Positions 1 to 36,182 of a DNA stretch of 36,182 nucleotides are shown one piece after another. Source of the stretch: Candidatus Methanoperedens sp. (GTDB taxonomy: Archaea > Halobacteriota > Methanosarcinia > Methanosarcinales > Methanoperedenaceae); assembly GCA_021409285.1 (NCBI GenBank), contig JAGFND010000012.1, positions 1 to 36,182 of the forward strand, in the 5' to 3' direction. Under the pieces are notes generated by a model. It had not been told where the DNA came from and searched no databases. It saw only the letters and a list, made by a program, of their open reading frames with translations. The position numbers were made by a program, and so were the translations under genes. The number at the start of each line of letters is the position of its first letter. Position 1 is the first letter of the stretch.

Positions 1-1173
1 GCCATTCTCAGAACGCGGGTCTAACGTGCTCCCGCTTACATTCGGGTAAACGTATATGTCCTCGTCGCCTTTCACCCTTGTCGCGATCGCGAACTCGATA
101 TCCTTCGGTTCAAGGATATTGATATCCTCATCCACGATGACCGCATGCTTCAGGCTTTTGTGCGCCTCGAAGGTGGCATCTATCGCCTTTTTCGGCTCAT
201 CATCGTTTATCTTATGGATCTGCACTGCAGCATGGAAATAATAGCAGCCGCCCGGCGTCATGACCACGTTTTTCACGTCAGCCACTTTTTTGACCTTATT
301 GAAAATGAGAGGTTCATAAGGGATACCCATCAGGATATGATGCTCGCTTCCTGCTGGCATCAATGCATGATAAATGGGATCGCGCCTATGCATTATCCCT
401 GTAATATAGATCACAGGCTGCTTCCTGATCACATCATAAGTTCCGCTTATATCCACGAACGGTCCCTCATCCACACGCTCAGTCGGGTGGATATAGCCCT
501 CGAGCACGATCTCAGCATGCGGGACTCTGATCCCGTTCTCGCATTCAAAAACCTCCAGCAGTTCACCCGATAGCGCCGCTGCATAATTGAACTCTTTTCC
601 TTCAGGGACGCGTGTCGAGATCGCAAAAAGCGTAACCGGATCTATTCCGATAACGATCGCAATCGGAAGGGGTTCTCCTTTTTCAGCAGCTTTCTTGTGA
701 AGATTATAAGTGTGCCTGAATTCAACAAGTCGCACTGCAATCCGGTCTTTTCCGATCACTCTCAGCCTGTGAATTGAAGCATTCATCAACCTATCATATT
801 CCGACACAATAACGCCGGCAGTGATATATGGAGCGCCGTCGCCTTCAAAATGAGTAAGGATGGGGAGCTTTGACAGGTCGGGCTTTTCGATGACATCTTT
901 TGTCGGAGAGGTCTTAACGATCCTGACTTCGCCATCCAGAGGACATGATGAGAGATGTTCGATTATCATCTCCTGTGGTACACCCAGAGCCTGTGCAAGA
1001 AGTTCCCTCGATGCCAGAATATTCATTGCTACTTTTGAGCCATTGACATCAGTAAATAGTGTGGGTTCTTCTCCTATAACTGCAGAAACTTCATACACAG
1101 GCGAGAGCGGCTCTTTTATCTCTTTGAGCTTTCCCTCTTTTTTAATTTTTTCAAGAAATCCTCTGAAACTCAT
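1..1173 (-). CDS. ubiD: UbiD family prenyl-FMN-dependent decarboxylase (partial, 3' end outside window)
   Basis: An open frame of 391 codons runs from the ATG at 1173 to the window edge without a stop, so the C-terminus is missing (family members are usually somewhat over 400 residues). UbiD enzymes use prenylated FMN to decarboxylate aromatic or unsaturated acids reversibly. Visible family landmarks are N-A-S-I-H-R at about residues 131-136 and the acidic segment E-I-V-L-E-G (about 221-226) followed by E-G-P-F (236-239), which carries the acid/base glutamates. The start codon overlaps the ubiX stop (ATGA), so the two are translationally coupled: UbiX makes the cofactor that UbiD needs. In an archaeon that also carries mqnE, a role in the late decarboxylation of menaquinone synthesis (MqnL-like) is a reasonable inference. 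Other aryl-acid decarboxylases cannot be excluded. Confidence 0.92.
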   Translation of the reverse strand, partial: MSFRGFLEKIKKEGKLKEIKEPLSPVYEVSAVIGEEPTLFTDVNGSKVAMNILASRELLAQALGVPQEMIIEHLSSCPLDGEVRIVKTSPTKDVIEKPDLSKLPILTHFEGDGAPYITAGVIVSEYDRLMNASIHRLRVIGKDRIAVRLVEFRHTYNLHKKAAEKGEPLPIAIVIGIDPVTLFAISTRVPEGKEFNYAAALSGELLEVFECENGIRVPHAEIVLEGYIHPTERVDEGPFVDISGTYDVIRKQPVIYITGIMHRRDPIYHALMPAGSEHHILMGIPYEPLIFNKVKKVADVKNVVMTPGGCYYFHAAVQIHKINDDEPKKAIDATFEAHKSLKHAVIVDEDINILEPKDIEFAIATRVKGDEDIYVYPNVSGSTLDPRSENG

Positions 1174-1733
1174 TCACGCCACCGCCTGTATAAATTATGT
1201 TCGATCTTCAGGAGATCAAGCGCACGGCCAGCCATGAAGTTAATTATATCATCCAGAGTTTTTGGTTTTGTATAAAAAGCCGGGCTTGCAGGTAGTACAG
1301 AAGCTCCAGCTCTCATGACCCGTTCCATATTCTCTATATGGATCAGGTTTAGAGGTGTCTCTCGCGTCATCAGGATAAGCTGTCGTTTTTCTTTTAAACA
1401 TACATCGGCTGCTCTTGAAATTAACGTATCAGACATCCCTACTGCTATTGAAGCAAGGGTCTTCATGCTGCACGGGGCTACGATCATGCCTTCAGTCCTG
1501 TGGGAACCGCTTGCTATCGGGGCTGTAAAGTCATCGTCGCTGTAAACATGGTCTGCCATTTTCACAACATCATTGATTGAAAAATCCGTTTCTATTCTTA
1601 TAAGTTGTTTTGCGGATCCAGAAACGACCAGATGGGTTTCCACATCTTTCATGCTTCTTAAGGCTTCAAGAAGCCTGATGCCATATTGAACGCCTGAAGC
1701 TCCGCTGATGCCTATGATTATCTCCCTGTTCAT
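1170..1733 (-). CDS. ubiX: Flavin prenyltransferase UbiX
   Basis: 187 residues, full family length. UbiX prenylates FMN with dimethylallyl phosphate to give the prenyl-FMN cofactor of UbiD enzymes. The N-terminal flavin-binding loop G-I-S-G-A-S-G is at residues 8-14, and the stretch around P-C-S-M-K-T-L-A-S-I is the typical second FMN-contacting segment. The C-terminus (R-A-L-D-L-L-K-I-E-H) is also family-typical. The stop TGA shares bases with the ubiD start (ATGA), which shows an operon. The 278 bp upstream, shared with the divergent flavoprotein at 2012, is AT-rich and holds no recognisable gene. Confidence 0.95.
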   Translation of the reverse strand: MNREIIIGISGASGVQYGIRLLEALRSMKDVETHLVVSGSAKQLIRIETDFSINDVVKMADHVYSDDDFTAPIASGSHRTEGMIVAPCSMKTLASIAVGMSDTLISRAADVCLKEKRQLILMTRETPLNLIHIENMERVMRAGASVLPASPAFYTKPKTLDDIINFMAGRALDLLKIEHNLYRRWRE

Positions 1734-1950
1734 AGGATATAGTTGGTTTATTTGTTTGAATAGTTTTTGTTTTTCAGAAGTATAATTTATGAAGATAGGA
1801 AATTATATGATTATCTAAAACAATTGGCAGCCATTCTTACAAGGTGAGCAAAAGAAGTGGTATAAGTAGTCCTTGAACGAAGGAAAGAATTCAAATGTTC
1901 TGTCGAGATAATCCAATTTAAGTGGTGGTTTTAAGACGGAAAATGATTTA

Positions 1951-1957
1951 TTTATAA
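1951..1957 (+). promoter_or_regulatory. Putative TATA box of the flavoprotein gene at 2012
   Basis: TTTATAA lies about 60 bp before the ATG at 2012. In archaea transcription starts about 25 bp downstream of the TATA centre, which would give a leader of roughly 30 nt. Assigned from sequence resemblance and position only. Confidence 0.4.
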
Positions 1958-2011
1958 CAGGACTAGATAGTGCCTTTGTTAAAACAGGAGTATCGTATGT
2001 GATTGGCATGA

Positions 2012-3175
2012 ATGGAATATAAAGTTATGGAGAAATATGATATAATTGTGGTTGGTGCCGGTCCTGCAGGGCTAAGTTTCGCTGAACATATCGAGGATAA
2101 AAGTGTATTAGTCATTGATAGAAAAAAAGAGTTAGGAGTCCCAATCAAATCATCTGCCGCTACATTTGCAGATACTTTAATTGATTTTGAACTGAAGGAT
2201 GCTGTTTGTCATTCATCACGAGGATTTAGGGTCATCTTGGACAATGGATACATTAAAGAATTTTTATATGAAAAACCTGTTTTATATACTCTCGATTTCA
2301 CAAAGATGATAAGAATTCTAAAGAAGAGAATGCAAAAAAATTGTGACATATTACATCCTGCTTCAGTAGAGAGAATAAGTATGGATAATGGGAGTATTAA
2401 GAGCATTGAAACAAACGAGAATAATTTTAAAGCAGACCTTTTTATTGATGCTTCAGGAGAATCAAGAGTTCTATTGAAACATCTAAACTCATCTTATTAT
2501 CGAAAACAATGGCTGATTCATGGACTGGAATATGAAGTATCAAAAATCGATCTTAATTCAACATATTTTGATTTCTTTTTCGGCAATAATTTAATACCCG
2601 AAGGATATTGTTGGGTCTTCCCGACAGGTAACACGTCTGCTAGAATCGGTTTGGGGAAATTGATTCCTGGTCGAGGTGGGTTGAGAAAGATCAAATTAAA
2701 AGATGCCTTACAGAAATTTATCTCTTCAAATGTCATAACTGCTGAGAACTTTGACAATAATAATATTTTAGAGTATCATGGAGGTATTATGACGTATAAT
2801 AAACCATTAAAGAACGCCTACTTTAAAAATTGTTTTGTGATTGGAGATGCTGCCTCACAATCAAGTTGTCTATTAGGTGAAGGGATAAGACACTCTTTGC
2901 GTTCAGGTAGAGAGTTAGCTATTGCATTAAATTCATTTGATTTGGATTTTGCTAAGATATACTTTCAAAGGTACATAGACAATAACACAAAATTTTTCGA
3001 ATATTTTCCTTTATTTTTGCAGTATTTTAAAATAGCCCCAAATTGGGCTATCCTTACATTGGTGAAAGCCCTATCTGATTACGATAATACTAACATGTTG
3101 AGATTATTACGAAGTGAATTCAAAAGCTCCGACTTTATGAAATTATTATACACATTTCCCAGGAATATGATTTAA
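2012..3175 (+). CDS. Geranylgeranyl-reductase-family FAD-dependent oxidoreductase, AT-rich
   Basis: 387 residues. The N-terminus carries a Rossmann dinucleotide-binding motif G-A-G-P-A-G (15-20) preceded by hydrophobic beta-strand residues. A second FAD-binding motif, V-I-G-D-A-A (286-291), is followed by the L-G-E-G-I-R-H segment seen in geranylgeranyl reductase and related flavin monooxygenase-fold enzymes. These enzymes hydrogenate isoprenoid double bonds in archaeal lipids or quinone side chains. The usual cysteine found around residue 45-50 of this family is not obvious here (V-P-I-K-S-S). An alternative start is the ATG at 2027, which begins closer to the usual M-x-K-Y-D-I-I-V-V-G pattern. 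Base composition differs from the neighbours: bases 2941-3000 hold 16 G/C of 60, whereas bases 5341-5400 in nifH hold 33 of 60. This suggests horizontal acquisition or relaxed selection. The substrate is unknown. Confidence 0.8.
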   Translation: MEYKVMEKYDIIVVGAGPAGLSFAEHIEDKSVLVIDRKKELGVPIKSSAATFADTLIDFELKDAVCHSSRGFRVILDNGYIKEFLYEKPVLYTLDFTKMIRILKKRMQKNCDILHPASVERISMDNGSIKSIETNENNFKADLFIDASGESRVLLKHLNSSYYRKQWLIHGLEYEVSKIDLNSTYFDFFFGNNLIPEGYCWVFPTGNTSARIGLGKLIPGRGGLRKIKLKDALQKFISSNVITAENFDNNNILEYHGGIMTYNKPLKNAYFKNCFVIGDAASQSSCLLGEGIRHSLRSGRELAIALNSFDLDFAKIYFQRYIDNNTKFFEYFPLFLQYFKIAPNWAILTLVKALSDYDNTNMLRLLRSEFKSSDFMKLLYTFPRNMI

Positions 3176-3242
3176 AATGCTGAACTCGATCCTCTTGGGA
3201 GCTTCTTTGCCTTTCTCCTTTAAGTTACTTTTAATAGTCAGA

Positions 3243-3266
3243 AAAGGCGGCTATATAGCCTCCTTT
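3243..3266 (-). terminator. Hairpin at the glnK stop codon, possible transcription terminator
   Basis: The perfect palindrome GGCTATATAGCC (3249-3260) extends, with one mismatch, to a 24-bp dyad (3243-3266). It overlaps the stop codon of glnK. On the minus-strand transcript it is followed by U-containing AU-rich sequence but not by a strict U-run, so terminator function is a guess. Confidence 0.35.
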
Positions 3267-3589
3267 CCGCGCTCTCCAGTGCTGATACGTACGACATCTT
3301 CAACAGGATAGATGAAAATCTTCCCATCGCCTTTCCCACCCGTTCTGGTGACTTTGATGATCGCTTCTATAGCGGTTTCCACATCCTTGTCGTCCAATAT
3401 CATTTCCATCTTGATCTTTGGCAGGAATTCAATACAGTATTCACCTGCTCTCCACTGCAGGCAAACGCCTTTCTGACGTCCGCGACCCTGCACTTCTTCT
3501 ACGGTCATGCCAACGATACCTCTCTCTTGAAGAGATACCCGAACACTATCAAGATCTTCTGGCCGTATTATTGCCTCGATTTTTTTCAT
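3251..3589 (-). CDS. glnK: Nitrogen regulatory PII protein GlnK
   Basis: 112 residues starting M-K-K-I-E-A-I-I-R-P, the standard PII N-terminus. A longer reading from 3685 is possible but overlaps amtB and adds non-homologous residues. The ATG at 3589 has a ribosome binding site (AGGGGATC) just upstream. GlnK senses ATP/ADP and 2-oxoglutarate and plugs the ammonium channel when nitrogen is plentiful. The T-loop is recognisable: G-R-G-R-Q-K-G, then E-Y-C with the tyrosine equivalent to Tyr51 of enteric PII. The ATP-binding segment T-G-G-K-G-D-G-K-I-F is intact. It lies 10 nt behind amtB on the same strand, the classical amtB-glnK pair. Confidence 0.95.
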   Translation of the reverse strand: MKKIEAIIRPEDLDSVRVSLQERGIVGMTVEEVQGRGRQKGVCLQWRAGEYCIEFLPKIKMEMILDDKDVETAIEAIIKVTRTGGKGDGKIFIYPVEDVVRISTGERGKEAI

Positions 3590-3599
3590 TTTGATCCCC

Positions 3600-4901
3600 T
3601 CATGCATAAGCTTTCTCAGCGTGCTGGGAAATGTCCAATCCAACTGATTCCTCTTCCTCTTCGACACGCAAACCAATGGTAGCATCTATGACCTTTGCAA
3701 GTATTATGGTCATGACAAAAGCGTATATCCATGTCACAGCTACTGCAATTATCTGTGTTACAAGCTGTCCGGGATTACCGTAGAGCAATCCATTTGCTCC
3801 TAAAGGATTTACAGCTACTGTAGCGAATATGCCTGTGGCTATTGCACCCCAGGTTCCGCCCAGGCCGTGACATGCCCATACATCAAGGGAATCATCCACG
3901 TTCTGCCTGCTCCGGAAGAGCATCGCATAGTAACTGATGACCGCTCCCACCACTCCTATTACGATCGCGGCCATCGGTGTAACAAAACCAGATGCAGGAG
4001 TGATTGCTACCAGTCCTACCACACCGCCTGTGGCTGCACCAAGAACACTGGGTCTCTTGTGGTACCAGCTAAGAAGCGTCCACATCAATGCAGCCGCGGC
4101 TGCAGCTGTATTGGTTACCACAAATGCGCTTGCTGCAAGTCCATTGCTTGCTAATGCACTGCCTCCATTGAATCCGAACCAGCCGAACCATAGGAGTGCT
4201 GCGCCAAGAACGACCATAGGTATGTTGTGCGGTTCCATGGCCTGCTTCCCGAATCCCTTTCGTTTGCCGATCACATAGGCGATGGCGAGGGCCGAAACCC
4301 CTGAGCTTATGTGTACAACTGTACCTCCGGCAAAATCAAGCGCACCCATGTTGCGAAGCCAGCCGCCTGTTCCCCATACCCAGTGAGCTATCGGGTCGTA
4401 GACAATAGTTGCCCAGAACAGGGAGAATACCATGAAGGCCTTAAATTTTATGCGTTCAACAAATGCGCCTGAAATGAGCGCTACTGTAATTATTGCAAAC
4501 ATCGCCTGGTATATCATATATGCCAGAGCCGGAATGGTTGCCGCATAATCAGGATTTGGTTCCTGGCCTACCCCGTTAAGTCCCAGCCAGTGCAGGTTTC
4601 CGATAACTCCTCCCACGTCAGGGCCAAAGGAAAGGCTGTATCCGTAAAGCACCCACTGAATGCTTATTAATGCAAGAATTACAAAACTGAACATTATCGT
4701 AGAGAGTGCATTTTTCTTTCGCACCATCCCGCCGTAGAACAAACCCAGGGCAGGTGTCATTATCATTACCAGCGCTGCACTCGTAAGAATCCACGCGGTG
4801 TCACCTGTATCTACTTTTGTGGCTTCCGCTGCAAAAGCAGGTACACAGAGCAGTAGAAGACTCATTATTACTGAACAGTATATCGATTTTTTGATTTTCA
4901 T
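3600..4901 (-). CDS. amtB: Ammonium transporter Amt
   Basis: 433 residues. A hydrophobic signal-like segment ending A-F-A-A (about 10-25) precedes the eleven-helix channel. The paired pore histidines are visible as H197 (in G-T-V-V-H-I-S-S-G) and H345 (in W-A-C-H-G-L-G-G), and the D-F-A-G-G-T motif before the first is characteristic of the family. The protein conducts ammonium/ammonia across the cytoplasmic membrane and is gated by GlnK, encoded directly downstream. A strong Shine-Dalgarno (AGGAGGAT on the minus strand) lies 8 nt before the ATG. The gene diverges from nifH, and both are expected to be nitrogen-regulated. Confidence 0.97.
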
Positions 4902-5892
<991 letters not shown>

Positions 5893-5896
5893 GAAC

Positions 5897-6214
5897 ATGA
5901 AGATGATACGGGCAATAATCAGACCAAACAAAGAAGAAAAAGTCGTGGAACACCTGGAAAAAGAAGGTTTCTATTCCCTCACAAAGATGAACGTGTTCGG
6001 GCGCGGCAAACAGAAGGGAATCATGGTAGGGACAGTGTGCTATGACGAACTGCCCAAGGTTATGCTAATGCTTGTTGTTGAGGATGCAGAAGCCCAGAAG
6101 GCAATAAAAGTCATCCAGAACAGCGCCCGCACAGGGAATATCGGCGACGGTAAGGTCTTTGTGACCGATGTTTCAGAGGCATACACGGTGAGGACAGGCA
6201 CCTCAGGATTATAG
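5897..6214 (+). CDS. nifI1: Nitrogenase PII-like regulator NifI1
   Basis: 105 residues from the ATG at 5897, beginning M-K-M-I-R-A-I-I-R-P. An in-frame ATG at 5867 lies inside nifH and would add residues not found in PII proteins. The start is preceded by GAGAGGTGAG and sits 4 nt after the nifH stop. NifI1 acts with NifI2 to inhibit dinitrogenase directly when 2-oxoglutarate is low and ammonium is available (known from methanogens). PII hallmarks are G-R-G-K-Q-K-G at the T-loop base and T-G-N-I-G-D-G-K-V-F in the nucleotide-binding loop. The T-loop is shorter than in GlnK, as expected for NifI1. Confidence 0.95.
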   Translation: MKMIRAIIRPNKEEKVVEHLEKEGFYSLTKMNVFGRGKQKGIMVGTVCYDELPKVMLMLVVEDAEAQKAIKVIQNSARTGNIGDGKVFVTDVSEAYTVRTGTSGL

Positions 6215-6222
6215 GTGAGATA

Positions 6223-6600
6223 ATGAAGGAAGTTATCGCCATAATACGAAGACACAATTTGCAGGAGACAAAAGCAGGTCTTCTTGGAATAGGTGTTCCC
6301 GCGATCACAATGGTGAGCGTGGAAGGAAGGGGCAAACAGAAGGGACTGCCTGGCTGGAATTATGAACTTGATCCCGCATTAATGGAGCTGGAGGAGAAAA
6401 ATACTGGCGTAAGCTTGCGCTTTATCCCTAAACGGATGATATCAACCGTGGTCGAGGATGAGGACGTACCAAAAGTGGTTGAGACCATTATTAGAACGAA
6501 CCAGACAGGGCACATTGGAGATGGTAAGATCTTCGTGTGTCCTGTGGAAGATGCTGTGAGAGTAAGAACAGGAGAAAACGGAGAACAGGCGATAAAGTAA
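6223..6600 (+). CDS. nifI2: Nitrogenase PII-like regulator NifI2
   Basis: 125 residues, 8 nt after nifI1. It starts M-K-E-V-I-A-I-I-R-R and carries the PII T-loop base G-R-G-K-Q-K-G followed by an enlarged loop (P-G-W-N-Y-E-L-D-P). The nucleotide-binding segment is T-G-H-I-G-D-G-K-I-F, and the C-terminal V-R-V-R-T-G-E is present. The longer T-loop distinguishes NifI2 from NifI1. The pair forms a hetero-oligomer that blocks NifDK post-translationally in archaea. With glnK this is the third PII-family gene within 3.4 kb. Confidence 0.95.
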   Translation: MKEVIAIIRRHNLQETKAGLLGIGVPAITMVSVEGRGKQKGLPGWNYELDPALMELEEKNTGVSLRFIPKRMISTVVEDEDVPKVVETIIRTNQTGHIGDGKIFVCPVEDAVRVRTGENGEQAIK

Positions 6601-6624
6601 GAAAATAAAGCGGAGAGAGAAAAA

Positions 6625-7995
6625 ATGACAACAATATTACCGGAATGCGATATACCAATACCTCAGCGTCAGACGCATATCATATGCCATGACCCGGAGA
6701 ACATGGTATTGCCCATGTGCAATGTACAGACTGTACCTGGAGACATGACCGAGCGAGGCTGCACGTTCGCAGGTTGCAGGGGAGTAGTTGGAGGTCCTGT
6801 AAAAGATGCTATCCAGCTTGTTCATGGGCCAATTGGCTGCGCATACTATACATGGGGCACGCGACGAAACCTTTCTGACACGAAGCTGCACAGGAAGTAC
6901 TGTTTCAGCACAGACCTGACAGAAGAAAGTGTGATATACGGGGGAGCAAAAAAACTGCTGAATTCTATAATAGAATCACATGAACTGTTTCCTGAAGGAA
7001 AGGCAGTGTTTGTCTATTCCACATGCGTTGTTGGGCTAATAGGCGACGATACCGAGGCTATATGCAGGCAGGCTTCTGAGAAGATCGGGATACCTGTTAT
7101 AGCATTCCACTGCGAGGGCTTCCGTGGTGTGAGCCAGTCACTCGGCCATCATATAGCCAACCGCACGCTGTTTGAAAAAGTAGTTGGAACATCAGAACCT
7201 GAAATAACAACTCCTTACGACATGTGCATTGTCGGTGAATTCAACATCGACGGGGATGCATGGATAGTCAAGCCATTGTTTGAAAGGATGGGCGTGCGGG
7301 TACTTTCTGTATTTACAGGCAACGCCTCTTATGCTGACATTCCCCCTATGCACAGGGCAAAGTTGAATATCGTGCAATGCCAGAGATCATCCACCTATAT
7401 CGCAAAGATGATCCAGGAAAAGTACGGTGTCCCTTACATCAACGTGTCCCTGTTTGGAATGGAGCAGACAGCACAGGCTCTTCGTGATGTTGGCAAGTTC
7501 TTCCACCTTGAAGAGAATGCCGAAAAAGTGATAGCAGAAGAGCTTGCAAAGTACCAGCCTTTGATCGATCAATATAGAAGGAAACTCGATGGCAAGAAGT
7601 GCTTCATCTACCAGGGAGCTCCACGAGCCTGGCACTGGATGGGACCAATGCGGGAGCTTGGCATCGAAACGATCCTCACGGCAACGACATTCGGCCACAG
7701 GGACGATTATGAGAAAATAATAGAGAAGGCGAAGCCAGGGCATATCTGTATAGATAACCCCAATGCACTTGAGATCGAGGAATACCTGGTCAAGCTCAAA
7801 CCTGATTTCTTTATCGGAGGCTTGAAGGAGAAATACCTTACATATAAGCTTGGCATTCCCTTTATCAATGGTCATTCCTACGAAGAAGGGCCGTATGCGG
7901 GCTTTGAAGGATTCGTGAATTTCGCAAAGGATATTGATGTTGCGGTGAATAGCCCTGTGTGGAAGTTCATCAACTATCCACTGGAGGTGAAGTAA
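6625..7995 (+). CDS. nifD: Nitrogenase alpha chain NifD
   Basis: 456 residues. P-cluster cysteines are C46 (E-R-G-C), C72 (G-P-I-G-C) and C134 (Y-S-T-C). FeMo-cofactor ligands are C252 (N-I-V-Q-C-Q-R-S) and H417 (N-G-H-S-Y). Active-site residues equivalent to Azotobacter Gln191, His195 and Arg96 are Q171, H175 and R80. The gene is joined directly to nifK with no delta-subunit (anfG/vnfG) gene between, so the architecture is that of a Mo-nitrogenase. Some segments (P-R-A-W-H-W and G-F-E-G-F-V-N-F) resemble vanadium/iron nitrogenases more than Azotobacter NifD, as often in archaeal lineages. It also lacks the roughly 50-residue insertion of clostridial NifD. Metal type is inferred. Confidence 0.95.
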   Translation: MTTILPECDIPIPQRQTHIICHDPENMVLPMCNVQTVPGDMTERGCTFAGCRGVVGGPVKDAIQLVHGPIGCAYYTWGTRRNLSDTKLHRKYCFSTDLTEESVIYGGAKKLLNSIIESHELFPEGKAVFVYSTCVVGLIGDDTEAICRQASEKIGIPVIAFHCEGFRGVSQSLGHHIANRTLFEKVVGTSEPEITTPYDMCIVGEFNIDGDAWIVKPLFERMGVRVLSVFTGNASYADIPPMHRAKLNIVQCQRSSTYIAKMIQEKYGVPYINVSLFGMEQTAQALRDVGKFFHLEENAEKVIAEELAKYQPLIDQYRRKLDGKKCFIYQGAPRAWHWMGPMRELGIETILTATTFGHRDDYEKIIEKAKPGHICIDNPNALEIEEYLVKLKPDFFIGGLKEKYLTYKLGIPFINGHSYEEGPYAGFEGFVNFAKDIDVAVNSPVWKFINYPLEVK

Positions 7996-9360
7996 ATGGC
8001 TTTGATGAACCAGAGTTCTGAGCCTATCAAGACGGTTCAAAAACCTCGTAGCGTAACAATTAATCCGCCCAAGATGTGTCAGCCCATGGGCGCAATACTT
8101 GCTTACATGGGAGTTCACGGCTGCGTTCCGCTGGTGCATGGTTCCCAGGGATGCAGCACGTATCCCCGCTACAATATCGCAAGGCATTTCAGGGAATCAG
8201 CAGAAGTTGCAGTCTCATCGCTTGCCGAGGATGCTGCAGTATATGGGGGAGCCAGGAACCTGACGGAAGCCATAAAGAATGTCAAGTCCAGGCTGAACCC
8301 AGATGCTATTGGTATTTGTACCACGTGCATGAGCGAAACCATAGGCGACGATGTGAAACTGATATCAAAGAAGGCACTTACCCCTGGTGATGCGGTGAAG
8401 ATATTCCCGGCGTCCACCCCAAGTTATGTTGGCACGCACCTGACAGGATATGATAACGCCCTGCGGACGCTTGTGGAAACGATGGCAATAAAAGGTGTAG
8501 CAAATAACAAAATAAACATTATCACCGGAATAATCAACCCCGGCGACATCAGGGAAATAAAGAACATGCTGCGCTTAATGAATGTGAAGAGCATATTCCT
8601 TTCCGACATCTCGGATACCCTTGATTCTCCCATATTGCCCGGAGGGCAAAAACCCGTACTGCCAGATGGGGGAACGAGTATAGGAGATATCGCAGATTCT
8701 GCAAACTCACTGGGCACAATAGCGATATGCAGAACAGCAGGTTCGGCGGCTACATATCTCAAGAACAAATTCAATGTGCCTTCTGTACTTGAGCCTGCAC
8801 CTATAGGAGTGATCAACACGGACAGGTTTGTACATAATATCTGCAAGTTAAGCGGTGTCTCGATCCCGGATGATATCATAAAGGAGCGCGGACGCCTGAT
8901 AGACAGCATGGTGGATGTTCACCATTATATGTACGGCCGCAAAGTCGCGATATTCGGTGATCCTGATCTTGTGTCTGCAATCGTAAGATTCTGCGCGGAA
9001 GCAGGGATGAATCCCACAGTAGCGATGACAGCTACGAAACATAAGGATTTTGCACCTGACATAAGGGCTGTGAATACTGAATATAAGACAGATACACAAA
9101 TCCTTGAAGGTACAGATCTTTACGAATTCCACGAGGTTGTAAAAAACCATGGAGCCGAATTGATACTTGGCAACTCCAAGGGGAAGGACGTCGCAGATGA
9201 TGAAGGCGTTCCACTTGTGCGATTCGGGTTCCCGGTCTATGACCGCGTTGGTGTGTATCGCTATTCCATCATGGGATATAGCGGTTCGGTATACCTTCTT
9301 GACCAGATGACAAACGCTATCCTGGGGCACAAATATGATCCCAACAAGCTGCACCAGTGA
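7996..9360 (+). CDS. nifK: Nitrogenase beta chain NifK
   Basis: 454 residues, beginning at the base after the nifD stop; the ribosome binding site GGAGGTGA (7983-7990) lies within the nifD 3' end. P-cluster cysteines are C28 (P-K-M-C-Q-P), C53 (G-S-Q-G-C) and C111 (C-T-T-C-M-S-E-T-I-G-D-D). The chain lacks the long N-terminal extension of the Azotobacter protein and resembles the short clostridial/archaeal type. NifK pairs with NifD in the catalytic alpha2beta2 tetramer. In many methanogens nifE and nifN follow; here the next frame is a damaged ferredoxin gene. Confidence 0.96.
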   Translation: MALMNQSSEPIKTVQKPRSVTINPPKMCQPMGAILAYMGVHGCVPLVHGSQGCSTYPRYNIARHFRESAEVAVSSLAEDAAVYGGARNLTEAIKNVKSRLNPDAIGICTTCMSETIGDDVKLISKKALTPGDAVKIFPASTPSYVGTHLTGYDNALRTLVETMAIKGVANNKINIITGIINPGDIREIKNMLRLMNVKSIFLSDISDTLDSPILPGGQKPVLPDGGTSIGDIADSANSLGTIAICRTAGSAATYLKNKFNVPSVLEPAPIGVINTDRFVHNICKLSGVSIPDDIIKERGRLIDSMVDVHHYMYGRKVAIFGDPDLVSAIVRFCAEAGMNPTVAMTATKHKDFAPDIRAVNTEYKTDTQILEGTDLYEFHEVVKNHGAELILGNSKGKDVADDEGVPLVRFGFPVYDRVGVYRYSIMGYSGSVYLLDQMTNAILGHKYDPNKLHQ

Positions 9361-9369
9361 GGTGATATT

Positions 9370-9557
9370 ATGGAATACATAACAGGAATAACAGCATCAG
9401 GCGGGGGCTGGATTCCCACCTTTGTGTTAAGAAGCAATATCAACGAGTGCGGATGCTGTGGAAAATGTTTCAAGATAACTGCATCGGCTGCGGCGCATGC
9501 GCGCGGGGGTGTCCGAAGAAGAATATTGTGTGCGAGCCGAAGGTCGTGGGCAGGTGA
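9370..9557 (+). pseudogene. fdxB: Decayed FdxB-type (nif-associated) 2[4Fe-4S] ferredoxin
   Basis: A normal start (GAGGTGAT ribosome binding site, ATG 9370) opens with M-E-Y-I-T-G-I-T and W-I-P-T-F, the N-terminus of nif-associated FdxB ferredoxins. A first cluster motif follows, spaced C-x2-C-x2-C (N-E-C-G-C-C-G-K-C-F-K). At about 9474 this frame stops making sense. A different frame from 9474 to the TGA at 9555-9557 reads D-N-C-I-G-C-G-A-C-A-R-G-C-P-K-K, a perfect second cluster motif and the C-terminus of such ferredoxins. The 45-50 residues that normally separate the motifs are missing and the reading frame is broken. I read this as an internal deletion that killed the gene. An assembly error is possible. 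Confidence 0.75.
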
Positions 9558-9573
9558 TAGAAGCAGAGAAATC

Positions 9574-9646
9574 TCACCGCAAAGTTCGCAAAGAACGCAA
9601 AGATTATTGTTGATCTGCTTTGCGCCCTCTACGTTCTTTGCGGTGA
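9574..9646. repeat. Palindromic intergenic repeat built on CGCAAAG units
   Basis: The left arm TCACCGCAAAG is followed by two further copies of the CGCAAAG unit. The right arm (9632-9646) ends CTTTGCGGTGA and is the reverse complement of the left end. The whole can fold into a long imperfect hairpin and resembles short intergenic palindromic repeat elements rather than a coding sequence. It sits directly behind the decayed ferredoxin and could also end nif transcription. No second copy was noticed in this window. Confidence 0.65.
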
Positions 9647-9671
9647 TTAAAACTTAACGAGGCAAAGAAAT

Positions 9672-10061
9672 ATGTCCAAAATCAGCCACATCCTCCTTCC
9701 AAACCCGGAGGTCGTTCCCACCGGGACGACACTTGTTGAGGCTTCAAAGCTCATGAAGAAAAATAAGATCACAAGCGTGCTTATTAGTAAGAACGGCAGG
9801 CTTGCCGGTATTATCTCAGTGGAAGATGTCATGCAGTGCGTGGCAGAGAGAACAAATCTGGATATTTCAGTGGAGGAAATCATGCACTCGCCTGAACTGA
9901 TAATCGATTCGGAGAAATGGCTTATGGATGCCATTGCTATGTTCGGGCGCTGCAAGGCTTCCCATATAACAGTTGTGGAAAATGGGGAGAAGGTAGGCAT
10001 TATCAGAGCTGAGGATATATTGCATACTTATAGGTTTATGAAGATGGAAGTTGAAAAATAA
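9672..10061 (+). CDS. CBS-domain pair protein
   Basis: 129 residues consisting of two CBS domains (about 10-60 and 70-127) and nothing else. Repeated features are I-T-S-V-L-I-S-K-N-G-R-L-A-G-I-I-S in the first domain and A-S-H-I-T-V-V-E-N-G-E-K-V-G-I-I in the second. CBS pairs bind adenosine nucleotides or S-adenosylmethionine and act as energy or ligand sensors on partner proteins. It is co-directional with nif but separated from nifK by the ferredoxin relic and the palindromic repeat, so a link to nitrogenase is only suggested by position. The partner is unknown. Confidence 0.85.
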   Translation: MSKISHILLPNPEVVPTGTTLVEASKLMKKNKITSVLISKNGRLAGIISVEDVMQCVAERTNLDISVEEIMHSPELIIDSEKWLMDAIAMFGRCKASHITVVENGEKVGIIRAEDILHTYRFMKMEVEK

Positions 10062-10120
10062 ATGGTGATATTATTTTCATCTTGGAATGCTATGATAAAT
10101 ATAATGACAGTGGGAAAACG

Positions 10121-10822
10121 ATGAGAATCCATTCTCTTGAACATGAACCTTTCGAAGGTCTCGCAAATATCGAGGTATGGGCAAAGAACAGAGGACACAG
10201 CATTTCAAGAACACTACTTTTCAAAAACGAAGAATGGCCCGATATCGATGATTTCGACTGGCTTATCATCATGGGAGGATCCATGAACATCTACGAGGAA
10301 GAGAAATACCCCTGGCTTAAAGAAGAGAAGGATTTTATCGCCCAAGCTATTGCGAATAAAAAAATCGTACTGGGGATATGCCTTGGATCCCAACTGATCG
10401 CGGATGTGCTTGGCAGCAGGGTAAGCAAGAACAAATTCAAGGAAATCGGATGGTTCCCGGTCTCATTCACTCCAGAAGCAAGGAACTCCTCGATTTTCAG
10501 CGTTTTCCCGGATAAATTTGTGGTTTTCCACTGGCACGGAGATACATTCAAAATACCCTCCGGCGCTGCAAGAATTGCCGGAAGCAAAGGATGCGTAAAC
10601 CAGGCGTTTGAATATGGGCATGTGATAGGATTGCAGTTCCATCTTGAATATTCAATTGAGAGTATAAACCTCATGTTCCGGAACTGCAGCGAGGAGATCG
10701 TGGATGGGAAATACGTTCAGAAGCCTGATGAAATCATATCGCAAATCGACAATGTGCGTAAAACAAATATTTTGTTGAATTTATTGCTGGATAATATTGA
10801 AAGAGAGTTCGGCAAAAACTAA
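10121..10822 (+). CDS. Class I glutamine amidotransferase
   Basis: 233 residues from the ATG at 10121 (M-R-I-H-S-L-E-H). An in-frame TTG at 10082 would add 13 unconvincing residues. The catalytic triad is visible: nucleophile C87 in G-I-C-L-G-S-Q, then H174 and E176 in L-Q-F-H-L-E-Y. The protein belongs to the stand-alone GMP-synthetase-like amidotransferase group, which releases ammonia from glutamine or hydrolyses gamma-glutamyl compounds. The true acceptor is unknown. Its place behind a nitrogen-fixation cluster fits nitrogen metabolism, but that is inference. The next gene starts 11 nt downstream. Confidence 0.88.
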   Translation: MRIHSLEHEPFEGLANIEVWAKNRGHSISRTLLFKNEEWPDIDDFDWLIIMGGSMNIYEEEKYPWLKEEKDFIAQAIANKKIVLGICLGSQLIADVLGSRVSKNKFKEIGWFPVSFTPEARNSSIFSVFPDKFVVFHWHGDTFKIPSGAARIAGSKGCVNQAFEYGHVIGLQFHLEYSIESINLMFRNCSEEIVDGKYVQKPDEIISQIDNVRKTNILLNLLLDNIEREFGKN

Positions 10823-10833
10823 TAGAGATCTGT

Positions 10834-11568
10834 ATGGACAACATTTTTTTTCTGTCAGTTCTGATCTTTTCAGCAGGGCTGCTTTATTCTTCGGTGGGGC
10901 ATGCAGGAGCTTCGGGGTATCTTGCAGCAATGGCATTATTCGGTCTTGCTCCAGATATAATGAAGCCAGCGGCTCTCGTACTAAACATTCTTGTGGCGAT
11001 CATCGCAACGTTACAGTTCTACCGGTCGGGCTATTTCTCGTGGAATATCTTCTGGCCGTTCGCTGTCAGTTCGATTCCGTTTGCATTTATCGGAGGGGCT
11101 TTATCTCTTCCGGGTCATGTTTATAAGCAAGTCCTTGGTTTGATCCTGTTATTCGCAGCATATCGGCTTTTTCAATACAGGCACCCGGCGTTCTCAGATT
11201 CAGTTAAACAGGTTCCGGTTCTATGGGCAGTTCTTTTCGGAGCAGGCATTGGACTGTTATCAGGTGCAGTTGGCGTGGGTGGCGGCATATTCCTGAGCCC
11301 CCTGCTCTTGTTCATGGGCTGGGCCAGAACAAAGGAAACTGCCGGCGTCTCTGCTGCTTTTATCCTTGTAAACTCCATAGCAGGAATTGCAGGGCATGTA
11401 GCAAGCGTGAGATTTCTGCCTGATGTCATCTATCCATGGGCATTTGCAGCAATGTTTGGCGGGATAATCGGCTCACATCTGGGCAGCCGCAGGTTTGTAA
11501 ATCCGACCTTTTACCGTCTACTGGCAATAGTCCTTATAATTGCTGGCGCAAAGCTCATATTTGCGTAG
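10834..11568 (+). CDS. TauE/SafE family sulfite/anion exporter-like permease
   Basis: 244 residues, strongly hydrophobic with about seven to eight membrane segments arranged as two related halves. The first half has S-S-V-G-H-A-G-A-S-G-Y and the second S-G-A-V-G-V-G-G-G-I-F, the paired glycine-rich motifs of the TauE/SafE fold (DUF81). Members move sulfite, sulfoacetate and other organic or inorganic anions across the cytoplasmic membrane. The substrate cannot be told from sequence. It is probably co-transcribed with the amidotransferase 11 nt upstream. Confidence 0.9.
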   Translation: MDNIFFLSVLIFSAGLLYSSVGHAGASGYLAAMALFGLAPDIMKPAALVLNILVAIIATLQFYRSGYFSWNIFWPFAVSSIPFAFIGGALSLPGHVYKQVLGLILLFAAYRLFQYRHPAFSDSVKQVPVLWAVLFGAGIGLLSGAVGVGGGIFLSPLLLFMGWARTKETAGVSAAFILVNSIAGIAGHVASVRFLPDVIYPWAFAAMFGGIIGSHLGSRRFVNPTFYRLLAIVLIIAGAKLIFA

Positions 11569-11633
11569 AGTGAACGCTCCTGTATTCAATTTTGCAGCAA
11601 TCTATTTGCTTCTGAAAGGCAATTTATGACCCT

Positions 11634-12152
11634 ATGTCTTTTCTGATCTTTTTTTTCCTGAGTTTTCTTACAGGTTCACTGGTTAAACTGACTGACGACA
11701 TTGAAGATAACAATCTGAATATCCATCGTCTTTACGCAATACCCGGCGGATTTGCTTATGGATTAACAATGGGATATCTGATGCTTATCGATATTGATGC
11801 ATCTTTTCTTTTTGGAGGGGTCACACTTGGCTGTCTTATTACAGGCAAGATTGACAGCAGGGGTCATTATTTCGGCATAAGCGCAATACTTACAGTGGTT
11901 TTTTTATATGGGATGAAACTTTCCCCTCTGGTATTGCTTGTTGCGATATTTGCAGCCCTGGATGAGATTAAAGATGTTATCCATGTCCCGAAATTCATAG
12001 ATTTTGTCTTCGAGTATAGATTAATTCTCAAGTTTGGGATATTGATATTGGTTATTTTAAAAATTATGGGACTGAATGCTCTGATAGCTCTTTTTGCATT
12101 TGATATTGCATATCTATTGACCGATGGAATGACACGGAGGGTTTTTGTATGA
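11634..12152 (+). CDS. Small multi-pass membrane protein, function unknown
   Basis: 172 residues with about five to six hydrophobic helices. I do not recognise the family with confidence. Two acidic clusters stand out: K-L-T-D-D-I-E-D-N-N near residues 18-27 and A-L-D-E-I-K-D-V near 108-115. Each lies next to a membrane segment, recalling, without proving, the aspartate-rich diphosphate-binding motifs of UbiA prenyltransferases. At 172 residues it is too short for a full nine-helix UbiA protein. Its stop overlaps the start of the flavoprotein gene (ATGA at 12149), so the two are translationally coupled, which suggests a joint role in isoprenoid or lipid metabolism. Confidence 0.7.
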   Translation: MSFLIFFFLSFLTGSLVKLTDDIEDNNLNIHRLYAIPGGFAYGLTMGYLMLIDIDASFLFGGVTLGCLITGKIDSRGHYFGISAILTVVFLYGMKLSPLVLLVAIFAALDEIKDVIHVPKFIDFVFEYRLILKFGILILVILKIMGLNALIALFAFDIAYLLTDGMTRRVFV

Positions 12153-13210
12153 AATACGATGTTGCAGTGATCGGCGCCGGACCTGCAGGTTCCGCATCGG
12201 CTTCAATGTTATCTTCCCTTGGCTACAGGACCCTGATAATAGACCCGTGCAATAAAAAAAAGGTATGTGCGGGGATCCTCACAGCCCAATATGTCCGAAA
12301 ATACAGAAAAAATGATGATTTTGTAGAGAGAGAATTGAAAGGTTCAAGGATTTCATTTCGTGACATCCATGCCGAAATAACATACAGGAGGGCAGCTGAA
12401 TACTCCATAAACCGTGAATCATATGATCGTTTCAATCTTAATGAAGCAATTATTGCCGGATCAGAGCTGAGAATGGAGAAAGTATCATCCATAGAGGAAA
12501 AGATATCCTCTATAATGATCCGGACAAATAAAGAACCTATCATTACGGATTATGCTATTATTGCATCAGGCATATCAGACCTGAGCCAGCTTTGCGGTGG
12601 TACAAAAAAGTATGCTTTTTGCATGCAGCAGAAAAAATATATAAAACCCGGTGATTACTATGAAATTGATTTGAAGCCAGGGTCTTATTCATGGAGTGCT
12701 CCCAAGAAAGATTATGTGCTCACTGGTAGTTCATCATTGGAAGGTTACCCGGACATTCCGGGTGAAAAAGGTCTTATTCCGTTCGGACCGGTCAAAAAAA
12801 CGTTCTCCAAAAGATTTCTCCTTGCGGGAGATGCCGCAGGATTTGTTTCACCTTTTGAAGGTGAGGGTCTGTACTATTCCAGACGTTCAGGTGAACTTGC
12901 TGCAGAAACTTTATCAAATACAATGTCAGGCAAAAATATGCTAAGTGATTATCAAATCCGGTGGAAAAAAGAATTCGATTTCTCAGCACTCACCATGATC
13001 TCTTCTTTGATATCGAACAGCAGCATCCTGGAAGCTTTTGTCAGGTCTGCCAGGGATAGTGAAGAATTCAATATTTTCGTAGAAAATATTCTTACAGGAG
13101 ATAATAAAAAATTCAAGATAAAAGAAATTTGCTTCTTGATTAAAATGTTATCAAAAAATCTGTTAAAGAAAAAGAAAGTCTTAAGCCCTTTTGATACAAT
13201 AATTTTGTAG
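12149..13210 (+). CDS. Geranylgeranyl reductase family flavoprotein
   Basis: 353 residues. FAD-binding G-A-G-P-A-G is at 9-14, the family cysteine C40 in V-C-A-G, and the second flavin motif L-L-A-G-D-A-A-G-F-V with F-E-G-E-G-L (224-241). This pattern is that of digeranylgeranylglycerophospholipid reductases, which saturate archaeal membrane lipids; some paralogues reduce menaquinone or polyprenyl chains. It is coupled to the upstream membrane protein (ATGA overlap), and its TAG stop shares one base with the downstream GTG start of the NAD synthetase. It differs from the AT-rich relative at 2012 in keeping the cysteine. The exact substrate is uncertain. Confidence 0.88.
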   Translation: MKYDVAVIGAGPAGSASASMLSSLGYRTLIIDPCNKKKVCAGILTAQYVRKYRKNDDFVERELKGSRISFRDIHAEITYRRAAEYSINRESYDRFNLNEAIIAGSELRMEKVSSIEEKISSIMIRTNKEPIITDYAIIASGISDLSQLCGGTKKYAFCMQQKKYIKPGDYYEIDLKPGSYSWSAPKKDYVLTGSSSLEGYPDIPGEKGLIPFGPVKKTFSKRFLLAGDAAGFVSPFEGEGLYYSRRSGELAAETLSNTMSGKNMLSDYQIRWKKEFDFSALTMISSLISNSSILEAFVRSARDSEEFNIFVENILTGDNKKFKIKEICFLIKMLSKNLLKKKKVLSPFDTIIL

Positions 13211-15198
13211 TGAGCGATTTGCTATTGAGCAGGGAACTTGGATATTTGCGCATTTGTGCAGCAGTGCCCGTGCTTCGTGTGGCTGATATTGATCTTAACG
13301 TTGGGAACATTATTGATGCTATGACAAAAGCACGAAATGAAGGCGTGCAGGCACTCATTTTCCCGGAAATGGCCATCACCGGCTACACGATAGGTGACCT
13401 GGTGCAACACCAGGCATTGCTGTCAAAAGCGCAACAAGGATTGCGCCGCATACTGGAAGCAAGTACCGGGAACCCTATGTTGGTGATAATCGGGATACCT
13501 CTTGAGGTTGAACAGAAGATTTTTAATTGTGCCGTGGCGCTTAACTCCGGACACCTTCTTGGAGTCATACCCAAGACCCTTTTGCCCAGCTATAGGGAGT
13601 TCTATGAGGATCGATGGTTCACTTCCAGCATCGATGCCAGCTCTGACACTATCGAGCTTATAGGGGAACGAGTTCCATTTAGCGCAGACATCCTCTTTGG
13701 ACTGCAGGGGCTTCCCTTTGCTCTTATCGGGGTGGAGATATGTGAGGACATGTGGATGCCGCTTTCACCCCACGAGTACCAGGCGCTGGCCGGAGCTACT
13801 GTTCTTGTTAACCTTTCGGCGAGCAATGAAGTCCTGGGAAAAGCGGACTGGCGCAGGATAATGGTGTCCTCGGAGTCAGGCAGATGCATAGCCGCTTATT
13901 GTTATACGTCGTCGGGTGGTGGTGAGTCATCAAATGACGCTGTCTATAGCGGCCATATCCTGATCACAGAGAACGGAACCACTCTTCGTGAATCGGATCG
14001 CATGTCATCAGGCCTTAAGTTCGTGATTTCAGACATTGATCTGGAACGACTGGCACATGACCGCCGGGTATTCGCTACTTTCCATGAATCATCAAGCCAG
14101 AGGAAAAACTTCAGGATTGTTGAAACAGAAGTTGGAGATCCAATCCCCGGCAGGTTATGGAGAACACTTGACCCTCACCCCTTTGTCCCGGCAGAGCCGA
14201 AAGGGAGGGAACAGAGGTGCCGTGAGATCTTTTCCATGCAGGTAAGCGCTCTTGCCGGAAAGCTATCTGGAGCAAAAAAGAGCAACTTGGTACTGGGGGT
14301 TTCGGGAGGGTTAGATTCTACACTTGCCCTGCTGGTAGCAGTAAAGACAATGGACTTTCTCGGATTATCGCGGAAGAGCGTCCATGCTTTCAGTCTTCCC
14401 GGTTTCGGCACCACCCGGAGAACCAGACTGAACGCGGCCAGGCTGTGCAAGGCGCTGGGAGTGTGTTTTGAACAGGTAAGCATTACGAGGACATGTTCAT
14501 CACATTTAAGAGACATCGGCCACAGTGGTAAACAAGATATAGTTTTTGAAAATGTGCAGGCTCGATATCGCACAGGATTCTTATTCAACAAAGCCAACGA
14601 ATCTGGCGGGATCGTGCTCGGAACAGGTGACCTGACTGAGATTGCCCTGGGCTGGTCCACGTTTTCAGGAGATCATATCTCACATTACAATGTTAACGCA
14701 TCCGTACCCAAGACGCTTGTCCGCTTTCTGGTACGGTGGGTTGCTGATGAAGAACTGGCCGATTCTCCAGCACAAAAGGCATTGGACGATATTCTTAAGA
14801 CTCCAATCTCACCTGAGCTGCTGCGGCCCGATGGAGATGAAATCACACAAAAAAGTGAAGAGGTTATCGGACCGGTAGAGCTTGCCGATTTCTATCTGTA
14901 TCTTTTCATTCGCTTTGGAACGCGCCCGGGTAAGATTCTTTATCTGGCAAATGAAGTTAGAAAACAGGGACTATTTGATAGTCAATATACGCTGGACGAC
15001 TTACACCGGTGGCTTGTGAGTTTTGTCGAAAGATTCTTCGCCAACCAGTTCAAAAGAACCTGTCTTCCCGAAGGCCCGAAGATCGGTTCAGTAAGTTTAT
15101 CTCCGCGGGGAGACTGGAGGATGCCCTCGGATGCCGAAGCCATTCTCTTTCTCGAAGATCTGGAAGAGATGTTTCGTAAACTGCAAGCATATATGTGA
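13210..15198 (+). CDS. nadE: Glutamine-dependent NAD(+) synthetase (long, two-domain form)
   Basis: 662 residues with a GTG start that overlaps the upstream stop by one base. The N-terminal nitrilase-type glutaminase carries the triad E53 (F-P-E-M-A), K122 (I-P-K-T-L) and C178 (V-E-I-C-E-D). The C-terminal synthetase has the ATP pyrophosphatase loop G-V-S-G-G-L-D-S (363-370). The enzyme amidates nicotinic acid adenine dinucleotide using ammonia channelled from glutamine. Length and organisation match the long bacterial (mycobacterial-like) form; many archaea have only the short ammonia-dependent NadE, so acquisition from bacteria is plausible. It is the last gene of the 11634-15198 cluster. 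Confidence 0.95.
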   Translation: MSDLLLSRELGYLRICAAVPVLRVADIDLNVGNIIDAMTKARNEGVQALIFPEMAITGYTIGDLVQHQALLSKAQQGLRRILEASTGNPMLVIIGIPLEVEQKIFNCAVALNSGHLLGVIPKTLLPSYREFYEDRWFTSSIDASSDTIELIGERVPFSADILFGLQGLPFALIGVEICEDMWMPLSPHEYQALAGATVLVNLSASNEVLGKADWRRIMVSSESGRCIAAYCYTSSGGGESSNDAVYSGHILITENGTTLRESDRMSSGLKFVISDIDLERLAHDRRVFATFHESSSQRKNFRIVETEVGDPIPGRLWRTLDPHPFVPAEPKGREQRCREIFSMQVSALAGKLSGAKKSNLVLGVSGGLDSTLALLVAVKTMDFLGLSRKSVHAFSLPGFGTTRRTRLNAARLCKALGVCFEQVSITRTCSSHLRDIGHSGKQDIVFENVQARYRTGFLFNKANESGGIVLGTGDLTEIALGWSTFSGDHISHYNVNASVPKTLVRFLVRWVADEELADSPAQKALDDILKTPISPELLRPDGDEITQKSEEVIGPVELADFYLYLFIRFGTRPGKILYLANEVRKQGLFDSQYTLDDLHRWLVSFVERFFANQFKRTCLPEGPKIGSVSLSPRGDWRMPSDAEAILFLEDLEEMFRKLQAYM

Positions 15199-15227
15199 CT
15201 TTGATGGCAGTATTTTATCCCAATAAG

Positions 15228-15235
15228 CTATATTA
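15228..15235 (+). promoter_or_regulatory. Putative TATA box of the RNase P/proteasome/exosome superoperon
   Basis: CTATATTA is centred about 28 bp before the rnp3 ATG, so the predicted start of transcription would be within a few bases of the start codon, giving a nearly leaderless message. No Shine-Dalgarno is seen before 15260, which agrees. A TATA-like AATATATA also precedes psmA near 16299, a possible second promoter. Confidence 0.45.
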
Positions 15236-15259
15236 CATGCCAGAAGTATTAAGCCGAAC

Positions 15260-15925
15260 ATGTCCTTATTCGATGCCAGATTTTTTGATCTAATAACTCA
15301 TTGCAGCAATCCCGACTCAATTAAAAAAATGGCTTTCCAGGCAAAACAATCGGGATATTCAGGCATTGGGATCCTTAACCCATCCAGTGATATATCAAAG
15401 ATCGATATCCCTGATGATTTCTCATTATTTTCAAGCATCGAAATGGCATGCAAACCCTCCGCTTTCAGGGACGAGATAAGAAAAAATAAAGGAAAAAAAA
15501 ATATATTGATCGTGAAGGGAAAGGATGAAGATTTGGATAGAATTGCAGTTGAAACAGAAGGTCTTGATATTCTCATGCAGCCTGCCAGGATCAATAACAT
15601 AATGGCAAAAATAGCTGCTGATAACTCAGTTGCTATTGGATTTAATATTGGCTCGATAATCCGCAATCGTGGAGATTCACGTGCAAGGGATTTAACTATT
15701 ATGAGAACCAATCTCATGCATGCCCGCAAATATGGAACACAGATCATCCTCACAAGTGACTCACATTCTCCTTACGATATCCGCGCACCAGGGGAAATTG
15801 TTGCACTTTCTGCTATTTTCGGAATGACTCCAAAAGAAGCAGTTATCGCAATGAGCGCTATGCCTCTTGATATCATGAAAAAGAAAAACTTTGATTATTT
15901 ACAGGAGGGCATTGAGATCCTATGA
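15260..15925 (+). CDS. rnp3: Ribonuclease P protein component 3 (Rpp30)
   Basis: 221 residues with the TIM-barrel-like PHP-related fold of archaeal Rpp30. The opening F-D-A-R-F-F-D-L, the Q-P-A-R-I-N-N segment and the T-S-D-S-H-S-P-Y-D-I-R motif are typical. Rpp30 pairs with Pop5 to support the RNase P RNA in maturing tRNA 5' ends. It is the first gene of the superoperon and overlaps rnp2 by four bases (ATGA). Confidence 0.93.
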   Translation: MSLFDARFFDLITHCSNPDSIKKMAFQAKQSGYSGIGILNPSSDISKIDIPDDFSLFSSIEMACKPSAFRDEIRKNKGKKNILIVKGKDEDLDRIAVETEGLDILMQPARINNIMAKIAADNSVAIGFNIGSIIRNRGDSRARDLTIMRTNLMHARKYGTQIILTSDSHSPYDIRAPGEIVALSAIFGMTPKEAVIAMSAMPLDIMKKKNFDYLQEGIEIL

Positions 15926-16290
15926 AGACCATTCCCACTCTGCGAGACAAGAAGCGGTATATTGCTTTTTCTGTAATGTCAGAGCAAGAGATTTCCCGGA
16001 GGGAACTTTTTGATGATATCCTGAACTCAACGCACTCATTGTTCGGAGATGCAGGAAGCAGCGAGATAAATTTTGCACTGATGACATATGATGGAAAATA
16101 CGGGATAATCCGGTGCTCGCGGAAAAAGACAATGGATGCAAAGGCGTCGCTTGCATGTGTAAATAGAATTAGGGGAGATCATATTTCAATTATGGTCATG
16201 GGAATATCCGGCACCATAAAAGGGGCGACGGAAAAGTTTATACAACAAACATGCATTAATAATGCAGAACCAGATAATAAAGAGAGATAA
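15922..16290 (+). CDS. rnp2: Ribonuclease P protein component 2 (Pop5/Rpp14)
   Basis: 122 residues, starting inside the rnp3 stop (ATGA). Opening M-K-T-I-P-T-L-R-D-K-K-R-Y-I-A-F is characteristic of archaeal Pop5 (P-T-x-R-x-K-x-R-Y). The central Y-G-I-I-R-C segment and the C-terminal G-I-S-G-T-I-K-G-A region match the ferredoxin-like RNA-binding fold. It forms the catalysis-supporting pair with Rpp30. Confidence 0.93.
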   Translation: MKTIPTLRDKKRYIAFSVMSEQEISRRELFDDILNSTHSLFGDAGSSEINFALMTYDGKYGIIRCSRKKTMDAKASLACVNRIRGDHISIMVMGISGTIKGATEKFIQQTCINNAEPDNKER

Positions 16291-16319
16291 CAGCTTTTTA
16301 ATATATAGGAGATGAAATA

Positions 16320-17096
16320 ATGCAAATGGCACCCCAGATGGGATATGACAGGGCAATAACAGTATTCAGCCCTGATGGAAGGTTGTTTCAGGTAGAATAT
16401 GCAAGAGAAGCAGTAAAACGGGGAACAACCGCAGTAGGAGTAAAAGCAACAGATGGAGTGGCTCTATTGGTCGATAAGCGCGTCACGAGCAGACTGCTCG
16501 AAGCGGCATCAATAGAGAAGATTTTCCAGATCGATGATCATATCGGAGCAGCAACGTCAGGCCTGGTGGCTGATGCAAGAGCTCTTATTGACCGCGCCCG
16601 GGTGGAAGCTCAAATAAACAAGGTCACATATGATGAGCCTATCAGCGTCGAAGTGCTTTCTAAGAAGATCTGCGATTTCAAACAGTCATATACGCAGTAC
16701 GGCGGTGTAAGACCATTCGGTACCGCGCTTCTTATTGCAGGTGTGGATGATTCAAAGGCGCGTCTTTTTGAAACCGATCCAAGTGGTGCGCTTCTTGAAT
16801 ACAAGGCAACAAGTATCGGATCGGGAAGGACGGAAACAATGGAAGTATTTGAGAAAAAATACACCGATGATATCGGACTTGAAGACGCCATTATCCTCGG
16901 ACTTGATGCGCTTCATAGCACAACAGAAGGTGTATTCAACGCTTCAACTATTGAAGTCGGGGTCATTGAACTTTCAACACAGAAATTCAGAAAACTTCAT
17001 CCTTCCGAAGTGGAAAAATATGTGAACCAGGTCATAAAGATGCACTCGGCAGAGGAAAAAACTGAAAAAGGGAAGAAAAAGAAATCAGAAGAGTGA
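16320..17096 (+). CDS. psmA: Proteasome subunit alpha
   Basis: 258 residues. The N-terminus [20 protein letters not shown] is the diagnostic alpha-subunit signature that gates the 20S barrel. The C-terminal tail is rich in Lys/Glu. A clear ribosome binding site, GGAGATGA (16308-16315), precedes the ATG. The alpha ring docks PAN/AAA ATPases and controls substrate entry; the beta subunit is not in this window. Its place between RNase P and exosome genes is conserved across Euryarchaeota. Confidence 0.98.
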
Positions 17097-17102
17097 ACAG
17101 CT

Positions 17103-17798
17103 ATGGTCACTCTTGATGAGTCCATGATCGCGCGGCTAAAAACACACGGTAAGACATTTGAGATTTTTGTAGACCCTGATGGGGCACTGGCTCTGAAAAG
17201 AGGCGACACGGTAAAAATTGAAAATCTTCTGGCTGTAGAGGATGTCTTTTCTGATGCCAAAACTGGAGATAGGCCCGCAGAACAGGATGTTCTAAATGCT
17301 TTTGGCACCAAAGATGTTCAGAAGATAGCTGAAAAGATCATACTTGAAGGTGAGCTTCACCTTACAACAGAGCAGCGGAAAAATCTGCAGGATGAAAAAA
17401 AAAGACAGGTAATTACTTTTATTGCCCGGAATGCGATAAATCCTCAAACAAGAGCCCCGCATCCTCCTGCACGAATTGAATCAGCCATGGATGAAGCAGG
17501 TGTTCATATAGATCCCATGAAAAGTGTCGATGAAATGGTCGAGGTTACCATGAAGGCCTTAAGACCTCTTATTCCGATCCGCTTCGAGGAGGTTAAGATC
17601 GCCATCAAGATCCCTCCTGAATTCGCTGCCAGAGCATATGGTGGTATTTCGAAGATGGGAAACCTTCTGAAGCAAGAATGGCAGAATGATGGCTCCTGGA
17701 TAGGCGTTATTTCCTTACCCGCAGGTATGCAGGACGATCTATACGCACAATTAAATAATCTGACAAAAGGTTCTGCGGAAACAAAACTAATAAAGTGA
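17103..17798 (+). CDS. sdo1: Ribosome maturation protein SBDS homologue
   Basis: 231 residues, 6 nt after psmA. The FYSH domain (M-V-T-L-D-E-S-M-I-A-R-L-K near the start; L-A-V-E-D-V-F-S-D-A) and the following helical region with L-T-T-E-Q-R-K match the Shwachman-Bodian-Diamond family. The last ferredoxin-like domain contains Y-G-G-I-S-K-M-G. The protein helps release the anti-association factor aIF6 from 50S subunits. Conserved position upstream of rrp4. Confidence 0.96.
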   Translation: MVTLDESMIARLKTHGKTFEIFVDPDGALALKRGDTVKIENLLAVEDVFSDAKTGDRPAEQDVLNAFGTKDVQKIAEKIILEGELHLTTEQRKNLQDEKKRQVITFIARNAINPQTRAPHPPARIESAMDEAGVHIDPMKSVDEMVEVTMKALRPLIPIRFEEVKIAIKIPPEFAARAYGGISKMGNLLKQEWQNDGSWIGVISLPAGMQDDLYAQLNNLTKGSAETKLIK

Positions 17799-17803
17799 TA
17801 ATA

Positions 17804-18586
17804 ATGGATAAAAAATTAGTACTCCCAGGTGAATTCATATCTGATGATGTGGAAAGGGCGGGTGAAGGCACATTTGTCGATGATGGAAAAGTGTTCTCTT
17901 CGGTATTTGGGGTTGCTTCATTGAAAAACCAGATCAAAGTTGTCCCGCTTTCAGGCAAATATATCCCAAAATCTGGTGACCTTATTCTGGGTATTATCAA
18001 AGAGATAACGTTCTCGAACTGGATAGTGGATATCCGGTCGCCATATGATGGTCTGCTGCATATCTCAGAGTACCCAAGAAGGATCGAGAATACGGAAATG
18101 TCCAGATATCTGAACGTTGGAGATGCGATAATGACGCTCGTGGTTGATGTCGATGTAAATATGAAAGTCGAACTTACCCTGAACGACCAGAGGCTAAGAC
18201 CGGTTAAGGATGGTCGCATTGTTGATGTCACTCCGTCTAAAGTCCCAAGGTTCATAGGACGCAGCGGTTCTATGATCGCTATGCTTAAAAATGAAACACA
18301 TTGTAACATCTTCATCGGGCAGAACGGAAGGATATGGATAACAGGGAAAGACAGGGATATGGACCTGGCTGTGAAGGCAATCAAAAAGATCGAAAAGGAA
18401 ACCCATGTTTCAGGTCTAACTGACAGGATAACGAAGTTCCTAAAAGAAATAAAAGGCGAAAATGTCATAGAAAAAGAACCTGATAAGGAAGAAAAACTTA
18501 GAACAGAAGAAAAGACAGAGGAAGAAAAAACAGAAATGGAAAAATCCGGAGGAATTCTCGATGAACTCCTCGGAGATGAGAAATAA
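17804..18586 (+). CDS. rrp4: Exosome complex RNA-binding protein Rrp4
   Basis: 260 residues from ATG 17804 (M-D-K-K-L-V-L-P-G-E). A GTG at 17795 overlaps the SBDS stop and would add three residues; it is the less likely start. Domains in order: N-terminal domain with L-V-L-P-G-E, an S1 RNA-binding domain (I-V-D-I-R-S-P-Y-D-G-L-L-H-I-S-E), and a KH domain with F-I-G-R-S-G-S-M-I. The C-terminal tail is a highly charged Glu/Lys run of about 40 residues. Rrp4 caps the Rrp41-Rrp42 ring and feeds RNA into it. Confidence 0.95.
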   Translation: MDKKLVLPGEFISDDVERAGEGTFVDDGKVFSSVFGVASLKNQIKVVPLSGKYIPKSGDLILGIIKEITFSNWIVDIRSPYDGLLHISEYPRRIENTEMSRYLNVGDAIMTLVVDVDVNMKVELTLNDQRLRPVKDGRIVDVTPSKVPRFIGRSGSMIAMLKNETHCNIFIGQNGRIWITGKDRDMDLAVKAIKKIEKETHVSGLTDRITKFLKEIKGENVIEKEPDKEEKLRTEEKTEEEKTEMEKSGGILDELLGDEK

Positions 18587-18637
18587 TTTGTCTTATTATG
18601 GTAAATTAAAGATAGAGGAAGAAAGAGAAGGATTTTT

Positions 18638-19372
18638 ATGAGCAAACCAGAAAAGTTGATCGAAAATGGTATTCGCCTTGATGGCAGAAGACCAGATGAA
18701 CTAAGGCCCATCAAGATAAAAGTGGGTGTTTTGAATAGAGCTGACGGCTCATGTTATTTTGAATTCGGAAGAAATAAAGTTATTGCGGCTGTTTACGGCC
18801 CCAGGGAAGTTCACCCGAGGCACCAGCAGAAGTCAACAAGCGCAGTTGTCAGGTACAGATATAATATGGCGTCGTTCTCAGTAGAGGAAAGAAAGCGGCC
18901 AGGCCCCGACAGAAGGAGCATAGAAGTATCCAAGGTAAGCAGGGAAGCCCTTGAACCCGTGATCTTCCAGGAATATTTCCCCAGATCTGCAATTGATATT
19001 TTTGTCGAGGTACTGCAGGCAGACGCTGGCACACGAACAGCCGGTATCAACGCCGCTTCGATAGCTCTTGCTGACGCAGGCATTCCAATGAAGAGCCTTG
19101 TTTCATCCTGTGCTGTGGGAAAAGTCGATGATACGCTCGTTCTTGATCTGTTCAAGGATGAAGATAACTATGGCCAGTGCGATATGCCAATAGCAATGAC
19201 GCCAGACGGCAACATCACCCTGATACAGATGGACGGTCATCTGACAAGGGATGAATTTACGGAAGGGCTTGAGATGGCAAAGAAGGGCTGCCTTGCGATC
19301 CATGAATTGCAGAAAGCTGCACTTATTGAAAAATATAACTCACAGTTAGAAGGTGAAGTCAATGACAAATGA
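18638..19372 (+). CDS. rrp41: Exosome complex catalytic subunit Rrp41
   Basis: 244 residues of the RNase PH fold. The start [11 protein letters not shown] is typical. Phosphate/RNA contacts appear in R-R-S-I-E-V-S. The catalytic aspartates are the pair in D-N-Y-G-Q-C-D (six residues apart), matching the phosphorolytic site of archaeal Rrp41. It degrades or tails RNA 3' ends in a hexameric ring with Rrp42. The stop overlaps the rrp42 start region. Confidence 0.97.
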
Positions 19373-20141
19373 AATAATGGCTGAACTTCGAAAAGATTAT
19401 ATTTACAATCTGATGATTAAAGGCGAGCGCGAGGATGGAAGGGCTTTTGACCAGTACAGGGAGCTTACCATCGATACCAATGTCATCGATAAGGCTGAAG
19501 GCTCAGCGCGTGTGAAACTGGGGGATACTCATCTTGTTGTAGGTGTGAAGATCCAGACGGGTACGCCTTTTCCCGATACTCCGGATCAGGGCGTTATTAT
19601 CACCAATCTGGAACTGATCCCTCTGGCATCACCTGTTTTCGAAGCGGGTCCGCCGCGAGAGGATGCTATTGAACTGGCCAGGGTTGTGGACAGAGGTATC
19701 AGAGAGTCGCAGGCAATCGACCTTTCCAAATTATGTATCACGCCAGGTGAGAAAGTTTGGATGGTATTCATTGATGTTCATGTGCTCGATGACGGCGGGA
19801 ACATTATGGATGCGGCATCTCTTGGCGCAGTTGCAGCTCTACTTACCGCCAAATTACCCAATAAACGCTTTGATCTTGGCGATGACGTAAATGTCCCTAT
19901 GAGAGACGTACCTGTATCTGTGACCGCAGTTGAAATAGGCGGATCAATTATGCTTGACCCGTCACTTGATGAACAAAGCATAGCAGGGACAAGGCTGACA
20001 GTTACTTCTAACCAGGAAGGAAACATATCAGCCATGCAAAAGAGCGGTGTCTATCCACTTACAACCGAACAGATAAATTATATAGTTGATATTGCAATTG
20101 AGAAGGCAAAAGAAATCAGAGAGAAATTCCTGGTGATATAA
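19362..20141 (+). CDS. rrp42: Exosome complex non-catalytic subunit Rrp42
   Basis: 259 residues from ATG 19362. The ribosome binding site AAGGTGA (19349-19355) lies 6 nt upstream, which makes the GTG at 19353, inside that site, an unlikely start. RNase PH fold with [13 protein letters not shown] and the conserved [10 protein letters not shown]. The aspartate pair of Rrp41 is not conserved, as expected for the structural subunit. It overlaps the end of rrp41 by 11 nt, so stoichiometric coupling is likely. Confidence 0.96.
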
Positions 20142-20143
20142 TC

Positions 20144-20467
20144 ATGGTCGAAATCAAATCGAAAGGCAGAAAAACAAGAAGCTCGGGCAGATTCGGGACA
20201 AGATATGGTGTCAAGAATAGAAAGCTTGTGGCTGATATTGAAGAAAAAATGCACGCAGATTATGCTTGTTCAAGTTGCGGTGCAATAAAGATAAAAAGGA
20301 TCGCAACAGGCATATGGAAATGCACTAAATGTGAAACAACGTTCACAGGCGGTTCATACGTGCCACAGACCCCGGCGCAGGCAACCGTCCTGAGAGCAGT
20401 TGCAGGCGAGAAGATCCTGGCAGCGCCGCTTACTGATAAGGCTCCGGCAGCAGCTCCAGGAAAATAA
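20144..20467 (+). CDS. rpl37ae: Large ribosomal subunit protein eL43 (L37Ae)
   Basis: 107 residues. N-terminal S-S-G-R-F-G-T-R-Y-G and the zinc ribbon C-S-S-C ... C-T-K-C, with the conserved W-K-C and F-T-G-G after it, identify L37Ae. The C-terminal Ala/Pro-rich tail of about 20 residues is longer than in many archaeal forms. Starts 2 nt after rrp42. Confidence 0.96.
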   Translation: MVEIKSKGRKTRSSGRFGTRYGVKNRKLVADIEEKMHADYACSSCGAIKIKRIATGIWKCTKCETTFTGGSYVPQTPAQATVLRAVAGEKILAAPLTDKAPAAAPGK

Positions 20468-20476
20468 AGGAATGGT

Positions 20477-20614
20477 ATGGTATATAAATGCACTCGCTGC
20501 AAGCGAGCAGTTGAGATCGATTATCAGTACAGCGGAGTCCGCTGTCCTTACTGCGGTCACCGCATCCTTCTCAAAGAAAGGCCCGTGCTTGTTAAGCGCG
20601 TTAAGGCTGAATGA
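20477..20614 (+). CDS. rpoP: DNA-directed RNA polymerase subunit P
   Basis: A 45-residue protein reading [10 protein letters not shown] with a second pair C-P-Y-C-G-H-R-I-L. The four-cysteine zinc ribbon and the ending K-R-V-K-A-E are those of archaeal Rpo12 (RpoP), a small assembly subunit of RNA polymerase. AAAGGAA just upstream acts as ribosome binding site. The TGA stop overlaps the next gene's ATG (ATGA at 20611). Its order after rpl37ae is conserved in archaea. Confidence 0.96.
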
Positions 20615-21063
20615 TAATAACAACAGCACGCAAACCATCTTCCAGGATCCGTATCTTCTGCAAACATTTGAGCAGGTTCACAGGATGTGAGTATGTTGCC
20701 CGCGGCAAGACCGGGCTCTCTGAGTTTGCAGATAAACCTCTTCTTGTCGTTGGGGAACACAGGGGAAATCCAGGGAACTTTGGCTTTTTTTTGAATGGGA
20801 ACCCTGTTCTATCCATTTATGCAAGTGTTTCCCTGGATAAAGAGATAGCTCCTGGTGAGGAACCGGTTATCGAAGGTGATTCCAGTCTGGCTCATGCTCT
20901 TAACAGGATTACAGGCTTTAGGATGGACGGGAGTTCAGAAAGGATTATCCGCATCAATGATAAGATTGAGCTTATGGAAAAAGGTGTTCCGTTCATAGTA
21001 CTGAAATTACAGGGAATAAGAAGGCGCGGGAATTGTTTGACATTTTCGGGAAAGAAGAGATAA
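20611..21063 (+). CDS. Brix-domain ribosomal biogenesis protein
   Basis: 150 residues. The start [19 protein letters not shown] is the RNA-binding opening of Brix/Imp4-like archaeal proteins (T-S-R-K-P-S-x-R-x-R). G-K-T-G-L-S-E and the G-N-P-G-N-F-x-F segment follow as in the family. Such proteins are thought to act in rRNA processing or subunit assembly. It is coupled to rpoP by ATGA and overlaps the next gene's TTG start by 31 nt. Confidence 0.88.
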
Positions 21064-21977
21064 ATTCTCTGAAAGCAAGGATCTCCGAACTTGAAGAAGA
21101 GAAACGGAAATTATCCATCCAGCTTGAGAAAAGCGAAGAAAAGATAAGGAAAACGGTATCATCCAGACAGGTTGTCGATCAAGAGCTAAATGAAGCAAAA
21201 GCTAAACTCTCCACCTTTGAGAATGAGATATGGAACCTTAAAAAAGAGACCCGGAACGAATTGAATTTCCGTTTTTCTGAAAGTTTTTCAGGAAACAGGC
21301 TCGAAGATCTCATAATCCTCCTCGGGTCACTTCAATCAAGAACTTCAGAGCTTATCACGATATATCTTGCAGTAGATGAGACTCTTGAAAAAGTGCCGGA
21401 TGATATTAACGTTCATATTGATACACCCATGCGATATCTTATTGAAAAAATTGGATCACCAGCTGGAAAAATTATCTTTTTTGATACCAGCTATATCATC
21501 CGACTTGTCATGATCCCTGTCTTTCCTGTAACGCATTCTGAATATTCATTTGAGAGGCGTTTTAATATTGAGCCGCTAAAAGCAAGCCTGGGATACGATA
21601 ATATCCTTGTCCTCAATGCCCATGCGGGTGAGACCTTTATTGGAATCGTGGAAACGGATGCATTTTCAATGCATGATATCATAAGAAGCAGCGTCATGGG
21701 AAAGCATTCAAAAGGAGGATGGAGCCAGAAGAGGTTCCAGACCCTTGTGGAGGAAGATGTGAAGCACCATGCTGCAAAAGTGAGAGATGCTCTTGGAAAG
21801 ATGATGATACGATATAAGGATGTCAAATATGTGCTTGCCAGCGGAGATGGTAAATTGATAAAAATGATCCTTGAAGGCTATGATTATCCTGTTATCATGA
21901 AAAGTATGGATGCACAGGCTCTCAATCCTCAGCAGATCTTAAAAGAAGTGATGGCTGTAAGGTGTTACGGTATTTGA
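21033..21977 (+). CDS. Vms1/Ankzf1-like (VLRF1) peptidyl-tRNA hydrolase
   Basis: 314 residues from a TTG start at 21033 (M-F-D-I-F-G-K), which overlaps the Brix gene; no ATG lies near. Residues about 8-72 are a Glu/Lys-rich coiled coil. The rest is an eRF1-like catalytic domain carrying the loop G-K-H-S-K-G-G-W-S-Q-K-R-F (223-235), the glutamine-bearing signature of VLRF1 release-factor-like proteins. In eukaryotes Vms1/ANKZF1 cleaves peptidyl-tRNA from stalled 60S subunits in ribosome-associated quality control; archaeal versions are assumed to act similarly. Position at the end of the exosome operon fits coupling of ribosome rescue to mRNA decay. Function inferred from motif. Confidence 0.85.
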   Translation: MFDIFGKEEINSLKARISELEEEKRKLSIQLEKSEEKIRKTVSSRQVVDQELNEAKAKLSTFENEIWNLKKETRNELNFRFSESFSGNRLEDLIILLGSLQSRTSELITIYLAVDETLEKVPDDINVHIDTPMRYLIEKIGSPAGKIIFFDTSYIIRLVMIPVFPVTHSEYSFERRFNIEPLKASLGYDNILVLNAHAGETFIGIVETDAFSMHDIIRSSVMGKHSKGGWSQKRFQTLVEEDVKHHAAKVRDALGKMMIRYKDVKYVLASGDGKLIKMILEGYDYPVIMKSMDAQALNPQQILKEVMAVRCYGI

Positions 21978-22009
21978 GTTATTCTGAATACCAGAACAAT
22001 TTCAAAACA

Positions 22010-22017
22010 CTTATAAA
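22010..22017 (+). promoter_or_regulatory. Putative TATA box of mtd
   Basis: CTTATAAA is centred about 36 bp before the mtd ATG, predicting a leader of about 10 nt. The same core (CTTATAAG on the other strand) precedes mch. A shared strong TATA is consistent with high expression of C1-pathway genes. Confidence 0.5.
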
Positions 22018-22048
22018 CAAGACAAACGAATCTCGATCGTGATCAAAT

Positions 22049-22876
22049 ATGGTCGTTAAAGTAGGATTTATAAAACTTGGAAATTTAGGCACCTCTCAGG
22101 TAATAGATTTATTACTTGATGAGATCGCGGCAAGAGAGGGAATAGCAGTACGGGTCTTTGGAACAGGGGCAAAGATGGGAAAGGAAGAAGCGGCTGAAAC
22201 AGCATGTGTCAAGAACTGGGCGCCAAACTTCATGGTAATAATCAGCCCCAACTCATCGGCACCAGGCCCAACAGCGGCGCGCGATGTCTGGAAAGATACG
22301 CCCACGATCGTGGTATCTGACGGACCGACAAAGAAAGAGGACAGGGAAAAACTGGAACAGGCTGGATTCGGATATATTATCCTTCCGGTTGACCCGTTAA
22401 TAGGCGCAAAGAGGGAGTTCCTTGATCCGGTGGAGATGGTCGCATTCAATAGCGATGCAGCAAAAGTACTTTCAGTATGTGGTGCAATAAGATTAGTACA
22501 AACTGAGATCGATAAAGTCATCGATCAGGTAGCGGCAGGGACAAAACCACTTGTTCTTCCGAAGATCCTTGCAAAACCTGAGAAATGTGTTGAGAGCGCA
22601 GGATTCGCAAATCCATATGCAAAAGCAAAAGCTCTGGCAGCCCTTCACATCGCAACCAAAGTGGCTGAGATCGATTTTCCGGCATGCTTTGTGCTGAAAG
22701 AGATTGACCAGGTCGCAACAACAGCAGCAGCAGGGCATGAGGCGCTCCGAGCGGCAGCCCGTCTTGCAGATGAAGCGCGCGAAATGGAGAAAGCGAACGA
22801 TTCCGTTCTCAGGAAAGCGCACGCCAAGGATGGAAGACTGCTGACAAAAACAAAATTACTGGAAAAACCCCAGTAA
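22049..22876 (+). CDS. mtd: F420-dependent methylenetetrahydromethanopterin dehydrogenase
   Basis: 275 residues. Start V-K-V-G-F-I-K-L-G-N-L-G-T-S and the segment I-S-P-N-S-S-A-P-G-P are diagnostic. Mtd interconverts methylene- and methenyl-tetrahydromethanopterin with coenzyme F420 in the cytoplasm, either in methanogenesis or, run backwards, in anaerobic methane oxidation. The partner enzyme Mch is encoded just downstream on the opposite strand. A rho-independent-like terminator follows at 22888. Confidence 0.98.
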   Translation: MVVKVGFIKLGNLGTSQVIDLLLDEIAAREGIAVRVFGTGAKMGKEEAAETACVKNWAPNFMVIISPNSSAPGPTAARDVWKDTPTIVVSDGPTKKEDREKLEQAGFGYIILPVDPLIGAKREFLDPVEMVAFNSDAAKVLSVCGAIRLVQTEIDKVIDQVAAGTKPLVLPKILAKPEKCVESAGFANPYAKAKALAALHIATKVAEIDFPACFVLKEIDQVATTAAAGHEALRAAARLADEAREMEKANDSVLRKAHAKDGRLLTKTKLLEKPQ

Positions 22877-22887
22877 ATAAAATTTCA

Positions 22888-22912
22888 GGAAGTGTTTTTC
22901 ACTTCCTTTTTT
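22888..22912 (+). terminator. Hairpin plus T-run terminator after mtd
   Basis: A perfect 7-bp stem GGAAGTG/CACTTCC with a five-T loop (22888-22906) is followed by six T residues. It lies 12 nt after the mtd stop, the expected place for the end of its transcript. T-runs are the main termination signal in archaea; the hairpin may protect the 3' end. Confidence 0.75.
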
Positions 22913-23013
22913 CATTTTAAATAGAAGATAGTATATGATATCCCAGAGAACTATTCAGGAAGCCGTTGAACTCCTCAGGAAAAATCCTGTCCCATTTCCT
23001 TGCAAATCCAAAA

Positions 23014-23964
23014 TCAAATCCCCGTTATCCCATATGATTCCAGGATGACTTCACCGTTCAGATGCCCTGTATGATATGTCTTTCCTGTCTCAAGATCGTT
23101 CACCGTGATCTCGGCCGGGGCGAAAACGTTGGCATCGATCTTGAAGAAATCATATCCAGCATCCTTGAAAGTCCTGTAAAAAGGTTTGCCGTAGTCCTTT
23201 GATGTGGATGAGGGGACTTGCCTGAATAGCGCCTCGTCAAATCCTCTGACAGTCAGGAAAACAGAACCATAATAGATGACACTATCATTGGTGCTGCCCA
23301 TTGCTTTCAGGTCATCCTTGACGACGGGGGCTATGGGAGCGCATCCTGAGCCGCTGATTATTTTGGTCGTATCATACCCCAGTTCATTCAGCTTGAATAT
23401 TGCCGTCTCTACCACGCGTCCTGATACCTGGACTGAGCCGACCATACTTGCTGTTGGAGCCACCAGAGCTATCACATTGGCAGGATCCACATGTGAGGCT
23501 TCAGCAATCGTCTCGATAACTTTCTCATCCGGGAGCTGGTTAGATTCAAGGGCAATAACTGCATGATCGTATTCATCTTCATATTTTATGCGCTCATACG
23601 TTTTCTTGGGCTTGAGGGCAAGTGCCCTTGCAGGACCAGAACCCATAGCAAAGTACTTGTCCACGCTTATCCTCCATCCTGCTTTCTGGGCACCAAGGCA
23701 CGCGATCGCCGGATGATCTGTGAAAACATCGATAAATGCAAAAGGTATCTCATTCACTTTATGAACCGTTATCGAACTTGCACCAAATCCTCCCATGCAG
23801 ATATCAGTGAACATAAGACCGGCTTCATATCCTCCGGGAACATTTATCCCGCAGTCTATGATTTTAGCACCACTCTTAAGTTCAATGACCTTTACTCTTA
23901 GCTCCTCTGACCAATCCATCATTTCTTCTGCGATTTCCATCGCTTTTTCATTAACGCTTAACAA
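23014..23964 (-). CDS. mch: Methenyltetrahydromethanopterin cyclohydrolase
   Basis: 316 residues. Characteristic segments: [10 protein letters not shown] at the start, [17 protein letters not shown], and [10 protein letters not shown]. Mch interconverts methenyl- and formyl-tetrahydromethanopterin. I prefer the TTG at 23964 as start. It aligns with the usual Mch N-terminus, has GGTGAG a few bases upstream, and lies about 14 nt after the transcription start predicted from CCTTATAAGT at 24001-24010. GTG codons at 23976 and 23973 are in frame but sit almost on that transcription start. Divergent from thyA, convergent with mtd. Confidence 0.97.
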
Positions 23965-24078
23965 ATAGCTCACCACGTAAAAACATAGTAGGCGAACAAG
24001 ACTTATAAGGTTTTTGAAATTATCCCGCAGAAAAAAATAGGGTTAATTTTATAGTCATGCCACTGAAAATAGGTACTC
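23965..24078. promoter_or_regulatory. Divergent mch / thyA promoter region
   Basis: For mch, the minus-strand TATA box is ACTTATAAGG (24001-24010). For thyA, TTTTATAG (24047-24054) lies about 28 bp before the ATG at 24079, so its message would be close to leaderless. The two TATA boxes are separated by about 40 bp and face away from each other. Confidence 0.5.
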
Positions 24079-24765
24079 ATGAAATACCCTCCCACTAACC
24101 TCATTCAAGCTTTCGGTCTTGCAGATGCCTGGGCGCAGGCAGTGAATTTTGTGATGAAAAATGGCATGGAAATTAAAACGGAATATGGCCCGATATCAAA
24201 GGATATCTGTTCGGTTATCGAGATACGCGAGCCATACACAGAACCCATGCTGCACCCCCAATTCCCCACAAAGGAACTGCATGTAAAAGAGTATCTGAAA
24301 CAGTGGGAGAGGGGCTATGACTGGAAAAAACAGGGATTTGAATATAATTATATGGATCGATTGATAAATTACCCCTCCCGGGGACAGGATGTTGACCAGT
24401 TAAAAGCCATAAAAGATCTTCTCCAAAAGGGCGTGTCGCGTCGCCGGCAGGCTATCACATGGATACCTGAACGTGATCTTTTCGTGAAAGAAGACCAGCC
24501 ATGTCTCCAGAGGCTCTGGGTGAGAGCGCTTGGTGAGGGAAATGCAGAAATGCACTGCATGTGGAGGTCTCGCGACCTGTTCGCGGCATGGGACAGCAAT
24601 ATGATCGGTCTTCTTACTATGATCAATAAGGAATTGCTTGGGCCTAACAGCCTGAAGCTTGTGAAGGTCGTGGATTTCTGTAATTCTATGCATATCTACG
24701 AAGCTGACTGGGAGGCCGCCTCGAAAGTGAAGCAGCTTCCGAAAAGCCCCCAGATGATGAGATGA
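24079..24765 (+). CDS. thyA: Thymidylate synthase (archaeal ThyA type)
   Basis: 228 residues. The putative nucleophile is the cysteine in E-D-Q-P-C-L-Q-R-L. It is followed by M-H-C-M-W-R-S-R-D-L-F-A-A-W-D-S-N, which corresponds to the Q-R-S-x-D and asparagine-bearing segments of ThyA. The ending H-I-Y-E-A-D-W also matches (Y-H-I-Y). Short archaeal forms like this make dTMP from dUMP using a tetrahydromethanopterin-type C1 carrier, which suits the neighbouring mtd and mch genes. It ends 8 bp from the convergent pRiA4b-like gene. Confidence 0.9.
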   Translation: MKYPPTNLIQAFGLADAWAQAVNFVMKNGMEIKTEYGPISKDICSVIEIREPYTEPMLHPQFPTKELHVKEYLKQWERGYDWKKQGFEYNYMDRLINYPSRGQDVDQLKAIKDLLQKGVSRRRQAITWIPERDLFVKEDQPCLQRLWVRALGEGNAEMHCMWRSRDLFAAWDSNMIGLLTMINKELLGPNSLKLVKVVDFCNSMHIYEADWEAASKVKQLPKSPQMMR

Positions 24766-24773
24766 TCAACTAA

Positions 24774-25334
24774 TTATATTTTTTCTAACTCCCGATTAAT
24801 TATATCAAGATCAAAAGCTTCAGGATCGAAATCTTCATCCACCCATTCCAGCATTTCATCATGTTCCGGATTATCTGGATCCTGGATTGCTTCAATGAAT
24901 TCGTAATATCCACCAATACCACCGCAATCCTCAGGAGGGCTTGCACGTTTTCCTTTTATGCATCTCGGATATTTTGTATTTGGATCCAGCGGCAGGATCT
25001 TTTCAACAAGGATCTTGTGATTCCAATCATCTCCAAAATCATAAATGTAGGTAAACTTTGTCTTTTCGATGGAAAATGACAATCCCATATTTTCCTCATT
25101 TTTGACGTCCATTAATCCATCCTCGTCGGGTACACCAAAATGAATCCCACCGATAATGAATTCGTGCAGATGGTAATCATTCCATCCCATGATGATCTGC
25201 AAGATCCGGTGAAATCTGTCCAGAGTCGTGTCGCTTGTAACCTGGATCTTTCTCCATATCGGTGGACTGATGCCTTCCAGTGTCACTTTCATCTGGTAAA
25301 CACAAATATCTTTTGTCCGCTTTTTCTTGGTCAT
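24774..25334 (-). CDS. Plasmid pRiA4b ORF-3-like protein
   Basis: 186 residues. Conserved family features are V-T-L-E-G-I-S-P-P-I-W-R-K-I near the N-terminus, H-R-I-L-Q-I-I-M-G-W, H-L-H-E-F, and Y-I-Y-D-F-G-D-D-W-N-H in the middle, with C-I-K-G-K-R-A-S-P-P-E-D-C-G-G-I-G-G-Y later. The family is widespread, often near mobile or defence genes, and has no established function. The C-terminus is very acidic (D/E-rich). A 22-bp dyad lies in its promoter region (25358-25379). Confidence 0.92.
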   Translation of the reverse strand: MTKKKRTKDICVYQMKVTLEGISPPIWRKIQVTSDTTLDRFHRILQIIMGWNDYHLHEFIIGGIHFGVPDEDGLMDVKNEENMGLSFSIEKTKFTYIYDFGDDWNHKILVEKILPLDPNTKYPRCIKGKRASPPEDCGGIGGYYEFIEAIQDPDNPEHDEMLEWVDEDFDPEAFDLDIINRELEKI

Positions 25335-25357
25335 ATTAATCTCTCTTTATCTAATAG

Positions 25358-25379
25358 TTAATGAATCACCATTCATTAA
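25358..25379. promoter_or_regulatory. 22-bp inverted repeat, candidate operator
   Basis: Nine-base arms TTAATGAAT and ATTCATTAA are separated by CACC. The dyad is 24-45 bp upstream of the pRiA4b-like start and about 75-95 bp upstream of the M42 peptidase start. It lies where a minus-strand TATA/BRE would be expected, so a dimeric repressor is the simple reading. A second dyad of this kind was not noticed in the window. Confidence 0.45.
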
Positions 25380-25410
25380 AACGTTACGATTTTTTTATTC
25401 GAGCTTCCAA

Positions 25411-25420
25411 TAATTTAAAT
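25411..25420 (+). promoter_or_regulatory. Putative TATA box of the M42 peptidase gene
   Basis: TAATTTAAAT predicts transcription starting near 25440, downstream of an in-frame GTG at 25428. This is the main reason for choosing the ATG at 25455 as start. Confidence 0.45.
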
Positions 25421-25454
25421 ACGCACCGTGACAATTAGAGCCAGAGTGATAGTT

Positions 25455-26504
25455 ATGACCGACTTAAAATCCCTTTTAGAAAAATTATCCAACGCCCACG
25501 GCGTCTCAGGATATGAAGGAAACATCAGCAAGATCATCGAAGAAGAAGTAAGACCTTATGTCGATGAAATATCCATGGACAAAATGGGAAATCTCATCGC
25601 CACAAAAAACGGCGGCTCGCCATCTGTGATGCTTGCCGCCCACATGGACGAGATCGGCCTCATGATAAAATACGTTGACGAAAAGGGTTTTGCACGTTTC
25701 ACAAAGACAGGCGGATGGTTTGATCAGACGCTACTTAACCAGAGGATGATACTGCATACAGAAAATGGCCCAATATATGGCGTGCTTGGCTCAAAACCTC
25801 CACATGTCATAAAAGAAGAGGACAAGAAGAAGATCGTTACAGCGGACGATATGTTCATTGACTTTGGCGCAACAAGCAAAGAAGACGCAGATAAGATAGG
25901 TGTTAAGGCTGGAACTCCTGTCACATCCGATTGCGAATTCAAAGTTCTCGGCAATGACAGGGTCACAGGCAAAGCTTTTGATAACCGCGCAGGCTGTGTG
26001 ATGCTTATCGATGCCCTGAGACAGATGAAAGATGTAAAAGCCACTGTGCATGCCGTATTTACTGTTCAGGAAGAAGTGGGATTAAAAGGAGCCAGGACAT
26101 CAGCGTTCAGGCTGACCCCGGATGTCGCGCTCGCCACTGATGTCACAATCACGGGAGATCATCCAGGGATCGATAAGAAAGACTCGGCCATTGAGATGGG
26201 AAAAGGGCCGTCAGTTACTGTAAGCGATGCTGATGGGCGCGGCATCATCGTTCCGGAATCCGTACTTAAATGGCTTAAGGAAGCGGCAGAATCACGGAAT
26301 ATCCCTTATCAGCTTGAGGTAGGAAGTGGCGGGACAACCGACGCTTCGTCAATACATCTCACAAAAGAAGGTATTCCCACAGGCGTTATCAGCATGCCCA
26401 CCAGATACATACATACACCTGTATCTGTCCTCTCAATGTCCGATCTTGAGAAGAGTGCAGAGCTGATCGCCAGAGCAGTTGAAATTGTGGATAGATTTTT
26501 CTAA
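25455..26504 (+). CDS. M42 family metallo-aminopeptidase (TET/CelM-like)
   Basis: 349 residues from ATG 25455. The longer GTG reading at 25428 would begin before the predicted transcription start. Metal and catalytic residues follow the M42 order: the histidine in A-A-H-M-D-E-I-G, the aspartate in A-F-D-N-R-A-G, the glutamate pair in V-Q-E-E-V-G, the aspartate in A-T-D-V-T, and the late histidine in R-Y-I-H-T-P. These self-compartmentalising dodecameric enzymes trim peptides, for example proteasome products, in the cytoplasm. It ends 2 nt before the next gene, so it may be co-transcribed with the amino acid cluster. Confidence 0.95.
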
Positions 26505-26506
26505 TT

Positions 26507-28012
26507 ATGAAAATGGAAGGGAAAGCCTTATTTAACAATATAAAGATCCTTGACACGACACTGAGAGACGGGGAACAGACACCCGGAGTTTCACTCACAA
26601 TCGAGAACAAGCTCCTGATCGCAAAAAAAATTGACAGTCTTGGCGTTGATATTATCGAGGCAGGTTCTGCAATAACGTCAGAAGGCGAGCGCATTTCAAT
26701 CAAGAAAATCGCAGCGGAGGGTCTGAATGCTGAAATATGCAGCTATTGCCGCATCCGGAAAGAGGACATCGATGCCGCCATTGACTGCGACGTAGCTTCG
26801 ATCCATCTTGTTGTCCCTGTTTCAGATCTTCATATCCGGCAAAAGCTGAAAAAAGACCGCGAGACAGTGCGCCAGATGGCAGTTGAGATGACAGAATACG
26901 CAAAGTCCCATGGGTTGACAGTGGAATTAAGCGGTGAGGATGCTTCGCGCGCAGATCTTGATTATCTGAGATCTGTTTACAATGCCGGAATTGACGCTGG
27001 TGCAGAAAGACTATGTTTTTGCGATACTGTGGGCATCCTTACGCCTGAAAGGGCGCACGATATTTTCAGCGACCTGTCGCAGATTCGCGTTCCTATCAGC
27101 GTCCACTGTCACAATGATTTCGGGATGGCAACTGCTAATACTATTTCTGCCCTTCGCGCCGGGGCGCAGGAAGCGCATGTCACCATAAACGGCATCGGAG
27201 AACGTGCCGGAAACACCTCGCTTGAAGAAGTAGTGATGGTTCTCCATTCGTTATACAAGCTTAATACAAGAATAGATCTTAAGGGTCTATATACCACAAG
27301 CCGCCTCGTAAGCAGATTAAGCGGCATACCTGTCGCTCCCAACAAGGCGATCGTTGGCGGAAATGCCTTCACGCATGAAGCCGGGATCCATGTTCACGGC
27401 CTTCTTGCCAATTCCGCAACGTATGAACCCATAACGCCAGAACTTGTGGGGCGTGAGCGGCGCATCGTTCTTGGGAAACATGCAGGCAGAAGTTCAGTTG
27501 TCCTTGCCTTGAAGGAGATGGGAATTTCGGCAACCGATAAGCAGATAGACGATATCGTGATCAGGATGAAAGAACTTGGCGACAAAGGAAAACGGGTCAC
27601 GGATGCGGATTTGTGGGCTATTACGGAAACCGTGCTTGGTATTTATCAGGAAGCAAAAGTGAAACTTGAAGAACTGACAGTCGTAGCAGGCAATACTGTG
27701 ATGCCTACGGCCTCTATACGGTTAAAAGTCAATGGGAACCATGTCGTAGAAGCAGGAGTTGGAACAGGACCGGTTGATGCTGCCATCAATGCTCTCAATA
27801 AGGCAGTATCAGGTATAGCCGACATCCATCTCGATGAATACCACGTTGATGCGATAACAGGCGGGACTGATGCGCTTGTCGAGGTATGGGTAAAGCTAAG
27901 CAAAGGCGGAAAGACAATAACAGCCCGGGGCGCTCGAACAGATATTATAATGGCATCTGTTGAAGCGGTACTTGAAGGCATAAACAGGCTGATACAGCAG
28001 GATAGCAAATAG
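26507..28012 (+). CDS. cimA: (R)-citramalate synthase / 2-isopropylmalate synthase family
   Basis: 501 residues. The DRE-TIM barrel opens with [15 protein letters not shown], and the metal-binding H-C-H-N-D-F-G-M-A is present, followed by [12 protein letters not shown] and the C-terminal LeuA dimer/allosteric domain (from about 370). The sequence pattern matches methanogen citramalate synthases closely, and ilvB-ilvN directly downstream favour the pyruvate route to isoleucine. 2-Isopropylmalate synthase (leuA) is the alternative, since the paralogues are hard to part by eye. A second ATG at 26513 is a possible start. Confidence 0.88.
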
Positions 28013-28031
28013 AAATGAAATCTTAGAAATA

Positions 28032-28039
28032 TTTATAAA
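28032..28039 (+). promoter_or_regulatory. Putative TATA box of ilvB
   Basis: TTTATAAA in the 55-bp gap between cimA and ilvB predicts transcription starting near 28060. The ribosome binding site AGGTGA (28057-28062) lies 5 nt before the ATG at 28068. The ilv genes may thus have their own promoter besides read-through from cimA. Confidence 0.45.
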
Positions 28040-28067
28040 ATATTACTCTATCTTACAGGTGAACAAC

Positions 28068-29747
28068 ATGACTCATACAAAGATGTCTGGTGCAAAAGCG
28101 GTCATTGAATCGCTCTACTGTGAAAATGTCGATGTTATCTTTGGATATCCAGGGGGGTCTGTCCTGCCCCTTTATGATGAATTATACGAGGCAAAATTAA
28201 GACATGTGCTTGTAAGGCATGAACAGGCTGCAGCACATGCCGCGGATGGTTATTCAAGAGCCACCGGTAAAGTCGGAGTCTGTCTTGCCACTTCAGGACC
28301 AGGGGCTACGAACCTTGTAACGGGTATTGCAACCGCATACATGGATTCAGTGCCAATGATAGCGATTACAGGCCAGGTACCTCGATCGCTTATCGGTTAT
28401 GATGCTTTTCAGGAAGCCAATATTACAGGTATTACCCTTCCAATCACTAAACATAATTACCTTGTGCAGGATGCGAAAGACATCCCCCATATTTTCAAGG
28501 AAGCTTTCTATATTGCCCGTACAGGGAGGCCAGGACCGGTTTTGATAGATATACCCAAAGATGTACAGAATGAGGTCATGGAATTTGAATATCCTGAAGA
28601 AATAAAATTGCGGGGATATAAACCAACTTACACTGGGAATGAGCAGCAGATAAAAAAAGCAGCTTCTCTGATCTTGAAGTCTGAAAAACCTATATTCTAT
28701 GTAGGAGGAGGTATTGTTTTTTCAAACGCCGCGGAAGAATTGAGAATTCTTGCTGAAAGTATAATGGCACCTGTTACAACCACTCTTATGGGAATGAGCG
28801 CTTTTCCGACAAAACATCCATTGTCTATTGGAATGCTGGGGATGCACGGGACACGTTATGCCAATTATGCCATCCAGGAATCCGATCTAATAATTGCAGT
28901 TGGAGTACGGTTTGATGATCGTGTAACAGGGAAGATCTCGGCTTTTGCCCCCAATGCAAAGATCATACACATCGATATTGATCCTGCTGAGATTGGAAAG
29001 AATGTCCGTGCGGATGTACCGATAGTTGGTGATGCAAAGAATATACTGAAATCCTTGCTAAAGTATGTTAAAATGGAACAGGTAAAAACCGAGTCATGGA
29101 CCAAGAAAATAGCAGAATGGAAAAAGGAGTATCCTCTTGTTTATAAGAAAGATAACCTCCTGCGTCCGCAGTATGTGGTCGAGCAAATTAGTGATATTGT
29201 TCCTGATGCGATAATAGTTACAGAAGTTGGGCAGAACCAGATGTGGGCAGCGCAGTTCTTCAATTATAAGAACCCACGCACATTTATTTCAAGCGGTGGC
29301 CTTGGAACAATGGGATACGGATTCCCGGCAGCTATGGGTGTTAAAATAGGAAAACCTGAATCCACGGTCATAGACATTTCAGGTGATGGCTCTTTCCAGA
29401 TGAATTCACAGGAACTTGCCACTGTTGTACAGGAGGACATTCCTGTCATTGTGGCGATACTAAACAACGGATTTCTGGGAATGGTCAGGCAGTGGCAGGA
29501 ATTGTTCTTCAACAGGCGCTTTTCCTCAACATGCCTTGAAGGCAGCGTGGATTTCGTAAAACTTGCGCAAGCTTACGGAGCGCTGGGACTTCGTGCAACA
29601 AAGAAAAGCGAGGTAAGAGATGTTATCATCGAGGCTGTTAAATCCGGGTGCCCGACGGTCATTGATTTTGTGGTAGAGCGCGAGGAGAATGTTTCACCCA
29701 TGGTGCCTGCCGGGGCTGCGATCAATGAAATCCTGGATATGGAGTGA
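28068..29747 (+). CDS. ilvB: Acetolactate synthase large subunit
   Basis: 559 residues from ATG 28068; a GTG at 28059 is part of the ribosome binding site and is less likely. Domains in order: N-terminal thiamine diphosphate domain with [10 protein letters not shown] and the catalytic glutamate in V-R-H-E-Q-A-A-A-H, a central FAD-type domain, and the C-terminal TPP/Mg motif G-D-G-S-F (with N-N later). The enzyme joins two pyruvates, or pyruvate and 2-oxobutyrate, for valine, leucine and isoleucine synthesis. It overlaps or abuts ilvN. Confidence 0.97.
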
Positions 29748-29752
29748 GAATA

Positions 29753-30253
29753 ATGAAACATACGCTTGCAATACTTGTTGAAAATAAGCCCGGTGTACTT
29801 ACAAGGGTTGCAGGATTATTCTCCAGGCGCGGATTCAATATCGAAAGCCTTGCAGTGGGCGTCACGGAAAATGCCGATACTTCACGCATAACGATAGTTG
29901 TGAGCGGCGACGATCATATTCTTGAACAGGTCGAGAAACAGCTCAACAAGCTTATTGATGTCATAAGAGTAAGCGACCTGCCCGTTGAGGAATCGGTGAA
30001 CAGGGAACTTGCGCTCATCAAGGTGGGTGTGGATTCCACAACGCGCGCCGAGGTGATGCAGATAGTGGATATTTTCAGGGCAAAGATAGTCGACGTTGGT
30101 ATAAAATCGCTTATCATTGAGGTTACAGGCGATGAGAGCAAAATAAATGCAATTGACCAGTTGTTGCGGCAGTTCGGAATCAAGGAACTGGTGCGAACAG
30201 GCAGGATCGCGATGAACCGCGGGGCTAAGTCTGTTCAGGCAGAAAAAAAATAG
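29753..30253 (+). CDS. ilvN: Acetolactate synthase regulatory small subunit
   Basis: 166 residues from ATG 29753 ([16 protein letters not shown]). A GTG at 29744 overlaps the ilvB stop and lies in the ribosome binding site GGAGTGAG. An N-terminal ACT domain (about 3-75) is followed by the C-terminal small-subunit domain with L-I-I-E-V-T-G-D. It confers valine feedback on IlvB. Only 5 bp separate it from the convergent mqnE. Confidence 0.97.
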
Positions 30254-30258
30254 TATCA

Positions 30259-31347
30259 TTAATATTCCCTGATCACTTCATAATTCGTGGTCCTTTCCAC
30301 AGGCACTCTACCAGCATTCTTTATCAGGTGAATTAGTTTTTCTTTTGGCATATGATCAGGAGACGTTCCGCCAGCTGCATGGGTGATGCGCTCTTCCATA
30401 ACAGTGCCATCGATATCATTAGCACCGTAATGAAGCGCGATTTGTGCAAGTTTCTCACCCATCATTACCCAGTAAGCCTTGATATTATTGATATAACCGT
30501 TGAGCAAAAGGCGTGAAACTGCGATGATCTTAAGGTCATCAAAACCCGTAGGGCCAAATTTCAACCCGGTCTTCTGAAGTTCTGTATTATCAGGATGAAA
30601 ACTTAAAGGGATAAATGCCTGGAATCCACCGGTTCTTTTCTGGAGATCCCTTATGCGAAGAATATGATCAACTATGTCAGCATGAGTCTCGATATGTCCA
30701 TAAAGCATGGTAGCGTTGCTTTTTAATCCCAGCATATGAGCGGTTTCCATGACAAAGAGCCACTCCTCACCGCTTATTTTGCCAGGGCAAACCTTTTTTC
30801 TTGTTCCTTCATTGAATATCTCCCCGCCGCCTCCAGGAAGGCCTGAAAGGCCTGCTCTTTTAAGGCGGATCAGAATTTCTCGAACGCTCATTCCGGAAAT
30901 CTGGGAAAGATATGCTATCTCAACTGCTGTGAATGCTTTTAATGTCAATTCAGGATATTTGTCATGGAGTGAACTCAATATCTTTTCATAATATTCAAAT
31001 TGTAGTTCCGGGTTCAGCGAACCCACAATATGAAGCTCGGTTGCGCCCATTTTTTCCGCTTTTTCCGCTTTCTCCATTATTTTGTCAATGGTGAGAGTAA
31101 ATGACCCTTTCTGGCTTTTTTCCCTGAAATAAGCACAGAATTTGCACTTTGATACACAGATGTTTGAATAATTAATGTGACAATTTGTCACGAACATGAC
31201 CCTGTCCCCCACAGTTTTCTTTCGAACATTATCTGCAAGGGCTCCGATGAGAGAAAGATTCCTTGATTTCATAAGATGGATTCCGTCATCGAAATCCAGT
31301 TCGGTTGCAGATCGGATCTTATCAATTATCAAAGAGAGCTCTTCCAT
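30259..31347 (-). CDS. mqnE: Aminofutalosine synthase MqnE (radical SAM)
   Basis: 362 residues from ATG 31347; upstream in-frame codons to 31536 cross the next promoter and are not family-like. The radical SAM cluster motif is C64-x3-C68-x2-C71 (C-V-S-K-C-K-F-C-A-Y-F). Diagnostic MqnE segments are T-E-L-H-I-V-G-S-L-N-P-E, L-P-G-G-G-G-E-I-F, T-M-L-Y-G-H-I-E-T, G-G-F-Q-A-F-I-P-L and Y-G-A-N-D-I-D-G-T-V. The enzyme adds S-adenosylmethionine to carboxyvinyloxybenzoate, an early step of futalosine-route menaquinone synthesis. CofH and MqnC are related but fit these segments less well. Menaquinone would be a membrane electron carrier in this archaeon. Confidence 0.92.
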   Translation of the reverse strand: MEELSLIIDKIRSATELDFDDGIHLMKSRNLSLIGALADNVRKKTVGDRVMFVTNCHINYSNICVSKCKFCAYFREKSQKGSFTLTIDKIMEKAEKAEKMGATELHIVGSLNPELQFEYYEKILSSLHDKYPELTLKAFTAVEIAYLSQISGMSVREILIRLKRAGLSGLPGGGGEIFNEGTRKKVCPGKISGEEWLFVMETAHMLGLKSNATMLYGHIETHADIVDHILRIRDLQKRTGGFQAFIPLSFHPDNTELQKTGLKFGPTGFDDLKIIAVSRLLLNGYINNIKAYWVMMGEKLAQIALHYGANDIDGTVMEERITHAAGGTSPDHMPKEKLIHLIKNAGRVPVERTTNYEVIREY

Positions 31348-31386
31348 CAATGTGCTCTTATATTCAAATAGTAAATAAGGCCATCG

Positions 31387-31402
31387 CCTATTTATGAATA
31401 GG
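31387..31402. promoter_or_regulatory. Inverted repeat between mqnE and the ACT-domain gene
   Basis: Six-base arms CCTATT and AATAGG are separated by TATG. The dyad lies in the 97-bp divergent gap, about 40 bp upstream of the mqnE start. It lies just before the AT-rich stretch near 31408-31420 that could be the TATA box of the plus-strand gene. Operator function is only a possibility. Confidence 0.3.
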
Positions 31403-31444
31403 GACCAAATAAACTTATTAATCCCTTCTGCATAGTGGGAGGTT

Positions 31445-31957
31445 ATGATCGTTTCGATGACGCTTGAACTCAAAGATATTCCAGGGCAGCTTGTTTTAGC
31501 TCTTGCCCCAATTTCGGAGCTCCACGGGAATATCATGAGCGTAGTACATCAACATGAAGAAAAAACTCCAAGAGGAACGATACCTGTCCAAATTACGTTT
31601 GAAATTGACCAGGAAGTCCTTAATGATCTGATCGAGAGGCTCGAGGAAAGTGGTGTGAAAGTAGCACGAGTTGGCGAAGAGAGGCTGCGATCATCAGTTT
31701 CTGTTGTACTTATCGGACATATCATCCATTCGGACATCGGGGATACCATAGACAAAATAGATTCTACCGGATTTGCTGAGGTCGTTGACCTTTCACTTTC
31801 AATGCCTGCTATAGAAAAAACATCATCAGCATACCTTGTGATCAATGCTGTGGGGGAGAAAGAATTGAAAAAAGCTCTTGAGTTGCTGCGCGATGTGGCA
31901 AATAAAAAGGATCTGCTAATGATAGAACCTATCATGCTCAATTCGGTGACATCATGA
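31445..31957 (+). CDS. Two-ACT-domain amino acid-binding regulatory protein
   Basis: 170 residues with two ACT-type repeats: the first opens L-E-L-K-D-I-P-G-Q-L-V-L-A, the second begins near residue 83 (S-V-V-L-I-G-H-I). Archaeal homologues sit upstream of homoserine dehydrogenase and are thought to bind an amino acid such as threonine to control the pathway. Its stop overlaps the hom start (ATGA at 31954). In archaea this supplies the ACT regulatory domain that is absent from the short Hom protein encoded next. Confidence 0.88.
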   Translation: MIVSMTLELKDIPGQLVLALAPISELHGNIMSVVHQHEEKTPRGTIPVQITFEIDQEVLNDLIERLEESGVKVARVGEERLRSSVSVVLIGHIIHSDIGDTIDKIDSTGFAEVVDLSLSMPAIEKTSSAYLVINAVGEKELKKALELLRDVANKKDLLMIEPIMLNSVTS

Positions 31958-32952
31958 AGACTATCAGTTTATCTATAATAGGATTTGGCGCGGTTGGCCA
32001 GGGTGTAGCCAGTTCCATCCTGACAAAACAAAATTATCTTAAAGAACAGGGTTTCAACCTTCGTGTTGTGGCAATTTCAGATTCAAAAGGTTCCGAAGTA
32101 AATCCTGAAGGAATTGACATTGAAAGAGCACTTAAGAGAAAAAACCAAGAAGGTACGATAGCAAAAAGCAATCAAAAAGCACTTGACATTATCCGCGAAG
32201 TAGAACATGAGATCGTTGTCGAAGCCACTCCTACAAATATCAAAGACGGTGAACCGGGTATCAGCAATATGCTTGGCGCTTTTAATTCAGGAAGGCATGT
32301 TGTCACATCAAATAAAGGCCCACTTGTGCTTCGTTTTTTGGAACTTAAGGAAGCTGCCGAGGATAATGGTGTGATGTTCAGGTACGAGGCCACGGTGGGA
32401 GGCGCTGTTCCGATATTCAATCTCATCCACGAAGCCCTTTCTGGAAATACTGTCATCGGGATCGAAGGGATACTAAATGGTACGACCAATTATATACTTA
32501 CAAGGATGGCAGAAGAGAGGATGCCTTATGAGATCGTGATGAAAGAAGCACAGGAACTCGGTATTGCTGAGACTGACCCATCCTATGATGTGGAAGGTAT
32601 TGATTCAGCATGTAAACTCGTCATTATCGCAAATTCGATATTTGGCCAGAATGCAACGTATAGAGATGTAAATGTGACAGGTATCACGAAGATAACACCA
32701 GAAGCACTGGAGCTTGCCAGTAAGAATAATTATGTGGTCAAACTCGTCTGTGAAGCGGGAAAGGGTCATCTTACGGTAGCGCCGCGACTTGTTCCAAAAC
32801 GGCATCCTCTTTCAGTTGGCGGAACGCTTAATGTAGCGTCCATCCTGACAGATCTTGCAGGAAGGATCACTATCAGCGGAAAAGGTGCAGGTTCGGTGGA
32901 GACAGCAAGTTCAATACTTAGCGATATATTATATATCATCAAGAATTCATGA
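31954..32952 (+). CDS. hom: Homoserine dehydrogenase
   Basis: 332 residues with an N-terminal NAD(P)-binding G-F-G-A-V-G-Q-G (9-16). Later come T-S-N-K-G-P-L, the substrate-binding E-A-T-V-G-G-A-V-P, the L-N-G-T-T-N-Y-I motif, and catalytic-region E-T-D-P-S-Y-D-V-E-G-I-D. It reduces aspartate semialdehyde to homoserine for threonine and methionine. It lacks a C-terminal ACT domain, which fits the separate ACT protein encoded upstream. Translationally coupled on both sides by ATGA overlaps. Confidence 0.97.
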   Translation: MKTISLSIIGFGAVGQGVASSILTKQNYLKEQGFNLRVVAISDSKGSEVNPEGIDIERALKRKNQEGTIAKSNQKALDIIREVEHEIVVEATPTNIKDGEPGISNMLGAFNSGRHVVTSNKGPLVLRFLELKEAAEDNGVMFRYEATVGGAVPIFNLIHEALSGNTVIGIEGILNGTTNYILTRMAEERMPYEIVMKEAQELGIAETDPSYDVEGIDSACKLVIIANSIFGQNATYRDVNVTGITKITPEALELASKNNYVVKLVCEAGKGHLTVAPRLVPKRHPLSVGGTLNVASILTDLAGRITISGKGAGSVETASSILSDILYIIKNS

Positions 32953-33941
32953 AGGCAGTTCTTGTCAGGAAAGAAAATGCGCAAATTGTGAAGCAGAGAC
33001 TTTTCTTAGAGGGTGCGCTCGATAAGACACGTAAGATCCTGGAAAAGGAAAATTGTCTTGAAATGCCTGTTTCAGATTCATTTCATGCAAATGATCTTGC
33101 CATGATCACGCAGGATAAACCTGAATTCTATTTTCCAAAAAAAACACTGGCTGATTTTATTGATATGACTGAAAAAGAAAAAAGATTGTTGCCCTCTGGA
33201 TGGCAGATACTTGGTGACATAATCATCGTATCTCTTAATCCAGAATTAAAGAACCGAAAAGCAGAGATCGGGGAAGCACTATTATGTCTTTATCCAGGAT
33301 GTATAACAGTGCTTCTTGATTGTGGTATATATGGTAAAATGAGGCAGCCGGCCCGCGAAATAATTGCAGGTTCGAAGACGGAGACTATTCACAGGGAGAA
33401 CGGCTGCCTATTTAAACTGGATGCCATGCAGCTTATGTATTCCAGGGGAAATCTTTTTGAAAAAAAAAGAATGAGCAAATTTGGCAAAGATGAGACTGTT
33501 ATTGATATGTTTGCAGGTATCGGGTATTTCTCAATACCTATGGCTGTTCATTCAAAACCCGGAAGAATAATTTCCATTGAGATCAACCCTCTGGCTTTTA
33601 GTTATTTGAAGGAAAACATAAAACTCAATAAAGTCGAGGATATTATCGAACCTGTGGCTGGAGACTGCTCTGAAGTCGTGCCATGCGGCAAAGCTCACCG
33701 GGTTATCATGGGATATCTGGATGGGCATAAGTATCTTCCCTGCGGGATCAGCGCTTTGTTACCTGGCGGGATGCTTCATTACCATGAAGCTGTGCCTGAG
33801 GCGATCGAGAACCGTCCCGTAAAACGGGTGATTGAAGATGCGGCAATATTGAGACGGAAAGCAGAGATAATTGAGAAAAGGAGGATAAAGAAATATTCAC
33901 CAGGTGTATGGCATGTGGTAGTGGATGCGAGGATCTTATAG
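32949..33941 (+). CDS. taw2: tRNA(Phe) wybutosine-synthesis protein Taw2 (Trm5-like fold)
   Basis: 330 residues, coupled to hom by ATGA at 32949. The C-terminal class I SAM-binding domain has D-M-F-A-G-I-G-Y-F-S-I-P and the acidic loop I-S-I-E-I-N-P. At the position where Trm5 methyltransferases have N-L-P, this protein reads I-M-G-Y, as in TYW2/Taw2, which transfers the aminocarboxypropyl group of SAM to the imG base at tRNA position 37. H-Y-H-E-A-V follows as expected. Trm5 itself is the alternative; the M-G-Y motif argues against it. Pairing with hom is unrelated by pathway. Confidence 0.88.
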   Translation: MKAVLVRKENAQIVKQRLFLEGALDKTRKILEKENCLEMPVSDSFHANDLAMITQDKPEFYFPKKTLADFIDMTEKEKRLLPSGWQILGDIIIVSLNPELKNRKAEIGEALLCLYPGCITVLLDCGIYGKMRQPAREIIAGSKTETIHRENGCLFKLDAMQLMYSRGNLFEKKRMSKFGKDETVIDMFAGIGYFSIPMAVHSKPGRIISIEINPLAFSYLKENIKLNKVEDIIEPVAGDCSEVVPCGKAHRVIMGYLDGHKYLPCGISALLPGGMLHYHEAVPEAIENRPVKRVIEDAAILRRKAEIIEKRRIKKYSPGVWHVVVDARIL

Positions 33942-33967
33942 AAATATTGTTATTCTCAATTTCGATA

Positions 33968-34864
33968 TTAGTAATCTAATTCGCTATTCAACAATCCAAT
34001 TTTTTTCTGCTTTTTCCCTTCCCATAATAAGCCAAAATGAGTTGTATTCCAGTTGTCTTTCTTATAATATCCTGCAGGCCCTCCGATACCAACTCTGACG
34101 AGATAATTCATGTTTTGATCTATGTCTAATTCTTTTACGTGAACTTCATGTCCGCCAAGATTTTCTTTTCTTACCCTCATGTGATCTAATGACACACGCT
34201 CTGTATTAACGCCATTATTTTTGTAGATGGCTTCAGTATGCTGATGACCACAAAGTATCATAAAGTTGCCATCGAAAAAATCTCTTGCATGTAGAAATGC
34301 ATTATCGGGGATGTAGTGATACCCATAATCATTCAGATATTCGTACTTATGTTCTGATATCCGTTGCCATGTCCGCTGATAAGGCCACTTATTGTAACCT
34401 GCAATACCAGGTGGGGCGATCTTTTCGGGGTCAAGTGGACCACCATGAACCGCTAAAATCTTCTCATCCTCATCTAAATAATACTGTGGCAGATCCTTCA
34501 AGAATTCTATACAGGTTTTCAGACTCTTATTGCCACTTGATTTGATCTTGAAGTCTTCGTGGGCCTTGATGCATTCCTCATCATCGCCTGATATTGGCCA
34601 ATTGAAAAGAAAAGCCTCGTCATGGTTTCCCATAATCGTATAAAGACTGATTTCGTTCCCCAATTCTATCAGCCGCAATATAACTTCTACAGGATAATAT
34701 CCCCTGCCGATGGTATCTCCAAGGTTTATTATTTTATTTACACTACCATATTTTTTTATAAATTCTGGATCTGCTATGATCTCAATGATTGTGTTCAGAG
34801 CTTTAATATCTGCATGAATATCCGAGACGATCAGATTTGTACTGCTTTTTCTGGATTCCGTCAT
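33968..34864 (-). CDS. Calcineurin-like metallophosphoesterase
   Basis: 298 residues. The five metal-binding motifs are all present: S-D-I-H-A-D (14-19), G-D-T-I-G-R-G, G-N-H-D-E, V-H-G-G-P and G-H-Q-H-T. The organisation resembles PPP-family and ApaH-like protein phosphatases, but the exact substrate cannot be assigned. It is convergent with taw2 (26 bp apart) and divergent from the protease gene at 34975. It is rather AT-rich compared with its surroundings. Confidence 0.9.
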   Translation of the reverse strand: MTESRKSSTNLIVSDIHADIKALNTIIEIIADPEFIKKYGSVNKIINLGDTIGRGYYPVEVILRLIELGNEISLYTIMGNHDEAFLFNWPISGDDEECIKAHEDFKIKSSGNKSLKTCIEFLKDLPQYYLDEDEKILAVHGGPLDPEKIAPPGIAGYNKWPYQRTWQRISEHKYEYLNDYGYHYIPDNAFLHARDFFDGNFMILCGHQHTEAIYKNNGVNTERVSLDHMRVRKENLGGHEVHVKELDIDQNMNYLVRVGIGGPAGYYKKDNWNTTHFGLLWEGKKQKKIGLLNSELDY

Positions 34865-34974
34865 TATTATAATCCTTTTACATTATAATCTTTGATTTCT
34901 TTGATAACAGGCATTTTTTTGCAGCGCTATATCCCAATATCCTGTAAGGGTCGTTACATTATATATATATAGTA

Positions 34975-35825
34975 ATGAGTCGAATTTCATCAATACCTTT
35001 GATACTGATTTCGTTCTTCATACCATTAATGCAGAAGCGGATGCTGCTGTTGAAGCGCCAGATGATAATGCGGTCTATAGAGAAGAAACGCAATAGCCGC
35101 GTAATCAGTATGATACACAGACAGGAGGTCATGAGTTTCTTCGGATTCCCCCTGGCCAGATATATTGATATTGAGGATTCGGAAGCGGTGCTTCGAGCAA
35201 TTCGCATGACACCACCCGATATGCAAATCGACCTTGTATTGCACACGCCAGGGGGGCTTGTGCTGGCAGCAGAACAGATAGCCTGCGCTCTTAAGCGCCA
35301 CAAGGGCAATGTCACAGTCTTCATACCACATTATGCGATGTCGGGTGGTTCGCTGATAGCTATGGCCGCTGATGAGATATCCATGGATCCAAATGCAGTC
35401 CTTGGGCATGTGGACCCGCAGCTAGGAGGACAGCAGGGCTACTGGGCTACTACCCGGCAGTCTCTATCCTTAAGGCCCTTGAGCAGCCCAATCCCAACAG
35501 GGATGACCAGACCCTCATTCTTGGTGATGTGGCAAAAAAGGCTATTGACCAGGTATTTCAGGCAGTATATTCCCTGCTGCTTGAACACAACACCCCTGAA
35601 AAAGCTGCGGTGATTGCAAAGATGCTCAGCGAAGGACGGTGGACGCATGATTATCCGATCGACTTTGAGCAGGCAAAAGAGATGGGTCTGCCGGTTAATG
35701 ACCAGATGCTCATAGAAGTCTACGACCTGATGGAACTGTATCAGCAATCTGGCATGCGCCGACCCTCTGTCGAGTTTATACCCATCCCATATATGCCACC
35801 TGCCCCGCCAGGTAAGGGAAAATGA
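34975..35825 (+). pseudogene. Membrane-anchored serine protease of the SDH/SppA-ClpP clan, frameshifted
   Basis: The first frame (34975-35435) gives an N-terminal membrane segment (about 5-20), then V-I-S-M-I-H-R-Q-E, H-T-P-G-G-L-V-L-A-A-E and the nucleophile S123 in A-M-S-G-G-S-L-I. It continues to D-P-Q-L-G-G-Q-Q-G-Y, after which homology stops. The rest of the protein continues in another frame (Y-P-A-V-S-I-L-K-A-L ... to the TGA at 35823). An 8-bp tandem duplication, GGGCTACT twice (35436-35451), causes the shift; removing one copy restores a 280-residue serine dehydrogenase-proteinase-like protein (PF01972 type). A TATA-like run at 34959-34970 is too near the ATG; CTATATCC near 34928 is a better promoter candidate. 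It could be a real mutation or a sequencing error. Confidence 0.85.
35436..35451 (+). repeat. 8-bp tandem duplication causing a frameshift
   Basis: Two adjacent copies of GGGCTACT (35436-35443 and 35444-35451). Eight bases is not a multiple of three. Deleting either copy makes Q-Q-G-Y-Y-P-A-V-S-I continuous across the break in the protease gene. Confidence 0.9.
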
Positions 35826-36163
35826 TCTTATTTTCCAAATATCAATTGAATTATTGATACATGTTCTGTAACACATACAACATTTTGCCCCAAAAAGTTT
35901 ACACAATTTTCTTTTGGAACAACAGGTAATACCATGACTATTATTATTAGTAATATTATTACTATCCAGGTAGCAGGGCTCATATAATTACCTCCTAAAT
36001 TCCCATAGAATTACCTGGAGCTTTTAGTATTTAACACTTTGTGGTGGTTACCAATCGATAGACTGAGCTTATAAATTTAACTGTTTTTAATATTTGCCGT
36101 AAAATTTATAGTGTACATCCCCTCATTAATATATTAATGTTAAATTCCAGGAGGGGATATACA
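35826..36163. other. AT-rich intergenic region with several inverted repeats
   Basis: 338 bases without a recognisable gene. Dyads seen: TATCAAT/ATTGATA (35840-35859), just behind the protease stop and possibly a terminator; TAGTAAT/ATTACTA (35948-35964); and CCAGGTA/TACCTGG (35966-36018). The octamer AATTACCT occurs twice, 23 bp apart (35986 and 36009). Two TATA-like elements, CTTATAAATT near 36068-36077 and TTTATA near 36105-36110, point toward the gene at 36164. No tRNA or small RNA was recognised. Confidence 0.6.
36117..36158 (+). promoter_or_regulatory. Stem that can mask the ribosome binding site of the gene at 36164
   Basis: ATCCCCTC (36117-36124) and GAGGGGAT (36151-36158) are perfect complements, and the second contains the Shine-Dalgarno (GGAGGGG, 36150-36156) of the downstream ATG. 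The loop holds a perfect 16-bp palindrome, CATTAATATATTAATG (36124-36139). If transcription starts near 36100 (TATA at 36068-36077), the stem is in the RNA leader. If it starts near 36132 (TATA at 36105-36110), the palindrome spans the start and would act as DNA. Function not known. Confidence 0.45.
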
Positions 36164-36182
36164 ATGGAGTTTAATGTAGGTA
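36164..36182 (+). CDS. Start of a gene that leaves the window, product unknown
   Basis: ATG at 36164 follows a strong ribosome binding site (GGAGGGG, 7 nt spacing). Only six codons are visible, M-E-F-N-V-G, too few to identify the product. The long, structured upstream region suggests a regulated gene. Confidence 0.6.

Follow-up and report, generated by a model that had tools for sequence, protein, structure and literature searches.

The window analysed here, 36,182 bases in length, is an entire contig (C24) of a Candidatus Methanoperedens-type assembly, which comprises 2.78 Mb in 246 contigs and has a completeness of 97%. Its closest NifK relatives (90–92% identity) belong to Candidatus Methanoperedens, and in a nifHDK tree the window groups with L039, L040 and L048 (support 69; 100 for the next more inclusive groups). 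The usual operon order in Candidatus Methanoperedens is nifH-nifI1-nifI2-nifD-nifK-fdxB, and in the window all genes of this series up to nifK are intact (Table 1). What we take to be the cluster-ligand motifs of NifD and NifK were seen by eye in the translations. Genes for a P-II regulator and an ammonium transporter adjoin the operon on the opposite strand. When the genome was searched for nifE with TIGR01283, the only matches were nifD, nifK and a single further protein (377 residues, contig C232), and a nifB-like gene on contig C203 scored 290 bits, below the curated cut-off of 343.65. The nitrogenase set is thus a minimal one, consisting of nifHDK with nifI1/I2 (5068–9360) and the nifB-like gene, with nifE and nifN undetected in the genome. 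No relative was found in a NifK search of the viral_contigs set, and megablast of positions 7996–10061 against plasmids gave no match.

Table 1. Coordinates of the nif operon, the fdxB remnants and adjoining features in the window.
Feature	Position	Strand	Remarks
P-II regulator and ammonium transporter genes	3251–4901	-	adjoin the nif operon
nifH	5068–5892	+	intact
nifI1	5867–6214	+	intact; named from P-II family match and position
nifI2	6223–6600	+	intact; named from P-II family match and position
nifD	6625–7995	+	intact
nifK	7996–9360	+	intact; stop TGA 9358–9360
Ribosome-binding-like stretch GAGGTGAT	9359–9366	+	overlaps the nifK stop codon
fdxB 5' remnant	9370–9477	+	in-frame codons 1–35
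Open frame from the fdxB start	9370–9657	+	35 fdxB residues, then 60 unrelated
fdxB 3' remnant	9474–9557	+	different frame; DNCIGCGACARGCPKKNIVCEPKVVGR and stop ending at 9557
Deletion junction	9474–9478	+	88 bases confirmed by scripted fit; breakpoint ambiguous by a few bases
REP-like imperfect inverted repeat	9574–9646		between fdxB remnant and CBS-domain gene
CBS-domain gene	9672–10061		after fdxB

Behind nifK, the gene for the ferredoxin FdxB is split into two pieces. It is preceded by a ribosome-binding-like stretch, the corresponding site of which reads TGAGG in 25 of the 26 aligned relatives and TAAGG in the remaining one (L023). The frame opening at ATG 9370 encodes MEYITGITASGGGWIPTFVLRSNINECGCCGKCFKI and continues with unrelated residues to a stop ending at 9657; a Pfam scan of this open frame gave no match. 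Cysteines C27, C29, C30 and C33 (C-x2-C-x2-C) are present in the 5' remnant and the fourth ligand, C37, is gone, while the 3' remnant lies in a different frame. Both pieces match the protein of an intact relative (E = 3.8e-18 and 86% for the 5' piece, E = 4.6e-11 and 70% for the 3' piece), and with such E-values their homology to fdxB is not due to chance, which bears out the earlier note's description of two out-of-frame fdxB pieces after nifK.

The distribution of the gene was followed in the relatives of the window. NifK was searched for in 60 related genomes, 30 of which are other members of the genus, and an orthologue was found in 25 of these 30 (79–92% identity, two as partial genes). 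The same 25 genomes carry a full-length open fdxB of 88–89 residues, 88–100% identical to the query, in a search that covered 31 genus genomes including that of the window; among these the window's genome alone has a broken fdxB, of which the two pieces were matched, and the short form was found in no relative. In two of the remaining genomes the search met nothing but a distant paralogue, and in three there was no match at all, both orthologous NifK and fdxB being absent from 5 of the 30. A comparison of the post-nifK region, which had been proposed as a check, therefore finds fdxB intact in all relatives within the genus that bear nif, and an fdxB directly after nifK is a fixed element of the nif operon in Methanoperedens (25/25). 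In four order-level relatives with more distant NifK (L035–L038, 51–52% identity), no fdxB was detected at E 1e-3 within 969–1500 bases on either side of nifK. A full-text literature search pairing "Methanoperedens" with "fdxB" found no paper.

By E-value, TIGR02936 (nif-specific FdxB, or ferredoxin III) is the NCBIfam family that the intact orthologues match best; all 24 intact relatives scanned match it at E 0.001 or better (best 2.1e-18). The curated cut-off of 80.55 bits is reached neither by the first part of the window gene (21.5 bits) nor by the intact L039 copy (66.2 bits). When the same model was run against 15 genomes whose NifK is different or more distantly related (one genus member, G004, and 14 non-members), none passed the cut-off and only G032 had a match directly after nifK, at 63.4 bits.

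When the 25 copies from the genus are aligned with the window and with L063, a copy from the same family, the window is seen to lack one block of 88 bases, equal to 29 codons plus one base. Given one 88-bp gap, the junction agrees with 16 of 24 intact copies without mismatch over 15 bases. The flanks share four bases (GATA; three in one case) in the 5 of 24 relatives whose codon 65 is GAT, and mostly 0–1 bases where it is not. The deletion removes C37 of motif I, invariant in 24/24 intact copies, and shifts the frame. The deletion had been predicted to be internal and of a length that is no multiple of three, which is indeed what the alignment and the scripted fit reveal; its predicted size of about 140 bp, and the 45–50 residues supposed to separate the two parts of FdxB, have to be corrected to 88 bp, since the relatives carry 29 codons and one base there. 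All 24 intact orthologues possess the eight cysteines of a 2[4Fe-4S] ferredoxin in two C-x2-C-x2-C-x3-C motifs within one frame, whereas in the window motif I is without its fourth cysteine and motif II is out of frame. The window copy is homologous to intact genes and, in the assembly, disrupted in its frame, as expected of a pseudogene; translation from the normal start leaves fdxB after 35 residues, in agreement with the proposed inactivation.

The gene is followed by a REP-like imperfect inverted repeat with 29-nt arms (79% complementary), the half-motif of which occurs 12 times in the genome when up to 2 mismatches are allowed, and the reversed control not at all; similar repeats occupy the equivalent site in several relatives. 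The CBS-domain gene beyond it is present in 24 of 25 taxa compared and, with pN/pS of ~0.27, evolves far faster than the nif genes.

Intact fdxB copies are under purifying selection among themselves, with 59 of 89 alignment columns invariant and means of pN 0.0475, pS 0.491 and pN/pS 0.097 over 276 pairs. Over the 58 shared codons, pairs involving the window have means of 0.053, 0.393 and 0.135, respectively, which ranks the window third of 25 taxa on these few codons; its three private residues are second to the four of one other taxon. Neither half contains a stop. The remnant thus still looks constrained, which suggests that it has not been relaxed for long, and the break would therefore be recent, or else a strain or assembly variant; low erosion speaks against long neutral drift and, as a sequence signal, fits each of these three equally. 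The catalytic genes evolve in an ordinary manner, as far as can be judged from a set in which some taxa are without some of them: pN/pS in window pairs versus other pairs is 0.051 versus 0.064 for nifH, 0.078 versus 0.075 for nifD and 0.128 versus 0.126 for nifK. With all three genes open, the claim that nifHDK remained intact holds.

No second intact fdxB was found in the genome, where the earlier note had advised looking for one: searches with a relative's protein and with TIGR02936 otherwise matched only general ferredoxins or ferredoxin domains, the next match being at E 0.0097. Other small two-cluster ferredoxins are encoded (L001, L005, L006, L069 and L072), and any of them might stand in for FdxB. 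A paralogue of FdxB (~100 residues, 37–42% identical) was matched 15 times, in 14 of the 31 genomes searched in the genus, its carriers including L098–L101 and two genomes without orthologous nitrogenase; at E 1e-8 the window's genome has none. This paralogue was rejected as a substitute because it sits away from the nif genes in both loci inspected.

Taken together, the fdxB remnant is probably a recent pseudogene of a conserved accessory ferredoxin. In the intact operon the last gene would provide a small 2[4Fe-4S] ferredoxin translated right after NifK, most likely an accessory to nitrogenase or to cofactor assembly. One 88-bp deletion, as present in the assembly, would have put codon 65 behind codon 36 in the wrong frame, and the product made from the normal start would be ferredoxin for its first 35 residues, in which motif I keeps three of its four cysteines, and nonsense thereafter, so that a two-cluster ferredoxin could not form. 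NifHDK and NifB remain intact, and another small two-cluster ferredoxin may supply the low-potential electrons or the assembly step. Conservation in 25/25 relatives and the barely eroded state of the remnant count against this reading.

The same observations could be accounted for if the deletion were an assembly artefact or a variant of a minority strain and fdxB were intact in the population, which we regard as rather unlikely. The constrained appearance of the remnant, the fragmented state of the assembly and the intact gene in all other nif-bearing relatives of the genus would agree with this. However, the junction flanks have only 0–4 bases in common in the relatives, far too few for a k-mer assembler to join them unaided, so some molecule or chimera must have carried the junction; moreover, no second, intact version was found when the contigs were searched, and the neighbouring genes compared are not broken in frame (among open reading frames from the neighbourhoods of four relatives, shadow frames apart, only fdxB is split in the window). 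An improbable alternative of similar standing is that the loss of fdxB marks the first visible step towards losing nitrogen fixation altogether; it is compatible with a recent pseudogene, and the confidences in the two overlap. The joint absence of orthologous NifK and fdxB from five genus genomes makes the distribution of the cluster patchy and would suit such a course, but the reading frames of nifH, nifD and nifK are open and their pN/pS is ordinary, and nifI1/nifI2, the nifB-like gene and the ammonium transporter are all present. Least credible by far is a gene that works in shortened form, either through a -1 frameshift producing a mini-ferredoxin of ~62 residues or through separate translation of the second frame. 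Both halves are indeed open and keep their motifs; yet no in-frame slippery heptamer was seen by eye at 9460–9476, the invariant fourth cysteine of motif I is missing, only a few residues would lie between the halves and no relative has the short form.

How much the loss of FdxB would matter can be judged from characterised systems. Rhodobacter capsulatus FdIII (FdxB) is reported not to donate electrons to Mo-nitrogenase in vitro, and when N2 was fixed by Fe-nitrogenase, the doubling time of a strain with fdxB deleted was 10.49 h, compared with 10.31 h for the wild type (PMC10936413). In Methanocaldococcus FS406-22, too, growth on N2 is described as unaffected when the nif-cluster ferredoxin is deleted (PMC8809328). 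The assertion that the electron donor "must come from elsewhere" is therefore too strong, considering these harmless deletions and the four order-level relatives without fdxB beside nifK. No role as electron donor to nitrogenase has been proven for FdxB, which is a conserved, most likely accessory ferredoxin that can probably be dispensed with. Against dispensability stands its retention under strong constraint in 25/25 genus relatives: it must help in nature, so its loss would be costly or recent. A recent pseudogene may, more tentatively, represent a natural knockout, in which a wild N2-fixing archaeon has lost its operon ferredoxin and another carrier feeds the minimal nitrogenase or the NifB/NifDK cofactor route. 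If real, the deletion would amount to a natural single-gene knockout affecting nitrogenase in methane-oxidising archaea that have not been cultured; conserved fdxB would then count as accessory, raising the question of which ferredoxin feeds a nitrogenase without NifE/N.

Among known systems, the Methanoperedens copies resemble FdxB/ferredoxin III (TIGR02936) in their two C-x2-C-x2-C-x3-C motifs and their position in the nif operon; unlike that family, the window copy is broken, and even intact L039 scores below the family cut-off. The nif-cluster ferredoxin of Methanocaldococcus FS406-22 resembles the window's gene in its position as well, since it closes a nif operon of an archaeon at the 3' end, but that cluster possesses nifE, unlike that of the window (PMC8809328). 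The text describing the methane seep group nitrogenase of ANME archaea contains no word beginning with "fdx" (PMC9012536). Its nifHI1I2DK arrangement without nifEN, already known from these archaea (PMC9012536), is the one seen in the window, which is likened to this group by gene order and the absence of nifE/N.
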